Assembly (NCBI RefSeq): GCF_000012985.1
Contig: NC_007645.1
Span: 2,944,501-3,008,500, forward strand
DNA: 64,000 nucleotides
Reading direction: 5' to 3'
Source: Hahella chejuensis KCTC 2396
GTDB lineage: Bacteria; Pseudomonadota; Gammaproteobacteria; Pseudomonadales; Oleiphilaceae
In this document: piece by piece, positions 1 to 64,000 of the stretch
Layout: every line of letters begins with the position of its first letter
How positions within the stretch are numbered: the first letter of the stretch is position 1
Position numbers and translations under genes: made by a program
The notes under the pieces: generated by a model
Database searches by the model: none
Told to the model about the DNA's origin: nothing
What the model saw: only the letters and a program-made list of their open reading frames with translations

Positions 1-215
1 GACCAGCCTTCCAGCACACAGTCGATGGCAGTTGCGTCTGCGGTTGCGTCTGAAGAGTGCAACGCAAAGGCGGCGCCGGATTCCGTGTCCACATTTTCCC
101 AGCCCATCCCGAGGGCGTTGGCTTGATACAGCAGGGAGGCGTACAAGGGAGCGTGAGCCGGCGTTGGGTTGCGCAATGAACCGCTGAGATAGCAGCCTTC
201 CAGTAAAAACGCCAT
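1..215 (-). CDS. Unrecognised protein, 3' part cut off by window edge
   Basis: Minus-strand frame open from an ATG at 215 to the window edge (about 71 residues seen, starting MAFLLEGCYLSGSLRNPTP). Its start lies 5 bases after the stop of the sulfur-carrier gene, so it is the next gene of that operon. In actinobacteria this place is often held by cysM, but the visible residues show no PLP lysine motif and do not look like CysM. I do not recognise the family. Function is open; operon membership suggests use of the sulfur carrier. Confidence 0.55.
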   Translation of the reverse strand, partial: MAFLLEGCYLSGSLRNPTPAHAPLYASLLYQANALGMGWENVDTESGAAFALHSSDATADATAIDCVLEGW

Positions 216-220
216 CGTCG

Positions 221-511
221 TCACCCAAGCCTGTCGCCGCAGCCGCCGGCCACCGCCGGCAGAATGGTGATGGAATCGCCCGTCCGCACTGGCGTATCCA
301 GGTTGTCGGCGAAGCGAATGTCGTCATCGTTCACGTAGATATTGAGAAAACGATGCACCTTGCCGTCCGCCATCAGACGTTCTTGAATGCCGGGATAGTG
401 AGATTCCATGTTTTCGATCACTTCCCGCACATTCTCGCCGCCGCCTTCAATACGCTTCTGATCTCCGGTCAGCGGTCGCAGAACGGTTGGAATATGAATG
501 GTGATTGACAT
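221..511 (-). CDS. MoaD/ThiS-family sulfur carrier, CysO/QbsE-like
   Basis: 96-residue ubiquitin-fold protein opening MSITIHIPTVLRPLTGDQK, close in pattern to CysO (IPTxLRPxTG). Such carriers are adenylated by an E1-like enzyme and receive sulfur as a C-terminal thiocarboxylate for cysteine or siderophore synthesis. Unlike mature CysO, the diglycine is not terminal: the protein ends AGGCGDRLG, so six residues would have to be removed first. The JAMM peptidase gene directly upstream overlaps it by 65 bases and the MoeZ-type E1 lies before that. Start chosen at the ATG that gives the family N-terminus. Confidence 0.88.
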   Translation of the reverse strand: MSITIHIPTVLRPLTGDQKRIEGGGENVREVIENMESHYPGIQERLMADGKVHRFLNIYVNDDDIRFADNLDTPVRTGDSITILPAVAGGCGDRLG

Positions 512-965
512 GGGAACTCCTGTCTTCAGAAAGTGGTAAAGGTTTTTCTCCGGAATAGTGCTCGACGGCTTTGATGGTTTCTTCCACCACGGCGCCGTTG
601 ACGATGCGGAAGCTGCGGATGTCGCTGCCGTGTTCCGGGTCAGTGGGAATAATGACGTAATGGGCGTGCGGTTCCGCCGCGCAAAGAATGTCGTCTTTGC
701 TGGGGTAGGCGCGGGAAGCGGTGTGAGAGTGATAAATAACCACCGGCTCTTCACCGTTGGCGTCCATTTCCCGCCATATCTGCAGCTGCTCTCGCGCATC
801 GAACATGAACATATCAGAGGAGGCTGCGGCGTTACGCATGGGGATCAGTCGCAGCGGGCGGTCCGAGCCCTCGCGCCCGGCGATGACGCCGCAGGTTTCA
901 ATGGGATGTTCTGCTTGCGCCTGGCGGACCATGGCGTCTACGAGTTCGGAAAGAATCGTTAACAT
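447..965 (-). CDS. M67/JAMM-family metallopeptidase (Mec/QbsD-like)
   Basis: 172-residue zinc peptidase of the JAMM fold. The signature is complete: Glu23 in HPIETCG, then HSHTASRAYPSKDD, fitting H-x-H-x7-S-x2-D. Family members either cut cysteine off CysO-cysteine adducts (Mec) or trim C-terminal residues from QbsE-type carriers (QbsD). The neighbouring carrier ends GGCGDRLG, so trimming is the more needed activity here (inference). The C-terminal tail after about residue 140 is polar and overlaps the start of the carrier gene by 65 bases in another frame. The start follows the MoeZ gene by 18 bases. Confidence 0.88.
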   Translation of the reverse strand: MLTILSELVDAMVRQAQAEHPIETCGVIAGREGSDRPLRLIPMRNAAASSDMFMFDAREQLQIWREMDANGEEPVVIYHSHTASRAYPSKDDILCAAEPHAHYVIIPTDPEHGSDIRSFRIVNGAVVEETIKAVEHYSGEKPLPLSEDRSSHVNHHSYSNRSATADRRSEAY

Positions 966-983
966 GTCTGGCTTCCTCCGGGA

Positions 984-2162
984 TCAGTAGCTGGGCAAAG
1001 ATGAGTCGACATCCCGAATCCAGGCGAGGATGCCGCCGTCGAGATTGTGGACATTGTCAAAACCGCGTTCGCGCAGGGACTGCAACGCCCGCTGCGAGCG
1101 CGCGCCGGACTTGCAGTGCAAAACGATGGGCGCGTCCCTGTTCAGCGTGACCAGAATCTCTTCGTCAAGGAGGCGGCTTTGCGGGATATGCCGGGCGCCT
1201 GCAATGCGCACGATGTCCCACTCTGTCGTTTCCCGTACGTCGATCAATTGGAAGTCTTTGGCGTTGTCACGCCATTGCTTGAGCTCGTGCGCGTCAATAC
1301 TGGGAACTGAAGGAGCGCTGTCCTGCGTCGTTGCGGTCAGGCCACAGAAAAACTCATAGTCCGCCAGTTCGGTAATCGGCGTGCGTTGCGGGTCGCGACG
1401 CAGCGTGATGAAGCGGTAGTTCATTTCCAGTGCGTCGTACACCGCCAATCGACCCAGCAGCGACTCGCCCAGCCCGGTAATCAGCTTGACGGCTTCCGTG
1501 GCCATGATGGAGCCAATGGACGCGCACAGAATGCCCAGCACGCCGCCTTCCGAGCAGGACGGCGCCAGATGGGGCGGAGGCGGCTCCGGGTAGAGGTCGC
1601 GGTAGTTCAGGCCGGCGTCGCCGGGAGCGTTTTCCCAAAACACGGAGGCCTGGCCTTCAAAGCGATAAATCGAGCCCCACACGTAGGGTTTTCCTGCGAG
1701 TACGCAGGCGTCGTTGACCAGGTAGCGGGTGGCGAAATTGTCGGTTCCATCCACGATCAGATCGTATTGAGCGAAGAGCGACAGAGCGTTGTCCGCATCC
1801 AGCCGTTCGCTATGCAGGCGCACCTCAACATGAGGGTTGATCTCGCGGATGGCGTCTCTGGCGCTTTCGCCCTTGGGGCGACCCACATCGGACACGCCGT
1901 GGATGATCTGACGTTGCAGGTTGGATGCGTCAACCACATCAAACTCCACAACGCCCAGGGTTCCGACCCCGGCGGCGGCTAAATACAGTAAAACAGGCGA
2001 GCCCAGACCACCGGCTCCAACCGCCAGCACTTTGGCGTTCTTCAAGCGTTTTTGCCCTTCCAGCCCGACATCCGGCAGCAGCAGATGACGGCTATAGCGG
2101 GCGATTTCCGCCGCGGATAACTCCGCAGCAGGTTCTACGAGGGGGGGGAGCTTCATCGACAT
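984..2162 (-). CDS. moeZ: MoeZ-type adenylyltransferase fused to rhodanese
   Basis: 392 residues. The N-terminal ThiF/MoeB E1 domain has the nucleotide loop GAGGLGSP at about 49-56, the DNLQRQ-type segment (SNLQRQII) near 80-87 and catalytic Cys203 in LAPSCSEGG. A C-terminal rhodanese domain (about 295-388) has active-site Cys350 in LHCKSGARS. The two CxxC zinc pairs of plain MoeB are missing, as is typical for MoeZ/MoeBR proteins (NYRDLYPEPPPP here). It would adenylate the sulfur carrier and load sulfur from the rhodanese persulfide. First gene of the minus operon, with AGAAGGAC before the ATG. Its upstream region abuts the prophage attachment site. Confidence 0.92.
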   Translation of the reverse strand: MSMKLPPLVEPAAELSAAEIARYSRHLLLPDVGLEGQKRLKNAKVLAVGAGGLGSPVLLYLAAAGVGTLGVVEFDVVDASNLQRQIIHGVSDVGRPKGESARDAIREINPHVEVRLHSERLDADNALSLFAQYDLIVDGTDNFATRYLVNDACVLAGKPYVWGSIYRFEGQASVFWENAPGDAGLNYRDLYPEPPPPHLAPSCSEGGVLGILCASIGSIMATEAVKLITGLGESLLGRLAVYDALEMNYRFITLRRDPQRTPITELADYEFFCGLTATTQDSAPSVPSIDAHELKQWRDNAKDFQLIDVRETTEWDIVRIAGARHIPQSRLLDEEILVTLNRDAPIVLHCKSGARSQRALQSLRERGFDNVHNLDGGILAWIRDVDSSLPSY

Positions 2163-2413
2163 ATGTCCTTCTATCGATTGATGCGATTTCTAGTTATTAG
2201 TTCTATATGACCGGATACAGCCGGTTCAGATTACGAGGACCGTAATCGACAGAGGGAAGGCGGAGAGAAGACAAAACTCTCAAAGCAGTCGCCGACATTG
2301 ATGCGTGACGAACAACAGCTAAAGCGCGATCCATGCCGTTAATTTCTAATGTTTTTTGTAAGGTCCAACACCGCTTATTTTTATATGCGGAGGGGCAGGC
2401 GGGGGCAATGCGG
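2163..2413. other. Intergenic flank between moeZ and prophage
   Basis: About 250 bases with no supported gene. A minus-strand open frame of 75 codons is present, but it starts inside the att core, lacks a ribosome site and has no recognisable sequence. This region should hold the moeZ promoter; no strong -35/-10 pair stands out. Confidence 0.4.
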
Positions 2414-2428
2414 CAGTTTGTCGCACCC
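2414..2428. other. attL core (15-bp direct repeat)
   Basis: CAGTTTGTCGCACCC, identical to 43818-43832 at the other prophage end; bases on both sides differ, so the match is exactly 15 bp. No tRNA or other recognisable gene overlaps it, so the insertion looks intergenic. Confidence 0.75.
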
Positions 2429-2595
2429 ATAGGGCGTGTGTTTAAAAAATATACCTGATAATAAGTCCTTTTATAACCAAAAGCTTACGCGGCAAATCAG
2501 CTAGTTGCGCGCTATTTCTGGCTTCTGGCGCTTTTTTTAAGCCTACATCCGATTACATTATTTTTGTCCATTTTACAGCATTTTGCTAGTATCGG

Positions 2596-2624
2596 TGCGT
2601 CACGGGTGCGTCAAAAGTGCGTCA
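2596..2624 (+). promoter_or_regulatory. Candidate integrase arm sites at attL
   Basis: Three copies of tgcgtca begin at 2596, 2607 and 2618, exactly 11 bases apart (one helical turn). The 17-base segment 2608-2624 recurs exactly at 43739-43755 near attR. Tandem phased heptamers inside both ends fit arm-type sites for a tyrosine integrase or an excision factor. They also lie just before the integrase gene and could regulate it. Confidence 0.6.
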
Positions 2625-2674
2625 TTTTGAGCATTTTTTAACGTATAGCGTTTGGTTATAAGGGGTAGTATAGC

Positions 2675-3769
2675 ATGGCGTCGTCGCGTAAGCGTGTCAC
2701 CAAGTCGGGGGAGGTGCGCTGGTATCGTGAGATTCGAATCAAGCGTGATGGGAAGATCATTTACAGGGAAGGGAAGACATGGCCGTCAAAGCGCCTGGCT
2801 GACGAATGGGGTAAGCGTCGTGAATTGGAGTTGGCGCAACCTGGTGCGCTTGAAAGAATGCGTCATTCCGGCACTACTTTGTCTGATGTGTTGAGCTGGT
2901 ATTACGATGAGTACAAAGACATAGCAAGGTTCGGGCGGTCCAAATCCTATCGGCTGCGCGCCATGATGCAAATGGAAGAACTACGAGTCCCAATACTGTC
3001 TCTGAACTCGTCACACCTGGTTGAATTTGTGAGGGCGCGGCGTCGGCATGCTGGGCCGTCAACTGTTCGGTCAGATCTCGCTTATCTGAAAAATGCAGTG
3101 AAGCTTGCCAGAGGGCATTTTGAGGATTTTCCGGTCGATATGAGGGTGTTTGACGATGCCGGCGCTGTCTGCTGGAAAAACAAGCTCATAGCTATGAGTG
3201 CAAGGCGCGACCGCAGGCCGACGGATGATGAGCTGCGGATGCTTACCGACTATTTTCGTAACCGTGCGATGAAACCGAAAATGGTTATACCAATGTACGA
3301 TATTATTTGGTTTGCTATCCACTCGGCGCGTCGATTAAGTGAGATATTGGAAATTCGGTGGGCGGACAATGATTCGGAAACCCTAACGGGGTTGGCGCGA
3401 GACGTGAAGCATCCTACTAAGAAGCATGGTAATCATCGCAAATTCAAGTATACCCGGGAGGCGTGGGACATTGTGTCTCGTCAGGAACGCAATCCGGATG
3501 ATGATAGAATCTTCCCCTACAAGGCTAACGCTGTCAGCCGGCGCTTTTGTTTGGCATGTCGAGAGCTAGGAATTAACGATTTGCGTTTTCACGATTTGAG
3601 GCATGAGGCCACAAGCCGATTGTTCGAACGTGGCTATGATATCGTCCAGGTGCAGCAGTTCACTTTGCATGAGAGCTGGAGGGAGTTGCAGCGGTACACT
3701 AACTTGCGTCCCGCTGACGTGCCATTACTCCCCGCAGCGCCGCACCATTTAGACTTTTCCAATGGGTGA
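2675..3769 (+). CDS. int: Phage integrase, tyrosine recombinase
   Basis: 364 residues. The catalytic set is visible: Arg in SARRLSEIL (about 217-225), HDLRH with His306 and Arg309, His332 in LHESW, and nucleophile Tyr341 in LQRYTNL. The basic N-terminus (RKRVTKSGEVRWYREIR) fits an arm-binding domain. It would integrate and excise the prophage at the 15-bp core. Located just inside attL and reading inward, preceded by phased tgcgtca repeats. The last 71 bases overlap the convergent PrtN-family gene. Confidence 0.95.
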   Translation: MASSRKRVTKSGEVRWYREIRIKRDGKIIYREGKTWPSKRLADEWGKRRELELAQPGALERMRHSGTTLSDVLSWYYDEYKDIARFGRSKSYRLRAMMQMEELRVPILSLNSSHLVEFVRARRRHAGPSTVRSDLAYLKNAVKLARGHFEDFPVDMRVFDDAGAVCWKNKLIAMSARRDRRPTDDELRMLTDYFRNRAMKPKMVIPMYDIIWFAIHSARRLSEILEIRWADNDSETLTGLARDVKHPTKKHGNHRKFKYTREAWDIVSRQERNPDDDRIFPYKANAVSRRFCLACRELGINDLRFHDLRHEATSRLFERGYDIVQVQQFTLHESWRELQRYTNLRPADVPLLPAAPHHLDFSNG

Positions 3770-3998
3770 CGGCCGTTTCCCGTTCCTTGTCGATCCACTC
3801 CGCCAGGTCCTTTGCGTGTACGATCCACTCTGCGGCGTTGGAGTTAGAGGCGCGATAGACCGGGAACGGGAACTTTTGCAGCTTGGCGCGTTGCTGGACA
3901 TCGCGACGGGTAGTTAAGTTGAAGTACTTTGCCGCGACGTCGACCAGTGGAATTTGGCTGGTTTCGAATTCGGCGAGTAGTAGAAACATCGTGTTCAT
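3699..3998 (-). CDS. PrtN-family (pyocin activator) regulator
   Basis: 99 residues: MNTMFLLLAEFETSQIPL, then DVAAKYFNLTTRRDVQQRA and DLAEWIDKERE, the pattern of the pyocin activator PrtN family. In Pseudomonas PrtN switches on pyocin genes; in prophages relatives sit beside integrases and may act as activator or as Xis-like DNA bender (inference). It is the last gene of the long minus-strand operon, its start overlaps the upstream stop by 4 bases (ATGA), and its 3' end overlaps the integrase tail by 71 bases. Confidence 0.75.
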   Translation of the reverse strand: MNTMFLLLAEFETSQIPLVDVAAKYFNLTTRRDVQQRAKLQKFPFPVYRASNSNAAEWIVHAKDLAEWIDKERETAVTHWKSLNGAALRGVMARQRDAS

Positions 3999-4276
3999 TG
4001 TTGTTCCGCCATTGATGTTGCAAAGAACGCGGGCACTTGCTCCATGTCGACATTAAACTTACCGATGATTGGTCCATCTTCGGCAAGGTGTAACGTGAAG
4101 GTGAGAGGCCATGTTGATTCCCATCCATCGTGATCGTTGAAATAGTCTTCTGCGCACTCTTTTGCGATTGATCCTAAAACCCTTCCGTACTTCAGGCTTG
4201 CGGGAGAGAGGTCTGTGCTTAACTCGTATGTGCTTTCCTCGCACTCGCTTGGCACTCTGTAATAAATAGTGGTCAT
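3995..4276 (-). CDS. Hypothetical phage protein, 93 aa
   Basis: Acidic 93-residue protein starting MTTIYYRVPSECEESTYEL. No domain recognised, no membrane segment. ATGA overlaps on both sides (4273-4276 and 3995-3998) show tight translational coupling in the early left operon. Confidence 0.7.
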   Translation of the reverse strand: MTTIYYRVPSECEESTYELSTDLSPASLKYGRVLGSIAKECAEDYFNDHDGWESTWPLTFTLHLAEDGPIIGKFNVDMEQVPAFFATSMAEQQ

Positions 4277-4515
4277 GCGTACTCTCCAGGCTCTATATAT
4301 TCGACTTCTAAATCTGACATGTCCGTAAAATCCGGATCGCCTTCCGTGTATACGCAGTTAAGGACATTACTTTTCTGGATAACCTCATTTAGGGCTTCTA
4401 CAAATTCCTCTATTGCATATTCATCGGGGGCCACGATAACTGAGAGGGACAATTTCCGAAGGCGCTCAACGTCGCCGCTGAGCTGCCGGCGAAAGCCGTT
4501 CATTGAGAATTTCAT
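4273..4515 (-). CDS. Hypothetical phage protein, 80 aa
   Basis: Begins MKFSMNGFRRQLSGDVERLR and ends in an acidic stretch (DPDFTDMSDLEVEYIEPGEYA region). The ATG at 4515 is preferred over an in-frame TTG at 4518. It follows the upstream stop closely and its own stop overlaps the next start by 4 bases. No family recognised. Confidence 0.7.
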   Translation of the reverse strand: MKFSMNGFRRQLSGDVERLRKLSLSVIVAPDEYAIEEFVEALNEVIQKSNVLNCVYTEGDPDFTDMSDLEVEYIEPGEYA

Positions 4516-4518
4516 CAA

Positions 4519-5124
4519 TCAGCCCTCCAGCTCATAGACAGTTATCGGATAAGATTTTTTAACTGTCGCCGCCATAAACTGATTGCCGGCGCGGCAAACT
4601 ATGCCATTGGCGTCTAATGCAATGATGTTGTGATAGTGGACGCCGCAGTTGGCATACAAATTTTTGGCTGTGTCCGCCCAAGCCAGATAACTGTCAAACT
4701 GGAAAAGCTTGCGCTTTAAGTGGATGGGATTATAAAGCCGGACTGGCGGCGGCTCTTGCAACTGTTCGCCCAGGCCAATGCATCCCTCTTCTGGTATTTC
4801 CTCAAACCACATAATGTGCGCGTAGTGCGTGGCCTTTCCGTCATCGTCGAGGACGCCGCCTCTGGGGCCGTCAGCAATACATACAAAATGCTCGCGCTCA
4901 TCTTCGCCAATGTCTGAGTAATTGATGTTGTAGCCAGAATATTCGGCCAGCTCGCCTACCTGTTGAATTGTCAGGTTGAGTTGCTGTTGTCCCTGGTTAA
5001 ATGCCGACAGCGCACTTTGCGTGCGGGACAGTTCTTTTTTGATCCTGTCGTTTTCCCTCGTTGATCTGATCAGTTCGCGGCGTAGTTCCTGAATTTGCAT
5101 AGAATTAATAGTGTCATGGTTCAT
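4519..5124 (-). CDS. Hypothetical phage protein with N-terminal coiled coil
   Basis: 201 residues. Residues about 10-55 form a heptad-rich coiled coil (IQELRRELIRSTRENDRIKK and following). The rest is a mixed domain with EEGCIGLGEQLQEPP and a C-terminal MAATVKKSYPITVYEL. No known catalytic motif. Its start overlaps the methyltransferase stop by 4 bases, so the two are co-translated and may be functionally linked (inference only). Confidence 0.7.
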   Translation of the reverse strand: MNHDTINSMQIQELRRELIRSTRENDRIKKELSRTQSALSAFNQGQQQLNLTIQQVGELAEYSGYNINYSDIGEDEREHFVCIADGPRGGVLDDDGKATHYAHIMWFEEIPEEGCIGLGEQLQEPPPVRLYNPIHLKRKLFQFDSYLAWADTAKNLYANCGVHYHNIIALDANGIVCRAGNQFMAATVKKSYPITVYELEG

Positions 5125-6788
5125 ATTGTCACCGCATTTTGTAGGTTAAATTGTTCTTGGTAGTTGGCGCTGACAATCGCCGCAGCAACAGGCGGACAAA
5201 CGGAGTTTCCGCACATGCGAACCTGCGCGACCTTAGACAGCTTCGAGCCGTCAGGCAGGCGGTCATAAATGTAGTCGGCGGGGAAGCCCTGCGCAGCGTA
5301 CAACTCATGTGGTTGGAGCATGCGCATTCCGATATCTACGATCTGGTAAGCCTCGCCGTGGACCATAACCAGCCCTATGCGGTCCTTTGTCGGGACTGTA
5401 TGTAATGGCTCATCCAAAACAGACCATTGCCCGCCCTCTGAGTAGTACTTCATCAAAAACGCTCGGACTTCGCCCAGGTGACAGCCGGCGGCGGTTATAG
5501 TTGCAGCAGGCGCGTCAGTCGCCTGTCCGTGGGCGCAAGTGCCGCGGAGCTTGATCAGGTGGCTGGTTACTAAAGAATGATGGTCAACTGTCGTCACTGT
5601 CCGCACGTTCAAGCTGGCGCCAGTTACTCCGCTGTAGTGTTTGGCGAGGAATGCAGCGACAAGTTGCGTTTTCCCGCCACCGCCTGCTGTGGTAGTCCCT
5701 GCTGGGGTGGTTACATTATTGGCGCCGCTGTTCCCGAATTGGCGAGTTAATACGGGCACTGCAAGAGCATACCCATTCGTACTGGTTACTGTTTGGAGAG
5801 GTCCACTGACCTGCTGTCCGCGTAGATAGTTGTAACCGTGGTTAACTTTGATGATGCTCGGTGCAACAATGGCAAATGCTCCGCCTTTCGGGTTGGCTGT
5901 GACAGTGCGGAGGGGCGTGATAATGTCATGAACTGGTGTACTGCCGTTATAGTGCGCTATCGGAATAATGAACGGTTCCGGGTTGTTAATTACAAATCGC
6001 TCAATCCCTTTTGCAATCCGGCGCATAGTCGCTTCGGCCAAAGGCTTTGGCCTATCGAATATTGAAGGGCAGGGAATGGACCAGTCGATAATCTCGGCGG
6101 CCGTCTTCCATGCCTGGAGCTTGGTCTTTTTAAAGTCTGGCTTGCGTGGGTCGCCATGGGTGGGCGCTGGCCATATGATCGGCTGTCCGTCACATCGGGC
6201 AACCATAAACAGCCGCTTTCGTATTGTTGGCGCTCCGTACTCATGTGCTCGTAACTGACGCCATTCAACCTTATAGCCGTTGCGCTCCAGTGCCCGGACA
6301 AACGATTGAAAGGTTTTACCCTTTCTTTTTGGGCATGGCTGGCCGTTGACTATAGGTCCCCAGGTAGTGAATTCCTCAACGTTTTCAAGGCAGACAACTC
6401 GGGGGCGGACGGTCCCAACCCACTTGAGAACAACCCAGGCTAAGCCCCGTATGTTCTTTTCTACGGGCTTCCCGCCTTTTGCGCGGCTGAAGTGTTTGCA
6501 ATCCGGCGAAAACCACGCCAAGCCTACAGGGCGACCTTTGCAAACTTCGCGGGGATCAATATTCCAGACTGATTCGCAGTAGTGTTCTGTCTGCGGGTGA
6601 TTGAGCTTGTGGAGTTCAATTGCTTCGGGGTCGTGGTTAATCGCGATATCAACAGATCTACCAATAGCTTGCTCTATACCAGTGGAGGCCCCGCCGCCGC
6701 CCGCAAAGTTATCCACAACAAGTTCCCCCTGGCAATCCAGAAAGCCAAGCTGCGGCTTATGTCTGTACTGAAAATGAATAACGGACAT
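5121..6788 (-). CDS. Phage C5-cytosine DNA methyltransferase with repeat-rich recognition region
   Basis: 555 residues. Motif I FAGGGGASTG (28-37), catalytic Cys97 in FSPDCKHFSRAKGGKP (motif IV, PDC instead of the usual PPC), ENV at 135-137 (motif VI), LRAHEYGAPTIRKRLF (motif VIII), and the C-terminal motif IX-X region GFPADYIYD and MCGNSVCPPVAAAI. It methylates cytosine C5 in DNA, probably to protect phage DNA from restriction or mark it. Between about residues 285 and 490 sit six degenerate units of about 30 residues (PLRTVT, PLQTVT, PAGTTT, NVRTVT, PAATIT, PLHTVP). No partner restriction enzyme is seen. Confidence 0.92.
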   Translation of the reverse strand: MSVIHFQYRHKPQLGFLDCQGELVVDNFAGGGGASTGIEQAIGRSVDIAINHDPEAIELHKLNHPQTEHYCESVWNIDPREVCKGRPVGLAWFSPDCKHFSRAKGGKPVEKNIRGLAWVVLKWVGTVRPRVVCLENVEEFTTWGPIVNGQPCPKRKGKTFQSFVRALERNGYKVEWRQLRAHEYGAPTIRKRLFMVARCDGQPIIWPAPTHGDPRKPDFKKTKLQAWKTAAEIIDWSIPCPSIFDRPKPLAEATMRRIAKGIERFVINNPEPFIIPIAHYNGSTPVHDIITPLRTVTANPKGGAFAIVAPSIIKVNHGYNYLRGQQVSGPLQTVTSTNGYALAVPVLTRQFGNSGANNVTTPAGTTTAGGGGKTQLVAAFLAKHYSGVTGASLNVRTVTTVDHHSLVTSHLIKLRGTCAHGQATDAPAATITAAGCHLGEVRAFLMKYYSEGGQWSVLDEPLHTVPTKDRIGLVMVHGEAYQIVDIGMRMLQPHELYAAQGFPADYIYDRLPDGSKLSKVAQVRMCGNSVCPPVAAAIVSANYQEQFNLQNAVTI

Positions 6789-7034
6789 CTAATCCTCTCT
6801 TTCGCTGTGTGGTGCGTTTGAGGATGTTTCCTGCAGTACCAGTTGGTAGGTGGCTTTTATAGAAACCTCTGAACGAAATTCAATGACAAACGCCTTGCCG
6901 CATCCGCCTTCTTCTTCGTCGCAATAGGTAAGCTTCCGCTCAGTATATGGAGACATGAGAAGGTTGTGTCTCATGCTCAAAAGGCAGTAAGGGCATGTGA
7001 TATCAACTGGTCCGCGCTTAGGGTTGATATTCAT
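6789..7034 (-). CDS. Small zinc-ribbon phage protein
   Basis: 81 residues with ITCPYCLLSMRHN and YCDEEEGGCGKAF, that is two cysteine pairs likely to bind zinc, reminiscent of Com-like small phage zinc proteins. Ends directly before the methyltransferase start and begins on the last base of the upstream stop. Possibly controls its neighbour, as Com does for Mom in phage Mu, but that is only analogy. Confidence 0.7.
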   Translation of the reverse strand: MNINPKRGPVDITCPYCLLSMRHNLLMSPYTERKLTYCDEEEGGCGKAFVIEFRSEVSIKATYQLVLQETSSNAPHSERED

Positions 7035-7435
7035 CAGGCAGCCCCCTGCAGGTCATCAGCGATCGCGTCCAGCACTTGGCTAATGCCTGGGTCCAGTAGG
7101 CGGCTTAGTTGGTCCAGGACGTCAAGTTTCAGTTCCTTGTCGATGACCTGTTGTGACAGCCTGGTTTTAAGGGCTTTCAGCGCCTTATCGGCGGCCGCCT
7201 TGTTCAACGGTTTGCCAGTAGTCCGGGAGTCTTCCGGTTTTTTAACCGAGATTGAGTCTTCGCCAAAAGGGTATACCGACTTCCAAGTCTTGCCTTCTTT
7301 GATGACGGCTCCCGCAGCTTGTAGTGCTTTCAGTTCCTTCAGCAAATGCTCCTGGCTTTCGAACCAGTCGCACTTGCTGTACAGATCCGCCGTTGTGGCG
7401 CCGTTGGTGGGTATGCTTTCTAGTAATGTTTGCAT
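7034..7435 (-). CDS. Hypothetical phage protein, 133 aa
   Basis: Starts MQTLLESIPTNGATTADLYS, with a winged-helix-like stretch (EHLLKELKALQAAGAVIKEGKTW), then helical ALKALKTRLSQQVIDKELKL. The frame is open to 7552, but the upstream part only mirrors the neighbour gene, so the ATG at 7435 is chosen, 10 bases after the upstream stop. Possibly a DNA-binding protein; no family recognised. Confidence 0.65.
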   Translation of the reverse strand: MQTLLESIPTNGATTADLYSKCDWFESQEHLLKELKALQAAGAVIKEGKTWKSVYPFGEDSISVKKPEDSRTTGKPLNKAAADKALKALKTRLSQQVIDKELKLDVLDQLSRLLDPGISQVLDAIADDLQGAA

Positions 7436-7445
7436 AGTTTGGCTC

Positions 7446-7889
7446 CTACGCCGCCTCTGGGTTTCTGAGGCGGTCACGTTCAGCGTCGGTGAGGGTTTCG
7501 GCGATGAAACCCGTGTCGAATACGTGCATGTGATTGACGGATTGCAGGGCATCCTTCTTTTGCGACTTAAAAAAGTCGTCCAGCTCCGGAAGCTTGCAGC
7601 GCTCGGCGGTTATCAGTTCCCGCTCCTCGGTGTAGCGCGTTCCGTCTGGGGCTTTGCAGTAGATCAGCACGCGCACGCGCCAATTGAGCATCAGTTTTTT
7701 AATGGCCTCGATGTCAACAGACCGTAAGGGCATGCCGTGGCTTTTGTGTCGGGCTTTAAGCTCCAGCCCGCCGCCGGCGATGTCATACCAGCTTTCCCGC
7801 GTCTCCATGATGATGTTGTCGGAGACCATGCGGGCACGCTTCCAATGATTGTTATGCTTTGCGCGTTTGTTTTTGCGTGACTTCGGCAT
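7446..7889 (-). CDS. Hypothetical phage protein, 147 aa
   Basis: Very basic N-terminus (MPKSRKNKRAKHNNHWKRAR) followed by a mixed domain (ELKARHKSHGMPLRSVDIEAIK). No recognisable family. Lies between the exonuclease and the 133-residue gene in the left operon. Confidence 0.65.
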   Translation of the reverse strand: MPKSRKNKRAKHNNHWKRARMVSDNIIMETRESWYDIAGGGLELKARHKSHGMPLRSVDIEAIKKLMLNWRVRVLIYCKAPDGTRYTEERELITAERCKLPELDDFFKSQKKDALQSVNHMHVFDTGFIAETLTDAERDRLRNPEAA

Positions 7890-7902
7890 GCCTATATCGT
7901 CC

Positions 7903-8547
7903 TTATGCTGCGCGTAACGGCTTGATGCCGGTCGCCATGGTGTAGATGATCTCGCTTGTCATTTGTGCGTCGTAGGCGGCCCGGTGCAGGCTGGTTGCCG
8001 CAGCCGGATGTCCTATTTGCTCCAGCGCCCGCGCCTGGCTTTGGTATTTAAACTGTCCTTTCTCACTCCATTGACCATGGAACTCTGCGTAAAGCCGCAT
8101 CGCGCAGAGTGGAGTGAATGGAATAGGTGGAAGCGCCCATGCATTACAGGTCTGACGCAGTATCCGCACGTCGAAATCGGCGTTAAAAATGATGACTGGG
8201 CGCTTGTAGAGCAGCTTGTACACGCGAGGGTAGGTGATCGGCCAGCTCGGCGCGCCTTTCAGCTCAAGCTCTGATATCTGGTGTACATTCTGCGCCGCTG
8301 CCGACATGGGGCCTTGTGGTTTAACCAATGTGTTTAACAGCTTGGTCCCGTGGCGGTTAGTCACGGCGATTTCGACCACTTCGGCAGTATCGTCGAGATT
8401 CGTGGTTTCGGTATCCAGAAATAGCGGGTCCATTGCCAGCCAATTCCCAGCGATTTCCCGGCAGCGCTCCCGGCGGGTTGCCTGGGTGCTGTTGCGATAT
8501 GCCGTTATTCGGCATAGTTTCTGGTCGATGTGTTGTAAAAGTCTCAT
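7903..8547 (-). CDS. DnaQ-like 3'-5' exonuclease
   Basis: 214 residues of the DEDDh fold: Exo I in LFLDTETTNLDD (about 42-53), Exo II in IFNADFDVRIL (about 118-128), Exo III in LHRAAYDAQMT (about 188-198). These acidic residues bind two metals and remove 3' nucleotides. In phages such stand-alone exonucleases serve replication or recombination. Its start overlaps the stop of the next upstream gene (8544) by 4 bases. Confidence 0.88.
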   Translation of the reverse strand: MRLLQHIDQKLCRITAYRNSTQATRRERCREIAGNWLAMDPLFLDTETTNLDDTAEVVEIAVTNRHGTKLLNTLVKPQGPMSAAAQNVHQISELELKGAPSWPITYPRVYKLLYKRPVIIFNADFDVRILRQTCNAWALPPIPFTPLCAMRLYAEFHGQWSEKGQFKYQSQARALEQIGHPAAATSLHRAAYDAQMTSEIIYTMATGIKPLRAA

Positions 8548-8741
8548 AGGTCACCTGGGTTGTGTTCGGCGGTGGCCAGACAGCGTTGGATTTCCAACAG
8601 GCCGTTACGCATGCGATAGGCTTGATCGTCGTCGTCAGCGAGCGATCGCAGGTCAGCGAAGCAAAAGCGGCGGCAGTAGTCGGCCAACGCTTCTGCTGTT
8701 TCCTGGTCCAGCTCTACATTCAATTGCACCTTGTTTGTCAT
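8544..8741 (-). CDS. Small hypothetical phage protein, 65 aa
   Basis: MTNKVQLNVELDQETAEALA and following helical DYCRRFCFADLRSLADDDDQAYRMRN style sequence; resembles small phage proteins placed next to DnaQ-like exonucleases in other prophages (from memory, DUF7706-like). Couples to the exonuclease through an ATGA overlap. Confidence 0.65.
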   Translation of the reverse strand: MTNKVQLNVELDQETAEALADYCRRFCFADLRSLADDDDQAYRMRNGLLEIQRCLATAEHNPGDL

Positions 8742-8786
8742 GGCTCGCGCCTCCCTTGGCGGCCCATTCCGTGGGCGCGGCTGTTG

Positions 8787-9632
8787 CTATTTCCGGGTGG
8801 TGAATGTCCCCATGTGGACAGGGAAGTTCATGACTTCAGTGTTCATAGGCTCGAAAATGCGCGTGATCATGTCCGCGAATTCGGTTGCGATTTCAGTCTG
8901 GATCGCCTCGGGCCGTGATATGCGGAGGATCATTTCGACCTCGGTGCGACCTGGACAGGCGGTTAGCCGGGCGAAGATAGGGCGCTCGCCCATTTCTGAA
9001 TAGGGCTCGCAGATGAAGGCGATACCCCAGAACAGCTTTCCGCCGGAGCTTTGCGCCTCGATGCGCTCCAGAGCTGTTTTTTGGCTTGCGAACTCCTTCT
9101 CCTCTTGCGTTTGTTCGCTAACGTGTTTAATCGTTACGCTGCGGATGCGCGAGATTGCTTGATGAATGGGGAGGGGTTTTTCAGCATCTTCGCCGAAGGG
9201 GGATTCCTCATACACAACGATGTTGTGGCGCCAGTCTTCCAGCCACTCCGCCATAGTTCGTTGAGATAACTTTGCTCCGTCGATCTTTTCGACCGCCTGA
9301 AACTCAGCCGTTTTTTTGAGTTGCACTACTGCGGTGTGTTCGGCGTGTCCTGGAATGTCAGGATTGCCCAGATCAAAAATGGCGACCGCGTCCATGGCGT
9401 TCCCATCAACGAAAATTTGGGCTCCGTCAAAGCTTTGGCAATACTCGCCAAAGGCATCGATGCTTTGCGTGGAAAACCGCCCACGAAAGCGGGCTGGATG
9501 GTCCATATACTGTTCCAGCGAATGGATTCTCAGGTTGTCTGGAAGAACAACCGTGGGAATGCTGGTGGCGCTCATGTCCTGAGCGGCGGCGATCGCGGTC
9601 TGTTGGATCAGTTCGATAGCGGATCTATCCAT
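8787..9632 (-). CDS. DUF2303 family phage protein (YfdQ-like)
   Basis: 281 residues with the family layout: IPTVVLPDNLRIHSLEQYMD, RFRGRFSTQSIDAFGEYCQ, a middle SQRTMAEWLEDWRHNI segment and the C-terminal FNFPVHMGTF-type ending (MNFPVHMGTFTTRK). DUF2303 proteins are common in early operons of temperate phages; their activity is not established. It lies 3 bases after the 9636-9968 gene. Confidence 0.85.
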   Translation of the reverse strand: MDRSAIELIQQTAIAAAQDMSATSIPTVVLPDNLRIHSLEQYMDHPARFRGRFSTQSIDAFGEYCQSFDGAQIFVDGNAMDAVAIFDLGNPDIPGHAEHTAVVQLKKTAEFQAVEKIDGAKLSQRTMAEWLEDWRHNIVVYEESPFGEDAEKPLPIHQAISRIRSVTIKHVSEQTQEEKEFASQKTALERIEAQSSGGKLFWGIAFICEPYSEMGERPIFARLTACPGRTEVEMILRISRPEAIQTEIATEFADMITRIFEPMNTEVMNFPVHMGTFTTRK

Positions 9633-9635
9633 GGG

Positions 9636-9968
9636 TTATTTGGCCTCTTTGTCTTTAGGGTTGAACATGTCAGCCTGGTTCTCGGGGAAGACAGATAAAT
9701 CGCCCCGCTTGCCGACGTGCATAATGGATTCGGTGGTGTCCTTTTGGGCGACTTCACCGCGTTCTGTTGGCCGCTTGAACGTCAGCGTGTGGCTGATTTC
9801 GACCTGGTAGCTGTTGGCGACCTGGGCGATGTTAAGCTCAATGCTGACGCGGCCTTTTTTGCCGGTGTTGACGACGCCGAGAGCGACCTCGGATAAAGCG
9901 GCGGCGACTTTCTCTTCGAATACGCCGCCGTATAGCTCGGAAATAAACTCTTGAACGTTGGTAGGCAT
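9636..9968 (-). CDS. Hypothetical phage protein paired with DUF2303
   Basis: 110 residues, MPTNVQEFISELYGGVFEEK then a beta-rich SIELNIAQVANSYQVEISHT segment and a polar tail with DMFNPKDKEAK. Genes of this kind sit directly upstream of DUF2303 in many prophages. Function unknown. Confidence 0.72.
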   Translation of the reverse strand: MPTNVQEFISELYGGVFEEKVAAALSEVALGVVNTGKKGRVSIELNIAQVANSYQVEISHTLTFKRPTERGEVAQKDTTESIMHVGKRGDLSVFPENQADMFNPKDKEAK

Positions 9969-10023
9969 GATTGCTCCTGATTAAAAAAGGCGTACTGCAG
10001 GGACGCCGAAGTGCTCGCTTGGG

Positions 10024-10299
10024 TTAACTCTCCGTCTCAGCGGCGTCGAGTTTGCGAAAGTGGTCGCTGTAGCGGTTTAGATGAATCTGATGTCTGATCC
10101 ACCGCACGGTAATATCCAGGCCGCCTGGCATTGGGATGCGATACACGTCAGTGATGTAATAAATGCCGTCGACGATGTCGTGCTCGACGCGGCGCTGACA
10201 TGGGGTGTCCTGCCAGTAAAGGTGGAGAACCAGTGCGGCGAGGATCAGCGCGCACACGATAAAAAAGCCAATGCTTAACACGGCTGCTGCTGCGGTCAT
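10024..10299 (-). CDS. Small membrane phage protein, 91 aa
   Basis: One N-terminal membrane helix (about residues 7-28, LSIGFFIVCALILAALVLHL), then a soluble basic domain with GGLDITVRWIRHQIH. Its start overlaps the stop of the 56-residue gene by 4 bases. No family recognised. Confidence 0.65.
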   Translation of the reverse strand: MTAAAAVLSIGFFIVCALILAALVLHLYWQDTPCQRRVEHDIVDGIYYITDVYRIPMPGGLDITVRWIRHQIHLNRYSDHFRKLDAAETES

Positions 10300-10466
10300 G
10301 AGTGGGGCTCCAGTACTGGTTTAAGGCCGAGTCCGTCAGGCGTCCAGCGCACGCGCTTGCCGGCGGCATTGGCCAGTTTTATGAGATCCACCAGACGCAT
10401 GTCCGGTGGCAGTTGAAGCCGGCAGCCGGAAGCTGTTGGCGGATGGCTTGGGCGTTGTCTGCTCAT
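10296..10466 (-). CDS. Small phage protein, 56 aa
   Basis: Reading the minus strand from the ATG at 10466 gives MSRQRPSHPPTASGCRLQLP, PDMRLVDLIKLANAAGKRVR and WTPDGLGLKPVLEPHS, then TGA. The ATG overlaps the upstream stop (10463-10466) and the TGA overlaps the downstream ATG (10296-10299), so it fits between two coupled genes, which strongly supports translation. Function unknown. Confidence 0.7.
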   Translation of the reverse strand: MSRQRPSHPPTASGCRLQLPPDMRLVDLIKLANAAGKRVRWTPDGLGLKPVLEPHS

Positions 10467-10789
10467 GATGCGGCCAACTCCCCGGCAATCTTTTCAAGGC
10501 GCAGGCGGCGCTCATGATGCGTCTTATGGAGCGCAACCAGAGTGCTGTCGATGCGGTCGCGGCGCCGGCGAGCTTCGGCAAGATCCACTTTTTCCAAGCA
10601 GTAATGCATGCTCTCCGCAGCGAATTCGCGCCAGTTGTCTGGAAAGGTGTCCAGATGGCTGGCTTTGGCGCGGCGCAGCTCCGAATGATTGTTGTGGGCA
10701 ATGGCGTCGTAAATATCCCGCCATCCCGAGAGCAGGCAAACGGTGAACTGGTCGCCTTCAACTTGAAATGATGTTCTGACTCTGGGCAT
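10463..10789 (-). CDS. Hypothetical phage protein, 108 aa
   Basis: Helical protein with a charged C-terminal half (EKVDLAEARRRRDRIDSTLV and HHERRLRLEKIAGELAAS). No known domain. Follows the zinc-ribbon gene by 10 bases and couples to the 56-residue gene. Confidence 0.65.
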   Translation of the reverse strand: MPRVRTSFQVEGDQFTVCLLSGWRDIYDAIAHNNHSELRRAKASHLDTFPDNWREFAAESMHYCLEKVDLAEARRRRDRIDSTLVALHKTHHERRLRLEKIAGELAAS

Positions 10790-10799
10790 GGTGACCTCG

Positions 10800-11144
10800 T
10801 TAAATGTTGGATTTTTTGCTGTAGTCGGAACGCAGAATGGCTTCGGCTAGTTCGAGCGCTGCGCGGCGCATTTCGATGCTGACGCAAAGAGGATCTGTCT
10901 CTGAATTCCAGTCTGGAACCTGGCGAATGCCGCAGTTGCGGCTGCGCCAGCGTTTAATAATCCCCTCCAGGCGATCTATGCCTTCATCGATACTGGAAAG
11001 CAGGCAGGTGTCCATCAAGCTGGTTGCGCAGTACGGGCAAAAACAGATGTCGTCGTTGGGGTTGCGATTAACGATCTGGACGGTCTCTTTGCATCCAGGG
11101 CATTCGCCTGTATATGTGTTGCCAACTTCTACCCAGATTCCCAT
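10800..11144 (-). CDS. Zinc-ribbon phage protein, 114 aa
   Basis: Start at ATG 11144 gives MGIWVEVGNTYTGECPGCKE; a second cysteine pair follows in CFCPYCATSL, so a zinc ribbon spans about residues 15-45. The helical C-terminal part (DEGIDRLEGIIKRWRSRN) is of unknown role. The frame is open further upstream, but that part overlaps the preceding gene. Confidence 0.65.
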   Translation of the reverse strand: MGIWVEVGNTYTGECPGCKETVQIVNRNPNDDICFCPYCATSLMDTCLLSSIDEGIDRLEGIIKRWRSRNCGIRQVPDWNSETDPLCVSIEMRRAALELAEAILRSDYSKKSNI

Positions 11145-11323
11145 GTTCCTTTTCTCCGTTCTTTGCTGAGCCGGCGCTTGATGAACGCCAGCTCCACATG
11201 TTTTTTGATCAGTTCCCGCCACTCTGGCGGGGCTTCAGCCAGCAGCGCTGAACGCTCCGCGGTAGTCCGGAGTGCTGCAATTTCGAAGGCCCACTCCCGC
11301 GGGCGCTTGCTTGACGATTCCAT
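11129..11323 (-). CDS. Small phage protein (DUF7696-like), 64 aa
   Basis: MESSSKRPREWAFEIAALRT, then a helical segment EWRELIKKHVELAFIKRRL. The pattern REWA-EIAAL...HVE is seen in small proteins of many proteobacterial prophages. It overlaps the antirepressor-like gene by 89 bases in another frame and the zinc-ribbon gene by 16 bases. Confidence 0.6.
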   Translation of the reverse strand: MESSSKRPREWAFEIAALRTTAERSALLAEAPPEWRELIKKHVELAFIKRRLSKERRKGTWESG

Positions 11324-11576
11324 CGAGCCACCTCAAACCTTTTTCGGTTACCAGCGGGCGGACGTACTCCTGCTCTCCCAGGTGAGAATGGGTCCAATAC
11401 GTACGCTTGGTTTTGAAATATCCTTGGTGGATGTAGGTGGGGTGAGGCATGTTGCCGTCGATCAGAATGTGCTGGTCTCGCAGGTGCGCGAACAGCTTAT
11501 GCGCGTTGACGTCAAGGATGCCGGCGGCTTCCTGCATGGTGTATGTGTTGCCGTTGATCAAGCTTTTGTTAACCAT
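11235..11576 (-). CDS. Phage antirepressor KilAC-like domain protein
   Basis: 113 residues. MQEAAGILDVNAHKLFAHLR is a helix-turn-helix-like start, and YFKTKRTYWTHSHLGEQEYV followed by RPLVTEKGLRWL fits the KilAC domain of phage antirepressors. Such proteins bind DNA or repressor and favour lytic growth. Here only the short KilAC-like unit is present with no separate N-terminal domain. Confidence 0.7.
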   Translation of the reverse strand: MVNKSLINGNTYTMQEAAGILDVNAHKLFAHLRDQHILIDGNMPHPTYIHQGYFKTKRTYWTHSHLGEQEYVRPLVTEKGLRWLDGIVKQAPAGVGLRNCSTPDYRGAFSAAG

Positions 11577-11579
11577 TTC

Positions 11580-12029
11580 TCACCCCACTAATTCGTTGGT
11601 GTATAGGTAGTCTTTAGGCCTGCCGCCGGAGCGCTGTATTCGGACCTGCGCAGTGCGTGTGGGCCTGGGTGCGGCGCGTTGTTGCGTCCGCATTGCGGCT
11701 GGGCTGAACAGCAAGAAAATGACAATAGAAAGGGTTATCCAGCGCTTTACGCCACGAATAGAGGGCTCGGAAGTCTCTGCGCGAGGGCGCAGATAGCCGT
11801 TAATGAATAGCTGGGCAACCAGGTCGGTGCGGTCTGTTGCACGGACATTGTGCATACTGGCCTGCAGATGTTGCTTAACGGCGGGGACACCAACGCCAAG
11901 GGCGGCAGCAATGCGCTCGGTCGAATACCGGGCGATCAAAAGCAGAATGACGATGGCTTGCTTGTGGGTGTATTTCCCGTGGCCATCGAAAACGACTTTG
12001 CTGTTTTTGATTGCGTCGTTAATATCCAT
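11580..12029 (-). CDS. LuxR-type HTH protein with membrane segment
   Basis: 149 residues from ATG 12029 (an in-frame TTG lies at 12041). The N-terminal half is a LuxR/GerE helix-turn-helix: HKQAIVILLLIARYSTERIA, ALGVGVPAVKQHLQ, RATDRTDLVAQLFINGYL. It is followed by one hydrophobic helix (ITLSIVIFLLFSPAA, about 100-114) and a basic tail. A perfect 10-bp inverted repeat sits 6 bases upstream of the start, a likely operator for itself. DNA-binding domain plus membrane helix is unusual for a phage regulator. Confidence 0.72.
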   Translation of the reverse strand: MDINDAIKNSKVVFDGHGKYTHKQAIVILLLIARYSTERIAAALGVGVPAVKQHLQASMHNVRATDRTDLVAQLFINGYLRPRAETSEPSIRGVKRWITLSIVIFLLFSPAAMRTQQRAAPRPTRTAQVRIQRSGGRPKDYLYTNELVG

Positions 12030-12034
12030 GCGAC

Positions 12035-12085
12035 ATTCCAATACTGTGACTGTATTGGAATGTTACGACTGTGAGAGTATTGGAA
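12035..12085. promoter_or_regulatory. Operator-like inverted repeat plus half-site
   Basis: ATTCCAATAC (12035-12044), 7-base spacer, GTATTGGAAT (12052-12061): a perfect 10-bp inverted repeat. A further GTATTGGAA copy lies at 12077-12085. It lies directly in front of the LuxR-HTH gene, so autoregulation by that protein is the simplest reading. Confidence 0.65.
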
Positions 12086-12111
12086 GGTATTTAAATTTGG
12101 CTATTTATAAG

Positions 12112-12270
12112 TCATTTTTGATTGTCATTTTCTATAATGAAAGATGAAATGACGGCGTGATCGGGAAGAAGATTTGCGGCTATGGGATCGGTAATAGGTA
12201 TGAACAAAACGTCGTCGCCGCTTTTTACGGCAACGACTTGCTGAACAAAGTCGATTTCAATCAACTCCAT
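12112..12270 (-). CDS. Small phage protein, 52 aa
   Basis: Minus strand from ATG 12270: MELIEIDFVQQVVAVKSGDD, VLFIPITDPIAANLLPDHAV, ISSFIIENDNQK, then TGA. A G-rich stretch (GTGGGGGCTC) lies before the start. Amino-acid composition is protein-like and acidic. No family known. Confidence 0.6.
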   Translation of the reverse strand: MELIEIDFVQQVVAVKSGDDVLFIPITDPIAANLLPDHAVISSFIIENDNQK

Positions 12271-12309
12271 CTGAGCCCCCACAGGATTGTTATTTTTTTC
12301 TAGCTGGTA

Positions 12310-12471
12310 TTAGTCCTGAGCGTCGTCCTGGTCGCGATGAAATGCGTTTACCAGCTGCTCGATTTCAAGCTGGCGTTCGCAAAGAATGTGGATTTCAGAC
12401 AGGCCGATATCGGTCAGTTTGTGAAGGATGGTTGTGATTTCGTTAATCAGTTCCTTTCGGTCCTTTGGCAT
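12310..12471 (-). CDS. Small phage protein, 53 aa, first gene of left operon
   Basis: ATG 12471 is preceded by a good ribosome site (ATAGGAG). Product: MPKDRKELINEITTILHKLT, DIGLSEIHILCERQLEIEQL, VNAFHRDQDDAQD. Helical and charged, probably a small regulator or dimer; not recognised. Confidence 0.65.
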   Translation of the reverse strand: MPKDRKELINEITTILHKLTDIGLSEIHILCERQLEIEQLVNAFHRDQDDAQD

Positions 12472-12502
12472 AAGTAAATACTCCTATTAATTCCGTAACG
12501 TT

Positions 12503-12529
12503 GTTATACGGTATTTCAAATTTTTGCAA
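12503..12529 (-). promoter_or_regulatory. Candidate promoter for the left operon
   Basis: Minus strand TTGCAA (12529-12524), 15-base spacer, TATAAC (12508-12503), about 30 bases before the ATG at 12471. The spacer is short, so this is tentative. CCGTA and TACGG half-sites around 12493-12511 may be an operator. Confidence 0.35.
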
Positions 12530-12609
12530 AACCCGAGGATGTTCCGTGGCCTAACAATCTCGGTGGTCGTACCATAGGAATGTACTGATCTATAACATTG
12601 GGTTAAAAA

Positions 12610-13032
12610 ATGATCCCTGAACTGTTTCATGATGACGTTCAGTTCGACAGGGAAGGGTTTAAACTGAGACTGCGCCAGGCGCAGGATTACTATGGATACA
12701 CGCAACAGCAGGTCGCTGACGCTATCGGTGTGCAGCGGTCTAAATATGCAAAGTGGGTGCTGACCGAGCGGTCTGAACTGCCGGACTTAGGGGAGCTGAC
12801 CCGGTTGTGTGTGTTTTACCAGCAGTGGCCGATCTGGTTTCTTGCGGGAGTCCAGGGGCCGAGCCGGCACAAGGGGCAGCAGTTACTGCAGGATGACCTG
12901 TTTGCGCGCTGGAATAGTGACGGCGATTTTCAATACCTGGTCCGCATGCTGATGATGATGGACGCGGGTTTCGTTAAGCGGCTGGCGGGGTTGGTGGATG
13001 ATTTTCGACTAGGTACGGCGGGCGGAGAATAA
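12610..13032 (+). CDS. XRE-family HTH regulator
   Basis: 140 residues. FKLRLRQAQDYYGYTQQQVA and DAIGVQRSKYAKWVLTERSE form a Cro/CI-type helix-turn-helix (about 17-60). No peptidase domain, so it is not a classical cleavable repressor. It is the only plus-strand gene between the left operon and the cI region, divergent from the 12471 gene, so the shared region 12472-12609 probably carries control sites for both. A hairpin follows at 13036-13055. Confidence 0.75.
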   Translation: MIPELFHDDVQFDREGFKLRLRQAQDYYGYTQQQVADAIGVQRSKYAKWVLTERSELPDLGELTRLCVFYQQWPIWFLAGVQGPSRHKGQQLLQDDLFARWNSDGDFQYLVRMLMMMDAGFVKRLAGLVDDFRLGTAGGE

Positions 13033-13035
13033 GAA

Positions 13036-13055
13036 AACGGGCGATAACGCCCGTT
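13036..13055. terminator. Bidirectional hairpin terminator candidate
   Basis: AACGGGCG ATAA CGCCCGTT: 8-bp perfect stem with 4-base loop, then ATTCATT. Lies between the convergent XRE gene (plus) and the 13077 gene (minus). The T tract is weak. Confidence 0.55.
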
Positions 13056-13076
13056 ATTCATTGGCGGTGATGGTGT

Positions 13077-13346
13077 CTATTCTTGGGCTTGATCGTCGTC
13101 AGCCTGCTTGCTTGGCGCGCTAGTTTTTACCAGCCTTAACTTCTTTTCTTCTGGGCGGTATTCGGTTATGTCGTCAGGGAAAAGCTCTGAATCCGATTTG
13201 TAAAGGAGGTCTACAGAACCAAACTGGATTTCAGGTTCATTCTCCATAGCCGGGCCGCTGAAAATCTCTTCAACTTCCTGGCGCATTTTGCGCACCACCT
13301 CTTCAAAATCGACAGAATCAGGATCTGGTTTCTTGCGCTGGGTCAT
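13077..13346 (-). CDS. Acidic hypothetical protein, 89 aa
   Basis: From ATG 13346, MTQRKKPDPDSVDFEEVVRK; later GSVDLLYKSDSELFPDDITE and a polar C-terminus. Strongly acidic. Its start overlaps the stop of the GNAT-like gene by 4 bases (ATGA), so the two form one unit. Could be a partner or inhibitor of that protein (inference). Confidence 0.62.
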   Translation of the reverse strand: MTQRKKPDPDSVDFEEVVRKMRQEVEEIFSGPAMENEPEIQFGSVDLLYKSDSELFPDDITEYRPEEKKLRLVKTSAPSKQADDDQAQE

Positions 13347-13885
13347 CTCAACACCTTGTAACAAAAGTTCCCGCGTCGGTCATACTGATAACCCTGGGAG
13401 TTATAGTAACTGACTACATCGCTGTTAACGGGCTTCATGAGCCTTACTTCGTGGGCGTCAATCCGTCTTGCGTACAGTATAGCGGCAAGCTCAATGAATC
13501 TAAATATTTCCCCTTTAAGCGGGTTATCCCCTGGCGCCGCTTCCATGAAGTCTACTCTTAATCTGCTGCCGGACCATGTAGGCTGACCGAGTGCGAGAGC
13601 GCAGAGCTTCATTTCGCGCCACCACAAAGCCATTTCAAAGCGCTTAGGCTCTTGATATAGGAAGTGATTGTAACCGTAATCATCCTTTTCCCAGTCCCAG
13701 TCAACGCGGCGCCCATAAGTGCCGTGCCAAGAACGTTGCTCAAAAAGTGCCTTCCGCGTGATAAGTGAATATGTGACGGCCGGTTGAAATTGTACGGGGA
13801 CCAATTTGTTGGCGGCTTCAATAACTTCTGCGCGGATTTTCGTATATTTGGATTCGGTCGAAACGTGTGAGCGGCTTTTAAACAT
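13343..13885 (-). CDS. GNAT-like hypothetical protein, possible prophage accessory gene
   Basis: 180 residues. The C-terminal part (ARRIDAHEVRLMKPVNSDVV and SYYNSQGYQYDRRG) has the look of the last strands and helix of a GNAT acetyltransferase (N-x-x-x-x-x-Y-x-x-x-G-Y-x-Y). The N-terminal part (TRKALFEQRSWHGTYGRRVD) is unknown, and the acetyl-CoA loop R/Q-x-x-G-x-G/A is not evident. It sits with an acidic partner inside the immunity region, where accessory lysogeny genes are common. Confidence 0.55.
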   Translation of the reverse strand: MFKSRSHVSTESKYTKIRAEVIEAANKLVPVQFQPAVTYSLITRKALFEQRSWHGTYGRRVDWDWEKDDYGYNHFLYQEPKRFEMALWWREMKLCALALGQPTWSGSRLRVDFMEAAPGDNPLKGEIFRFIELAAILYARRIDAHEVRLMKPVNSDVVSYYNSQGYQYDRRGNFCYKVLR

Positions 13886-14050
13886 CGGTATTCTTTAAAG
13901 TCCATATTAAGGGAGGTGACTAGGGATTAATTCCCTAACTAGGTCAGCCAATTCTAGCCGTTATTGGGGCGGCCAAATACCGTGATTAATGTCTAATCCA
14001 AAGGGTCTATTGAAGTGAGGAGGGCGGCTAAAGCTGCCCATGGAATGGGT

Positions 14051-14497
14051 TTATCTGGCAAGTTGGCAATGATTTACGGTCAGCCAGTACGAAAAAATTG
14101 CGTAGATTCGACCGTAAAAGTCAGTGACGTTGTTACTGGATTTATCAACAACGCTGGAGGCTCCTGCAGCCATGCACTGCTTGGCGCGATCGTCGGACAC
14201 GTTGTCTGTCAGTATCACAATAGGCGTGTGCTGATTTGCGCCAGGCTTGCGCACGGCGGACATAACCTCAAAGCCGTTGGCGATGGGGAGCCCTATGTCC
14301 AATATGATCAGGTCGTATTTTGCCTGTTGCACCTGGTAAAGCGCTTTGGCGCCGTTGTCGACAAACTCAAGCTGACAGTGGATGTCCTTCCTGTCCAATA
14401 CGCGCCTGATAAGCGCGATGTCGTCCGGGTTGTCTTCGACTACTAAAACCCGTTTAGATCTCACTATATTGTCCCCTCTACACCTATCAGAGGCCAT
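14051..14497 (-). CDS. Stand-alone CheY-like response regulator
   Basis: 148 residues, receiver domain only. Acidic pair in VVEDNPDD (Glu21, Asp22), phospho-acceptor Asp67 in LIILDIGLP, Thr97 in VILTDN, Lys119 in SSVVDKSS: the Asp-Thr-Lys spacings (30 and 52) equal those of CheY, so phosphorylation should work. No output domain. A GTG at 14464, with AGAGGGG 8 bases before it, is an alternative start. Lies next to the phage repressor; it could link phage state to a host histidine kinase (inference). Confidence 0.85.
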   Translation of the reverse strand: MASDRCRGDNIVRSKRVLVVEDNPDDIALIRRVLDRKDIHCQLEFVDNGAKALYQVQQAKYDLIILDIGLPIANGFEVMSAVRKPGANQHTPIVILTDNVSDDRAKQCMAAGASSVVDKSSNNVTDFYGRIYAIFSYWLTVNHCQLAR

Positions 14498-14561
14498 GCC
14501 ACGGGATCTCCGTGATTACTGACTGGATGGTATGATTTTTGACCATCTCCGAGGTGATCGA

Positions 14562-14603
14562 CATCAGTTTCACTACTGATTTCCTGTTATTTTTTGGTAA
14601 CAG
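14562..14603. promoter_or_regulatory. Two adjacent inverted repeats between repressor and response regulator
   Basis: ATCAGT-6-ACTGAT (14562-14579) and CTGTTA-8-TAACAG (14584-14603). They follow the repressor gene stop and precede the response regulator on the minus strand. They could be operators or RNA hairpins; no T run follows, so a simple terminator is unlikely. Confidence 0.4.
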
Positions 14604-14608
14604 TTCGA

Positions 14609-15298
14609 TTAAAAATCCTGCTCAAGCCGCTTGAATATCCTGCCTAAGTACTTTCCCCCGGTGACTTGGTTTAAATAGATGGGGCGGTAACGGTCTTCGT
14701 TGGCAGGATGTATTTCTCCGCCATTCCGGCCTAAATACTTACCCATAACAGCGCCGCCTCCGTCCCAATATAAGCAGATCACGCCGTCTTCTAGTGGTAA
14801 AGCAGGGTCAACAGCAATGAGCTGATGCTGGTTAATGATGGGTTCCATAGACCTATCTATAGCATGAGTGATAAATGCTCTATCGCTTGCGTTGCCTAAT
14901 ATATGCCTGGTTTGTCCTGTCTCCTTTAGATTGCCGTTGACAACCTCCATTACGGGGAGGGTGGTGGTAATCAGAAAGGTCTCCGCAACCTTGATGATGC
15001 CTTCCTGGATGCTTTGTTCGCGGTCGGGTATGTTGTCCTTAAGATTGGATAGCCATGGCGGTGTATCCAAAGAGTGTGGTTCAAGTCCTAACGCTTTTTC
15101 AGCCTTCCGGGCAAACCCTGGTCCAATATCTTTTGTAGGATTTTCTTTAAGTATTTGAGACAAGTAGGAATGATGGCACCCTATCTTCTTGGTTAGTGCT
15201 TGATAACCTTTCCGGTCATGCCCGCTCACATGTTTTTCGGCGATCTTCCTCAAATTGATCCGCCGTATCTCGCTTATGTTCAGTGTTCCCATTGTCAT
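14609..15298 (-). CDS. CI-like repressor with S24 peptidase domain
   Basis: 229 residues. N-terminal DNA-binding helix-turn-helix (KGYQALTKKIGCHHSYLSQI, about 30-50) and C-terminal LexA/CI-type domain with Ser150 in DRSMEPIIN and Lys187 in AVMGKYLGR. The Ser-Lys spacing of 37 equals that of LexA (119/156). This is a cleavable lysogeny repressor that should respond to RecA in the SOS response. Divergent from the Cro-like gene, with the operator region at 15299-15419. Confidence 0.9.
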   Translation of the reverse strand: MTMGTLNISEIRRINLRKIAEKHVSGHDRKGYQALTKKIGCHHSYLSQILKENPTKDIGPGFARKAEKALGLEPHSLDTPPWLSNLKDNIPDREQSIQEGIIKVAETFLITTTLPVMEVVNGNLKETGQTRHILGNASDRAFITHAIDRSMEPIINQHQLIAVDPALPLEDGVICLYWDGGGAVMGKYLGRNGGEIHPANEDRYRPIYLNQVTGGKYLGRIFKRLEQDF

Positions 15299-15347
15299 GC
15301 CTTGGCCACTTTAGCGGTCGTTTGGACAAAAAATTCCTAACAACAGC

Positions 15348-15376
15348 TTGATAGCGGAAATACTTTCCACTACTCT
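15348..15376 (+). promoter_or_regulatory. Probable rightward early promoter with operator in spacer
   Basis: TTGATA (15348-15353), 17-base spacer, TACTCT (15371-15376). The spacer holds the palindrome GGAAA-TAC-TTTCC (15356-15368), ideally placed for repressor or Cro to block polymerase. Lies 43 bases before the Cro-like start. Confidence 0.55.
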
Positions 15377-15419
15377 GACAGTCGTTGAATGTTTCAAAAG
15401 CTGACGATGGTTAATCGGT

Positions 15420-15713
15420 ATGAGTGATGCGCTATCTTTGAAAGACTGGCTTGCTTCGACAGATCGACAGGTTGTGAGCGATCTATGCGCCCTAACTCCG
15501 ACGAGCGGAGAGTACTTGTATCAGGCAAGTATGGGCTTCAAAACGCTTGGTCCCCACAAGGCACGGCGCGTGCACTTGCTCAGTCTGAAGTTGACGCCAG
15601 AAAAATACATCTCGTTGCGCAGCCTGCGCCCCGACTTTTTTCATACCGAGAAACTACCCCCAGAGTGCATTTTAAACGTCTCAGTTCCCATTGGGAACAA
15701 CTGTAGTGGTTAG
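15420..15713 (+). CDS. Cro/YdaS-like HTH protein
   Basis: 97 residues. LSLKDWLASTDRQVVSDLCA, GEYLYQASMGFKTLGPHKAR fits the short YdaS/Cro-type helix-turn-helix (LxxWL...YLxQxxxGxxxxxPxxA). Divergent from the S24 repressor, the usual Cro place, so it probably represses the repressor gene and early promoters. It heads the rightward early transcript. Confidence 0.72.
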   Translation: MSDALSLKDWLASTDRQVVSDLCALTPTSGEYLYQASMGFKTLGPHKARRVHLLSLKLTPEKYISLRSLRPDFFHTEKLPPECILNVSVPIGNNCSG

Positions 15714-15740
15714 CCGACGGCGTTTTAACTACCTCTGGTA

Positions 15741-15758
15741 TATGTACGTTTGTACATA
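15741..15758. promoter_or_regulatory. Perfect palindrome after cro-like gene
   Basis: TATGTAC-GTTT-GTACATA, 7-bp arms, 28 bases after the Cro-like stop, followed by AAAA. May be a protein-binding site or RNA hairpin. Confidence 0.45.
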
Positions 15759-15881
15759 AAAATACCCCCAGCCGAGGCGGTCGCCCCATTCAGGGCCGCC
15801 AACGCTACCCGGCGCAACTGGATGGCTAACCCGCCCGCAAGGGCTCCCGGACGAAGGTAACCGGGCTCGATTTGTGTGATT

Positions 15882-15902
15882 CCGGCAGGATGCCGGTTTT
15901 TT
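15882..15902 (+). terminator. Rho-independent terminator
   Basis: CCGGCA-GGA-TGCCGG followed by six T residues. It would stop the rightward early transcript after about 170 untranslated bases that contain other hairpins (for example CCCGG...CCGGG at 15846-15865). Reading beyond it needs leak or antitermination. Confidence 0.65.
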
Positions 15903-15905
15903 CTT

Positions 15906-15986
15906 CACACATGAGAGCGCTCCGCCAGGGTAGGGATGCTGTGTGACTGGGTGAGAAAGGGCCTTGGCGGAACGCTCTCATGTGTG
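15906..15986. repeat. Long inverted repeat 1 (22-bp arms, 37-base loop)
   Basis: Arms 15906-15927 and 15965-15986 pair at 21 of 22 positions (one C/A mismatch). Begins 3 bases after a terminator T run. No convincing gene lies in it. As RNA it would be a very stable hairpin; see findings. Confidence 0.8.
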
Positions 15987-16039
15987 GTGAATGCGCAGCC
16001 AGACGCCCCGGAAGGAGTGGCCGCCGGTGAAAGCCCGGC

Positions 16040-16149
16040 AACCATCGAAAAGAGCGCGGGCATGAAAAATAGACTTCACATAGCGCGCAGTTTAGAGAAC
16101 GCCCGGACTCGCGGCGCTTAAAAACGTGGTGGCGCTCTTTTCAATGGTT
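16040..16149. repeat. Long inverted repeat 2 (18-bp arms, 74-base loop)
   Basis: Arms 16040-16057 and 16132-16149 pair at 17 of 18 positions. The loop holds a 19-codon frame (ATG 16062 to TAA 16121, MKNRLHIARSLENARTRGA). The 3' arm ends 2 bases before the G-rich ribosome site of the 16164 gene, so folding could affect its translation. Confidence 0.78.
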
Positions 16150-16163
16150 TTAAGGGGGAGGCT

Positions 16164-16352
16164 ATGTCAGAAGTTACAGAGACGCTGGAGCAGAAACGAG
16201 AGTTTGTTCACGGGCAGTGGGTGCAGGCTAAAGGCAAGCAGCCAACCATAGCTTGTCACTGTGGTAACAAAGCGCCCATGCGGTTTATGTTTCGTTGCTT
16301 TTTTTGCGGTGAGTTTTATTGCCGAAAGTGCGCGCGGGAGCACTTTAGTTGA
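16164..16352 (+). CDS. Small zinc-finger phage protein, 62 aa
   Basis: Strong ribosome site (AAGGGGGAGGCT) before ATG. C-terminal half IACHCGNKAPMRFMFRCFF then CGEFYCRKCAREHF carries six cysteines plus histidine, a likely two-zinc module like small phage treble-clef/zinc-ribbon proteins. Its stop lies 5 bases before a tRNA gene. Function unknown. Confidence 0.72.
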   Translation: MSEVTETLEQKREFVHGQWVQAKGKQPTIACHCGNKAPMRFMFRCFFCGEFYCRKCAREHFS

Positions 16353-16357
16353 GTTAA

Positions 16358-16432
16358 AGCAGGGTAGATTAGTGGTAGATCGCCGGGCTCATAACCCGGA
16401 GGCCGCCGGTTCGAATCCGGCCCCTGCGTCCA
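16358..16432 (+). tRNA. tRNA-Met (CAT), initiator-like (fMet)
   Basis: 75-base cloverleaf ending in encoded CCA: acceptor 16358-16364/16422-16428, D arm 16367-16381, anticodon stem CCGGG/CCCGG with loop CTCATAA (anticodon CAT 16390-16392), T arm GCCGG-TTCGAAT-CCGGC. Initiator marks are present: unpaired 1:72 (A.G), A11:U24, and three G:C pairs (29-31/39-41) below the anticodon loop. Discriminator base is T. It lies in an operon between two small genes and so needs processing. Confidence 0.9.
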
Positions 16433-16447
16433 AATAAGGAAAAGGGT

Positions 16448-16810
16448 ATGAGCGATTACATTACTGATAACGCCGCCGCCTTAAGACTGTCGGCTTCCCA
16501 GGGTGAGACTGAGGCTGTCTCAGAAGACCGTAAGGATATGCGGATTAAAGAGTTGGTGTTGATCTGTAATTTGCTTCAGGACGAGGTCGAGGAATTGGAA
16601 GAACAAAGCCAACTCGATATGAAGCTGCATACAGACATGCTGGATGTAATTGAACAGTTAAATACCAGTATTGCCAAGCTCCAAGATGAAAACCTTCAGC
16701 TAAAGGCTCGTTTGGGGTTGGTGGAATCGGGGCCCTGGGTTGAAAGCCTTACCAAACGGTTTCACCTGTCTCATATCTCAAGAGATATTACTGCCGATGC
16801 AGGCTCATAG
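16448..16810 (+). CDS. Coiled-coil phage protein, 120 aa
   Basis: Ribosome site AAGGAAAAGGG 15 bases downstream of the tRNA. Residues about 30-95 are an acidic coiled coil (RIKELVLICNLLQDEVEELE, MLDVIEQLNTSIAKLQDENL). A terminator follows at 16836-16854. Function unknown; perhaps a replication accessory protein from position. Confidence 0.65.
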   Translation: MSDYITDNAAALRLSASQGETEAVSEDRKDMRIKELVLICNLLQDEVEELEEQSQLDMKLHTDMLDVIEQLNTSIAKLQDENLQLKARLGLVESGPWVESLTKRFHLSHISRDITADAGS

Positions 16811-16835
16811 TCGGCTCTGAACGAATCCCTGCTTT

Positions 16836-16854
16836 GCCCCATCGGGGCCTTTTT
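16836..16854 (+). terminator. Rho-independent terminator
   Basis: GCCCC-ATC-GGGGC followed by CTTTTT, right after the coiled-coil gene. Confidence 0.7.
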
Positions 16855-16945
16855 AAAGCGTTTGACTGGCGATGGTTTATACCCCTTCGTCTACAAGTTG
16901 GAGTCAGTCAAGCGCTTTAGAAAGTCCCAGTTGACGGAGGCGTCA

Positions 16946-17095
16946 ATGATTTTAGGTGCGTTTTATTCATCCTTCCGCACCATCCGAGGTTGGGCGGTGC
17001 AAAAAGCGTATGGCCTGCTGGGGGATCAAGATCGGAAGGTCATGCTTGCGGCCGGCGCTGATCCGGCGACGCTGAAGCGCAGAGGGTATCTGTAA
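16946..17095 (+). CDS. Small phage protein, 49 aa
   Basis: ATG 16946 has GACGGAGGCGTCA before it (GGAGG, spacing about 5). Product MILGAFYSSFRTIRGWAVQK, AYGLLGDQDRKVMLAAGADP, ATLKRRGYL. The frame is open upstream to 16862 but that part runs into the terminator stem and lacks a ribosome site. Followed by a strong terminator. Not recognised. Confidence 0.55.
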   Translation: MILGAFYSSFRTIRGWAVQKAYGLLGDQDRKVMLAAGADPATLKRRGYL

Positions 17096-17102
17096 CAACG
17101 AA

Positions 17103-17140
17103 AAAACCCGCTGAGTCCGGCAAGACAGTCAGCGGGTTTT
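17103..17140. terminator. Strong bidirectional terminator
   Basis: AAAACCCGCTGA (17103-17114) pairs perfectly with TCAGCGGGTTTT (17129-17140) around a 14-base loop. Separates the small early genes from the replication gene, which would then need its own promoter or antitermination. Confidence 0.75.
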
Positions 17141-17218
17141 AATTTCTCACTTAAGAGGGCTTCATTGTGTGCGAAAAACGAACAGAACACAACCGCACGT
17201 TGCATAAAGGGGGTAGGG

Positions 17219-19690
17219 GTGCTCATTGACGAGGTGTTAGACCGGTTTCGGTCTGCCGGCCTGGTTGTTGACAGTCTGGACACGTCCGGCGACCTGGTGC
17301 GTTGTCCTGTCGACGGAGGCCGTCGAGGCAAAAAATCTGGCTGGTATATCTGCTTTAAAATCACGACTGACTCTGGCAAAGAGTCCTATCAAGGCCGCTT
17401 CGGCAATCAATCCATAGACGATAAAACCCTCTATTTCGACATCAGCGATCCCGCTATGTCCAAGGATGAGTTGCGCGAAGTACGCAAGTCCTTCCTGGAA
17501 AAGCAGCGGGCGGAAATGGATGCGAAAGAGGAAGCGAGCCGGGAAGAGGTTCGCCGTAGAGCTGCGCAGATATGGGAAGGGCTCCCACTTTCCGGCGCCT
17601 CTCCGTACCTCTCCAGTAAGGGCGTCGGCGGCTTTGGGGTAAGGTATACGCGCGGTTCGGTCGTTGTGCCTGTGCGACGTATCGCTGACGACGTATTAAC
17701 CGGCCTGCAGTTCATCAACGCTGAAGGCGGTAAGAAGTTTCTCACGGGCACGTCCAAGAAAGGGGCGGGGCATTTAATTGGAAAGGTTGATCCGGGCTGT
17801 CCGCTGATAGTTTGCGAGGGGTACGCGACAGGGGCCTCATTGCATATGGCGACCGAGTGGCCGGTGCTGGTGGCGTTTGATTGTGGCAATCTGCTGCCGG
17901 CGGCGCAGGCCATACGAGAGTTGCGCCCTGACGTGCAGTTGATCATTGCCGGGGACAATGACGCCAGTTCGGAGGATAACCCGGGCAAAACAGCGGCGAT
18001 CGCTGCTGCACAGGCGTTGGGAGCTATTGCAACCGTTCCTGACATTGAGAGCATGCCTGAATGCCTCCGTCCGGACTTTCCCAAGCTGGACTACAACGAT
18101 GTGCATTTGGCCAGAGGTCTTGATGTTATCTCTCATCAAATGACGGCCGTTCTTAATACCCCCGAATTTAACTTGGCCGCCGCTTCCCCCGCACCCCCTT
18201 TAGATGAAGAGTCGCGCGCGAATGGTGAAGTGGTCAGCATCGATCTGGAGCAAGTGCTGAATCGCTATGCGCTCATCGCCGGCGAGACTAAGTTTTGGGA
18301 CTGTCAGGAGCGCCGCGAGATCAAAAAGACGGCGTTTGTCGAGCTGATTGGGAAGTCGATTTACAACGAATGGAAAGAGCATGAGCGCCGGCGGGTGATT
18401 ACCCGCGCCGACGTCGCCGCCATTCAAAACGGGGGGGAGGGGGGCGACCTCCGTATACTCCAGCGCTACGTGTACATTTACCCAACCAAGGACGCCTGGG
18501 ACACGGAGCGCAAGGATCGGATACCGCTGGAAAACCTTCGCGCGGCCATGCCGAACGATTACGACTGGTGGCTGAAGCATCCGCAACGACGCCAGGTTGA
18601 TTCTGATCGCCTGGTGTTTGATCCGACGATGACGGCGGACCCCAAAACACACATCAACATTTTCGAAGGGTTGCCGCATAAGCCGTCGCCCAGATCGGAA
18701 TTTTGGCGCTGCGACTCTATCCGCGAGTTGATCAAGTGGCTGTGTAATGATGACGTGGACGTCGTCGACTGGGTCATGAAGTGGCTTGCCTATCCCATCC
18801 AAAATGTCGGCGCGAAGATGGACACGGCGCTGATGTTTCATTCTGATGTTCACGGCTCGGGCAAGTCGCTTCTGTTTGCCGATATCTGCCGGCAGCTCTA
18901 TGGTAAATATGCCGCGGTGCTGGGTCAGCATCAGTTAGAATCCCAGTACACCGATTGGCGGGACCGGTTGTTGTTCGCGGTATTCGAAGAGGTGTTAAGC
19001 CGAGACCAGAAATATGCGCACCTTGGCACCATCAAGCACATGATTACCGGTAAGACGCAGCGCATCGAGAAAAAGTTCGTGTCGGGCTGGGAGGAAGCCA
19101 ACCACATGAACTGCATATTTCTCAGTAACGAGTTTCAGCCGTTCCCCTTGGAGCCTAGCGATCGGCGTTTCCTGGTGGTGTGGCCTCGGGCGACGCTGCC
19201 GGAACACCTGCAGCAGCTTGTCAGTAATGAAATGGAAAACGGCGGTATTGAAGCCTTCTATGGCTACCTGCTGGCCTACAACACCAAGGGCTTTAATGAA
19301 CACACCAAGCCACTGATGACGGATGATAAGGCCAGGCTGATTCACTTCGGTTTATCCGGGACTGAGCTGTTCTACCAGGCTTGGCGTGATGGTCTGCTGG
19401 AAGCTCCGTATATGAGCTGTATCACGACAGATCTGTATGAGGTCTATAAGCGATGGTGCAGCAGAGAGGGCGAGCGATCGCTGACGCAGACAAAGTTCTC
19501 TCTACTGCTGTCGGTTAAGGAAAAGAAATCATTGGAAAGGTTTATGTCCGGAACGTCAATAAATGTGCGAAAGCAGCATTTCTTCATTATTGATACTCCA
19601 CAGAAGGGAGTTACCAAGCAGCAATGGTTGGGTGATTGTGTAGTGAAATTCAGGAATGAAGCTGATTTGAACAGAGAGGATGCATTTTAA
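17219..19690 (+). CDS. Phage replication protein: TOPRIM primase fused to DUF5906/SF3-type helicase
   Basis: 823 residues from GTG 17219, which has AAAGGGGG at good spacing; the frame is open to a TTG at 17165. A TOPRIM part (CPLIVCEGYATGASLH and LIIAGDNDAS, about residues 200-265) is followed by a helicase with Walker A HGSGKSLL (about 540), acidic VFEEVLSRDQ (Walker B) and CIFLSNEFQPFPL (sensor), the P4-alpha/DUF5906 layout. The last about 110 residues are a separate domain (FYQAWRDGLLEAPYMSCITT) found again in the gene at 21234. An iteron array, the likely origin, begins right after the stop. Confidence 0.88.
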   Translation: MLIDEVLDRFRSAGLVVDSLDTSGDLVRCPVDGGRRGKKSGWYICFKITTDSGKESYQGRFGNQSIDDKTLYFDISDPAMSKDELREVRKSFLEKQRAEMDAKEEASREEVRRRAAQIWEGLPLSGASPYLSSKGVGGFGVRYTRGSVVVPVRRIADDVLTGLQFINAEGGKKFLTGTSKKGAGHLIGKVDPGCPLIVCEGYATGASLHMATEWPVLVAFDCGNLLPAAQAIRELRPDVQLIIAGDNDASSEDNPGKTAAIAAAQALGAIATVPDIESMPECLRPDFPKLDYNDVHLARGLDVISHQMTAVLNTPEFNLAAASPAPPLDEESRANGEVVSIDLEQVLNRYALIAGETKFWDCQERREIKKTAFVELIGKSIYNEWKEHERRRVITRADVAAIQNGGEGGDLRILQRYVYIYPTKDAWDTERKDRIPLENLRAAMPNDYDWWLKHPQRRQVDSDRLVFDPTMTADPKTHINIFEGLPHKPSPRSEFWRCDSIRELIKWLCNDDVDVVDWVMKWLAYPIQNVGAKMDTALMFHSDVHGSGKSLLFADICRQLYGKYAAVLGQHQLESQYTDWRDRLLFAVFEEVLSRDQKYAHLGTIKHMITGKTQRIEKKFVSGWEEANHMNCIFLSNEFQPFPLEPSDRRFLVVWPRATLPEHLQQLVSNEMENGGIEAFYGYLLAYNTKGFNEHTKPLMTDDKARLIHFGLSGTELFYQAWRDGLLEAPYMSCITTDLYEVYKRWCSREGERSLTQTKFSLLLSVKEKKSLERFMSGTSINVRKQHFFIIDTPQKGVTKQQWLGDCVVKFRNEADLNREDAF

Positions 19691-20011
19691 CGCCACAGGT
19701 TAATAGGTAAACGCCACAGGTTGACCGTAAAACGCCACAAGTATGCCACAGGTTTAAAAATTGGAAATATTAGTTAAATCAATAATATATGACGCTGCGC
19801 CACAAGTGCCACAGGTTTACGCGCGCGGGCGTGTACGCGTGATTAAAATTACTCAGGGAAAATTTAAAAAATATTTTTCCTTCACGTGCGCGTGTAAAGC
19901 CTGTGGCACTTGTGGCGCAGTAATTAATTGCAATAAAAACATATACATAAGAATTTATAACCTGTGGCGTTTTAACCTCAACTTGTGGCGTTTACCTATT
20001 AACCTGTGGCA
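19691..20011. other. Probable phage replication origin: inverted array of 11 iterons
   Basis: Six GCCACARGT-type copies on the plus strand (starts 19692, 19713, 19734, 19745, 19799, 19808) and five on the minus strand (19900-19907, 19908-19916, 19959-19968, 19981-19989, 20001-20010). The outer copies are 21 bases apart. The halves mirror each other around an A+T-rich centre (about 19841-19880). A 21-bp arm at 19796-19816 has its perfect reverse complement at 19899-19919 or within one base of it. Placement after a P4-alpha-like primase-helicase fits an initiator-bound origin. Confidence 0.82.
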
Positions 20012-20070
20012 TTTAATAAAAAATATAAAACTTATACCAATAACGAATAAGAGTTACTGAAGAGGTAAAG

Positions 20071-20457
20071 ATGACTGATTCAATTCTGTTAGACGTTACA
20101 AGAGACTGGTTAGTGCGTTACGGACGTTGGGTGAGGGCTGGCGGCGTTCTTCCACGTTTTGAGAGGGTGGAAACCTGTTTGGACGACTACGATGGCTCAG
20201 AGCTTCTTACAGACGATCAGGCGCTAATTGTTGATAAAGCCCTGGCGCTTCTAAGCAGGGTGCAGCCGTTTGAAGGGAAGGCGATTAAGTGGGCCTATAT
20301 TGATCGGCGCGAGATCCGCGTCATAGCCAGGGACTTAGGGCGGAGCTATGGGGCGGCGAGGGAGCTGCTCCGGATGGGCGAATGCATCATGTCGGGCCTG
20401 CTGCAACCGCATTTGCCGACGCACCTGCTGGTTGACAGAGTTCGGAACGGTCGCTAG
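20071..20457 (+). CDS. Q-like late antiterminator
   Basis: 128 residues. WLVRYGRWVRAGGVLPRFER at the N-terminus and KWAYIDRREIRVIARDLGRS, YGAARELLRMGECIMSGLL at the C-terminus follow the phage antitermination Q family (W-R-Y-G-R-W start, C-terminal helix-turn-helix). Q loads on paused polymerase near the late promoter and lets it pass terminators. It lies between origin and lysis genes as in lambda; the target would be the promoter/terminator pair at 22037-22144. Confidence 0.8.
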   Translation: MTDSILLDVTRDWLVRYGRWVRAGGVLPRFERVETCLDDYDGSELLTDDQALIVDKALALLSRVQPFEGKAIKWAYIDRREIRVIARDLGRSYGAARELLRMGECIMSGLLQPHLPTHLLVDRVRNGR

Positions 20458-20500
20458 ATTACAGGGTAAGAGGCGTGACAACCTTGATCTACGCGGCTAT

Positions 20501-20528
20501 CCGCACCCGACAGTTATGCGGTTTTTTT
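20501..20528 (+). terminator. Terminator after Q-like gene
   Basis: CCGCA (20501-20505) pairs with TGCGG (20517-20521), followed by seven T residues (20522-20528). Confidence 0.6.
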
Positions 20529-20723
20529 GTGCCTGAAATACGGCTGTTGATTCTATCCAGCTATTTTTTCGGGCGCATGCCAGCCAAGTTTATGGCCGGG
20601 AGTTCTGCCGAATACAATACCCGCAAGGGGAATAGGCAAAGCGGTCTCGTAGAGCCGTTGTCACCCTCCCGGTCGCCTTCTCAAGGCGAATTTTGTGTGA
20701 CAACAAAATCTACGGAGGCCATC
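20529..20723 (+). promoter_or_regulatory. Leader region with hairpins before 20724 gene
   Basis: No gene with support. Contains GCCTT-CTC-AAGGC and an ATTTTGT...ACAAAAT inverted repeat (about 20690-20710) just before the ribosome site CTACGGAGG. Possible attenuation or protein-binding leader. Confidence 0.35.
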
Positions 20724-21230
20724 ATGGCTACTCAAGCAACTTATTCTCGTACTCCCTCTGCGTTTAATCATCCCGCCGCGGCAGCGCTTAAATTCAAGCC
20801 TCGTGAAAAATTCCCGGTTCGCCGGCTCCCATACGTGGGGTTCGCCAAACGGCGCTCTGGTTTGTGTTATTGGAACGTGCCGCCGAGTGGTGGCTACTTT
20901 GGAGGGCAGGAAACCGGCGAGGCGCTGGCGCGCATCTACCTCAAGCATGTGAATGATCAGGGCCGCGATTATGGCGGCCATCTTCAGCATGTGGTGCTGG
21001 ATATGTTTGGGTGTGATCGCGATGGCACGCCGGAACGGGACGCCCTGCGCGGCCAGGTGGTTGGTTTTTTCTGTGAACTCGAAAAGTTTCTGGCGGCGGC
21101 CATGAAGGCCGTTGACGTGGGCGTCAGTGATGAAGACGCCCAGGCGCTGCTCAAACGCGCCAATGACTTCCTGCACTTCGATGAAGCGGCCTACATGGCC
21201 TCATTGCATAAACTGGATGAACAGGGGTAA
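20724..21230 (+). CDS. Hypothetical phage protein, 168 aa
   Basis: ATG 20724 preceded by ACGGAGGCCATC. Product MATQATYSRTPSAFNHPAAA, later KRRSGLCYWNVPPSGGYFGG and a helical C-terminal half (CELEKFLAAAMKAVDVGVSD). The frame is open to 20475, but that part includes the terminator. Not recognised. It lies 3 bases before the gene with the duplicated replication C-terminal domain. Confidence 0.7.
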   Translation: MATQATYSRTPSAFNHPAAAALKFKPREKFPVRRLPYVGFAKRRSGLCYWNVPPSGGYFGGQETGEALARIYLKHVNDQGRDYGGHLQHVVLDMFGCDRDGTPERDALRGQVVGFFCELEKFLAAAMKAVDVGVSDEDAQALLKRANDFLHFDEAAYMASLHKLDEQG

Positions 21231-21233
21231 GCG

Positions 21234-21929
21234 ATGACGAATTTGGTTGAAATCACTTCTACGGGGCTCCCGGTAACCACGACGCTGCTGATCGCGGAAG
21301 CGGCGCATTGCGCGCATGCGATCGTGCTCGGGTTGGTGCGAAGACACATTCAGTTTTTGCAGGAGTTGGGAACGGTGTGGTTTGGCGTGCCGCCGGGCAA
21401 AGAGGCGTCGGAGGAATTCGCGATGCTTAACGAGCGCCATGCCATGTATGTATTGAGCTGTATGCGTAATACCGCCGAGGTGGACCAAGTCCGGAAAGAC
21501 CTTTTGCGTCGATTTTATGAAATGGCCGGTGAAGGCCAGAAGGTTGCGGCGTCTGCACGCGTTCGAAGGGATAAAACCAAAACCCCAGCCGTACAGGTTC
21601 GGACTGGTGTGGAGCAGTTCTATCTTGAATGGCGTGAGGGCCTGCTTGAAGCGCCATACATGAGTTGTATCACCACCGACTTGTACGAGGTGTATGAGCG
21701 TTGGTGTAAGCGCGAGGGTGAACAAGCGGTGACGCAAACCATGTTTAGTTTGGTTATTTCTAGGAAAGAGGTGAAGTCTAAAGAGCGTTCGCTCGGTAGC
21801 GAAAAGGGCAGGGCGAGGCAGAATCAGTTTTTCGTTATTGGCGATCGCGCTCCAGGAATGAATAGGCAAGAATGGCTTGGTGAGTGCGTGGCGGCCTTCA
21901 GAGCGGCGGCGGGGCTGGTTGAAAAGTAA
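21234..21929 (+). CDS. Phage protein with duplicated primase-helicase C-terminal domain
   Basis: 231 residues. The N-terminal half (VTTTLLIAEAAHCAHAIVLG, RHAMYVLSCMRNTAEVDQVR) is unknown. The C-terminal about 110 residues (FYLEWREGLLEAPYMSCITT onward) match the end of the replication protein: EAPYMSCITTDLYEVY is identical in both and the homology runs to QEWLGECV versus QQWLGDCV. A free copy could compete at the origin or with the helicase (inference). Confidence 0.75.
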   Translation: MTNLVEITSTGLPVTTTLLIAEAAHCAHAIVLGLVRRHIQFLQELGTVWFGVPPGKEASEEFAMLNERHAMYVLSCMRNTAEVDQVRKDLLRRFYEMAGEGQKVAASARVRRDKTKTPAVQVRTGVEQFYLEWREGLLEAPYMSCITTDLYEVYERWCKREGEQAVTQTMFSLVISRKEVKSKERSLGSEKGRARQNQFFVIGDRAPGMNRQEWLGECVAAFRAAAGLVEK

Positions 21930-22036
21930 ATAGTTTGTACTGCTACAGTTAAGGGCGCATTCAACAGTTGCGCGGCTTAAAAGGCCGTTAGTTACTCTTA
22001 CGGTAATGTTTAAAAAAGTTATTTAAAAACAGTGAG

Positions 22037-22065
22037 TTGACGCCGTTTTGATCAAGAATTAGTAT
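22037..22065 (+). promoter_or_regulatory. Late promoter (pR'-like)
   Basis: TTGACG (22037-22042), 17-base spacer, TAGTAT (22060-22065). Transcription from about 22072 meets a terminator only about 60 bases on, the geometry of lambda pR'-tR'. Confidence 0.65.
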
Positions 22066-22121
22066 TTTTCACGTAGGCTGTCGCAACTGCGTTCAGCAAT
22101 AGTGTAGATAAACCTTACATT

Positions 22122-22144
22122 ACCCGGTTCAGCCGGGTTTTTTT
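22122..22144 (+). terminator. Early terminator of late transcript (tR'-like)
   Basis: ACCCGG-TTCAG-CCGGGT followed by a run of seven T residues ending just before the lysis genes. Likely overridden by the Q-like protein. Confidence 0.72.
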
Positions 22145-22159
22145 ATGCCCGGAGAAACC

Positions 22160-22579
22160 ATGAAGCGACAAGCAACGCGATTTGTGGTGGTGCATTGCTC
22201 GGCCACGCCGGCATCAATGGACGTTGACGCGGAGACTATCCGCACATGGCATAAGGATAAAGGGTGGTCGGATATTGGTTACCACTTGGTTATTAAGCGG
22301 GACGGGACTGTGCAAAACGGTCGCGACCTGATGTCTGTTGGCGCACATGTGCGCGGTCATAACGGTGACTCGGTTGGTGTGTGTCTTATTGGCGGAGTAG
22401 ATGACGAAGAAGTCCCGGAAGACAACTTCACAGAGGCGCAAAAGAACGCCTTGCGTACTGTTCTAGCTGGCTTGTTGGCGCGGTTCCCCGGCAGTGAGTT
22501 ACGTGGTCATCGTGACTTTCCAGGTGTCCATAAAGCATGTCCGAGTTTTGACGTCCGGGCATGGTACTTCAATCGGTGA
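22160..22579 (+). CDS. Endolysin: N-acetylmuramoyl-L-alanine amidase (T7 lysozyme type)
   Basis: 139 residues from ATG 22160 (GGAG 6-9 bases upstream; frame open to 22145). Amidase_2 fold: VVHCSATP near the N-terminus with zinc His12, YHLVIKRDGTVQNGRD, GAHVRGHNGDSVGVCLIGG, and C-terminal LRGHRDFPGVHKACPSFDV with the second zinc His and Cys. Cuts the amide bond between muramic acid and L-alanine for host lysis. First gene of the lysis cassette. Confidence 0.9.
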   Translation: MKRQATRFVVVHCSATPASMDVDAETIRTWHKDKGWSDIGYHLVIKRDGTVQNGRDLMSVGAHVRGHNGDSVGVCLIGGVDDEEVPEDNFTEAQKNALRTVLAGLLARFPGSELRGHRDFPGVHKACPSFDVRAWYFNR

Positions 22580-22585
22580 TGGGAA

Positions 22586-22915
22586 ATGAAAATGCCGGAT
22601 GAACGCGAGTTAGCTCAAAGGGCTGCTGAAACCTCATCGATATGGACGAGTAAAGAATTCTGGACGGTGCTGGTGCTGTTCGTTGCGGGCTTCGTTGCGC
22701 GCACGTTGGTGTCGCAGGAGCCTTTCGACAGGAAAAAGTTTTTGGGTGAGCTGATTTTAACCGCTATTGGAGCGGTAGCGCTTTATGCAGCGGGGGCGCT
22801 GCAGGGCATGTCTGACCTGCAAATGCTTATGTTTGGGGCACTGGGGTCGTTAGGCGGCTTGCGGGCGGTTGAATGGGTTATCAAAGCGGCGGCGCAGGTC
22901 AAAGGTAAGGCATGA
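22586..22915 (+). CDS. Phage holin
   Basis: 109 residues with three hydrophobic helices (about 25-43, 55-73, 78-97: FWTVLVLFVAGFVART, LILTAIGAVALYAAGA, QMLMFGALGSLGGL) and charged ends. Size, topology and position between endolysin and Rz identify a holin. Stop overlaps the Rz start by 4 bases. Confidence 0.8.
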   Translation: MKMPDERELAQRAAETSSIWTSKEFWTVLVLFVAGFVARTLVSQEPFDRKKFLGELILTAIGAVALYAAGALQGMSDLQMLMFGALGSLGGLRAVEWVIKAAAQVKGKA

Positions 22916-23286
22916 TTTTAAAGGCAATGGTGGGTGTCATCTTGGCGATGGCGCTGGCCATTGCTTATTTCTATTTCGTGAACAGAGCACTGAAGGCGGA
23001 AAACGAGACGCTGACGGTCGCCGTTGATCAGTACGAAAGCCAGCACGTCGCCGACGTGGCGCGAATCAATGAGCTGGCGCGGGAGATGAAACGCAGGGAT
23101 GACGTTATAAGCCGCCGAAACCAGGCGCAGCAATCCATAGCAAAACAATTGAGGGCTGATAGTGATGCGCTCCAAGTCACGCTTGCGAATGAAAACAATC
23201 GCGAGTGGGCTCGCGCTCGTCTGCCTGATGACATTGCAAACCGGTTGCGCGCGGACACGGCTGATCACTCAGACGCAGACAATTAA
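22912..23286 (+). CDS. i-spanin (Rz-like)
   Basis: 124 residues: N-terminal membrane anchor (ILKAMVGVILAMALAIAYFY), then a long helical periplasmic part and a C-terminal ARARLPDDIANRL typical of Rz. It joins the outer-membrane spanin to fuse membranes at lysis. The o-spanin gene is nested in its 3' part in another frame. Confidence 0.85.
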   Translation: MILKAMVGVILAMALAIAYFYFVNRALKAENETLTVAVDQYESQHVADVARINELAREMKRRDDVISRRNQAQQSIAKQLRADSDALQVTLANENNREWARARLPDDIANRLRADTADHSDADN

Positions 23287-23440
23287 GCAGTTTCCTCCCG
23301 AGGTTTTAATGCAGCCGTGCGACATTCCCGCATTCACTGGTTCGACGAATGCGGACCTGGTTGTTTATACCGAACGGTTGATTGCGTCCTTGCGCATGTG
23401 TAACGCGGACAAGTCGGCGTTGCGGGAGTGGGCGCAATAA
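23189..23440 (+). CDS. o-spanin lipoprotein (Rz1-like)
   Basis: 83 residues from ATG 23189: signal MKTIASGLALVCLMTLQTGC with lipobox LQTGC and lipid-bearing Cys20. Then a short polar region (PPEVLMQPCDIPAF) as in LysC/Rz1 proteins. Overlaps Rz by about 100 bases in the +1 frame. In-frame starts at 23162 and 23165 are also possible. Confidence 0.82.
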   Translation: MKTIASGLALVCLMTLQTGCARTRLITQTQTIKQFPPEVLMQPCDIPAFTGSTNADLVVYTERLIASLRMCNADKSALREWAQ

Positions 23441-24804
23441 TGGTTTGGGTGATACCGGACGCCAAGTTAGAGGCTAACCGGTCCATTACCGGTCTATTGG
23501 CGGCCGAAGCGCCGCCACCGAGTGGCGACTGGTGGTTGTTCCATGATGATTTTTCGTCTGGTGACAGCTCGCATGCTGAAAACGGAATCTATTGGGCAAA
23601 CGGTAACGGAGTCGCCGCCAGTCAGAAGACTGATTATGTGGTGGAGGCCTTGCCGGCTCCGCATGCTGGCCTTAACGGTATCAAGTTAACGCAGCAGGGA
23701 ACCAACTACACAAACGGCTCGCCCCAACAGGCTAACCTCTGGCTTAATGGCTTCCGGGCTCCGTTGTGGGTGCGTTGGAGTGTCCGCATTCCAAGTGATT
23801 ACTATCACCGTAATTTGGCGGTGCTAATCATTGACGCAGCGCCGTCCGCGCCTAATTGGAATATTGGCGATACGGTGCAGGGCGACGCCGGAACAACAGC
23901 CACGATCTACCACATAGACGAAGGAGCAAACAGGGTTGTTATTGATCGCCCGTCAGCGCTGTATTCGTCGGCTGACTTTGGGTCAGGGCACACCCTTCAA
24001 AATTTAACTACCGCGCAGAGTGCGGGGATCACCAGCTACAGCACACCAGGCAATAATCACAAATGGTTAACCGCTTGGGAGCGCGAATACTCGCAGCACG
24101 GTTTTGGCTTGGAGGTCAACGCCGATCCATATCAGGATAACCCTGTTGCCGGGACCAGCATCGTTAAGTGTCATCAGACTGGCGGGTCATACCGCAGCAT
24201 TACTTTGGATATTGCTCCAGATGCGCCTGATTGGAATCCAGGCGACACAATCCAAGGCGGCGTCGATGCGACAGCGTTTGTCCGGTATGTAGACACCGAG
24301 ACGTCGACAATATGGGTCGATGTTATGCAAAGCCCAACAGATGCGGCGGAGTGGGGCGTTGGTGTCACCATTACCAATTTAGATACCGCCGCCACTGCCG
24401 ACGTTGTAAGCAACAACGCGGCCGCTCAGTATGCGGGGGCTAATACAGATCAGTCTCACCGCAATAATTCGGATGGCTCGTTTGCGTACTTGATAGACCC
24501 CAGCACGGACGCCGGCAAGCTGATCGAGTATACCGCGTGTATCCAAGAGGCTTCTGCGCTTGGCGCTTCTGATGGTGTTGTGAAGGTTTGGAAAAAGAAC
24601 GTTACCGACGGCGGCGCTATTGAGCTGGTCTACAGCAACGATACGCAGATTGTGTCATTTGATCCGCAGTGGCCTGGCTTGACCTCCATTTACTTTGGCG
24701 GGGCCAAAAACGGCGGCGGTGCAAAAGTAGATCAGGACTATTACCTGACAGAGGTTTTTGTGGGTATCCAAGCGCCGTCTGATATTCCGCCGGGGGATTT
24801 GTAA
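23440..24804 (+). CDS. Phage protein with lectin/lyase-like fold and duplicated domain
   Basis: 454 residues; the ATG shares the last A of the spanin stop (TAATG). DDFSSGDSSHAENGIYWANG and a later DGVVKVWKKNVTDGGAIELV resemble the concanavalin-like fold of polysaccharide lyases. Inside are two copies of about 65 residues (APSAPNWNIGDTVQGDAGTT and APDAPDWNPGDTIQGGVDAT). No catalytic residues could be fixed. Between lysis and terminase genes; perhaps a virion sugar-binding protein or depolymerase. Confidence 0.6.
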   Translation: MVWVIPDAKLEANRSITGLLAAEAPPPSGDWWLFHDDFSSGDSSHAENGIYWANGNGVAASQKTDYVVEALPAPHAGLNGIKLTQQGTNYTNGSPQQANLWLNGFRAPLWVRWSVRIPSDYYHRNLAVLIIDAAPSAPNWNIGDTVQGDAGTTATIYHIDEGANRVVIDRPSALYSSADFGSGHTLQNLTTAQSAGITSYSTPGNNHKWLTAWEREYSQHGFGLEVNADPYQDNPVAGTSIVKCHQTGGSYRSITLDIAPDAPDWNPGDTIQGGVDATAFVRYVDTETSTIWVDVMQSPTDAAEWGVGVTITNLDTAATADVVSNNAAAQYAGANTDQSHRNNSDGSFAYLIDPSTDAGKLIEYTACIQEASALGASDGVVKVWKKNVTDGGAIELVYSNDTQIVSFDPQWPGLTSIYFGGAKNGGGAKVDQDYYLTEVFVGIQAPSDIPPGDL

Positions 24805-25964
24805 TGCCTGAGTATGGCTATCACAACGAGTCGTTTGCATCGGTGCTGTTCATCCAGGCCGGCAAAGCTCAATCCATGGCCGTCGGCGACGTGTTTTTTC
24901 TCAATCCGGGGGATTCGGTCGACGAGATCTATGCAGCTTTAAAGGCAGCGTCAGGCACATCAAACGGCAGGATAGGCTTGTATATTTGTGCTGCTGACAA
25001 GCTTCCGCAAGTTGGCGCGAGCCCCGTCAGATATATTGATATCCCGACTATTTCAACCGCTGGCGCGGTTTATGGTGGTGCTATAACTCCCTATGTGGAG
25101 CCGGCAGGAGCAGGCAGCTTTTGTGCGATTGTTGCTGGTGCAATACCTGGGACGAGCAACACCAACCTAAACGCTGCTAAGCATCCGAGTGATGTCGTCA
25201 CCTCTTCGGTTTGTAATTCGGGTGTGGGCGTGTGGGTTCGGGACTCGGAAGATCCTGACCGTTTGGCGGCTTGGGCGATCGTCACTTTAAGCTCAACGCC
25301 AAGCCCTTCTATAAGTGGCTTGGTAGGCGGTAATGCGTCAACCCAGTATGGTGATGAGACGGCCAACGTTACCGATTTCAGCGAAACTATTACAAGCGGT
25401 TATCTGACCCCGGACGCTGGATCAACACAGTACGCTTTGCTTGACGTAACTGACAATTTGGACGGCACAGTCGACTACAGATCACCTGGTGACGCTCCAA
25501 CCTCGGCAGTGGATTTGGTGTTATCTGGGGCCAGTGAGTCAGCAACATTAGCGGGAGTTGCGCACACGCAGACGCACACGGCGCAGTTTCCCGCGCCGGG
25601 AACTAATGCTGATGACAATTCGTTCGCCGCTGGTCAGGGTGGCGGAAATAATCCGTGGTTTGAGCCGCCGGCGTTTCCGCTTGCTGATACCACTGCGACT
25701 TATGATCTGGTTTTTAAGGATGGTGTGTCGGCGATTACTACAGCCAACATTGTGTTGGACGTTAACGATGTGGTGGAGGCCGAGGAAGGGACGCCGGCGG
25801 GGACAACGTTTCAGGTTACATTCCAGAAAATCTATGACGACGGTACGACTGCGTCGTGGACTGTCACTCTCACCGTGGGAGAAGACGGTTCGTTGGAGGT
25901 GGACTCCATTATGGGGCCAGTGTTCAAAGACATATTCAGGCCTGTATTTCGGGAGGTCGCATGA
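24804..25964 (+). CDS. Hypothetical phage protein, possible fibre or decoration protein
   Basis: 386 residues, Gly/Ala/Thr/Ser/Asp-rich and beta-structured, few Lys/Arg, no signal peptide. Starts MPEYGYHNESFASVLFIQAG and ends FKDIFRPVFREVA. Composition fits a virion surface protein with Ig-like domains (YDLVFKDGVSAITTANIVLD, QVTFQKIYDDGTTASWTVTL). Overlaps both neighbours by 1-4 bases, so it is part of a three-gene cassette. Confidence 0.6.
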   Translation: MPEYGYHNESFASVLFIQAGKAQSMAVGDVFFLNPGDSVDEIYAALKAASGTSNGRIGLYICAADKLPQVGASPVRYIDIPTISTAGAVYGGAITPYVEPAGAGSFCAIVAGAIPGTSNTNLNAAKHPSDVVTSSVCNSGVGVWVRDSEDPDRLAAWAIVTLSSTPSPSISGLVGGNASTQYGDETANVTDFSETITSGYLTPDAGSTQYALLDVTDNLDGTVDYRSPGDAPTSAVDLVLSGASESATLAGVAHTQTHTAQFPAPGTNADDNSFAAGQGGGNNPWFEPPAFPLADTTATYDLVFKDGVSAITTANIVLDVNDVVEAEEGTPAGTTFQVTFQKIYDDGTTASWTVTLTVGEDGSLEVDSIMGPVFKDIFRPVFREVA

Positions 25965-26314
25965 TTGAGTTGCCAGTAGATTTAAGTGATACCAATTGGG
26001 CAAAGCGCCAAGTTCGACAGCAGCGCTATTACTTCGAAGAAACGCTAACGGAAGCTGGCAATGGTGAATGGGTGTTGCTTCCCCCAGGCCATGACGGGTT
26101 TCTGGTCGGCATGGAGATAGGAGTTGGCGCGCAAGGTCGTGTTGAATACACCACTGCACCGATAAGCTGGATCGAAAGTGGAGCACCCTTTGCGCGGTCC
26201 TGGCCTCATGGTGATGTGAGCGCCACGCCGGATGATCTGGAGATCACTTCCAAGGCGACGGCCGTGCGCGGGGTGAATATCTCGGGTCAAACGCGGTTTT
26301 ACGTCAGCGGCTAG
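25961..26314 (+). CDS. Hypothetical phage protein, 117 aa
   Basis: ATG 25961 overlaps the upstream stop (ATGA). MIELPVDLSDTNWAKRQVRQ, then beta-rich EWVLLPPGHDGFLVGMEIGV and GQTRFYVSG at the end. Perhaps a small virion subunit. Third gene of the cassette before the terminase; not recognised. Confidence 0.58.
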   Translation: MIELPVDLSDTNWAKRQVRQQRYYFEETLTEAGNGEWVLLPPGHDGFLVGMEIGVGAQGRVEYTTAPISWIESGAPFARSWPHGDVSATPDDLEITSKATAVRGVNISGQTRFYVSG

Positions 26315-26319
26315 CCGCC

Positions 26320-26400
26320 CAAGGGGCTGCGGGTCCTTCCCCGGCCGGCCCCCTATGAGGGTGCGTAGAGTCCGCGTTTTTTGCAGATTTAGGATGGCCT
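26320..26400. other. Candidate cos region
   Basis: Between the cassette and the small terminase gene, where lambda-type phages carry cos. Holds GCGGGTCCTTCC (26329-26340) and the palindrome GGCCGGCC (26343-26350), then GAGTCCGCGTTTTTTGC. The exact nick site cannot be set from sequence alone. Confidence 0.35.
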
Positions 26401-26431
26401 TAGCCTTCCTTCCTTTTATTTCGGGGGCGTT

Positions 26432-26956
26432 GTGAAGGTAAACAAGAAACAACTTGCTGACATTTTCGGCATCAGCGAGCGGACCTTCACCCAGTATCAA
26501 AAAGACCCCGACTTTCCGATTGTGTTGGATGCAGGGCGGGGGGCTTCGAATCAATACGACACGGTTGCCGTTTTCAATTTTCTGAAGGATCGGGCGTTAT
26601 CCGGAGCGAAATTCGAATCAGCCCGAGACAGATTGGATCGCATCAGGGCGGAGCGGGAAACCCTGGCTCTAGGTCGTGACCTCGGGGAACTGGTGCCCGC
26701 AAGTGAGCTGGAGGCGCTTCTTGAACAGGTCGTCACCGCTATCAAAACAACCTTGCTTGATAGCAATCACATTTTAAAAACCGAATTGGATGCTCGTTAC
26801 GATATAGATGTTGAACCAGACATACTCGACGAACATTCTAGACAGGCGCTCACTCACCTGGCGGCACTTGGTGATCAATACGCGGAGGGTGATAGCGAAC
26901 GCGCTGAAGAAGTTCCAGCCGCCGGAGAAGATGACGACGAAGGATTGGGCGAATAA
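26432..26956 (+). CDS. Terminase small subunit (Nu1-like)
   Basis: 174 residues from GTG. KKQLADIFGISERTFTQYQK is the winged helix-turn-helix of Nu1; the helical middle (RIRAERETLALGRDLGELVP) and acidic C-terminus follow family layout. Binds cos and recruits the large subunit. Overlaps the large subunit start by about 86 bases. Confidence 0.88.
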   Translation: MKVNKKQLADIFGISERTFTQYQKDPDFPIVLDAGRGASNQYDTVAVFNFLKDRALSGAKFESARDRLDRIRAERETLALGRDLGELVPASELEALLEQVVTAIKTTLLDSNHILKTELDARYDIDVEPDILDEHSRQALTHLAALGDQYAEGDSERAEEVPAAGEDDDEGLGE

Positions 26957-28865
26957 GTATCGTTGGCTTGCGAAAGAACAGTCAGCCCGCCCGGGGAAAT
27001 ATAACACCCGTCTAACGCCATGGATTGAAGGCATCATGGACGCGGTCGACGATCCTCGCGTGAAAAAGCTGGTTGTAAAGAAATCAGCTCAGGTCGCCTA
27101 CACTGATGGGTTCTGGAATAACTATCTTGGGCGACGAATCCACACCGATCCTTGTCCTATTGTGTTGCTTTTTCCGAAAGAAAAAACGATCAAAAAGTAC
27201 TTGGATCAAAAGTTCAACCCGATGATCACCGCTACTCCTGTGCTGCGGGATCTGGTGGACGTTACAACCAGTCGAAAGGCCGGCAACCGCCAAGATCAGA
27301 AGAACTTCCCCGGCGGGTTTTTGTCGTTGGTGGCATCGAACGCTCCGGATAACGTCAAGTCGACATCAGCCCCGGTGGTGGCGGTTGAAGAACCGGACGA
27401 CTGCAACACGAATGTATTCGGCCAGGGCGACTCAATTAAGCTGCTGGAAGAAAGGGCCAAGACTTACGATCGCCGGAAAGTGATATTCGGGGGGACGCCT
27501 ACGGTCAAGGGCGTTTCTCGCGTTGATGAAAGTTACAAAAACAGTGACCAGCGCAAGTTTTACATCCCTTGCCATGAGTGCGGCGAGTCTCATGTACTGT
27601 CTTGGGACAATGTCAGATGGGATGAGGACGAAAGCCGCAGCCATGAAGTCTTTGGGAAGATTATTCCCGAGTCAGCGTTTTATGTGTGTCCGCATTGCAC
27701 CTGCGTCTGGAATGATAACCAGAAGAACCGGAACGTTAAAAACGGCGTATGGGTTGCTGAGGCTGATTTTTCAGGGACAGCCGGATTCTATATCAACGAG
27801 CTGTATGCGCCTTTCCCAGGCTCCCGGTTTGCAATTCTTCTGACGAAGTACTTGGAGGCGAAGCACAAGAAAGAACAGGGAGACGACGGGGACATGATTG
27901 TCTTCGTCAACTCCACTTTGGGCTTGTCTTATGAGTACGAAACCGATTCGGCCAATGAGGACGAACTAGAAGCCAAGGCGCTGGAGTATCCGGAGAAAAG
28001 CATACCTACCGGCGGACTGATTCTGACGATGGGCGTTGACGTCCAACATGATCGTCTGGCTGTCATCATTCGGGCGTGGGGCCGAGGCGAAGAAAGTTTC
28101 CTCGTTTATTGGGGCGAGCTGGCTGCGCAAACGGCTTGTACCGATAAAAACGATGCAGTTTGGAAAGAACTGGATACGTTTTTATTCGGGGTCTATGAGC
28201 ATGCGTCCGGCGCTGGCCTGCGAATCTCTGCAACCGGCATTGATAGTTCAGACGGCGCCACGAATGACGCCGTTTACCACTATGTCCGGAGTCGGAAAAA
28301 GCTCGGAGCGAAGATTATGGCGATCAAGGGCGACTCGGAGAACACTAAGCAAGCCAGTGATCGCGAGATTGTCACGCCTCCCCGCAAAGTGGACGTGAAC
28401 AGCCAGACAAAGGCCTCTAAATATGGCCTGCAGGTCTATATCGTCGGTACGCAAAAGGCGAAAGACCTGATATCTGCGCGCCTGAAATTGAGCGGGATTG
28501 GTCCTGGTCGAATGCACAACTATAAAGACGTGCGCTCAGACTATTACGCGCAGGTACTAAGCGAGATTAAGGCGCCCAGTCGGCGCCAACTTGGTAAAAA
28601 GGTTTGGCAAAAGAAAGCGGGTGTCCGCAACGAAGCGTTGGACTGCGAAGTTTACGCGCTTCACGCAGCCAGAGTGCTGCGAATACAGCTCAAAAAGCCA
28701 GCCGATTGGGACAATATTGAGGCGAATTTGAAGCAGGTAGACCTGCTATCACCAATAACCATACCGACCCAACCGGATGAAAAGCCGTCTGCTGGCGTGT
28801 CAGTCAAGCAAGCAGGCGAGAGTAAGTCTGGAGGGTGGGGATCATTAGGACAGAGGGCTACCTGA
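26871..28865 (+). CDS. Terminase large subunit (lambda GpA family)
   Basis: About 664 residues from the GTG at 26871; the frame is open to 26808 and the start is uncertain. ATPase: VVKKSAQVAYTDG (Walker A variant like lambda) and VVAVEEPDDC (Walker B). Nuclease acidic residues in LTMGVDVQHDRL and TGIDSSDGATND. Cuts concatemers and drives DNA into the capsid. Two cysteine pairs (IPCHECG, VCPHCTC) form a zinc knuckle as in other GpA proteins. Confidence 0.9.
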   Translation: MINTRRVIANALKKFQPPEKMTTKDWANKYRWLAKEQSARPGKYNTRLTPWIEGIMDAVDDPRVKKLVVKKSAQVAYTDGFWNNYLGRRIHTDPCPIVLLFPKEKTIKKYLDQKFNPMITATPVLRDLVDVTTSRKAGNRQDQKNFPGGFLSLVASNAPDNVKSTSAPVVAVEEPDDCNTNVFGQGDSIKLLEERAKTYDRRKVIFGGTPTVKGVSRVDESYKNSDQRKFYIPCHECGESHVLSWDNVRWDEDESRSHEVFGKIIPESAFYVCPHCTCVWNDNQKNRNVKNGVWVAEADFSGTAGFYINELYAPFPGSRFAILLTKYLEAKHKKEQGDDGDMIVFVNSTLGLSYEYETDSANEDELEAKALEYPEKSIPTGGLILTMGVDVQHDRLAVIIRAWGRGEESFLVYWGELAAQTACTDKNDAVWKELDTFLFGVYEHASGAGLRISATGIDSSDGATNDAVYHYVRSRKKLGAKIMAIKGDSENTKQASDREIVTPPRKVDVNSQTKASKYGLQVYIVGTQKAKDLISARLKLSGIGPGRMHNYKDVRSDYYAQVLSEIKAPSRRQLGKKVWQKKAGVRNEALDCEVYALHAARVLRIQLKKPADWDNIEANLKQVDLLSPITIPTQPDEKPSAGVSVKQAGESKSGGWGSLGQRAT

Positions 28866-29074
28866 TGGCTACGCAAGCAGATTTAGACGCCGCACGCGCA
28901 GCGTTAAACAAGCTCCTGACCGGGCAATCAGTCGTGCAGGTCCAACACGACAACTATAGTGCTACCTACAAGCCGGCGGACGCAGCAAAGCTGCGCGCAT
29001 ACATCGCAGATCTTGAGTCACAACTCGGGCTGACGACGCGCAGCCGGCGCGGGCCTGCGGGGGTAACTGGATGA
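28865..29074 (+). CDS. Head-tail joining protein gpW
   Basis: 69 residues, MATQADLDAARAALNKLLTG, later YKPADAAKLRAYIADLESQL and RRGPAGVTG: a clear gpW match in order and motifs. The ATG uses the A of the terminase stop (TGATG). Closes the portal after packaging. Confidence 0.9.
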   Translation: MATQADLDAARAALNKLLTGQSVVQVQHDNYSATYKPADAAKLRAYIADLESQLGLTTRSRRGPAGVTG

Positions 29075-30639
29075 ATGATACCAGCGTGCGAATTTTAGAC
29101 GCGCAAGGGCGGCCAATGTCGTCGGTATATACCGGCGCGGGCGCAGGCTTCGGCAACCAGTTGGTCAATTGGAATCCGATGGCGCAAACCGCCGACGCTG
29201 CGTTGCTACCGACTCTGAAAATGGGCAATGCGCGCGCTGATGACCTCGCCCGGAATCACGGCATTGCGTCCAACGGCGTGCAACTCCATGTTGATAACAT
29301 CGTTGGTCACCTATTCCGCTTGTCATACAAGCCACGATGGCAACGGCTAGGGATGTCAGAAGAAGATGCGGCCAGCCTGGCGCGGGATGTTGAGCAGGCT
29401 TGGACGGAATACGCTGAAGATGACGTGCATTGCTACCTCGATGCGGAGCGCAAGCGCACCTTTACGATGCTGATTCGCGAAGGGATTGCGACCCATACGA
29501 CCAAGGGCGAAATAATGGCCTCGGCGGAATGGGAATACCGGCCTGGCAGCCTGTTCAAGACCTGCATTAAAACCATTACGCCACATCGCGTGAGCAATCC
29601 TCATAATTTGATGGACACCAACCGACTACGCGGTGGCGTTAACGTTGATCGGTACGGCGCGGCGAGGTCGTATAACGTTCGAGACACTTCTGTGCCTGGT
29701 TATATGTTCGGCGATGGCATGGGCAGTACCTGGCGCGAGATCCCGCGCGAAACAAGCTGGGGGCGCGAACAGTTTCTCCATGTATTTGAGCCAACCGAGG
29801 ACGGTCAAACCCGTGGCGCAAACCGCTTTTTGGCGGTGATGGAGCAAATGCACATGCTGGGCAAGCTCCAGCACACCAAGCTCCAAAACGCCATCGTTAA
29901 CGCCATGTATGCCGCCGTCATCGAATCCGAAATGGATAGCTCGGCGGCTTTTGAAATCATCGGCGGCGATGGCGGCGAAGATGTCCTGCAGAAATGGATG
30001 ATGTCCATGCTGGACTACCACGCCGGCGCGAACATCCGCATGAATGGGGTGAAAATCCCGCACTTGATGCCAGGCGAAAAGCTTAACCTGATGACGTCAT
30101 CAAACGCGGACAACGGGTTTGCGGAACTGGAAGCCAGTATCTTGCGCTGGATTGCTGCGGGCTTGAACGTTCCTTTCGAGGCGTTGGCGCGCGACTATAG
30201 CAAAACCACTTATAGTTCGGCTCGCGCCTCGATGTTGGACGGGTGGCGTTACTTCATGGGGCGCCGGAAAGTGATTGCCGCTCGGTTTGCAACAAAGATA
30301 TTCGCGTTGTGGCTTGAAGAAGCCTTCAGCCGTGGTGTGATCGTACCGCCGAAGGGCGCGAAATCCTTCTACGATGGGAAAGCGTCCTGGTGTAACTGTG
30401 CTTGGATCGGTTCAGGCCGTGTCGCGATTGACGGATTGAAGGAAGTGAAAGAAGCGGTCCTGCGAATCGACAGCGGTTTGTCGACCTACGAAAAAGAGCT
30501 GGCGCTGATGGGCGAAGACTATCAGGAAATATTCCAGCAACAGATCCGAGAGGTCCGCGAACGCCAAGAGGCTGGATTGCCTCCGCCGTCCTGGATGCGA
30601 GTAACCAACATGGCTCCGGACGAACGCGAAGCCGCCTAG
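29071..30639 (+). CDS. Portal protein (lambda B family)
   Basis: 522 residues. LARNHGIASNGVQLHVDNIV, GHLFRLSYKP, and the C-terminal part with LNVPFEALARDYSKTTYSSA, RASMLDGWRYF are hallmarks of the lambda portal family. Forms the dodecameric DNA gate. Overlaps gpW by 4 bases. Confidence 0.92.
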   Translation: MNDTSVRILDAQGRPMSSVYTGAGAGFGNQLVNWNPMAQTADAALLPTLKMGNARADDLARNHGIASNGVQLHVDNIVGHLFRLSYKPRWQRLGMSEEDAASLARDVEQAWTEYAEDDVHCYLDAERKRTFTMLIREGIATHTTKGEIMASAEWEYRPGSLFKTCIKTITPHRVSNPHNLMDTNRLRGGVNVDRYGAARSYNVRDTSVPGYMFGDGMGSTWREIPRETSWGREQFLHVFEPTEDGQTRGANRFLAVMEQMHMLGKLQHTKLQNAIVNAMYAAVIESEMDSSAAFEIIGGDGGEDVLQKWMMSMLDYHAGANIRMNGVKIPHLMPGEKLNLMTSSNADNGFAELEASILRWIAAGLNVPFEALARDYSKTTYSSARASMLDGWRYFMGRRKVIAARFATKIFALWLEEAFSRGVIVPPKGAKSFYDGKASWCNCAWIGSGRVAIDGLKEVKEAVLRIDSGLSTYEKELALMGEDYQEIFQQQIREVRERQEAGLPPPSWMRVTNMAPDEREAA

Positions 30640-30644
30640 AAACA

Positions 30645-30668
30645 GACCCGCCGCCGGCGGGTTTTTTT
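30645..30668 (+). terminator. Terminator inside the late operon
   Basis: CCCGCCGCCGGCGGG is a perfect GC-rich stem followed by seven T residues, between portal and protease genes. It should stop normal polymerase and so fits a late operon read by antiterminated polymerase. Confidence 0.68.
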
Positions 30669-30679
30669 ATGGAGTCACC

Positions 30680-31963
30680 ATGCCAGCAAATACGAATTAC
30701 GCGAACTTAGCCAGCCGGGTATTCAACACTCCCTTGGCGGTCGAACCTGCTTACGCAAAGACCTTCTTTTCTGCGCTGAGTAGTCGCCTGGATATCGTCG
30801 AAATCAAAGCCCCAGACGGTGAGGTGATCTTGGGCGAAAAAATGCGTTCCAAGGCCGCCAGTTATGGACCAAACCGAGCGCGTGAACGCCCATACCAAGT
30901 TGTGGATGGGGTCGCGATCGTGCCTGTGTCGGGCACCTTGGTTCATAAATTCGGCTATCTGCGCCCGACCAGCGGCATGACCGGTTACGACGGTTTGATT
31001 GCACGTATTAACGATGCGGTCGGCGACCCTGAAGTAAGGGGAATATTGCTTGATATGGATTCACCTGGCGGTGAGGTCGCTGGATGCTTTGACACAACGG
31101 CCATGATCGCCGCTTATGCGAAGCAAAAGCCTATCTGGTCGCTTACTTATGACATGGCCTGCAGCGCATGTTTCGCGATCGCAAGCGCCACCAGCCGCCG
31201 ACTGATCACGCAATCAGGCGTCGCCGGTAGCGTGGGCGTGATCATGGCTCACGTCAGCCGGCAGGAAGAGCTTGCGGCCATGGGGCGTAAAGTCACGCTG
31301 ATCTATTCCGGTAAGTACAAGGCAGAGGGCAATCCCTACGAAGACTTGCCGGAGGAAACGCTATCTCGTTTTCAGGCAGAGATGCACACGCTCCGCGAAC
31401 AGTTCGCGGGGATAGTCGCAACCAACACCGGGCTATCGATCGAGGCGGTAATGTCTACCGAGGCCCAAGTATACCGTGGGCAGGCAGCGATCGATGTCGG
31501 CTTTGCGCACGAAATCGTCAACGGTCACGAAGCCGTCGGCATCTTCAGTGAGTACTTGAAAACCACCAACAGTAATAAAGGGGTCGTTTACATGACAACC
31601 GAACAAACGCAACCCGTCGCCGACGTTGCCAAAGAGCGCGCACAAGCTGCTACTGAGGAGCGTGGACGGATTAAATCAATCCTACAAAGCGAGGCCGCCG
31701 CAGAACGTCGCGAGCTGGCCGAATACTTCGCATTTGAAACCAGCATGCCAGCAGATCAAGCGTCAGCGGCGCTCGATAAGGCGCCGAAAACTGCGGCGTC
31801 CGGGAGTGTACCGCAAGGGCTGCTTGATGCAGCGATGGGCAATACTGAGCAGCCGAAAGTTGGCGCGGACACATCAAATCCTACAGGCGACAAGCAGGAC
31901 GAAGCTGCAACCATCCTGTCTGATTTCCGAGCGGCGACAGGTAAAGCCAAGCGCAGCGCGTAA
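30680..31963 (+). CDS. Capsid protease, S49/SppA family (lambda C), with C-terminal scaffold
   Basis: 427 residues. Protease domain about 70-300: ILLDMDSPGGEVAGC, nucleophile Ser162 in DMACSACFAIAS, general-base Lys in YSGKYKAEGNPY (212 or 214). The C-terminal about 120 residues are Glu/Ala-rich scaffold (AQAATEERGRIKSILQSEAA). Processes portal and scaffold in prohead maturation. An internal start at 31592 would give the scaffold alone. Confidence 0.9.
   Translation: MPANTNYANLASRVFNTPLAVEPAYAKTFFSALSSRLDIVEIKAPDGEVILGEKMRSKAASYGPNRARERPYQVVDGVAIVPVSGTLVHKFGYLRPTSGMTGYDGLIARINDAVGDPEVRGILLDMDSPGGEVAGCFDTTAMIAAYAKQKPIWSLTYDMACSACFAIASATSRRLITQSGVAGSVGVIMAHVSRQEELAAMGRKVTLIYSGKYKAEGNPYEDLPEETLSRFQAEMHTLREQFAGIVATNTGLSIEAVMSTEAQVYRGQAAIDVGFAHEIVNGHEAVGIFSEYLKTTNSNKGVVYMTTEQTQPVADVAKERAQAATEERGRIKSILQSEAAAERRELAEYFAFETSMPADQASAALDKAPKTAASGSVPQGLLDAAMGNTEQPKVGADTSNPTGDKQDEAATILSDFRAATGKAKRSA
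31592..31963 (+). CDS. Nested scaffold protein (Nu3-like), in-frame internal start
   Basis: ATG 31592 in the frame of the protease gene, preceded by AAAGGGGTCGTTTAC, gives a 123-residue protein MTTEQTQPVADVAKERAQAA. Lambda makes Nu3 from the same type of internal start in gene C. Support is the ribosome-site-like sequence, the domain border at this place and family precedent. Confidence 0.55.
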   Translation: MTTEQTQPVADVAKERAQAATEERGRIKSILQSEAAAERRELAEYFAFETSMPADQASAALDKAPKTAASGSVPQGLLDAAMGNTEQPKVGADTSNPTGDKQDEAATILSDFRAATGKAKRSA

Positions 31964-32002
31964 CCGTAGCGAATGCAAACCATTAACGAGAGGGCATAGT
32001 AC

Positions 32003-32365
32003 ATGGATCATGCAGGATCAGAGACTGAAGTCTATACACCGGACACCCTGTTGCTTGGCGGACTGGTTTCGACCGCGTCAGGCATCCTTGCAAGCGGTGA
32101 GAATCGGACGCGCGGGACTGTTGTGGGCCGCGTAACGGCAACGGGTGAGCTAAAAATGGCCGCTGCGGCGGCCGGAGACGGCTCTGAGGTGCCTATCGGC
32201 ATCCTGGGTTTTGACGTAGACGCAACTTCCGGTGCCGCAACGTGTGCTTATTACACCGGCGGCGATTTTGATCAAGCGGCTTTGACCTGGGGCGCGGGTT
32301 ATACCGATCTCCAAAAAGCGGCGGCGTTTGATAAAACGCCGATCACATTGAAAACAGCCTATTAA
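32003..32365 (+). CDS. Head decoration protein (lambda D family)
   Basis: 120 residues: VYTPDTLLLGGLVSTASGIL, GTVVGRVTATGELK, PIGILGFDVDATSGAATCAY. Matches gpD in length and motif order. Trimers lock the expanded capsid lattice. Confidence 0.88.
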   Translation: MDHAGSETEVYTPDTLLLGGLVSTASGILASGENRTRGTVVGRVTATGELKMAAAAAGDGSEVPIGILGFDVDATSGAATCAYYTGGDFDQAALTWGAGYTDLQKAAAFDKTPITLKTAY

Positions 32366-32420
32366 CTCGACGGCGGAAGCAACGCTGTCCTGATAGATAA
32401 ACAGTTTTGGAGACAAATTA

Positions 32421-33428
32421 ATGAGCTATGAAACTTCAACGCTCCTTTCGGTAATGCAGGAAATGGACCGGAATATTCCGTTTCTGTTGAGCTTGTTTTT
32501 CACCGAAGAAATAATGTTCGATACGGATGAGATCGACTTCGACGCCATTGATGAAGACGTCCGCATTGCTCCATTCGTCAGCCCTCTTGTAGCTGGGCAG
32601 GTGATGAAAGAGCGCGGATCAACTCTGAAAAAATTCAAGGCAGCCTACATCAAACCTAAAACACCTGTACTGCCAAACCGCCCGTTGAAGCGTCGAGCGG
32701 GAGAGCCTATTGGCGGAACTTTAACGCCAGCCCAACGAATGAACGCCATTCGAGCTGACATTTTAAATAGCCAAATGGATTCAATTGATCGGCGTATGGA
32801 GTGGATGGCGGCTTCTGCTTTGCGTACTGGTCAGATCATTGTATCAGGCGAGAAGTATCCGACATCAGTCGTTGATTTTGGACGCGACCCTAACTTGACG
32901 GTGGATGTATCCGGTGGGGCGGCTGCTTGGGATCAGAGCACGTCCACACCCAAAGAGGATCTGGAAGATATTTTTGCGCTCATGAAAGCGCCGTGCAACT
33001 ACGTGATTGGTGGGCGTGGAGCTATTAACGCGTTTATGAAGCACGCAGACATCAAGGAACTCATGGAAACCCGCCGTGGTAGCTCCACTCAGCTTGAGAC
33101 TGCTCCAACTGTTAATTTGGCTGATTACAAAGGCCGTTTGGGGTCTGCAGGCCCAGAAGTTTGGAGCTATCAAGGCTATTACACAGACGAGAGCGGAACG
33201 CAACAACTGTACATCCCTGACGACGAAATTATCCTGGTTTCAATGGCAGTGGAAGGTGTTCAGGCGTTTGGGGCTATTCTTGACGGTGAGGCGGGATATA
33301 TGCCGGCGCGGTATTTTCCGAAGAACTGGCCTGAAAAAGATCCTCCCCTTGAATATCTCATGACACAAAGCTCTCCTCTGACTGTGCCGAAGCGCATCAA
33401 CGGAACAGCAAAAATCAAAGTACTATAA
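32421..33428 (+). CDS. Major capsid protein (lambda E family)
   Basis: 335 residues, usual size for gpE. IAPFVSPLVAGQVMKERGST, AYIKPKTPVLPNRPLKRRAG and the C-terminal LLTQSSPLTVP-type ending (LMTQSSPLTVPKRINGTAKI) are typical. HK97-like fold expected. Good ribosome site (TTGGAGAC) before ATG. Confidence 0.92.
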   Translation: MSYETSTLLSVMQEMDRNIPFLLSLFFTEEIMFDTDEIDFDAIDEDVRIAPFVSPLVAGQVMKERGSTLKKFKAAYIKPKTPVLPNRPLKRRAGEPIGGTLTPAQRMNAIRADILNSQMDSIDRRMEWMAASALRTGQIIVSGEKYPTSVVDFGRDPNLTVDVSGGAAAWDQSTSTPKEDLEDIFALMKAPCNYVIGGRGAINAFMKHADIKELMETRRGSSTQLETAPTVNLADYKGRLGSAGPEVWSYQGYYTDESGTQQLYIPDDEIILVSMAVEGVQAFGAILDGEAGYMPARYFPKNWPEKDPPLEYLMTQSSPLTVPKRINGTAKIKVL

Positions 33429-33490
33429 GGCGGCTCCCCTCCCTTTCTCGTCGCTGAAATCCTAACCAAACTCAATTATTGGAGAACACT

Positions 33491-33682
33491 ATGGCTGCAA
33501 AAAAGGTCAAGGTGAAGGCTAAGCATCGCATCGTCGACATCGATCAAAAAGGGCGTCATGTAATCCCCGCCGGCACCGAATTTGAGGCGAGCGAAGCGTG
33601 GGTAAGTAAACGCGAGCAGGCTCTGGAACCGGTTGTTCCTAAGCCAGCGGCGCCAGAGGTCAGCGTTGGCGACGACGACTGA
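33491..33682 (+). CDS. Small protein at lambda FI position
   Basis: 63 residues from ATG 33491 (GGAG 6 bases upstream): MAAKKVKVKAKHRIVDIDQK then HVIPAGTEFEASEAW, a small beta domain. Position between E and FII corresponds to lambda FI, but sequence is not clearly FI. Found near head genes of related prophages. Confidence 0.65.
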   Translation: MAAKKVKVKAKHRIVDIDQKGRHVIPAGTEFEASEAWVSKREQALEPVVPKPAAPEVSVGDDD

Positions 33683-33975
33683 TGGGCTTTCCAGACGACG
33701 CCGGCCAAATGATTGCTGATGTCTTTGCGCATCGCGCGGAGCCTGGCGCTCTGGCCGGCGTTGACTGTAACGCCATCGTGAAAGAGGAAGTCGTCGAGTT
33801 GGTCGGCTATGAGTCTATCTCACACGTCCGGGAACAGGTCGCCGAGTTCCTTCTATCCGAAATTACGCCCCGAAAAGGCCAGGCGTTAGTGTTGGAATCT
33901 GGCGGTAGCTATGTTTTGGGCGATGAGGTGCGGAAAAACCGATTCGTGGCGGCATACAGGCTTAAAGAGCAATGA
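33682..33975 (+). CDS. Head-tail joining protein (FII-like)
   Basis: 97 residues following head genes and preceding gpZ, as in lambda. VREQVAEFLLSEITPRKGQA, GDEVRKNRFVAAYRL fits the FII family pattern. Starts on the last base of the upstream stop; overlaps the Z gene by 4 bases. Confidence 0.65.
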   Translation: MGFPDDAGQMIADVFAHRAEPGALAGVDCNAIVKEEVVELVGYESISHVREQVAEFLLSEITPRKGQALVLESGGSYVLGDEVRKNRFVAAYRLKEQ

Positions 33976-34556
33976 AGTTTAAGCTCGATATCAAGGGCGC
34001 TGATACGGCCATCAGGCAGTTAGAGGGGCTCAAGAAAGAAGCCGACCTGATGACTGTGCGGGCTCTGAACAAGGGGCTGTCAAAAGCCGCAACGTTGTCT
34101 AACCGCGAGATCCGGGGCCAAGTTAACCTGAAGCTTAACTACGTCAAAGAGCGTATGACGCTTATTAAGGCAAACCCGGATCGCTTGGCGGCGGAAATCA
34201 AGACGCCGCGCAGGGGAACGCTTATGACGCGTTACCCGCATCGGGTTTTAAAGCGTGGGGTGAAAGTGCGCGTGAAAAAGGGCGCGGCGAAGCTTATTCG
34301 CGGTGGCTTTGTTACAACGCTTAAAGCCGGTAATCGCCGGGTGGAGGCGATCGCAGTAGCGCAGCCAAAACAGGGCGGGCGCTGGCCGCGCTATAAGACG
34401 GGTAACCGGAAAATTAATGTCCGCTATGCGCCGTCAATTTCCCAGGTATACCAGAACGTGAAAGGCAATGTCGGCGAGCAGGTCGATCCCTATATCAGTG
34501 ATCAGATGCAAAAAGAGATCAACCGGTATTTGAGGCAAAGCAGGGGCAGGCGATGA
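33972..34556 (+). CDS. Minor tail protein Z
   Basis: 194 residues, very basic. LTVRALNKGLSKAATLSNRE-type start (MTVRALNKGLSKA) and GGFVTTLKAGNRRV, SISQVYQNVKGNV match the Z family. Tail-tube completion protein. Confidence 0.82.
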   Translation: MKFKLDIKGADTAIRQLEGLKKEADLMTVRALNKGLSKAATLSNREIRGQVNLKLNYVKERMTLIKANPDRLAAEIKTPRRGTLMTRYPHRVLKRGVKVRVKKGAAKLIRGGFVTTLKAGNRRVEAIAVAQPKQGGRWPRYKTGNRKINVRYAPSISQVYQNVKGNVGEQVDPYISDQMQKEINRYLRQSRGRR

Positions 34557-34999
34557 CGGCAGAGGCAATCATAGACGCGATCGTAACTAAGCTTAGCGCT
34601 GTTGTCGCCGGCGGTGAGTATGAAAACACTATCTCTCACGTCGAAGAAGCGCCTTACAACGTCAGCAATGACGACCTCGACGACGGTGTGACGGCGGTGG
34701 TTGCCTATGCCGGGCAGACTATCGCGGATCAATCGCCACACACGCAGCTCGACGAGCTTTCTGTTCTGGTCGAAGCGCACAAACGACTGACCAGCCAGAA
34801 CGCGCAGCGCGAAGCCATGAAGTTAGAGCAGGATATTCGCCGCGCAGTACTCAAAGACAAAAATTACTTAGCAGGACTTGCCAGGATAGACCGAGTTTTC
34901 GCGGAGTCGTCCGGCATTGAATCATCAGACAGCGGCGCCGTGGTAATTGCCATGGTGACATTCAGAATTCCTCATGTGCAGCGGCACAATAGTCTATAA
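34553..34999 (+). CDS. Tail terminator protein (gpU-like)
   Basis: 148 residues between Z and the tube protein as in lambda. LDELSVLVEAHKRLTSQNAQ, REAMKLEQDIRRAVL resembles the U family fold. Caps the tail tube. Assigned mostly by synteny. Confidence 0.65.
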   Translation: MTAEAIIDAIVTKLSAVVAGGEYENTISHVEEAPYNVSNDDLDDGVTAVVAYAGQTIADQSPHTQLDELSVLVEAHKRLTSQNAQREAMKLEQDIRRAVLKDKNYLAGLARIDRVFAESSGIESSDSGAVVIAMVTFRIPHVQRHNSL

Positions 35000-35013
35000 G
35001 CGGAGTATAAACG

Positions 35014-35757
35014 ATGGGTTATAAAGACGAGTCCTATATTGGATCTGGAAAGTTTTGGGTTCGTGAAGCAGGCACGACAGGACCCTTTTACGAGCTGGGC
35101 AACATATCCGCGGCTAACTTCGGTATTGAGTCTGAGTCGCAGTCGCTGCGTAATTATCGTGGCGGTGGTGGCGAGGCTAACAAGTTGGAACGAATTACTG
35201 CGGTAAGCCTTGCTCTGACGTTGCATGACTTTAACAGCGCCAACCTGGCGATGGTGCTTTACGGCGATACCTCTACAGAGGCAAGCGCTGCTGTTGCCGC
35301 CGAGGCAGTGACCGGAAAAGACTCAGGGTTACTGCGAACCGCGTTTATGATCGACGCGACTCAAACCGTGACGGTTACTGATACTGCAGGCCCTACGGTT
35401 TTAGTCGAAGGCACTGACTATACGGTCACTGCCGCCGGTATTGAGGTTATCGAAGGTGGAGGCATTGCTGATGCGACGGCGTTGGAGATTGATTACACCA
35501 AAGCGGCCGCCACTTATGTTGATTCCCTGAAAAACTCCGGCAAAACCTTCGAAATGATCATTGACGGCGTGAACGATGCGCAAAGCGGCCTCCCGTTTAT
35601 CATCGATGTCTGGAAGTTCAAGCCGTCCCCGGCCCAAGAGGTTGGCGTAATCTCTGATGACTTCGCGTCGTTTGATATCTCCGGCTCGGTGTTGATCGAC
35701 TCCAGCAAAACCACTACATCCCAATACTTCCGCCGGACACAGAAAGTAGCGGCGTAA
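35014..35757 (+). CDS. Major tail tube protein (gpV position)
   Basis: 247 residues. GKFWVREAGTTGPFYELGNI, SAANFGIESESQSLRNYRGG start and VLIDSSKTTTSQYFRRTQKV end look like tail tube proteins. Lies between U and G/T equivalents. No Ig-like C-terminal domain as in lambda V. Confidence 0.78.
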   Translation: MGYKDESYIGSGKFWVREAGTTGPFYELGNISAANFGIESESQSLRNYRGGGGEANKLERITAVSLALTLHDFNSANLAMVLYGDTSTEASAAVAAEAVTGKDSGLLRTAFMIDATQTVTVTDTAGPTVLVEGTDYTVTAAGIEVIEGGGIADATALEIDYTKAAATYVDSLKNSGKTFEMIIDGVNDAQSGLPFIIDVWKFKPSPAQEVGVISDDFASFDISGSVLIDSSKTTTSQYFRRTQKVAA

Positions 35758-35772
35758 CACTATCGAGGGCTT

Positions 35773-36090
35773 ATGACCTACTCAGTGACCGTGCGCGAAA
35801 GGGAGATAGCTGTCAGGGAGTTGACTGTCGGTGATATCCGAGAGTGGCTGAAGATGATTGCAAGCTCGAACCAAACGGATCTCGTCGACGGCCTTCTGTT
35901 TCAAGAACAGCAGATGATCACGTCCGAAATTGCGTTCATGACCTCTTTGGACGTCGCCGAGCTTAACCAGTTCACCCCGCGTGAGCTGGTCAAGGTGATT
36001 GATAAGTGTAAAGAGGCCAACCCGCATTTTTTTCAGTTCCGGGCGGCCGTGATCGGCGCGGACGTCCGCACGCAACACCCCAGCGCTTAA
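35773..36090 (+). CDS. Tail assembly chaperone (gpG-like)
   Basis: 105 residues: MTYSVTVREREIAVRELTVG, LVDGLLFQEQQMITSEIAFM, FTPRELVKVIDKCKEANPHF. Precedes the tape measure gene. Contains a T-TTT-TTT slippery heptamer at 36027-36033 that permits a -1 shifted gpGT product. Confidence 0.8.
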   Translation: MTYSVTVREREIAVRELTVGDIREWLKMIASSNQTDLVDGLLFQEQQMITSEIAFMTSLDVAELNQFTPRELVKVIDKCKEANPHFFQFRAAVIGADVRTQHPSA

Positions 36091-36203
36091 TTCAGGATCT
36101 TGAAAACAACATTGTCCGTTTGGCGGCGCTAGGGCATGCCAATGTCCTTACTTATCCATGGTCAATTTATGTGGCCGCTGTAAAGGAGCATTCAAAACAA
36201 TGA
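35773..36203 (+). CDS. gpGT-like -1 frameshift fusion of tail chaperone
   Basis: In frame 0 the codons are CAT TTT TTT CAG, a perfect XXXYYYZ site (36027-36033). After -1 slippage the new frame stays open through the gpG stop: LIQDLENNIVRLAALGHANV, LTYPWSIYVAAVKEHSKQ, with TGA at 36201-36203 overlapping the tape measure ATG (ATGA). The fusion is about 143 residues. The shifted sequence clearly looks like protein. Confidence 0.78.
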
Positions 36204-38551
36204 GTGACGTCAAGCTCCGGCTCGTTGGCGATAACGCTGATTTCAAACGTGAACTAGACGCAGCAACGAAAGCCCTGAGTCAGTCAGTCAACAAGATGGC
36301 TGATGCCGCCGGTAAGGGGTTTGTCCGGATAACTGGTGAGTTTGACTCAATCCCTGGGGCCGCCAAGCGGGCTGCCGGCGGAACGAAAAGCCTGGTGGTG
36401 GCGCTGCGCGGCGTTAGCGATTCCGCAGACAATTTGGCGCGGGTGCGAAGCGACATCGTTGCAATTAACGCCGCGGCAAAGCTTGCGAGTGGCAGCGCTG
36501 ACAGGCTGTCGACGTCCGTGCGAAATGTAAGCGCAAAAGGCCTGACAGTTATTCGTCGCGACATGGAGGGCGTTGCTCTTTCGTCGCAGATTGCGGCCAA
36601 CAAAACCGCCGGACTCATCACTACCTTGGGTGGTATCGCCCTTGGTGGCGGTGGGTTGACGGCTTTGGCTAAAAGCGCGGTATCTGCTGCTGACAACATT
36701 GCAAAAACGTCTCTGAGGCTTGGAATCACAACCGATGAATTGCAGCGTTATCGCTTTGCGGCTGAGCTTTCCGGTGTGGCTACTGCTACTTTTGACCAGG
36801 CATTTCAACGCTTTGGCCGACGTATCGGAGAAGCGGCGCAAGGAACGGGCGAGGCTAAAGACGCACTTAAAGCACTGCAAATCAATGTCACTAACCTTGA
36901 CGGTAGTCTTCGCCCGGTCAATGAAGTCTTTGATGAGGCAATCACTAAGTTAGCGGACGTTGAAGATGTCACCATCCGCAACGCGCTGGCGATGAAGCTT
37001 TTCGATTCCGAGGGGGTCGCGCTGGTGCAAATCGGCGGTAAACTCCAGGAGCTGAAACAAAAAGCAGATGACCTTGGAATCATTATCCCAGAAGAAATCC
37101 TACGCAACGCGGAAAACCTGAACGATCAACTGACCATCGTCAGTAAAACTCTCCAGCTCAAACTTACGGCAGCGGTCATTCGCCTGGCGCCGCAACTCAA
37201 TAAGCTGGCTGATGGCGCCCTGTTTCTCGCGGAGAACTTCGACACGATTGTCGAGGCTGCTGTGGTTATGGCTAAGGTGCTTGTCGGGATCAAGCTGGTG
37301 AGCTTCGCAAATACACTTTATACGGTTGGTGCTGCGTCGATTGTCGCTGCGCGGGGCGTTGGCGCGCTGAACTTGGCGCTGCGCGGGTTGAAAATAGCCA
37401 CTATCGTCGGCGCTCTGTTGGTGGCGTTAGAGGTCATTATCTCCAACTTTATCGACTCGGTTGATACCAGTATGGACGAGATCAACAAGAAGATAGAGCA
37501 GGCGTCGAAGGACATCGCCGAGGCCACACAGGAAGCGGCGGACAGTCAGACGAAAGGGCTGTCAGCGGCAGTTCGCGCCAGGGCCTACTACAACCAGCAG
37601 ATAGACCGTCTGCTGAAAAATGAACTGGCGGCTTTAAATAGCTACCTGGTCCAGCAGAAGAAGATACTTGCCGAGTCGGAAAAGTCGCTTGACCGGTCGG
37701 CCAGCAAGGTGCAGAAAGCCGGCGATGAATTTAGGGCGGCGTTCGACAAGATCCGCAACGCTGGAAAAGACAGCGGCGACCTGAATTTCATCGATTTGTT
37801 TAACCAGATCCGCAAGGCGCAAAAGGAGCTTGATAAGGGCAATTTTGAAAAAGCGATCGAGGAGTCCCTGAAGGCGAAAGACATCGTCGAGCAGATCGCT
37901 GAAGCGGGAGAAACCAGTGGGATCGCCTTAGAAGGCGCACTCAAAAAGGCGCAGGAAGTACAAACCAGCGCCGCCAACAGCTTGTTAACGTCCAACGCCA
38001 AGGCGATCGACCAAGCTAAAAAGGCCGTCCAACAAATCCAGTCGCAGATCAACCTCATCAGCTCCATTACCTTCGACTTCGATGAGGTCGGCAGCCTGGA
38101 AGGCGCGCGCGCGTTGATCGAAGACATAAAGCGGATTGTCCGCGAAAACCCGATTGTCGTGCCCGTGGTGCTCCAGCAGCCTGGCGGGATTGATCTCGAT
38201 GGTGGCGACGTTAACGCGCCTGGCTTTGCGCAAGGCGGCTTTATCAGAGGGCCGGGTACAGCCACGAGCGACAGCATATTGGCGCGCCTGTCTAATGGTG
38301 AGTATGTCATGCCTGCGAATGTGGTCCGGTACTTTGGGCGCGACTTCTTCGACGAATTACGCAGGCGACGCCTGCCGGCTTTTGCGACTGGCGGACTGGT
38401 GCAGACAAAAGCGCCGACGCAATCAGGAAACCCGGTAACGCTTAACCTTGATGGACGCAGCTACAAAATGACCGCGGACAACAACACAACCAAAGATCTG
38501 CGCCGCGCGGTGCAAATCCAAGCGCTAAAAACAGGGCGTAAGCAGACATGA
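36200..38551 (+). CDS. Tail tape measure protein
   Basis: 783 residues from ATG 36200. Starts MSDVKLRLVGDNADFKRELD; long helical body with coiled coils, a membrane-like stretch (LNLALRGLKIATIVGALLVA about 405-425) and the typical end AQGGFIRGPGTATSDSILAR, LSNGEYVMPANVVRYFG. Sets tail length and helps DNA ejection. The moderate size predicts a fairly short tail. Confidence 0.9.
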   Translation: MSDVKLRLVGDNADFKRELDAATKALSQSVNKMADAAGKGFVRITGEFDSIPGAAKRAAGGTKSLVVALRGVSDSADNLARVRSDIVAINAAAKLASGSADRLSTSVRNVSAKGLTVIRRDMEGVALSSQIAANKTAGLITTLGGIALGGGGLTALAKSAVSAADNIAKTSLRLGITTDELQRYRFAAELSGVATATFDQAFQRFGRRIGEAAQGTGEAKDALKALQINVTNLDGSLRPVNEVFDEAITKLADVEDVTIRNALAMKLFDSEGVALVQIGGKLQELKQKADDLGIIIPEEILRNAENLNDQLTIVSKTLQLKLTAAVIRLAPQLNKLADGALFLAENFDTIVEAAVVMAKVLVGIKLVSFANTLYTVGAASIVAARGVGALNLALRGLKIATIVGALLVALEVIISNFIDSVDTSMDEINKKIEQASKDIAEATQEAADSQTKGLSAAVRARAYYNQQIDRLLKNELAALNSYLVQQKKILAESEKSLDRSASKVQKAGDEFRAAFDKIRNAGKDSGDLNFIDLFNQIRKAQKELDKGNFEKAIEESLKAKDIVEQIAEAGETSGIALEGALKKAQEVQTSAANSLLTSNAKAIDQAKKAVQQIQSQINLISSITFDFDEVGSLEGARALIEDIKRIVRENPIVVPVVLQQPGGIDLDGGDVNAPGFAQGGFIRGPGTATSDSILARLSNGEYVMPANVVRYFGRDFFDELRRRRLPAFATGGLVQTKAPTQSGNPVTLNLDGRSYKMTADNNTTKDLRRAVQIQALKTGRKQT

Positions 38552-39078
38552 GTTTGATTATCGACGGAGTTGAGATCCCGATTGATGCACGGTTAGACCT
38601 GAGCGTGAGCTATCAGCGCCTTGAGCGTTCAGCGATGCACCGGATCGGGCCGGCTGCAACAGCGATCAAGCAGACGCTCTGGTCGGGCAAATACCGCGTA
38701 ACTGTCAGTGGGTCGGGATGGTATCCGCCCGGCCTTCAATCCGTGGACTTTTCTGGCGCCGTGTTGCTGGCAAGCATCGCTCCGTTGTCGAAAGTGGGCG
38801 GCGTCGGCGATATCAATATTGGGGCTGATACAGATCGCAGGGGGGAGGCTGATTATACGGCTTATGCGCATGCGATCATGATCGACGGGAACCGGCAGGA
38901 TGCGGAGCTTGCAGTCGCGGTAAATGGCGATTGCACTATCACGCCGGTTGCCGGTGCGTCCTTCTATCAAGTGTTCTGGTTTCCGATTATGAGTTTGATT
39001 TTCGCCGATCCGCCGGCGGAAAACACCGACATGGCAGGCATTACGACGTCATGGGAAATGGTGGGGGAACAGGTGTAA
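38548..39078 (+). CDS. Tail tip protein, 176 aa
   Basis: MSLIIDGVEIPIDARLDLSV, then SGKYRVTVSGSGWYPPGLQS, and MSLIFADPPAENTDMAGITT. Follows the tape measure (ATGA overlap), a place for distal tail proteins, but it does not look like lambda M or L. Role inferred from position only. Confidence 0.6.
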   Translation: MSLIIDGVEIPIDARLDLSVSYQRLERSAMHRIGPAATAIKQTLWSGKYRVTVSGSGWYPPGLQSVDFSGAVLLASIAPLSKVGGVGDINIGADTDRRGEADYTAYAHAIMIDGNRQDAELAVAVNGDCTITPVAGASFYQVFWFPIMSLIFADPPAENTDMAGITTSWEMVGEQV

Positions 39079-41592
39079 ATGGGGTTTTATGATACCGCGT
39101 CGGAGGCCTTAACCGACGGAATGATCCACTATTGGAAAGTGGATGAGTATGGGGATTTAACCGACCATGTGGGTTCAGGCCTAAACGCCGAGCTTTTTAA
39201 CCCAAATGATATTTACACCGAAGGTCAGCTCAATGAATCCCTTGTCGAAACGCCATTGTTTCGAGGGCGCGATGTAACCTATCACGACAATACGCGCGAG
39301 GGTGCGATAGGCTACATATTCAGGCCTGTAACAACCTCGTCGACATCCTTCACCAATTGGACCCTTCGCGTCCGCGCCTATCTCAAAGGATTGAATGACG
39401 GCGGGGAATGGCAGTATGCGCTATTAATGCGCTATATCGGCATTGGCGTTAGTGATCTTAACTATCCGTTTGGGGCCACACAGCTAGAGGAAGTTGTCGG
39501 GACAAGTGCCATATCACTAAACGAATGGCATGACTTCACGCTGGTTAAGGACGCGGCAGGACTGCACCTTTACGTTGATGGGACATTTATTGGAAATGTC
39601 GCCTCGGATAAAGTCCTTGATCCCTATTTGGCGGTGTTTGGCGGCGCGCTGGGGGTGTCAGATGACGAAACCCATAGCTCATCGGCTAATTATTACTGGA
39701 ACGGGATTGTTGATGACGTTGGCGTTTGGAGTCGGGCGTTAACCAGTGTAGAAGTCGGTCAATTGGTCGGCGAGCAAATTGTAGGCGATCCTCCCGTCAT
39801 TGAGCTGGGAAGTTACGACCTGCCGCTAGAAATAACTGTTGGTCCGGCGACAGGTAGCTACAGCCTGCCTGTTGAAATCGATGTGACGTTGGACACGGGC
39901 GCTTTGTCTCTGCCTGTTCGCATCGATGTTTACGACGTGGACAGCATGACACTCCCGTTGGCTGTCAACGTGTATGGCGACCTGAATTCGACAGCCTGGT
40001 CATTCTCACTGCGGATGGCGGGCGTAGATGTGTCCGAGCGGATTATCGGAACAATCTCAATCGAGGCGGAGGAAGACTCCGCGCGGGTTGCGCAGTTCAC
40101 CTTTGTTCCAGAGTCCGGTGTCATCGATCCCGATCAGTACCTGGGCGCCGCTGTAGAGGTTTTCTACTTGGAGGGCGGGAGCGAATTTAGACTGTTTCGG
40201 GGTCTGGTCGATGTGTCTGAGTACAGCATGGGCGACGGCATATTTAGCCTGACTTGCACGGACAACCGCCAGGAACACATTGAGCGGCTGTCTGTGTCGA
40301 TGGTTGATGCGCTGGGCGGCGCGTATAGTGACCACGTTTTTGACGGATACACCACGATTACGCAGTACTTCGAGGATGTCCTGTCCACTATCCCGGCTAG
40401 CTACGATCTGGATGTGAATGGCGTTCCTGTATTGTCATCGTGGGCTCCGCCTGCAGAGCATGAGTTAATCGATAGCCAGTATATTACCGACTCTGTTGAT
40501 GTGGTGCTTGCAAGCCGTCGCGACCTGCTGAACGAAGTTAAAATATTTATCGATTACAGATATCCAGTCCTGCGCGAACGCTCTCATGCGTACCAATGGA
40601 ACGCGCCTTTTACATTTCTGGAGTTTCTGACGACCAAAAACCACACGCTCCCAAACCGCGACATGATTGAGGGCGCTGTCAGTGGCACAGGATGGTCGCT
40701 TAAAGGCTCGGTCTCTTACACGCTGCAGCCGGAATCCGGCTATATCAGCCTGGGAGGCGGTAAGGGGACAAACTGGATTATTGATGAACAGCTCCGGCAG
40801 TATCTGGCGCTCGGGGCTAACTTCGTTATTGCGACCAGATGGGACCAGACCTTGACGGAGCGTTATGCGCTCACAGTCTCAGCGCCGGCGGAGATTGCCG
40901 CGATCGGGGCGATTACACAGTCCGAAAATATTGTGCTCGATTTCGACAATCCCGTCACAGAGTTTGACTCCTTTTTGGTGGACCCGCCAGGCGCAACCAG
41001 TTACGTCGGGCTTGATAAGGCATGGGTTTTGAGTGATTACGATGCGCTTCAGTCAGCCGTCAACTGCGCCTATCGGAAAGCAGTGAAGGACATTTTGGGC
41101 AGCCATCGGCAGAACTCAGTGACATTTAGCATGCCTATCAATCCCGTTGCGGAACGTAGCGACTATATGCATTTGCTGTCCATTCAGGTGGAGGCCAAAG
41201 GTAAAGTCCGCCGCGTGCGTCACGATCTTAACCTAGACACGGGCGCCGCGCTTACCGAGATAGAGCTGGCTTGTTATCGGGTAAAGGCTCAAAACGCCGA
41301 TGCTCTATACGTGCTTAACGAGTTTTCGATTGGCGGGGCGGCCGCACCTATCGGCCTAACTATCCTCGGCAATCACATTGGAGGTCAGCAGTACTCGCTC
41401 GTCGAAAATGATGCTTGGACCGGCTATGTGGGCAACATGACGGCCCCTTACGTCGGAAGCAATCTGTACAACGCAAAGTTTGCAATCGCAACGCCGGAAA
41501 TCCCAGCTGCGACGCGAGACCCCTTGGAGTACAGCTTCGAACTCTCTGCGACTGTCTATATCCCTCAAGATTTGTTAACCATTACGGTGTAA
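39079..41592 (+). CDS. Tail hub protein with N-terminal LamG-like domain
   Basis: 837 residues. Residues about 1-235 form a LamG/concanavalin-like domain (LNEWHDFTLVKDAAGLHLYV, WNGIVDDVGVWSRALTSVEV). Residues about 244-305 are four short tandem units with LPLEITV, LPVEIDV, LPVRIDV, LPLAVNV. The rest (FSLRMAGVDVSERIIGTISI, YLGAAVEVFYLEGGSEFRLF) resembles a tail hub domain and ends with receptor-facing material. Probably recognises a surface sugar. Confidence 0.68.
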   Translation: MGFYDTASEALTDGMIHYWKVDEYGDLTDHVGSGLNAELFNPNDIYTEGQLNESLVETPLFRGRDVTYHDNTREGAIGYIFRPVTTSSTSFTNWTLRVRAYLKGLNDGGEWQYALLMRYIGIGVSDLNYPFGATQLEEVVGTSAISLNEWHDFTLVKDAAGLHLYVDGTFIGNVASDKVLDPYLAVFGGALGVSDDETHSSSANYYWNGIVDDVGVWSRALTSVEVGQLVGEQIVGDPPVIELGSYDLPLEITVGPATGSYSLPVEIDVTLDTGALSLPVRIDVYDVDSMTLPLAVNVYGDLNSTAWSFSLRMAGVDVSERIIGTISIEAEEDSARVAQFTFVPESGVIDPDQYLGAAVEVFYLEGGSEFRLFRGLVDVSEYSMGDGIFSLTCTDNRQEHIERLSVSMVDALGGAYSDHVFDGYTTITQYFEDVLSTIPASYDLDVNGVPVLSSWAPPAEHELIDSQYITDSVDVVLASRRDLLNEVKIFIDYRYPVLRERSHAYQWNAPFTFLEFLTTKNHTLPNRDMIEGAVSGTGWSLKGSVSYTLQPESGYISLGGGKGTNWIIDEQLRQYLALGANFVIATRWDQTLTERYALTVSAPAEIAAIGAITQSENIVLDFDNPVTEFDSFLVDPPGATSYVGLDKAWVLSDYDALQSAVNCAYRKAVKDILGSHRQNSVTFSMPINPVAERSDYMHLLSIQVEAKGKVRRVRHDLNLDTGAALTEIELACYRVKAQNADALYVLNEFSIGGAAAPIGLTILGNHIGGQQYSLVENDAWTGYVGNMTAPYVGSNLYNAKFAIATPEIPAATRDPLEYSFELSATVYIPQDLLTITV

Positions 41593-41594
41593 AC

Positions 41595-42017
41595 ATGGCG
41601 ATAACTTTAAAAGCCTATGCTGATTCCGGTCTGACAACTGAGTTGCTTAAGTTGTCAGTTAATCAAAAGGTCGACGGCTCTACGGGGCCGGTCGATACAG
41701 TGATCTACATTGGAAGCGTAGAGGTCAGCAAGAAGTTCGAGGCCGCGAGCAGTCCTGGCGTTGATCAGATAGTGTTGAGCATCGCTGACGCCAACCCAGG
41801 CGATGGGCACGAAGCGACAGAGGTTAAGCTGGCTTTGTCCTCGGGCGGATTAGACTCGGCCACTGCTGGCGCCTCGTTGAACCTTGGGACGCAATTGCTT
41901 AGCGGCGTGGCCAATGCATTGCCGGTCCATGTCCGCGTGCAAGACGCCACCGCGACGCTGGGGGTGTCAACCGAACTGAGCCTGGCGACGAATAACCTGC
42001 AGGAGCTGTCTGTATAA
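41595..42017 (+). CDS. Hypothetical tail-associated protein, 140 aa
   Basis: ATG 41595, 2 bases after the hub gene stop. MAITLKAYADSGLTTELLKL, NQKVDGSTGPVDTVIYIGSV, beta-rich with C-terminal TLGVSTELSLATNNLQELSV. Possibly a tail tip decoration. Its stop shares a base with the next ATG (TAATG). Confidence 0.6.
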   Translation: MAITLKAYADSGLTTELLKLSVNQKVDGSTGPVDTVIYIGSVEVSKKFEAASSPGVDQIVLSIADANPGDGHEATEVKLALSSGGLDSATAGASLNLGTQLLSGVANALPVHVRVQDATATLGVSTELSLATNNLQELSV

Positions 42018-43063
42018 TGCCAAACCGGCTACAGCGAGACATTAACGCCCTGATACGACATCCCCGGCGGCGCGGGAGGCTGGGGGCTGCTGATGATAAG
42101 GGCGCATTGCCGTCTAAAGTCAGTGGCGCGCTCGGAGCGCCGAGCGAAGGCCAGGCAGATCCGGAGTTGACCTTTACCGCACACCTGCTTGACGGCCGGG
42201 GATCGACAGTCTTCGTACGTCCTGGGCGTATTCGCCGCTTTGATATGTCGGCGCACCTTATCGATGACCTCTATGACTTTGGCGATGGCGCAACGCTGCT
42301 TGAGACAATGAAGTATAGGGATGGCAACTTCTATTATGTGGAGCGACACGCCACCAGCGGCACGCGCATCAAGGAAAACAATGGTCAACTGGTTGGCTAT
42401 GACAGCAATTTCGGCAACCGCATCGCCGTTAGTGACGAGTATCTGTTCATCCCTCATGGAACAATTCTTGATCTGCGGGTGCGGCAGTATACGTTTGGTG
42501 GAGCGCTTGTCCAAACAATAGATCCGCAACTGGTCGATAGCGGGGAGGGGATAGCGGCATTGGCGGCATCGGCCACTAAGTTCTACATCTTGACCAGTGA
42601 TCTGGATGCATCGCATCCGCCTAAGCTTACTGGCCACAATTTGGGGTTTGCGACGTCGCCAGCGGTTGCAACGCTTATGACTGACGCCGCGCTGGCTTGG
42701 TCATTGGCCGTCGCTGGCGACCGTATGTATGCTTATGGCAGAGAAGGCGCGGGCACCCAAAACTATCTGTTTGTTTACGACCTGGCCACTGATACAGAGA
42801 TTGCGCGGCTCATCGATCCGCTAGAGCCTGATATGGGCGATATCTCGTCAATTGCGGCCACCGAGAATTATGTGGCTTACCTTGAAGGATACGGGTTAAC
42901 CGTTGCTGATCTTTATCTGCATGTCTGGCGCCGCAATGTGACGCGGGACCAGTTCGACAACGTGATAAACGAGAGCTGGGAAAAGCTGCCGATCATCCCC
43001 TACAATATGAAAGGGGATATTTATAGCGTTCAAGACGGGCTGGTGCTATTGGATTCGGCGTGA
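42017..43063 (+). CDS. Hypothetical tail-associated beta-propeller-like protein
   Basis: 348 residues. After a basic start, repeated blade-like strands with AVSDEYLFIPHGT, ALAASATKFYILTSDLD, AVAGDRMYAYGREG, AATENYVAYLEGYGL suggest a propeller of about five or six blades. Last virion-like gene, where host-recognition proteins usually lie. No enzyme motif seen. Confidence 0.58.
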   Translation: MPNRLQRDINALIRHPRRRGRLGAADDKGALPSKVSGALGAPSEGQADPELTFTAHLLDGRGSTVFVRPGRIRRFDMSAHLIDDLYDFGDGATLLETMKYRDGNFYYVERHATSGTRIKENNGQLVGYDSNFGNRIAVSDEYLFIPHGTILDLRVRQYTFGGALVQTIDPQLVDSGEGIAALAASATKFYILTSDLDASHPPKLTGHNLGFATSPAVATLMTDAALAWSLAVAGDRMYAYGREGAGTQNYLFVYDLATDTEIARLIDPLEPDMGDISSIAATENYVAYLEGYGLTVADLYLHVWRRNVTRDQFDNVINESWEKLPIIPYNMKGDIYSVQDGLVLLDSA

Positions 43064-43070
43064 GGTTGGG

Positions 43071-43514
43071 ATGAATAAAGGACGGCAACGGATAGAAGAG
43101 CGCAGGGCGCAGCGCCAGGCAGACCTGCAGGAAGCAAACAGCGCGTTTAAGCAGGTATTGTTTGTATTCGCATTAATCGCGCTGGTTTTGGCGGCGGTTG
43201 CCGTCTTTAAGGCATTTTTTAAACCTGACCCAAAGCGGCCTATCGCGTCAGATCTGAGCACAAAGGCGCAGGTGACTTATGCTTGTCGCGGGGCTCTCAG
43301 GGCTAACCTGAATGATCCTGATTCCGCCGAATGGCTTGACAGTCCAGATAGTACTCCCGTTGACTGGGCGACAGTTGCCGGCAAATGGAGGCTCACTGCA
43401 ACGATAAGAGTGCGCGCTAAAAACGGATTCGGCGCACTCGTCGTGAATGAATACTATTGCGAGGCATTGGAAGCCGGTGATAGTTGGATGATAGTAGGCC
43501 TAAGAGAGGCTTGA
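43071..43514 (+). CDS. Membrane-anchored protein at prophage end
   Basis: 147 residues. One membrane helix (QVLFVFALIALVLAAVAVFK, about 28-48) after a charged cytoplasmic start, then a small outer domain with two cysteines (VTYACRGALRANLNDPDSAE, VNEYYCEALEAG). No virion features. Being next to attR it may be a lysogeny accessory gene, for example for exclusion (inference). Confidence 0.62.
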   Translation: MNKGRQRIEERRAQRQADLQEANSAFKQVLFVFALIALVLAAVAVFKAFFKPDPKRPIASDLSTKAQVTYACRGALRANLNDPDSAEWLDSPDSTPVDWATVAGKWRLTATIRVRAKNGFGALVVNEYYCEALEAGDSWMIVGLREA

Positions 43515-43531
43515 TCAACTAAATCCCGCCA

Positions 43532-43708
43532 CTAAGGCCCGCCGACATCAACCCAATTTTCAGCGCAGTGGTTGCATAGTTCCCGCGATGATATTTTAGT
43601 CTCCGCCTTCGCTCCGCATGCCTCGCATTCTCCGTCAGAGCGAAATATTCCCCATAAAGTGGCCGTCAGTAAGGCCAGGATGATCCCGCCTACAAATAAA
43701 CCCATCAT
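43532..43708 (-). CDS. Small membrane zinc protein, 58 aa, near attR
   Basis: Minus strand from ATG 43708 (AAGG upstream): MMGLFVGGIILALLTATLWG, IFRSDGECEACGAKAETKIS, SRELCNHCAENWVDVGGP. A membrane helix (about 3-21) is followed by CEAC and CNHC pairs that could bind zinc. Convergent with the 43071 gene; likely expressed from the right prophage edge. Confidence 0.6.
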   Translation of the reverse strand: MMGLFVGGIILALLTATLWGIFRSDGECEACGAKAETKISSRELCNHCAENWVDVGGP

Positions 43709-43737
43709 AGATATGACCTTATTCAGCGATCCATGGG

Positions 43738-43755
43738 GGCGTCAAAAGTGCGTCA
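43738..43755 (+). promoter_or_regulatory. Candidate integrase arm sites at attR
   Basis: ggcgtca (43738) and tgcgtca (43749) are 11 bases apart; 43739-43755 equals 2608-2624 exactly. Lies 62 bases inside the attR core. Confidence 0.55.
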
Positions 43756-43817
43756 CATAATCAGTTATGGTTGTAATTTATTGAAATATAACAACTATAT
43801 GTTGATTTAGTAGGACA

Positions 43818-43832
43818 GTTTGTCGCACCCGG
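43818..43832. other. attR core (15-bp direct repeat)
   Basis: CAGTTTGTCGCACCC, identical to 2414-2428. Host sequence resumes after it, with a small hairpin CGGAC-TCTGAAG-GTCCG near 43874-43890. Confidence 0.75.
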
Positions 43833-43969
43833 ATTGGCTAAGTCTCTGAATGCGGGAAAATGCTCGGACTCTGAAGGTCCGTTGTTCCCCGCGGACAGGC
43901 TCTGTGGTTAAATAGCCGAACCCTGGCTCAGGCGCTGTTTTTTTTAAAGGATTTCAGACACTTCCACCC

Positions 43970-44410
43970 ATGAAGACGCATCGTTCAAGAATTATTGCAC
44001 CAATATTGTTTTGTTTGTTTTCCGGTCAATCCCTGGCGGAATGGCAGTGTTCGGAAGAAGACTACGAGATTCTAAAAAACACGGAGTGTTTTACCGACTC
44101 CCATACTGGTTTCGCTGGGACCGTTCCTGATCATGTCGAAGCCTATCGTTGTTTGCTAAGCCAAGTGGATGCTCAAGAGCAGCTTATCAAACTACAGTTG
44201 GAGGGCTCCAAGCCCGCGCAGTTGTATGCAATGATCGCTTTGCGTGAGCTGGTTCCGGGGTATTATCAACAGAAGTTGGAACAGTATCTCTCCGACAATA
44301 CGAACATGGAAGCGATAGAAGGCTGCATCGTCGGTAATGCCACCGTCTCATCGCTTTTCAAGCAGATTGACAATGGCGAGCGCGTCTTAAAACATTACCT
44401 CGAGCGCTAA
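43970..44410 (+). CDS. Secreted hypothetical protein, 146 aa
   Basis: Signal peptide MKTHRSRIIAPILFCLFSGQ with likely cleavage after SLA. Mature part has four or five cysteines (EWQCSEEDYEIL, NTECFTDSH, YRCLLSQVD, EGCIVGNA), probably in disulfides. First host gene right of the prophage. Not recognised. Confidence 0.72.
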   Translation: MKTHRSRIIAPILFCLFSGQSLAEWQCSEEDYEILKNTECFTDSHTGFAGTVPDHVEAYRCLLSQVDAQEQLIKLQLEGSKPAQLYAMIALRELVPGYYQQKLEQYLSDNTNMEAIEGCIVGNATVSSLFKQIDNGERVLKHYLER

Positions 44411-44478
44411 CTGCTGTTTGTTGTTGGGAATGACGCAAAGAGAAAGTTTTATCTATAGATTTGTTGTAGGGAACATAT

Positions 44479-45135
44479 TTGAATAGCTCCAAAACCGTTC
44501 AATCAAAGACGTATAAACAATGCTTGGCGGTGGCCGCCTTATTATCCGCTTTATTCACCCTCGCAGGCTGTAAGGATCTGGAATACCTGACCGCCGAGAA
44601 AGTGACTTACCAAGTGCAGGATTATCAATCGGACAATAGAACGAAAGAGGACATGGATGTTCTGGTGAAACGCTTTAATGATGTTCTCCCAAGCAAACTG
44701 TCATCGGTTCAATTCAAGGAAGTGGAAGGTCTGGGCGTGATTGAGTTTTCACGGGGAGCCCCTGACGTCGAACTGGTTGCGTTTCTGAGCCGGCATCCCG
44801 GCGAACTCGTGTTCAGAGGAACGGAGCCGGACGATATCTGGTACAGCGATAAAGATGTCGTGGAAGCCGCTTCAATCCTTGCAGGCGACAGACTTTCCGT
44901 CGAAGTCGTATTCTCGGATGAGTCCTATGCGAAAGCATCGCCAAGAATCAAACAAAGCATCGGACGCTACGCCTACACCATGCTGGACGACGAAATACTC
45001 CATAAAGCCATGGTGCAAACGGAACTGGGTAAAAAAATCCTCATGACCAGCGCCAGCGATATAGAAGCGCAAGCTTTGGCCGCTATGCTTGACAGTGGCC
45101 GGATGAGCAGTGGGTATGTGTTGGTCAAATTATAA
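44479..45135 (+). CDS. Lipoprotein with SecD periplasmic-domain similarity
   Basis: 218 residues from TTG. Lipobox FTLAGC near residue 31. Then VLVKRFNDVLPSKLSSVQFK, VEGLGVIEFSRGAPDVELVA and the C-terminal SASDIEAQALAAMLDSGRM with DDEILHKAMVQTELGKKIL match the P1 region of SecD. SecD's six membrane helices are missing, so this is a free-standing lipoprotein relative, role unknown. Confidence 0.65.
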   Translation: MNSSKTVQSKTYKQCLAVAALLSALFTLAGCKDLEYLTAEKVTYQVQDYQSDNRTKEDMDVLVKRFNDVLPSKLSSVQFKEVEGLGVIEFSRGAPDVELVAFLSRHPGELVFRGTEPDDIWYSDKDVVEAASILAGDRLSVEVVFSDESYAKASPRIKQSIGRYAYTMLDDEILHKAMVQTELGKKILMTSASDIEAQALAAMLDSGRMSSGYVLVKL

Positions 45136-45287
45136 GTAGTTTGCGGGTGGAAATAAAAAATAGCTAGGAGACTTTTAAAATGATTTTCACCTGGAAAGAG
45201 AAACGCTGGATAATACCTTGTGCGTCTATGGCTTTTCAGGTTTTTTCTTGATGTCGCAATATACGGAGTAGATTAAGAGAAGCGTAT

Positions 45288-45527
45288 ATGAATGATAAGT
45301 ATTCTTTTTTTGATAAATTGACAATGGTGTTTGGCGGCGGCGTAGGAGTCTATTTTTCCTTTTTTTTCTTCGATAAAGTTCTAGGTATAGAAATGAATAC
45401 CGATATTCATGCAGTGCCGTGGTGGATGCTTCTAATTGCGTTCGTTGCGCCGATCGTCTTTGTTATCCTGTTTATGTTGGGCTTTCGAGCAATTAAAATT
45501 ATGTTGTTCAATGCTTTTTTTAAGTAA
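45288..45527 (+). CDS. Small membrane protein, 79 aa
   Basis: Two hydrophobic helices (about 13-29 and 45-66: VFGGGVGVYFSFFFF, WWMLLIAFVAPIVFVILFML). AT-rich relative to neighbours. Not recognised. The preceding 150 bases hold only a 23-codon frame. Confidence 0.6.
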   Translation: MNDKYSFFDKLTMVFGGGVGVYFSFFFFDKVLGIEMNTDIHAVPWWMLLIAFVAPIVFVILFMLGFRAIKIMLFNAFFK

Positions 45528-45588
45528 TTGAAGGTATGCCGAATCTTTTCCCTTTAAAGTCCCTGTTTTATTCCCTTTTCAGCATCAT

Positions 45589-45777
45589 ATGAGCAACTGG
45601 GCAGATGACGCATCGGACTGGTTGTGGGATATCGAACTGACGTTCGCGGAGGCGGAGTTACTGTTCGCGGCGTCTCAAAACAAGCAGTTCAGACAAAGAA
45701 CCAGACACAGGTTGAGGCGGCGGGTAAACGCCTGGGCTACTCAACGGGGATTTTGTTTCGTGCGTGAGAAGCTATGA
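45589..45777 (+). CDS. Small basic hypothetical protein, 62 aa
   Basis: MSNWADDASDWLWDIELTFA, then a strongly basic QRTRHRLRRRVNAW. No clear ribosome site, so moderate confidence. Not recognised. Confidence 0.45.
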   Translation: MSNWADDASDWLWDIELTFAEAELLFAASQNKQFRQRTRHRLRRRVNAWATQRGFCFVREKL

Positions 45778-45818
45778 GAGGAGCGGCGCCTGTTTCTCAA
45801 GACGCCGCCGAAACTGAA

Positions 45819-46433
45819 TCAGCCTACCTGATAGCGTCCAGGTTTGTGGTTGACCGTCAGCAGCAGGTTTAGCGCCACGGCGCCGAGCACGGAGTAAAGC
45901 AGGATCATGGGTGTGACGATAAAGCAGGACGCCAGTACGATAATGCAATCCACCATCATCTGAAACTTCCCGGCGCGCATGATATTGCGTTTTTGCAGGT
46001 AGAGCGCGAGGATGCCGACGCCGCCCAGACTGGATTTATGGCGGAACAGAATCAGCATGCCCATGCCGATCAGAAAGCCGCCGAAAACCGCTGCGAACCA
46101 GGGTTCTATCGATTTAATGGAGACAACATCTCCGGTGTGGTCCACAACCAGCGAAACAATGGCGACGGAGATAAACGTATTGAGGCAGAACCGCCACCCC
46201 ATTTGCTTGAAAGCCAGCCAATAGAAGGGCAGGTTAAGCAGGAAGAAAATCTTACCGAAGCTGATATGCAGCACATGCGTCAATAACAGCGCCAACCCCG
46301 CCGTACCGCCAGTCAGCAAGCCGGCTCCGTTGAATAGAAATACGCCGAAAGCCACAAACGCCGTGCCGCTGATCAGCGCAAACAAATCTTCAGGAAGTGA
46401 GTGCGATTGTAGGGTAAGGGAACTATTAGTCAT
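45819..46433 (-). CDS. YitT family membrane protein
   Basis: 204 residues with five hydrophobic helices. ISGTAFVAFGVFLFNGAGLL, TGGTAGLALLLTHVLHISFG, and FGGFLIGMGMLILFRHKSSL, GGVGILALYLQK carry the glycine signatures of the YitT/DUF161 family. Inner-membrane protein, proposed transporter; substrate not known. Lacks the soluble C-terminal domain of longer members. Confidence 0.85.
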   Translation of the reverse strand: MTNSSLTLQSHSLPEDLFALISGTAFVAFGVFLFNGAGLLTGGTAGLALLLTHVLHISFGKIFFLLNLPFYWLAFKQMGWRFCLNTFISVAIVSLVVDHTGDVVSIKSIEPWFAAVFGGFLIGMGMLILFRHKSSLGGVGILALYLQKRNIMRAGKFQMMVDCIIVLASCFIVTPMILLYSVLGAVALNLLLTVNHKPGRYQVG

Positions 46434-46620
46434 CGTGAATCCGTCAGAAGGGGAAAATACAGCCTGGAAGTCACCCAGCGCGGCGATTTTAACGAGGCAA
46501 AAGATAAAAGTCGCGGATCTTACAAAAAATAACGGGATATTTTAGGGATTTTTACAGAAAAATTGATTTGAAGGTGTATTATTTGCGCCTGCTTGTATTT
46601 TGTTCAGAAAGCTCCAGGTA

Positions 46621-47313
46621 ATGAAAGACGTAAATCCTTATTCCTCTCCTAACACGCCCCTCATTGAGGAAAACCGAAATCCACCAAAAAAGTATTTAAA
46701 TCCCTGGTTTTCCATGTGGCTGCAGCCTAGGGCGACAATTCAGCAAATTATTGACGATGACCCGGTTCACCTTGTGATAGGGCTTACCTGCATGGCCTCG
46801 GTACTAATGAGGATAAAAGAAGCCAGTCTCTATAAAATGGCCGAATATATGGGGCTCATGTCTCTACTTGGCGTATGCATAGTAGTGGGCTGCGTCTTAG
46901 GTGTGATTTGGCTATATATCGGCGCTCCATTTATTCAATGGGTTGGTAAATGGTTTGGAGGGCGCGGCTCTCAGGATGAAATCCGTGCGGCAATAGCCTG
47001 GAGTTGTATCCCGGCTCTATGGGGATCGTTGCTTATCATGCTCGAAATGATGTTGTATGGGAGAGAAATGTTCCTTGGGGCCGAAGCCAGGGACTATAAC
47101 TTGGTGGATCTTAAAATACGTGCAGCATTTTCAGTGGCGCACGGAATTATTGGTATATGGGGCGCCATAACGTTTACTAAGGCGCTAGCGCAGGTGCAGG
47201 GTTACAGCATATGGAAAGCGATGGGAAATATGACGATAGTTCTCATCGCAGGCTTTATCCCTGTGATCGCTGTTGGATACTATTTGGGGCCGATCGGCTC
47301 TCAGTTTAATTGA
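46621..47313 (+). CDS. Yip1-family membrane protein
   Basis: 230 residues from ATG 46621. Cytoplasmic start NPYSSPNTPLIEENR, then NPWFSMWLQPRATIQQIIDD (typical Yip1 W-x-x-P-x-x-T) and four to five membrane helices, with GGRGSQDEIRAAIAWSCIPA in a loop. Function in bacteria not established. Confidence 0.75.
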   Translation: MKDVNPYSSPNTPLIEENRNPPKKYLNPWFSMWLQPRATIQQIIDDDPVHLVIGLTCMASVLMRIKEASLYKMAEYMGLMSLLGVCIVVGCVLGVIWLYIGAPFIQWVGKWFGGRGSQDEIRAAIAWSCIPALWGSLLIMLEMMLYGREMFLGAEARDYNLVDLKIRAAFSVAHGIIGIWGAITFTKALAQVQGYSIWKAMGNMTIVLIAGFIPVIAVGYYLGPIGSQFN

Positions 47314-47456
47314 GGAAGGAACCTGTTGACGGAGCGCCATTCGGTAATTAGACCTTGACTGCGTCCTTTCAACAGATTGTAACGTAGCCGCCGCACACTA
47401 AGCGGCTCCCTCATGGGAGTTTAAACACTACGTTATGCTATGAAAGGATTTCTGCA

Positions 47457-47831
47457 ATGTTAAAAGCAAAAGTATTGGCGCTGGCCGTTTCCTGCGTGGT
47501 TTCTACTGTGTCTCTGAGTCATGTCGCTAAGGCGGAGGATCACGCCGCTCAGGTGGATGTGGCGAAAATGGCGGCGGCGGAGAGAAGTTTTTATTATCCG
47601 CAGCGCATGAATCAGTATGGCCGTACTGATTACATCTTTATTGACGCCACCAACGGAACCCAATTCTGTAAAGAAGAGGGCTACAACAACTCGGTTGGCG
47701 GCTCTATCCTCTGTGGTGAGGACGAGAGTTCCTACATCACTTTTGACTGGTATCAACAGCAGTGGGTGTCTAAAAGCACTGGCAGTAAAAACCAGTGTTA
47801 TCCGTTGTATAGAACTATCACCTGCCGTTAA
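47457..47831 (+). CDS. Secreted hypothetical protein with disulfides, 124 aa
   Basis: Signal peptide MLKAKVLALAVSCVVSTVSL, cleavage probably after AKA. Mature protein has four cysteines (TQFCKEEGY, SILCGEDES, NQCYPLYRTITCR). Small extracellular or periplasmic protein of unknown role. Terminator follows. Confidence 0.7.
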   Translation: MLKAKVLALAVSCVVSTVSLSHVAKAEDHAAQVDVAKMAAAERSFYYPQRMNQYGRTDYIFIDATNGTQFCKEEGYNNSVGGSILCGEDESSYITFDWYQQQWVSKSTGSKNQCYPLYRTITCR

Positions 47832-47856
47832 CGGCGACGCAGTCTGTATCTGAATG

Positions 47857-47889
47857 AAAAAAGGGTGGGACTGGCTTTCACCCTTTTTT
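47857..47889 (+). terminator. Rho-independent terminator
   Basis: AAAAAAGGGTG pairs with CACCCTTTTTT around an 11-base loop; T run at 47884-47889. Confidence 0.78.
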
Positions 47890-47933
47890 CGCCATACCGC
47901 CCGTTTATTGAAAACTCACCCCGCTCTGTCAAC

Positions 47934-48087
47934 TTATTATTAATATGGCAATGATATTGGCATGTTGATAATCAGGCGCATGGATGCGCCTGCGCGGCGG
48001 CCAGCCGCGGGAGACAGGGCCTGACATGCGCAGGCGCTGTCGTTGCAGACAAAATAGAAGGAAGCTATTTGTCTGCCTGATTAATAG
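47934..48087. repeat. Multi-hairpin dispersed repeat, copy 1
   Basis: Order of elements: AT-rich TTATTAATATGGCAATG..TTGGCATGTT end, hairpin CAGGCGCAT-GG-ATGCGCCTG, hairpin CGCGGC..GCCGCG, hairpin CAGGGCCTG..CAGGCGCTG, hairpin GCAGACAAAATAG..CTATTTGTCTGC, then CCTGATTAATAG. Same plan at 50249-50396 (inverted), 61634-61784, and in part at 54771-54809 and 62540-62600. Confidence 0.82.
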
Positions 48088-48205
48088 CCCGTGAGACGTT
48101 CGTCTGTGAAACGGACTTTTGTTCTGTGCAAAAATAAACCAATTGAGCTATAACTGAATCAAGGCAGCCTTGCTGCTTGCATGGACGTAAAGGAAGGAGG
48201 GAATC

Positions 48206-48826
48206 GTGCCGTCACCGGAACTGTTTGCCGCGCTCGGCGCGGCGCTGATTGGATTTTCCATCGCTCTTTGGGCGTTCCGCGCCTATCGCGGAGACGTCAA
48301 GCTCGCCCAACCCAGCTATATCCTGCTTGATCAGGACACGACGTCTCAGGGCAAACGCATCAGTGAAGTGCGTTTGCGGACGGCGCTGTTCAGTACCTCC
48401 AGGCGCGGTGTGGTGATCGACTATCTGACCCTTTGGTTGCGCCGGGGCGACGAAGAAGTGAATTTCAGCATTTGGGCTTATCTCAACAAACAATGTCTGC
48501 GTGAAAGCGGCGGTTTGATGGCGCCTAATGAAGGCGTCATCCTTGAGCATCATTTCCTGACCGAAACGGAAGGTCCTGAATTTGAATTTAAGGCTGGACC
48601 CTATGAGATGGCGATATTCGCCAAACCTGCTGGCTCAATACGACTACAAAAGCTCAGCAGTTTGTACTTCGTCATTAATGACTATCAGGCTCAGCAGATG
48701 CGTAAGTCCGCTGTGGGCTTGTGCCTGAGATGGGACCCCAGGCATCGCTGTTATCAGTCTGATATTGAATCCAACCTCAAGCCCAGTGTGACGCCGTTGG
48801 TTGAGGAACACGCCGGAGGCCATTGA
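48206..48826 (+). CDS. Membrane-anchored hypothetical protein, 206 aa
   Basis: One N-terminal helix (LFAALGAALIGFSIALWAFR) then a beta-rich cytoplasmic domain (QGKRISEVRLRTALFSTSRR, GVVIDYLTLWLRRGDEEVNF). Ribosome site AAGGAAGGAGG. Not recognised. Confidence 0.65.
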   Translation: MPSPELFAALGAALIGFSIALWAFRAYRGDVKLAQPSYILLDQDTTSQGKRISEVRLRTALFSTSRRGVVIDYLTLWLRRGDEEVNFSIWAYLNKQCLRESGGLMAPNEGVILEHHFLTETEGPEFEFKAGPYEMAIFAKPAGSIRLQKLSSLYFVINDYQAQQMRKSAVGLCLRWDPRHRCYQSDIESNLKPSVTPLVEEHAGGH

Positions 48827-48930
48827 GTTACTCGTCGTGCGCCTCGAAACTTCAAGTAATCTAATAACTTGGAGTTCAGTCATTATCAGGCTATCCTTCA
48901 TTAACGGTTGTTAATGTCGAGGAGTAGCTT

Positions 48931-50127
48931 ATGGGGCGGGCCCCAACTTATAACGTTGTAAGCAGCGGGGAAATTAATGCAGGGTTTGACGCTCAGCAAG
49001 TGGCGAATAGCTGTGCGAAATTATTCAAGACAACCCCGGAAAAAGCGCAGGCTCTGCTTAGTAAAAAACTCGTTTTAAAGAAAGGGCTGGACCTGGAAAC
49101 GGCGCGCGCTTACGTAAGCAAGCTGGATAGTATCGGCGTGGCGGCGACGGTGCAGGAGGTGATGCCGGAACCCACGTTGAAAGCGCACACTTTATCTTTG
49201 GAGCCGACGGAAGAAGAACTCCGGGCCAAAGAAGAAGCGGCTGTAAAACCCTCTGACGACCGTATTACCTGCCCGAAGTGCAATCTGGAGCAACCCAAAG
49301 CGGATCAGTGCGCCGGCTGCGGGGTATACATGCACAAAGTCGCCCCACCGGTGGCCTCTTCCGAAGCGGCGCAAACGCCGGCGACGACATCGCGCCCTGG
49401 CGGCAATATCCGCAACTCCGGCGCCAAACCCGGCAAAGAAGACGAAGTCACTTATGCGACGGACGATGTAGAAGCGTTCAACCCCAAGGCTATCGCCGCC
49501 GCTGCGGGCGCCGCCTTACTCGGCGCTTTGCTGTGGAAGGCGATCGCCATGACCACAGGGTACGAGTTCAGCTTGATCGCCTGGGGGATTGGCGGCGCTG
49601 TCGGGTTTGCCGCTCTGGCGTTGGGTGGACGAGGCCTCGTCACTGGAGTGGCCTGTGGGCTCCTGGCCTTTCTCGCCATCATGGGCGGTAAGTATATGGT
49701 TATCCAGAGCTTTCAGGAAAGTTGGTTTGAAATTCTGGCGGATTCGGGGGAGATAGAACTACAGGATTTCCGCCCGGTCTATGATTCTGTCATTCAGGCT
49801 GCGAACAGTTATCAAACCGATGTCACCGACGATGATTCGCTGCGCAATTTCATGATCGAATACGGTTACACTGAGGCGAGCGAGCCCAGTGAAGTGGTTC
49901 AGTTTGAAATTGACGACTTCAAACGAGACTTCGAACCGGAATTACGCCGAGTGGCGCTGGAAAACCCTTCCTTTGAGCAGTGGGTGAAAGTCACATTCAG
50001 TCAGGAAATCGAGGGATACTCGACCTTTCAGCTCATGCGAGAAGATTTTGGTCTTTTGGATATCCTGTTTTTATTCCTGGGTGTAGGCACGGCATTTCAG
50101 ATGGGGAGCGGTCTAAGGCGTCATTAA
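48931..50127 (+). CDS. Zinc-ribbon multi-domain membrane protein
   Basis: 398 residues. N-terminal small domain (AQQVANSCAKLFKTTPEKAQ, IGVAATVQEV) resembling a bL7/L12-like alpha-beta fold, then zinc ribbon ITCPKCNLEQPKADQCAGCG, a polar linker, three hydrophobic helices (about 190-265) and a C-terminal helical domain ending in a last membrane segment. This mix is seen in uncharacterised gammaproteobacterial proteins; function unknown. Confidence 0.65.
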   Translation: MGRAPTYNVVSSGEINAGFDAQQVANSCAKLFKTTPEKAQALLSKKLVLKKGLDLETARAYVSKLDSIGVAATVQEVMPEPTLKAHTLSLEPTEEELRAKEEAAVKPSDDRITCPKCNLEQPKADQCAGCGVYMHKVAPPVASSEAAQTPATTSRPGGNIRNSGAKPGKEDEVTYATDDVEAFNPKAIAAAAGAALLGALLWKAIAMTTGYEFSLIAWGIGGAVGFAALALGGRGLVTGVACGLLAFLAIMGGKYMVIQSFQESWFEILADSGEIELQDFRPVYDSVIQAANSYQTDVTDDDSLRNFMIEYGYTEASEPSEVVQFEIDDFKRDFEPELRRVALENPSFEQWVKVTFSQEIEGYSTFQLMREDFGLLDILFLFLGVGTAFQMGSGLRRH

Positions 50128-50248
50128 TCTGTTTGGCGCTCCTCTTCAGCATTGCTTTACTCCCCCTCCGATCTTTAGCAATCCGGCAGTCTGACCCTAC
50201 TGAAACACCCAGTCAGGCTGCTTATTACACCACTTCTCGCATGTACCT

Positions 50249-50396
50249 TATTAATCAGGCGGACAAATAGCGTCCTGCTATTTGTCTGCAACGCCAGGGC
50301 CTGCGCATGTCAGGCCCTGTCTCCCACGGCTGGCCGCCGCGCAGGCGCATCCCTGCGCCTGGTTATTAACATGCCAATATCATTGCCATATTAGTA
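50249..50396. repeat. Multi-hairpin dispersed repeat, copy 2 (inverted)
   Basis: Opposite orientation to copy 1: GACAAATAG..CTATTTGTC, CAGGGCCTG..CAGGCCCTG, CGGCTGGCCGCCG, CAGGCGCA-TCCC-TGCGCCTG, then the AT-rich end with ATGCCAATATCATTGCCAT. Fills the gap between two convergent genes. Confidence 0.8.
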
Positions 50397-50423
50397 GAGA
50401 CGACACCCAATGGGCGTGAGGAA

Positions 50424-51944
50424 TTACATAGCCCGATCCTCAGCCACTTCCAGTGACTGCAACATAAAGCCCTTGGCTTGATCCACGCCGTAAATCACGG
50501 CTTGTACGTGGGTCAGGTCGTCCGGCATTTGTACTGCGGCTTCTAATGTGGTCCAGTCGCTGGCGGTCACCGATTGACGACTTACTTCAAACCATTCTTT
50601 GGCTCCGCTCAGGGTCTCATAGTAGAGCCAAAGCGTCGCTGCGCCATCCTCCAGGCCTTTGACTTTCGCCTGCAGGCGATAAACGTCGCCCGGCTTCAGG
50701 TCGCAGGTCAGGTTAACCCCGGCTGTAGGAAGGTTGGCGACGTTTTCCACTTGCAGCACGTTGGTCAGTTCGCCGCCAATATCCACTTCGACAACGGAGA
50801 GTACATCTTCTCCTTCAATCCAGGGATAGACCACCCCTGGCTTATTATTTGAGAAGTCAATTTCAAGGCTATCCATGTGCCAGTCCGCAGTCGGAGCGCC
50901 CACGGCGAACTGCATGGGGGTTCCCTTGGCGTTGGCGAGTTGCTGATCGTTACGACAGAAGTTGGCGACTTGTTCCGCCGCCAGATTTAACGCGAGGGCG
51001 TTGTTGGCTTGCAGGCCGGCGCCAAGATCGCCGCCGATCGCCACTTTCTCGGATTCCTGGCAAGTCGTGTCGCCATTCTGGCAGACCTTCACGTCTGGCG
51101 TGGAGAAATAGGGAACCCAGGACGCGTAACCATGATCGTGAGGGTAGGCCATGATGGTGGAAACCTCGCTACTGGTCGCGCCGCCATAACCGAAAGCAAA
51201 AGCATACTGTAAGGGGTATACCTGGGCTTCGATAGCTTCCTCAATGGTGGAAACCGTGGAGAATGGCAATGCTGGACGACTGTTATAGAAACCTACGCTA
51301 TCCAGCATTTTGAATAACTCGTCCAGCATCGGCTGATTTTGAACGAACTCCTTTTGCTCTGTGGGCAAGCCGTGCCCCAATCCAAACAGGTGACCCAATT
51401 CGTGCGCAAAATGATAAGGGGTGATGTTGTCTCCAAGAATATCAATAGCGCAACTTGGGTTCACATCAACCAGCCCGTAAGCACTATCGATATTGCTTAC
51501 GGAGAAGACGCCTTTATTGGCCAAAAGTACGCCTGGAGCGGTAACGCCACAGGTGTCTGACGCAGGATCATTTTGATCGTACAGCATCATTACCAGGTCG
51601 GCCTGATAGCGGCCGCGCAGTTCACGAACGTAACGGTTTTGCTGCAAGGACTCCAGAGAGTCGGTGATGCCTTGATTGTCCACGCTGAGGAGCGAATCGG
51701 GGATTGCCTCGCTATGGGCCAGATTCAGCTGAATATCCACCTTGCTGTTAACGAAAGCCTGGTTGGTGAAAGCTATATATTCAGCGATTTTTTGCTGGAT
51801 TTCTTCGTTGTTCCCGGCGTACTGGCCTTGCGCTTGAGCGCTGTAGACCACCATAACGTCCACGGTGTGGGCGTGAGCCGCCAGAGTGAATTGCGACAGA
51901 CAGGCGCCGACTGCGATAGCCAAAGTTTTTCTTAATAGAATCAT
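50424..51944 (-). CDS. Secreted zinc metallopeptidase (reprolysin/M12-like)
   Basis: 506 residues from ATG 51944: signal peptide MILLRKTLAIAVGACLSQFT ending near AHA. Catalytic FAHELGHLFGLGHG fits HExxHxxGxxH, three zinc histidines. VDVMVVYSAQAQ start and IMAYPHDHGYASWVPYFSTP after the site support the metzincin type (Met-turn). The C-terminal about 130 residues look like a beta-sandwich binding domain (VNLTCDLKPGDVYRLQAKVK). Probably extracellular protein degradation. Confidence 0.88.
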   Translation of the reverse strand: MILLRKTLAIAVGACLSQFTLAAHAHTVDVMVVYSAQAQGQYAGNNEEIQQKIAEYIAFTNQAFVNSKVDIQLNLAHSEAIPDSLLSVDNQGITDSLESLQQNRYVRELRGRYQADLVMMLYDQNDPASDTCGVTAPGVLLANKGVFSVSNIDSAYGLVDVNPSCAIDILGDNITPYHFAHELGHLFGLGHGLPTEQKEFVQNQPMLDELFKMLDSVGFYNSRPALPFSTVSTIEEAIEAQVYPLQYAFAFGYGGATSSEVSTIMAYPHDHGYASWVPYFSTPDVKVCQNGDTTCQESEKVAIGGDLGAGLQANNALALNLAAEQVANFCRNDQQLANAKGTPMQFAVGAPTADWHMDSLEIDFSNNKPGVVYPWIEGEDVLSVVEVDIGGELTNVLQVENVANLPTAGVNLTCDLKPGDVYRLQAKVKGLEDGAATLWLYYETLSGAKEWFEVSRQSVTASDWTTLEAAVQMPDDLTHVQAVIYGVDQAKGFMLQSLEVAEDRAM

Positions 51945-52204
51945 GGAATTAAAAGTACACAAGTAATAGTTGTATTTAAGAAGGGCGGGCAATATACGCA
52001 ATGGAACTAAAACGTTTAAGTCCTCACAAGTACTTACGACGAAGAGCGTATTAGGCTTAGGGGGAAAGGGCGATGCAAAGTGCTGATTTTTATGAACATT
52101 AAATGAAAAATAAGATAATTTGTTATCTTTGAGTTCTCAACCAGCACGTTAGCTCCTATGATATGGCCTGCTACACTGAATCCGCATTATGGAAAATTAG
52201 AAAA

Positions 52205-52561
52205 ATGAACAAAGAGGACTCCTGGAGCCTGAAAGGCGATACCCCTTATGGAAAACGGGGAATCAGCATCTTCACCCTCGTCGTATGCTTCGTGTTGAGC
52301 TTCCTGACCGGCCTGGGTCTCTGGTTGGCGAAGGGCCCTGTCGAATATCCTTCTATGACGTTCTGGATCGGCGCTGCGCTGATGGGATTGCCTCTGCTTG
52401 GCGCTATCGAAACGAGTCATTGGATTTACGATAGGAAATTCGTCAGCAAACTGCCTGGCTCGTTACGCATTCTGTACGGCGTGATCATTGGCTTGGCGGA
52501 GTTGTTGATTCTGGGGGGGATTGTCTTCCTTCTTTCTTCACTGGTGGCTTTCGAAAGCTGA
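52205..52561 (+). CDS. Small membrane protein, 118 aa
   Basis: From ATG 52205: MNKEDSWSLKGDTPYGKRGI, then three or four hydrophobic helices (FTLVVCFVLSFLTGLGLWLA, FWIGAALMGLPLLGAI, GVIIGLAELLILGGIVFLLS). The 3' end overlaps the convergent dioxygenase gene by 77 bases. Not recognised. Confidence 0.6.
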   Translation: MNKEDSWSLKGDTPYGKRGISIFTLVVCFVLSFLTGLGLWLAKGPVEYPSMTFWIGAALMGLPLLGAIETSHWIYDRKFVSKLPGSLRILYGVIIGLAELLILGGIVFLLSSLVAFES

Positions 52562-53384
52562 CCTGAGCATCTGAATCGGACGCATATTCCGCTCCCTCCA
52601 GTATTTGTCTCTGTTGATAGAGGTCTTCCACCCAATCTGCTTCCGACTGGGTTAGCGTCCACTCGGTTTTCCTCTTGTCTTCCAGGCGTGCGTAGACGGC
52701 CTGGGCGATATCATTCAGACGTTGACGCTCCGCAAGCCATTCCGGGTTGGCGTTTCGCAGCAAACGCAGGGGGCGAAACTCAAAGTACAGCGTTTTGCGT
52801 ATACGCCCGCTGGTAATCGGCGCGGATGCGTGGGGCAGCCTGACATCGTGAATCAATAAGTCTCCCGCACTGACGGGAAGCTTTGTCGGCGTAATCTTTT
52901 CGCCGGCTAATAATGGCGTTAAGTTGCTGATGGGAACGCCGGATAAATGATGTTCCGGCAGCACCTGCAAAGCGTCTTCCTGGGACACGGCTGCATCCAG
53001 ATAGAGACCTAAAGTAAAAATTCGGCCATTTTGCTGGTGATTCATATCTCGATGCCACTCCACCCGGCTGGCGTTGGCGGCGGAGCGCACCAGCAGCGAT
53101 TCATACATACAGATGGCTTCGCCTTCGCACAGGAACTGCGTCAGGCGTTGCAGCGCAGGCATCCCCAGAATGTACAGCGTGTGAGCGCCGAAATAGCGCA
53201 GAAGTTCATTAACGCGAAACAAGGCCTGAGCGCCGCAGAACGCCACATGCTGTACAGGGGCCTGCGCACAGTCTTGCATTACTTGGGTCAGTCTTGCGTT
53301 ATAACGGTGGATTAAATCGGAGGATAAAAATGAGGGGATATGGCTATAACCATCGCGGTCCAGCTGGGTGCGTGCGTCCATCAT
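52485..53384 (-). CDS. Phytanoyl-CoA dioxygenase (PhyH) family protein
   Basis: 299 residues of the Fe(II)/2-oxoglutarate oxygenase fold. Iron ligands: HRD in VEWHRDMNHQQ and the distal His in HDVRLPHASAP; 2-oxoglutarate Arg likely in SGRIRKTLYFEF. QEDALQVLPEHHLSG is the usual double-stranded helix segment. Hydroxylates an unknown small molecule. Acidic/basic C-terminal tail overlaps the convergent gene. Confidence 0.82.
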   Translation of the reverse strand: MMDARTQLDRDGYSHIPSFLSSDLIHRYNARLTQVMQDCAQAPVQHVAFCGAQALFRVNELLRYFGAHTLYILGMPALQRLTQFLCEGEAICMYESLLVRSAANASRVEWHRDMNHQQNGRIFTLGLYLDAAVSQEDALQVLPEHHLSGVPISNLTPLLAGEKITPTKLPVSAGDLLIHDVRLPHASAPITSGRIRKTLYFEFRPLRLLRNANPEWLAERQRLNDIAQAVYARLEDKRKTEWTLTQSEADWVEDLYQQRQILEGAEYASDSDAQVSFRKPPVKKEGRQSPPESTTPPSQ

Positions 53385-53430
53385 CGTTGTGTCTCCCTGT
53401 CAGAACGGATATGGAAAATTAGCCAACTCT

Positions 53431-54495
53431 TTACTGTGTGGATGGAATCGGCGCGCCGAACCAGATTTTCTCATACCACTGCCGATAGGGAATGTCGCCG
53501 CCGAGGTTATAGATATCAGTCTTATGTACGCTCTCATAGGTGATCAGCAGCGGTTCAGTGACATAGCCGCTGGGAGGCGCTCCGGCGAAAGCGCGGTTCA
53601 ATTCATCGGCCAGTTGCCAGCCTTGCACGCCGGCGGGCTCCGCTACGGTCGCCACCTGTGTGGACAAACCGCTACGAATGCGGTTGAGCGCCTGAAAGGA
53701 GCCGTCTCCAGCGGAAATATTACGAATGTCGGTGCGATTGTGTTTGCGCAGCGGGAAGTTGATGGAGTCGAAATAAAGGTCATTGATCGCCAGACTGTGG
53801 GTCCAGGCGGCGCCGAATTCCGCCACCAGTCTGTCCACGGCTTTGGGGATTTCCGTCACGGTTTGTCCGAGGCTGATGTTCTCAATGGATAACACGCGGC
53901 AGCGATCGCATTGCGAGATGATTTTGCGCATGCTTTCGGTTTTTGCGTTGGCCACCTCAAAGCGGGCGTCGTTGAATATCACCACGCCCACTTTGCCCTC
54001 GCTGTTTTGCACCACGTATTGCGCCGCCATTTGCGCGACAGCGAAGGACGGGGTGGCGATATTGTTGAACAGATCTTCGGTCGGTCCTGGTTCCGCCGCC
54101 GCATGCCAGCCCAACAGTATGATGCCCTGACGCTTGACGCGACGCGCTTCGTCCCGAAGGCTGGAGAGAGAGACTCCACCCAGCACAATGGCGTCCGCCT
54201 TGGCGCGACCCGCCTGCAATACGGCGGACTTGGCGCTCTCCAAATTGTTTCTGCTGTCGATATATTCCAACTTCCAACCCAGCTGCTGCGCTGCAAGCTG
54301 AAAATGCCGATATAGACTGGATATACCACCGTTATTGGAATCCTGAGACACGAACACAATGTTTTTGTTGCGCTGCGCAGCAGGTCCGGATACGGGGCCG
54401 CGCCACGCCACTGCCGTGGAGTCAGAGGCGTGGCTCTCCGCCTGAACGCAGCAAGCCGTCAGCAGAAAGACAATAACTGGTAGTAAGTTGCGCAT
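53431..54495 (-). CDS. Periplasmic sugar-type solute-binding protein
   Basis: 354 residues from ATG 54495. Signal MRNLLPVIVFLLTACCVQA; LLTAC is also a possible lipobox. Type I periplasmic binding fold (NIVFVSQDSNNGGISSLYRH, KADAIVLGGVSLSSLRDEAR, GKVGVVIFNDARFEVANAKT). Resembles RbsB/TorT-like proteins; no ABC permease nearby, so it may serve a sensor kinase or act alone. Confidence 0.78.
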   Translation of the reverse strand: MRNLLPVIVFLLTACCVQAESHASDSTAVAWRGPVSGPAAQRNKNIVFVSQDSNNGGISSLYRHFQLAAQQLGWKLEYIDSRNNLESAKSAVLQAGRAKADAIVLGGVSLSSLRDEARRVKRQGIILLGWHAAAEPGPTEDLFNNIATPSFAVAQMAAQYVVQNSEGKVGVVIFNDARFEVANAKTESMRKIISQCDRCRVLSIENISLGQTVTEIPKAVDRLVAEFGAAWTHSLAINDLYFDSINFPLRKHNRTDIRNISAGDGSFQALNRIRSGLSTQVATVAEPAGVQGWQLADELNRAFAGAPPSGYVTEPLLITYESVHKTDIYNLGGDIPYRQWYEKIWFGAPIPSTQ

Positions 54496-54949
54496 GGATG
54501 TCGTGTTTGCGGATTCACTGCAAAGTATAGGTTCACCCAAGATAAACGTCTTCTTGATTAATTATATAGCAGAGGAATTGCGAAGGACTGGAATGAAATA
54601 GAGCGCAACGGCCCGCAACCCACATGTTCGGCTCCTGAGAAGGGGGCGTTCCATCAGGTTGAGTGGCGTCGTAGCCTTCGAGGCGCTCACGAGCGAGTGC
54701 CGCCACGTTGCAACCGGCAGGTTGTAAGGAGACAGGTTTCACCTTCTGACTTCATCAGTATCGATCCGGTTTTATTATTAATATGGCGATGATATTCGCA
54801 TGTTAATAGATTGAGAAATTAAACAATCAGTCGCGGACTTGTTCGGCATGGGCCATGTTCCGGCGCGTTATGATCCTTCACCGGTTGAGTGCGCTATCGC
54901 CCTAAGCTACTCTTAATCAACGAATAAAACTCATGAGAAAGTCGGTTGC
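54496..54949. other. Intergenic region
   Basis: About 450 bases without a supported gene between divergent solute-binding protein genes. Holds the solo AT-rich end of the dispersed repeat (54771-54809) and otherwise nothing that stands out. Confidence 0.45.
54771..54809. repeat. Multi-hairpin repeat fragment, copy 4 (AT-rich end only)
   Basis: TTATTATTAATATGGCGATG then ATATTCGCATGTTAATAG, matching the left end of copies 1 and 3 with few changes; the hairpin series is absent. Confidence 0.65.
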
Positions 54950-55717
54950 ATGTTTAAAACGATACTGTTGTTTCTGTTTGTCTGGGTGACGGCTTGTCAA
55001 AGCGCCTGGGCTGAAGAGAGGGAGTATCGTTTTGTCACGTTGGAGTTTCCCCCGCTGGAGTTTACCGGGGAGGACGGGAAGCCCACTGGCGTTGCGGTGG
55101 AGGTGGTGCATCGTATTATGGCGGCGTTAGGCTTGCAGGTCAGTATAGACGTGCATCCCTGGAGTCGCTCTTTGGACCGGGTGCGCAAAGGGGATGCGGA
55201 CGCCATATTCACCGCCTACAAAACCCCGGAGCGGGAGCTGTTTCTGGACTACTCCAACGTTGTGCTGATTCCCCAGGTTATTGCGCTATACGCTACGAAA
55301 GAATCCCCTATCAATTTCAATGGCGATTTGCTCGCGCTACAGGACAAGCAATTCGGCGTGGTTTCCACGATCAGCTACGGCGCCGTGTTTGATCAGATGC
55401 GTAATCAATTGAGAGTGCAGCGCGTCGAAGATATTGAGCAGAATTTCAAGAAACTGATGCTGGGGCGGATTGATGTCCTGATCAGCAATATTTACGTCGC
55501 GGACTGGAAGCTGAAAAAGACCGGCTTCAACAAACATATCTCCAGACTTCCCCTGGAAGTGGAGCGCTTGCCCAGTTTTATCGCCTTTTCCAAGGCCCGT
55601 GGTTTGACGGCATTGCGCGATCGTTTTGATAAGGAACTGCTGAGGCTCAAGGAAAGCGGTGAGTTTGACGCCATTGTCGCCAAGTACGATCTGACGGTGC
55701 CGCCGGATATTCAGTAG
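54950..55717 (+). CDS. Extracellular solute-binding protein family 3
   Basis: 255 residues. Signal peptide MFKTILLFLFVWVTACQSAW with cleavage near WAEE. SBP_bac_3 pattern: YRFVTLEFPPLEFTGEDGKP, TGVAVEVVHRIMAALG, DADAIFTAYKTPERE. Typical amino-acid-binding fold; no transporter genes adjacent, like many stand-alone members in Hahella- and Pseudomonas-type genomes. Confidence 0.82.
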   Translation: MFKTILLFLFVWVTACQSAWAEEREYRFVTLEFPPLEFTGEDGKPTGVAVEVVHRIMAALGLQVSIDVHPWSRSLDRVRKGDADAIFTAYKTPERELFLDYSNVVLIPQVIALYATKESPINFNGDLLALQDKQFGVVSTISYGAVFDQMRNQLRVQRVEDIEQNFKKLMLGRIDVLISNIYVADWKLKKTGFNKHISRLPLEVERLPSFIAFSKARGLTALRDRFDKELLRLKESGEFDAIVAKYDLTVPPDIQ

Positions 55718-55753
55718 CCCAAACCCCCAACAAAGTAGAACACAGGAAGCATA

Positions 55754-55996
55754 ATGCATAGCGCCTTTAGATTCAGATCCGCCAGGCTGAACCAATTGCT
55801 CGATAATGAAATCAGAGAGGGCAACCGCGTCTGGAATGTCTCGCGAGGCGAGCAAGCGTATCTGGTGGAGGAGTTCAAAACCAGCGCTGAAGGACTCGGC
55901 TTGAAAAGCGAGAGAATGGCGGACCGCAATATCAGCTTCCTCCGATACGTCGACCCGGATACCGGCGAATTTCTCCAGTATGACTACTCTTGGTAA
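55754..55996 (+). CDS. Hypothetical protein, 80 aa
   Basis: MHSAFRFRSARLNQLLDNEI, later ERMADRNISFLRYVDPDTGE. Lies 36 bases after the solute-binding protein, ribosome site CAGGAAG. Not recognised. Confidence 0.6.
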   Translation: MHSAFRFRSARLNQLLDNEIREGNRVWNVSRGEQAYLVEEFKTSAEGLGLKSERMADRNISFLRYVDPDTGEFLQYDYSW

Positions 55997-56061
55997 TCCC
56001 AGGAATAGTCTCGACTTCCGCGTTCTCCCCTTGTGTCGGCCCGTCATGGCGGTTTGAAACA

Positions 56062-57219
56062 TCAGGCGCTGTTTTCCGCCAGATCGGTTTGGAGCGTCGC
56101 CGCCCATGCGCATAGCAGCAGGCACCCTGTAGCGGCGCTCAGTAGCGTGGCTCCAAGGTTTTGCAACCATCCCGACACGACCAAACCGATACCCAGTAAC
56201 AGATAGTAAGCCAATCCAAACAGCGCCCCCGCCGCGCCGGCGTTCGCTCTATAACGCGCCAGCGCCTGACTGAGAATGTTGGGGATAGCGATGCTGTAGC
56301 TCATCAGCGTCAACGACATCGGCGCCAGAAACCAAAGGGTCTTTTGAGTGAGCATAACGCCGAAGCCGCCCAGTATCGCCATACCTGTGCCGGTGCGGAT
56401 AAGTTGCGGCGGGGTCATGCCGCGCCTTAATCCCGCCTGATTCAGCAGACTGCCCGCCAGCGAACCTATGGCCAGGATGACGCCGCTGTAGCCGAATTCG
56501 ACAGAGCTATATCCCAATGACTCGAATATAAACGGAGCCAGGGAGTAGTACGAAAACAGCATGAGGTTGAACAGCGCCACCAAGGCCATATGGCGCAGGA
56601 CGTATCCATCCCGCGCCAACTGCGACGCCAGGGTTTTGAATGCCGCTGCGTTCAACGTTAATGGTCGGGTCTCAGGCAACTGCCTGGCGCTGAGTCCGAG
56701 CAGCGCAGCCGACATGACGAATAGCCCTGCGAACACGCTCAGATAGCCGCCGAACGCCGTTAATAACCCGCCAGCGAAAAATCCCAGCACAGGGCTGATC
56801 GCCATACCCAGTCCCATGACGGCGAACATCTTCGCCAAGTCGGTTCCACTGTAGGCGTCGCGCAACATAGTCTGCGTCACCACCGATCCAACCGCCGCGC
56901 CAAACGCGCTCAAGGCGCGCACGAACAGCAGCGTTTCGAACTGATCCACGATTAACGCTGCTCCCGCGCTGAGACTATACAGAGCCAGTCCCCACAGCAT
57001 AGCGGGGCGACGGCCGATACGATCAGCCATGCCGCCCCAAAATCCCACTCCCATTGCGAAGGCGATAAAGTAAATGGAAAGCGTCTGCGCTGCGGCGCGT
57101 TCAGGCGTGGCGAAGTGGTGAGCGATATCCGTCAGCGCCGGGCTATAAATAGTTTCTGCAATCTGCGGGAACATCAACAAGGTGAACAACAGTCCTGTCG
57201 CAGGTTTGTGCGATGCCAT
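56062..57219 (-). CDS. MFS exporter, Bcr/CflA-like
   Basis: 385 residues, twelve hydrophobic helices. SPALTDIAHHFATPERAAAQ, LSIYFIAFAMGVGFWGGMAD, RIGRRPAMLWG (MFS motif A) and RALSAFGAAVGSVVTQTMLR, DAYSG (as in Bcr/CflA drug exporters). Proton-driven export of small molecules. Divergent from the AraC gene, which probably controls it. Confidence 0.85.
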   Translation of the reverse strand: MASHKPATGLLFTLLMFPQIAETIYSPALTDIAHHFATPERAAAQTLSIYFIAFAMGVGFWGGMADRIGRRPAMLWGLALYSLSAGAALIVDQFETLLFVRALSAFGAAVGSVVTQTMLRDAYSGTDLAKMFAVMGLGMAISPVLGFFAGGLLTAFGGYLSVFAGLFVMSAALLGLSARQLPETRPLTLNAAAFKTLASQLARDGYVLRHMALVALFNLMLFSYYSLAPFIFESLGYSSVEFGYSGVILAIGSLAGSLLNQAGLRRGMTPPQLIRTGTGMAILGGFGVMLTQKTLWFLAPMSLTLMSYSIAIPNILSQALARYRANAGAAGALFGLAYYLLLGIGLVVSGWLQNLGATLLSAATGCLLLCAWAATLQTDLAENSA

Positions 57220-57265
57220 ACTTCCTCCAATGAGCGCATAAAGGCGGCTATTTTAGGAGCGGAAG

Positions 57266-57303
57266 TTGTGGTCCAATAACATAACCGGATCATAAAACCA
57301 CAA
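57266..57303. promoter_or_regulatory. Inverted repeat between MFS and AraC genes
   Basis: TTGTGGT (57266-57272) and ACCACAA (57297-57303) form a 7-bp inverted pair spaced 24 bases apart in the divergent promoter region. Possible AraC-type operator. Confidence 0.4.
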
Positions 57304-57314
57304 GATAGAGACAG

Positions 57315-58088
57315 ATGGCGCTAATAGACGGAGAAGCCAGGTTCGACGCAGACCAGCTGTATAACGCCGTCATCGGTGTGGCGGCGGAAGTCGGTCGCCA
57401 TGATTCGGGTATGCATCGCCATAAAAAAGCGCAGCTGTTGTATGCGCCTAAAGGCTGTATGAACATCACGCTTGATAACATGCACTGCGTGCTGCCGCCG
57501 ACCCGCGCCGCCTGGATTCCCGCCAATACGGCGCACTGCGTGAGAATGACCAATGTGGTCGCCTATCGTTCGTTGTATTTCGACTTGTCGCTTAATGGAC
57601 CTTTGCCTGGTCGCATCAGTATCTTTTGTGTCAGCGGACTCATGCGCGAGCTGATAGAGCGTATGGCCTTTTGGCCTTGGGACATAGCGGAGGAGAAGCA
57701 ACGCAACACGCGGGCGCTGCTTTGCGAAGAGCTCGCCCAAGCGAAAACCGAGGCGCTGCAACTGCCATTGCCGCGAGACAAACGACTGTCCGGCTGGCTC
57801 GCCACCCTGAATGAGCCGGATGTATTGCCCGAACCGCTGAACCAGCTCGCCCACCGCGTCGGCGCCAGTAGTAAAACCATCACCCGACTTTTCAACAAAG
57901 AGACGGGCATGTCTTACCAATCCTGGCGTCAGCAGTGGCGACTGCTCAAAGCCATCGAAAAACTGTCGGAAGGCCTGAGCGTCAACGACGTCGCCTACGC
58001 CCTGGAATTTTCCAGCGACAGCGCCTTCATCAGCTTCTTTCGCCAACACACCGGGCAGACGCCATATCAGTATGTGCGGCGGGGGTAG
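57315..58088 (+). CDS. AraC-family transcriptional regulator
   Basis: 257 residues. N-terminal cupin (HDSGMHRHKKAQLLYAPKG, PPTRAAWIPANTAHCVRM) and C-terminal double helix-turn-helix (LAHRVGASSKTITRLFNKET, VAYALEFSSDSAFISFFRQH, TGQTPYQYVRRG). The cupin may bind an effector exported by the divergent MFS protein. Confidence 0.9.
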   Translation: MALIDGEARFDADQLYNAVIGVAAEVGRHDSGMHRHKKAQLLYAPKGCMNITLDNMHCVLPPTRAAWIPANTAHCVRMTNVVAYRSLYFDLSLNGPLPGRISIFCVSGLMRELIERMAFWPWDIAEEKQRNTRALLCEELAQAKTEALQLPLPRDKRLSGWLATLNEPDVLPEPLNQLAHRVGASSKTITRLFNKETGMSYQSWRQQWRLLKAIEKLSEGLSVNDVAYALEFSSDSAFISFFRQHTGQTPYQYVRRG

Positions 58089-58092
58089 AGAA

Positions 58093-58668
58093 CTAATAGG
58101 ACACAAACTTCCCGCTAACCATCGCCGCCAGGCGTAACGCGGTTTCAATATCTGGTTTGGGGTGAATTTGTTGCAGCCCGAGGAACAGGCCGTAGGCGAT
58201 TTGAGCGAGTTCCCCGGCGAGGCTGTCTTCAGCGCCCAGATCCAGGTAGCACTGTTTTAGATATTGCTGCCGTTGGTTGTCGATCTTCTCCAAGTGTTCA
58301 GCGATCTGGACGTCTTTCAACGCCCAGGCGCGGATATGCATTTCCGCTTCGATATTATGAGCGGCGATGACCTGATCGAGTTTTTTCAGCCGCTCCAGAG
58401 GCGCGCCGGCGGCGTCCGCCTGCTTGATGAACTCCATGGTCATGCGCTCGTACCAGTGACTCATCAGCGCGTCGTTAAAATCCTGCCGACTTTGGAAGTG
58501 GTGATAAAAAGAGCCTTTGGTGACTTTTAACGCCTCGCACAAAGGCATGATCTTCAGGCTGTCCGGGCCTTTGTTCACCAGTTGTTTAAGCGCAAACTCC
58601 AACCAATCCGTTTTCGATAACTGCTTGGATTTTGCGGGAAGCGGGGCTCTGACTTTCTTGTTGACCAT
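58093..58668 (-). CDS. TetR-family repressor
   Basis: 191 residues. N-terminal helix-turn-helix with KIMPLCEALKVTKGSFYHHF, QSRQDFNDALMSHWYERM. Second gene of an operon 2 bases after the DUF2867 gene stop; the palindrome upstream of the operon (59222-59237) is its probable operator. Confidence 0.9.
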   Translation of the reverse strand: MVNKKVRAPLPAKSKQLSKTDWLEFALKQLVNKGPDSLKIMPLCEALKVTKGSFYHHFQSRQDFNDALMSHWYERMTMEFIKQADAAGAPLERLKKLDQVIAAHNIEAEMHIRAWALKDVQIAEHLEKIDNQRQQYLKQCYLDLGAEDSLAGELAQIAYGLFLGLQQIHPKPDIETALRLAAMVSGKFVSY

Positions 58669-58670
58669 GA

Positions 58671-59198
58671 TTAGATGCGTCCATCTTTTACAGCGTTATG
58701 AATGACAACCCGGGCGATCAGCCAGTGAAAGGGCTTGATCATCGCCATATACAGGCGCCCCGTCAGCGTTTTCAAGTTCACCATGGTGGACACCACCACC
58801 TGCTCGTCCTGCTTAGAGACGGACAGATAAAACTGCATATGTTTGTCTTCTGTAAAGCTTACGACTTCGTTGGCGTCAGCATGGATAACGTGCATGAACG
58901 CCACGGCGTCTCCAACCTGGAGGTCGCGAGGAGGGAAGGCGCTGCGATCATCCGTGAATGTCCGCCCAACTTCAAATCCCAGAACGCCGACAATTCTGTT
59001 GCGCAACGCCATCAACGCCTGCACCCATAAAGGCATGACCGTGAAAATGGCATTCTGCAACTGTCCGGGGGTGAACGACTTGTTCGAGACCGGCGCAGCA
59101 AGCGCGTCGCGAAAGTAGGGACGAGCGGCGCGCTGACCGAGATAGTCATTGGCGGGAATGGATACAGCGGAAACGCGAAAAAGCTTAAAACCTGACAT
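58671..59198 (-). CDS. DUF2867 family protein
   Basis: 175 residues from ATG 59198 with strong AGGAGG 5 bases upstream. MSGFKLFRVSAVSIPANDYL, ALRNRIVGVLGFEVG, KHMQFYLSVSKQDEQVVVST, KPFHWLIARVVI match DUF2867, a lipid- or START-like fold also found in NAD(P)-binding fusion proteins. Controlled by TetR downstream (inference). Confidence 0.8.
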   Translation of the reverse strand: MSGFKLFRVSAVSIPANDYLGQRAARPYFRDALAAPVSNKSFTPGQLQNAIFTVMPLWVQALMALRNRIVGVLGFEVGRTFTDDRSAFPPRDLQVGDAVAFMHVIHADANEVVSFTEDKHMQFYLSVSKQDEQVVVSTMVNLKTLTGRLYMAMIKPFHWLIARVVIHNAVKDGRI

Positions 59199-59221
59199 AG
59201 CGTCCTCCTGAATTTTTAAAA

Positions 59222-59237
59222 CATACCGTAAGGTATG
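59222..59237. promoter_or_regulatory. Probable TetR operator
   Basis: CATACC-GTAA-GGTATG, perfect 6-bp arms, 23 bases before the DUF2867 start; a further GGTATGG half overlaps it. Confidence 0.7.
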
Positions 59238-59297
59238 GTATGGATGATATTGCGAAAACCCAGTGGCGTAAAGAGGAGATTGCGCGGTTGGATAACC

Positions 59298-59338
59298 TGA
59301 CCTCTGACCTCTGACCTCTGACCTCTGACCTCTGACCT
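59298..59338. repeat. Heptanucleotide tandem repeat
   Basis: About five and a half copies of TGACCTC followed by TGACCTTGACC. Non-coding by our start choice, upstream of the DUF2867 operon. Confidence 0.85.
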
Positions 59339-59349
59339 TGACCCTATCC

Positions 59350-59488
59350 ACCGTTTGCCCTGAGCCTGTCGAAGGGCCTCCCAGAGAGTTAACTCAAAGA
59401 CGCTAGCCCCTTAAGATAGTGTTGATGGGGAAACTATGCTCCTTTCAATAGCTCTGGAAAGCCCTTCGACAGGCTCAGGGCGAACGGA
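59350..59488. repeat. Inverted pair of an intergenic REP-like element
   Basis: About 27 bases at 59351-59377 (GCCCTGAGCCTGTCGAAGGG core) recur inverted at 59461-59488 (CCCTTCGACAGGCTCAGGGC core) with one difference. This core is widespread in gammaproteobacterial intergenic DNA. The rest of 59238-59821 shows no supported gene. Confidence 0.7.
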
Positions 59489-59821
59489 GTAGAAATGGAA
59501 GTCAGGCAAAGTGACTTCGCAACGTCGTCTTCCCCCTGCTGATTATGCTGGCCGCCTCCACGCAATCTGCGCCTGTCGGTCGGCTCTCGAACGAAGTGAA
59601 AGAGAGTCTGTAATGGTCATGGATGCAACACTTGGACGATTCCAATATCATCCGCACTTGCTGGCGCCAAAATACCCGCTATTGGTGTTCGAAATTTGAA
59701 TCTTGTACTGTGGATTTGAAGCGTAAGGAATATGTTTTTCGAAAACCTGACTTAGCATGGTCTTTCGCATGAGTGAGGCGGGGTTTTTATCCTGCCGGAG
59801 ATATCCAGGAACTATTTATTG

Positions 59822-60304
59822 ATGTCAAAAAGATTAAGAAAAAAGAATGCGCTCAGACGAATCAACTCAGCCTTTTCGAATGTAACGCTTGAGGACGGGA
59901 TTAGTCTGCATGAAACCGTAGAGATTGATCATTACAGAGCCGTTCCTAAGAGTTCAAAAGCGAGAGACCAGGATGAAGTAAATGATTGGCGTAAGCTTCT
60001 GGGCTCTACGGTTATTCAAGAGTTATGTTGGATCGGCGGCATACATTTTTTTGACGCGAAAGGTTTCAGGTTCCATATCCCTGCCTATCTCAGCCTTGCT
60101 GTTCGTCGAACGCTGAATGGTGATATTTTTCAAAGCATGATTTCTTGTTTGGTTGAGCCGGCGGAATATAGGCGAGACGGCTTTGAGGTATTCGATGGTG
60201 CGCAGCGAAAAGCCATCTTCGAAGCCATCATGTATCTGCATGATTTTGAGATTTATCCTTTGGATGAACAGGAGATGGCTGGGGCGAAACGGTACTGGGG
60301 ATAG
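59822..60304 (+). CDS. DUF6714-like hypothetical protein
   Basis: 160 residues from ATG 59822. Basic start (MSKRLRKKNALRRINSAFSN), then VIQELCWIGGIHFFDAKGFR, FHIPAYLSLAVRR and AQRKAIFEAIMYLH. The F-x-x-P-A-Y-L pattern fits DUF6714. Function unknown. Confidence 0.7.
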   Translation: MSKRLRKKNALRRINSAFSNVTLEDGISLHETVEIDHYRAVPKSSKARDQDEVNDWRKLLGSTVIQELCWIGGIHFFDAKGFRFHIPAYLSLAVRRTLNGDIFQSMISCLVEPAEYRRDGFEVFDGAQRKAIFEAIMYLHDFEIYPLDEQEMAGAKRYWG

Positions 60305-60440
60305 CAGCTTTGGAATACTGGTCAGGTAAAGTGACCATGTAACGTCCTTGTCCTATCCGCGCCTTTGACGTGATCAGTTAATTGTCGCTACCTTAGGCGC
60401 TGAACAGAGTTGACCATGCTAGCTTAATTGAGCGCTTAAT

Positions 60441-60968
60441 ATGCAAAATAAACATCCCTTCACCCTCCTTGAAAACGGAACGCTGGGTCTGGCTACGCTG
60501 GTGTTTGGCGTGATGGCGGGGTTCTTCTGGACTTATACTTTCAATGTGAATCTGGCGATGATGCAGGTGGATGGCGAGACTTATGCGCGGGTGCAGTCTC
60601 TGTTTAATCAGAATGTCCGGCACCCTATGTTTTTCGCTTTCTTTTTTGGCGGTGGTCTGTTTTCAATCATTGCAATACTGGCGAATCTGCGACAACGCAA
60701 AACACTGTCGTTCTGGCTTATTGTGCTGGCGGCGGTTATATATATTGGGGGCGTCATCATATTTACCAGGCAAGTGAATCTGCCTTTGAACTATTACACC
60801 GAATCCTGGGTTCCAACTAATTTACCCGATGATTGGGTGGCCACCCGAAACAGTTGGAATGACGCCAACGCTATACGTGTGGCGACCTCTTTTCTGCCGT
60901 TCCTATTCTGTATCTCCGCACTGGTGATGAGAACCTTTAAGCAAGGTGGCGCGGCGAAGCTGTCTTAA
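60441..60968 (+). CDS. DUF1772-like membrane protein
   Basis: 175 residues with four helices. GVMAGFFWTYTFNVNLAMMQ, and NLPLNYYTESW, RNSWNDANAIRVATSFLPFL fit the DUF1772 (anthrone oxygenase-like) family. Inner membrane; substrate unknown. Confidence 0.78.
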   Translation: MQNKHPFTLLENGTLGLATLVFGVMAGFFWTYTFNVNLAMMQVDGETYARVQSLFNQNVRHPMFFAFFFGGGLFSIIAILANLRQRKTLSFWLIVLAAVIYIGGVIIFTRQVNLPLNYYTESWVPTNLPDDWVATRNSWNDANAIRVATSFLPFLFCISALVMRTFKQGGAAKLS

Positions 60969-61007
60969 ATATGTCGTTTCAAAGGGTTAACTGAGTAGAA
61001 AGGCGCC

Positions 61008-61652
61008 ATGACTGAAATCACCCTCATTCCGGTTATCGAAATACTGTATCCAGCGGAAGTCAAAGAGGCGGAGGGGCCTGCGCCGACTGGTTCCTGGCAG
61101 GCGGAGCCGGAAGCTTGGGATGCTTATTTAAGACGGCTCAATCGGCGAATGGGCTTTAGCGATTTACGCTCTTTTCCCCTTGGTTCGCGAAGGTTTCCCG
61201 TTGCGGATCTGACGCAGACGGATGTCGCTTTGGCGATTGATCTGCACCTCGGAGATACTCCGTTGCAGGAATCCTGTGGGCTATTCGGCGGGCTGGTTTT
61301 GGTCGAAGGCGCTACGCCGATATTGATCCCTCAGTGCTGCGGCATGCTTGCCGATATCGCCTCATGGGAGGCGCTGACTAGACCCGAAGCGTTTTCGGAA
61401 CCCTTTTGCCTGGAAGGGCATCCCTGTCCCCAGGCGGTTTCAGATTCTGTCGAGGTGGAGATTCAGTGCGTAGAGGACATGGAGCCCTTCGAATTGCCCG
61501 CGCCCCTGAGCTACAAGATTTCCCGCCAGTCTCTCAGCGACGGGCTGGAAGAGGCGAAGCGTGTTCTGAACAGCTTTGCCGCCAAGGTGGATGTTTGGGG
61601 GCGTGAAAGGGGTTATCCCGAGGCGGCGGATGTATTATTAACATGGCAATGA
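61008..61652 (+). CDS. Hypothetical protein, 214 aa, 3' end lies in a repeat
   Basis: Soluble acidic protein (MTEITLIPVIEILYPAEVKE, LFGGLVLVEGATPILIPQCC, GMLADIASWEAL). Not recognised. The last codons (VLLTWQ, stop TGA) are supplied by the left end of repeat copy 3, so the original C-terminus may have been replaced. Confidence 0.7.
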   Translation: MTEITLIPVIEILYPAEVKEAEGPAPTGSWQAEPEAWDAYLRRLNRRMGFSDLRSFPLGSRRFPVADLTQTDVALAIDLHLGDTPLQESCGLFGGLVLVEGATPILIPQCCGMLADIASWEALTRPEAFSEPFCLEGHPCPQAVSDSVEVEIQCVEDMEPFELPAPLSYKISRQSLSDGLEEAKRVLNSFAAKVDVWGRERGYPEAADVLLTWQ

Positions 61653-61784
61653 TATTGGCATGTTAATAGTCAGGCGCATGGATGCGCCTGCGCGGCGGCT
61701 AGCCGCGGGAGACAGGGCCTGACATGTGCAGGCCCTGGCGTTGCAGCCAAATAGAAGGAAGCTATTTGGCTGCCTGATTAATAG
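61634..61784. repeat. Multi-hairpin dispersed repeat, copy 3
   Basis: Same order as copy 1. Hairpin 4 is CAGGGCCTG..CAGGCCCTG (perfect). The last hairpin is GCAGCCAAATAG..CTATTTGGCTGC, with a paired A-T to C-G change compared with copies 1 and 5. Overlaps the end of the 61008 gene by about 19 bases. Confidence 0.82.
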
Positions 61785-61907
61785 TCTACGAAAAATAACG
61801 GTCGGGTCTGTGTATCAATAGCGCGTTGACTGAAGGAAGTAAGACGGCCTCCCTGGTGAGGTGCGGTCAGCGTGCGGTTTCTCTCTCGAAGCTAACAAGG
61901 AGTTTCC

Positions 61908-62513
61908 ATGAGTCTTAACGTTAAACAAAGCGGTAATCCCAAGGTCGATAGTTTTCTGGACAGAGCCGGGCGCTGGAGTGAGGAGTTGGCTTTGCTGCGG
62001 CGCATGGCCCTCGACTGCGAGCTGGTGGAAGAGCTGAAATGGGGCAAACCCTGTTATACCTCTCAGCAAAACAACATTGTTATCTTGCAGGGGTTCAATG
62101 ACTTTTGCGCTTTGCTGTTTCCTAAAGGCGCTTTGTTGAAAGATCCTGAGTCCATCTTAGAAAAGCCGGGCGAAAACACGCAAAGCGCGCGTCGAATTCC
62201 GTTTACCACAGTACAGGATATCGCAGATAAGGAAGCCGTCATCAAGGCCTATATTAAAGAGGCGGTGGAAGTCGAAGACGCTGGCCTGAAAGTGGATTTC
62301 AAGACCACAGAAGACTACGCCATTCCAGAAGAGCTGCAGGAAAAACTGGATGAAATCCCCGCCTTTAAAGACGCCTTCAACGCACTGACGCCAGGGCGGC
62401 AGCGAGGTTATCTCCTGCATTTCTCGGCGCCCAAACAATCCAAAACCCGCGCTTCGCGAGTGGCCAGGCATATGCAGCAGATTATGGACGGCAAAGGACT
62501 TAATGACCGCTAA
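61908..62513 (+). CDS. YdeI/DUF1801-like protein
   Basis: 201 residues. ELVEELKWGKPCYTSQQNNI, VILQGFNDFCALLFPKGALL is the DUF1801 core; the C-terminal FNALTPGRQRGYLLHFSAPK, QSKTRASRV is the YdeI (OmdA) extension. Cytoplasmic; linked to peptide or stress resistance in some bacteria. Confidence 0.85.
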   Translation: MSLNVKQSGNPKVDSFLDRAGRWSEELALLRRMALDCELVEELKWGKPCYTSQQNNIVILQGFNDFCALLFPKGALLKDPESILEKPGENTQSARRIPFTTVQDIADKEAVIKAYIKEAVEVEDAGLKVDFKTTEDYAIPEELQEKLDEIPAFKDAFNALTPGRQRGYLLHFSAPKQSKTRASRVARHMQQIMDGKGLNDR

Positions 62514-62539
62514 GTCGAGAACACTTTAAATTGGTCGCT

Positions 62540-62600
62540 GCGGAGACAGGCCCTGTCGTTGCAGACAAATAGAAGGAGGCTATTTGTCTGCCTGACTAAC
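62540..62600. repeat. Multi-hairpin repeat fragment, copy 5 (right part)
   Basis: Keeps a shortened hairpin GACAGG-CC-CTGTC and the complete GCAGACAAATAG..CTATTTGTCTGC hairpin, ending CCTGACTAAC. Confidence 0.7.
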
Positions 62601-62727
62601 TAAGTAGTGCGGCGGCCAATGCTGAAACACGAAAAATCTCCCTACAATTCAATAGAGTAAAGCACAAAAGTCTGTATTATTAAGCGGACATCTATAGTTT
62701 GTTGAAGAATGAAAGGAGTAAAGATTC

Positions 62728-63258
62728 ATGGCGCAGATATTTGAAACAGAAAGGCTGATTCTCAGACCCAGAGGCCTGCAGGATGTTGAGGCCTGTATCG
62801 CCATGGATAAAGACCCGGAAGTCACCCGTTACATCCCAGGCGTTTATGACGGCTCGGAAGCGCACGTTAATTTCCTTCTCTCGCGCATCAATGGCGACTT
62901 CGGCGAACGCCGCGGCTATTGGTCCATCTTCGCAAAAGATAATCCGGATGAACTGCTGGGCTGGGTTTCCTATATACCTATGGACGCAGTGGGTCCCGAG
63001 CTGGAAATGGGCTGGCGTCTGGTGCGCAGAGCCTGGGGCAAAGGCTACGCGACCGAAGCGGCGATCAGGCTTGCTCAATACGCCTTTGAAGACCCCGAAT
63101 TGGACGTGCTGACGGCCATCGCCCATATCGATAATCAGGCTTCCATCAAGGTGATGGAGAAACTGGGGTTCAAATATCTTCGCGACAGCGAGTTTGAGGG
63201 CGTGGCCTGCAAATACTTTGAACTGACAAAAACCGAGTTCTTGCGCCGCTGGGGATGA
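62728..63258 (+). CDS. GNAT acetyltransferase, RimJ/RimL type
   Basis: 176 residues. FETERLILRPRGLQDVEACI start, LEMGWRLVRRAWGKGYATEA with the acetyl-CoA loop (R-R-A-W-G-K-G-Y-A), and AHIDNQASIKVMEKLGFKYL. Acetylates an amine of a protein N-terminus or small molecule. Ribosome site GAAAGGAG. Confidence 0.9.
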   Translation: MAQIFETERLILRPRGLQDVEACIAMDKDPEVTRYIPGVYDGSEAHVNFLLSRINGDFGERRGYWSIFAKDNPDELLGWVSYIPMDAVGPELEMGWRLVRRAWGKGYATEAAIRLAQYAFEDPELDVLTAIAHIDNQASIKVMEKLGFKYLRDSEFEGVACKYFELTKTEFLRRWG

Positions 63259-63264
63259 GCGCGC

Positions 63265-64000
63265 TTACTGTCTTGCTGTCAGAGCGCCGGCGCTTCGTCG
63301 CAGCGCATCGCCCGCCAGAAATAATAAAGCGGCGACACAGACGATCGTTGGGCCTGTTGGGGTGTCCAAAACAAATGCGGCCCGGAGTCCCCCTATGCTC
63401 GCGAGGCCGCCGATAAACGCGGCCACAACCGCCATCGCCTCAGGGGTGCGACTGAAATGCCTTGCCGTCGCCGCTGGCGTGATAAGCATGGCGGCTATCA
63501 GCAATACGCCAACAACTTTGATCGCGACAGCGACGACAGTGGCCAGCGCAAGGGTGAGAATCATTTGTTCCCGTTTGGGATTGAATCCGCTGGCGAGGGC
63601 CAGATCCGGGTTAAGCGTGGAAAGCAGCAAGCCTGACCAGCGTAAGGATACCAAAGTAATAACGGCGATAGCGCCAGCCCAAATCAGCGTTAAGTCGGTT
63701 TTGCCGACGGCCAGTATGTCGCCGAAAAGATAAGACATGAGATCGATTCTGACGCCTGACAAAAAAGAGACGGCGACCAGACCAAAAGCCAGGGAGGCGT
63801 GAGCCATGACGCCCAGCAGCGTATCCATGGCGAAGCTTTTCCCGCTGAGCGCCGATACCGTTATCGCCATCAATAAGGAAACCATTAGAACGCCAGGGAA
63901 AACGGGCAGGGATAGCGTCAATGACAGGGCCACGCCCAACACCGCTGCGTGCGCGGTGGCGTCGCCAAAATACGCCATCCGTCGCCAGACGATAAAACAG
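63265..64000 (-). CDS. znuB: Zinc ABC transporter permease, 5' end outside window
   Basis: About 245 residues seen. VWRRMAYFGDATAHAAVLGV, AMDTLLGVMAHASLAFGLVA, RIDLMSYLFGDILAVGKTDL follow ZnuB closely; seven or more membrane helices. The frame runs on through the window edge (VWRR precedes the first visible Met), so the true start lies beyond. Imports Zn(II) together with ZnuA and ZnuC; znuC is probably upstream, outside the window. Confidence 0.9.
   Translation of the reverse strand, partial: CFIVWRRMAYFGDATAHAAVLGVALSLTLSLPVFPGVLMVSLLMAITVSALSGKSFAMDTLLGVMAHASLAFGLVAVSFLSGVRIDLMSYLFGDILAVGKTDLTLIWAGAIAVITLVSLRWSGLLLSTLNPDLALASGFNPKREQMILTLALATVVAVAIKVVGVLLIAAMLITPAATARHFSRTPEAMAVVAAFIGGLASIGGLRAAFVLDTPTGPTIVCVAALLFLAGDALRRSAGALTARQ

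What the first reader, a model, noticed from the sequence alone, without database searches (positions are those of the whole stretch)
19691..20011. Prophage origin built as an inverted duplication of 21-bp-phased iterons
Eleven GCCACARGT copies, six on one strand and five on the other, form two mirrored arms around an A+T-rich core, with the outer copies exactly 21 bp apart (two helical turns). The array begins directly after the gene for a TOPRIM/DUF5906 primase-helicase. P4-alpha-type proteins are known to bind iterons; the mirrored geometry would place initiators on both sides of the melting zone and suggests symmetric bidirectional start. I do not know a described origin of this shape.
Basis: partly seen in the sequence, partly recalled or inferred. 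Interest (0 to 1): 0.8.

Follow-up and report, generated by a model that had tools for sequence, protein, structure and literature searches.

The report
Phage replication origin with mirrored repeats
Just behind a phage replication gene lies a mirrored set of short protein-binding repeats that very probably is the phage's replication start site, and related phages keep a similar layout while spelling the repeats differently.

Summary
In detail: six plus-strand and five minus-strand copies of GCCACARGY (ten fit GCCACARGT, one reads GCCACAGGC) lie in 19692-20010, one base behind a TOPRIM/D5-type primase-helicase gene; the outer three of each arm are 21 bp apart. Best reading: the phage's replication origin, bound by the initiator's C-terminal winged helix.

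The shape is not undescribed: two iteron sets around an A+T-rich zone, directly 3' of rep, is the published plan of SaPI/PICI satellite origins, and the helicase model matches the solved SaPI5 primase-helicase. What appears new is this plan in full-size phages. In 121 of 138 loci (window included) the 400 bp behind the primase hold at least 6 two-strand copies of one 7-mer; none of 16,563 control windows does.

Sixty-one regions hold 21 iteron classes under a shared spacing pattern: inner copies 8-9 bp apart, outer copies mostly 9-11 or 21. Many have an alternating CG tract. Two Hahella prophages, 94.7% identical over most of the primase gene, differ in the initiator's wing, C-helix and iterons; across the whole set that link is weak. 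No function was tested.

The parts
17219..19690 (+). Initiator gene: TOPRIM primase (aa 196-300), D5/SF3-type helicase with DUF5906 (aa 541-650), C-terminal winged helix (about aa 713-815). An upstream TTG at 17165 would lengthen it by 18 aa.
   Evidence: Pfam/PHROG hits; ORF list; AF2 models; Foldseek to NrS-1, poxvirus D5/E5 and SaPI5 helicases
19523..19588 (+). Codons of the beta-hairpin wing (aa 769-790), which changes together with the iteron between the two Hahella prophages (the C-helix behind it diverges too)
   Evidence: AF2 strands 769-776 and 783-790; identity by sub-region
19692..19753 (+). Outer-left iterons, 4 copies (19692, 19713, 19734, 19745), spacing 21, 21, 11
19754..19798 (.). 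Left A+T-rich linker (78% A+T); A+T richness of this linker is not conserved in relatives (30 of 56 above their locus)
19799..19816 (+). Inner-left iterons, 2 copies 9 bp apart
19817..19841 (.). G+C-rich, mostly alternating purine-pyrimidine block next to the inner-left iterons (one GGG break)
   Evidence: runs of 14 nt or more with 3 or more CpG in 40 of 62 array regions against 8 of 2635 control windows
19842..19884 (.). Central A+T-rich segment (81% A+T), candidate melting zone
   Evidence: core middle more A+T-rich than its locus in 60 of 61 regions
19883..19896 (.). Right alternating block (14 nt)
19899..19916 (-). Inner-right iterons, 2 copies 9 bp apart; the copy at 19899-19907 reads GCCACAGGC
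19917..19959 (.). Right A+T-rich linker (81% A+T), A+T-rich in relatives too (59 of 60 above their locus)
19960..20010 (-). Outer-right iterons, 3 copies 21 bp apart
20071..20457 (+). Antitermination protein Q-like gene that follows the array
   Evidence: PF06530 / phrog_79
21234..21929 (+). Rha-type regulator domain (Pfam score just under its cut-off) fused to a second copy of the initiator's winged helix (57% identity over 105 aa); possible regulator of this origin or of another one
   Evidence: two matches of the domain in this genome

Best explanation
19692-20010 is the replication origin of this temperate phage. The C-terminal winged helix of the upstream primase-helicase binds the iterons. 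The two oppositely facing inner clusters place two helicase rings head to head on either side of the A+T-rich core, which melts, and the TOPRIM part then primes. The outer clusters load or hold further initiator. Shown by sequence: the array, its conservation behind the primase, the spacing pattern and the A+T-rich core. Supported by comparison: recognition by the winged helix, with the wing as the best candidate for the letter-reading part. Inferred from SaPI and SV40 work: two rings, melting in the core, bidirectional forks.
For: Among 138 loci (window included), 121 have 6 or more two-strand copies of one 7-mer in the 400 bp behind the primase, and in 127 that stretch alone ranks first in its locus; of 16,563 overlapping control windows none reaches 6. 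Two-strand arrays behind the primase in 6 of 6 isolated phages examined (of 412 records with a match): PG1, S1, Mcat9, Mcat4, H4907, Lodos (no control run). The helicase model matches NrS-1 (E 2.6e-16), poxvirus D5/E5 and SaPI5 primase-helicase 7ola (E 1.6e-7); the C-terminal domain is modelled as a winged helix with pLDDT 86. Window against Hahella HN01: 94.7% DNA identity over 16827-19530, then 42-68% per 60-bp bin through the end of the gene and the array, then 80% in the Q gene. Winged-helix helices 54 of 54 identical, wing 15 of 26. In 436 pairs with near-equal helicase cores, the C-terminal half of the winged helix differs by a median 0.54 where iterons differ (17 pairs) and 0.29 where they agree (419 pairs). 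Published analogy: PICI origin directly 3' of rep with two iteron sets around an A+T-rich region; a pri-ori plasmid differed in maintenance from versions lacking ori or pri (PMC6092414 passages).
Against: No binding or replication data exist. Across all regions, iteron distance follows helicase-core distance more than wing-half distance (partial correlations 0.33 against 0.16), and counting iteron changes on trees does not separate the two (21 changes on the core tree, 20 on the winged-helix tree). In the 17 differing pairs the helical half differs too (median 0.36 against 0.24), and they come from about five independent switches (my count). 11 of 138 loci are not uniquely top-ranked. In Mcat9 the pair around the largest gap is on one strand. 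Both Moraxella phages lack the CG tract by eye. Foldseek on the isolated domain gives no match at E 0.001 or better. Loci were collected by primase similarity, so they are not independent.
Confidence: 0.82

Rival explanations
1. The array is an operator for transcription control (for example of the Q gene behind it), bound by the initiator or by the Rha-winged-helix protein, not an origin.
For: It lies upstream of Q; Rha is a regulator family, and its fused winged helix is a copy of the initiator's domain.
Against: No sigma-70-like promoter toward Q was found: 3 promoter-like hits, all on the minus strand, against 1.3 expected. A winged-helix copy outside the primase is absent from the 14-kb HN01 locus, and a close-relative scan of viral contigs found the Rha fusion only in this prophage. 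In phage S1 the annotated genes behind the primase are gp2, which covers the array, and terminase small subunit. In L156 the array sits upstream of the primase.
Confidence: 0.08
2. The inverted duplication works as a hairpin: an RNA structure/terminator or a cruciform.
For: The 331-nt strand folds far better than 100 shuffles (z -17.3); outer-arm spacers are also complementary here (masked spacers score 22 against a maximum of 20 in 30 shuffles).
Against: Outer clusters are not mirrored in 31 of 62 regions. Of 6 mirrored regions tested with iterons masked, only the window exceeds all its shuffles; L082 (22 against 23) and L087 (19 against 19) reach the upper end, L062, L065 and L073 lie near or below the mean. 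The only terminator-like hit is on the minus strand, 1 against 0.6 expected; no Rfam match in the array.
Confidence: 0.05
3. The array is a partition or incompatibility site (centromere-like), or a packaging/recombination site.
For: Phased, mirrored repeats occur at such sites too (general knowledge).
Against: It adjoins the primase; the terminase large subunit gene lies about 7 kb away here. In close pairs the iteron changes together with the initiator's own domain.
Confidence: 0.04

Closest known systems
SaPI / PICI satellite origins (PMC6092414 passages; the original SaPI papers were not held and are known to me only through citing passages)
   Same: Origin directly 3' of the replication gene; two iteron sets around an A+T-rich region; D5-type primase-helicase initiator; iterons differing between elements; recognition by the C-terminal domain
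   Different: Found here in full-size phages with their own terminase and other phage genes; TOPRIM primase, whereas the SaPI primases are said to be AEP (PMC7581432 passage); two-tier inner/outer spacing and an alternating CG tract, neither of which I saw described. [quoted passage not shown]
P4 alpha protein with ori and crr (largely recalled; a passage of PMC7145576 mentions the fused P4 primase and helicase)
   Same: Single protein with TOPRIM-type primase, SF3 helicase and C-terminal origin-binding domain; iterons (recalled)
   Different: P4 uses two separated sites (recalled); here one compact array, no second cluster of this iteron in 64 kb
SV40 T-antigen origin
   Same: Opposed recognition repeats that load two head-to-head hexamers (PMC9894130 passage)
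   Different: N-terminal DNA-binding domain (PMC7581432 passage); animal virus
NrS-1 phage primase-helicase (6k9c, 6k9e, 6lrb)
   Same: Closest solved helicase by sequence (E 4e-8 single, 1.9e-20 profile) and by fold
   Different: PrimPol-type primase (PMC7581432 passage); its origin was not examined here
Iteron plasmids and lambda-type origins (recalled)
   Same: Short repeats bound by a plasmid or phage initiator next to an A+T-rich zone
   Different: Repeats typically lie on one side in one direction, and the initiator is not a helicase

Membership tests
SaPI/PICI-type replication origin | Lies immediately 3' of the replication initiator gene | tested here: met
   Stop codon ends at 19690, first iteron at 19692; in 127 of 138 loci the stretch behind the gene alone ranks first; exception L156, upstream
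[quoted passage not shown]
   Window; opposite-strand pair around a 77-125 bp gap in 61 of 62 regions; core middle more A+T-rich than the locus in 60 of 61; Mcat9 deviates
SaPI/PICI-type replication origin | Initiator is a self-loading hexameric D5/SF3 helicase like SaPI Rep | tested here: met
   Fold level only: Foldseek of the AF2 model to 7ola SaPI5 primase-helicase E 1.6e-7 and 7pds PriRep1 E 4.4e-7; the sequence profile hits NrS-1 but not SaPI Rep; hexamer and self-loading not testable
SaPI/PICI-type replication origin | C-terminal domain of the initiator sets iteron specificity | tested here: inconclusive
   Strong in close pairs, weak across the whole set
SaPI/PICI-type replication origin | Gene plus origin replicate autonomously | not testable with these tools
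   Needs a plasmid maintenance assay
PICI (the element itself) | Satellite that lacks the large terminase subunit and virion genes of a phage (recalled) | tested here: not met
   GpA terminase large subunit 26808-28865 and an endolysin-type amidase 22145-22579; the six phage records examined are annotated with a terminase
P4 alpha/ori system | Primase, helicase and origin-binding domain in one protein (recalled) | tested here: met
   Toprim_3 and DUF5906, winged helix; DNA binding itself not tested
P4 alpha/ori system | Second separate iteron site, crr (recalled) | tested here: not met
   No second cluster of the iteron in 64 kb; array matches nowhere else in the genome

The most novel reading that the evidence does not exclude
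The spacing itself may be a ring-loading code. Inner copies are 8 or 9 bp apart (147 of 149 spacings, mean 8.84 bp, about five sixths of a helical turn), so successive sites would turn by about 60 degrees, the angle between neighbouring subunits of a hexamer. Most outer copies (122 of 200 spacings) are 10, 11 or 21 bp apart, on one face. Letters drift freely and are read by a replaceable wing, while spacing and an alternating CG (possibly Z-forming) tract stay: one hexamer-assembly grammar with many specificities, shared by phages and satellites.
Probability: 0.3. Interest if true: 0.8.

Novelty: new variant of a known kind. Interest (0 to 1): 0.62.

Why it matters
It would place origins on phages and prophages of Pseudomonas, Stutzerimonas, Marinobacter, Hahella, Halomonas, Stenotrophomonas and Moraxella whose replication gene is, in the phage records listed, annotated mostly as primase, helicase or hypothetical protein. 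It would also counter the published statement that the PICI origin plan occurs in no other known bacterial replicon. The 21 iteron classes, together with natural sister pairs whose initiators differ mainly in wing and C-helix, make the question of how a self-loading helicase reads its origin directly testable.

Tried and rejected
A first mirrored-array scan with exact 8-mers and a first dual-strand scan missed most Pseudomonas arrays: their iteron (TGTGTTGGGT) has only G and T, which my low-complexity filters removed, and mixed orientation was penalised. The filter was changed after I had seen those arrays by eye, so one search is not blind; the same rule was applied to all control windows. 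Searching relatives for the window's own iteron found no other cluster (at most 3 hits per 500 bp outside L001-L003, which are the window itself). A Rha-winged-helix relative was sought and not found in viral contigs (close relatives only); in the phage collection 90 records match and none covers 80% of the protein. A second repeat array near the Rha gene was sought and not found. A hairpin reading was considered and set aside. GC skew was not used, since divergent gene orientation would confound it. The Mantel test and tree counts did not give the clean signal that close pairs give, and are reported as such. Foldseek of the isolated winged helix was indecisive. Paper searches for a description of such phage origins found none in their listings: (open-licence PMC only; listings of at most 20, and only the papers named in this report, besides PMC2647930, were opened).

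Full report
What is there. The window lies in a 7,215,267-bp single-contig genome (G000:C1:2944501-3008500). A viral-contig record of the same prophage (L003) matches the primase at 100%. The size and the nearest named relative, Hahella sp. HN01 (L082, 93% primase identity), suggest Hahella chejuensis; that name is my inference. Six plus-strand and five minus-strand copies of GCCACARGY fill 19692-20010, ten of them exact GCCACARGT. The primase-helicase gene ends at 19690. Spacings are 21, 21, 11, 54, 9, 92, 9, 52, 21, 21. The order is: outer iterons, A+T-rich linker, inner pair, alternating CG block, A+T-rich core, alternating block, inner pair, A+T-rich linker, outer iterons. Chance is excluded: best 7-mer count 7 against at most 4 in 500 shuffles.

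The protein. Pfam finds Toprim_3 and DUF5906, with a sub-threshold Pox_D5 at the C-terminus; the best PHROG is phrog_2249, DNA primase. AF2 of aa 680-823 gives a winged helix (pLDDT 86.2); in protein numbering helix 757-765, wing strands 769-776 and 783-790, C-helix 800-814. Foldseek on this domain gives only weak matches, Cdc6/Orc1 (E 0.047) and RFX (E 0.078, probability 0.96), none at E 0.001 or better. RFX reads DNA partly with its wing (recalled). The full-length model (pLDDT 77.5, pTM 0.48) matches NrS-1 helicase (E 2.6e-16), poxvirus D5/E5 hexamers and SaPI5 primase-helicase 7ola (E 1.6e-7). By sequence the only confident PDB match is NrS-1.

Relatives. Scans with the primase gave 79 viral loci (368 matched, the best 80 kept) and 63 genome loci. 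L001-L003, copies of the window, were left out; of the remaining 141 loci plus the window, 141 have the C-terminal domain, and 3 of these (L004, L028, L060) were dropped for less than 300 bp behind the gene, which leaves 138. For L040 and L059 the count starts behind the extra winged-helix gene. I counted the best 7-mer on both strands (at least two per strand) in the next 400 bp: 6 or more in 121 of 138, 5 or more in 125, 4 or more in 129, uniquely top-ranked in 127. Of 16,563 overlapping windows elsewhere in the same sequences, 114 score 4, 11 score 5, none 6. Not top-ranked: L015, L020, L059, L075, L086, L105, L110, L112, L117, L121, L130. Of these, L059, L075, L086 and L110 show arrays by eye; L015, L059, L075, L086 and L105 were given 5 to 12 sites by the looser scan, and L112 scores 5. 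The 138 collapse to 62 representative regions by shared 10-mers (joined at more than 30% shared). With one mismatch allowed, 61 of these 62 have an opposite-strand neighbour pair 77-125 bp apart. The search asked for such a pair at 55-150 bp, so this is partly by construction; in L041 and L058 the pair chosen is probably not the true core. Using 61 regions (L075 dropped), iterons fall into 21 classes at distance 0.2; one class, TGTGTTGGGT-like, holds 32.

Grammar. Inner same-strand spacings: 9 bp 124 times, 8 bp 23, 14 bp 2 (n = 149). By construction spacings under 8 cannot appear and those over 14 count as outer; the pile-up at 9 with nothing at 10-13 is not by construction. Outer (n = 200): 11 bp 80, 9 bp 35, 21 bp 24, 10 bp 18, 12 bp 11, 20 bp 11, the rest fewer. 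About half the regions belong to one iteron class, so these are not independent counts. 21 bp is one of the outer distances, not a rule of the whole array. By majority orientation, outer clusters are mirrored in 19 of 62 regions and same-direction in 31, mixed or lacking in 12. Core middle A+T is 0.615 against 0.437 for the locus (60 of 61 above), right linker 0.671 (59 of 60), left linker 0.466 (30 of 56). Alternating purine-pyrimidine runs with at least 3 CpG and 14 nt or longer occur in 40 of 62 regions against 8 of 2635 control windows. A right-hand motif like YAYGCGAG was matched in 48 of 62 with a loose pattern made after seeing the sequences, without control.

Isolated phages and new genomes. 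All six phage records examined (of 412 with a tblastn match) have two-strand repeat arrays behind the primase, 8 to 13 sites: PG1, S1, Mcat9, Mcat4, H4907, Lodos. Five have an opposite-strand pair around the largest gap; Mcat9 (8 sites) does not. By eye the CG tract is clear in PG1, Lodos and H4907, weaker in S1 and absent in both Moraxella phages. phrog_2249 matches in 45 of 274 genomes of the class; 44 of the 57 places cover only the primase half. Of the four full-length matches besides the window: L155 has 12 copies of GTTCCTA although its helicase half hardly matches my profile (16.8 bits), L157 has 9 copies of ATGTGAC, L158 has 4 (its own control also reaches 4), and L156 has none behind the gene but 9 copies in front of it. 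The other 25 loci, short and mostly primase-half matches, show a score of 6 or more in 2 (L164, L182), not placed behind the gene.

Specificity. Window and HN01 are 94.7% identical at DNA level over 16827-19530, 42-68% per 60-bp bin from 19501 to about 20100, and 80% over 20062-20414 in the Q gene. Their winged helices share 54 of 54 residues in aa 713-766, 15 of 26 in aa 767-792 (wing) and 13 of 25 in aa 793-817. HN01 has TGTGCAGGGT, as do L005, L029, L041 and L084 (only L084 is from a named Marinobacter genome, I call the rest Marinobacter-type). In the order L084, L029, L041, L005, HN01's wing shares 8, 6, 8, 7 of 24 residues with these and the window's 4, 3, 4, 3; the helices score the same for both (26, 25, 23, 22 of 54); the C-terminal stretch favours the window slightly (10, 8, 10, 10 against 8, 7, 9, 7 of 25). 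Residues 772 (Leu here, Arg in HN01) and 787 (His here, Met in HN01) are likely cross-strand neighbours, inferred from the hairpin register. Among 436 pairs with helicase-core distance under 0.25, aa 758-812 differ by a median 0.541 when iterons differ (17 pairs) and 0.287 when they agree (419); aa 713-757 by 0.356 and 0.239; cores by 0.196 and 0.178. The pairs are not independent; I count about five switches. Across all 61 regions the wing half adds only a little beyond the core (partial 0.16, reached by 31 of 2000 permutations; without the large class, n = 32, 0.17, 10 of 2000), while core beyond wing half gives 0.33 and 0.27. Trees need 21 and 20 changes, so they do not decide.

Known or not. 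[quoted passage not shown] Passages of PMC9894130 liken SaPI origins to SV40's, with repeats in opposite orientation loading two head-to-head hexamers. Passages of PMC7581432 say that SaPI Rep recognises the origin by its C-terminal domain and that the SaPI primases are AEP. The original SaPI papers asked for are not held. My searches listed no paper on this origin type in temperate phages. I therefore call it a new variant of a known kind: the PICI plan in full-size phages, with a spacing pattern and a CG tract that I did not see described.

The Rha fusion. ORF 21234-21929 joins a Rha-like N-terminus to a copy of the winged helix, 39 of 54 identical to the window's in the helices but 10 of 26 in the wing. 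It may compete for this array or read another; nothing decides. The 14-kb HN01 locus has no such copy.

Noticed in passing
21234-21929: Rha regulator domain fused to a second copy of the initiator's winged helix; the wing differs strongly, so it may read a different iteron. A close-relative scan of viral contigs found it only in this prophage.
   Followed up: partly
L040 8503-8964 and L059 8512-8964: A separate small winged-helix gene sits between the primase and the array in two viral contigs, besides the primase's own domain.
   Followed up: partly
20594-20682: Rfam sRNA-Xcc1 (RF02221, 66.3 bits), a family known from Xanthomonas integron cassettes (PMC12444791 passages), here inside a prophage.
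   Followed up: partly
20520-20533 and 22136-22149: Imperfect 14-nt direct repeat (93%) around the stretch with the Rha fusion; possibly a trace of insertion, possibly chance.
   Followed up: no
16358-16432: tRNA-Met (CAT) gene inside the prophage, upstream of the primase.
   Followed up: no
L082 9384-13601: In Hahella HN01 the place behind Q holds an NB-ARC/TPR protein and an Mrr-type restriction endonuclease, defence-like cargo.
   Followed up: no
L155 (behind the ORF), L156 851-1350, L164 1801-2200, L182 151-550: Two-strand arrays beside or near TOPRIM proteins outside the main set: L155 has a helicase half unlike mine, L156 has its array in front of the gene, in L164 the repeats lie inside the ORF and in L182 roughly 0.9 kb from it. 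The plan may reach beyond this helicase family.
   Followed up: partly
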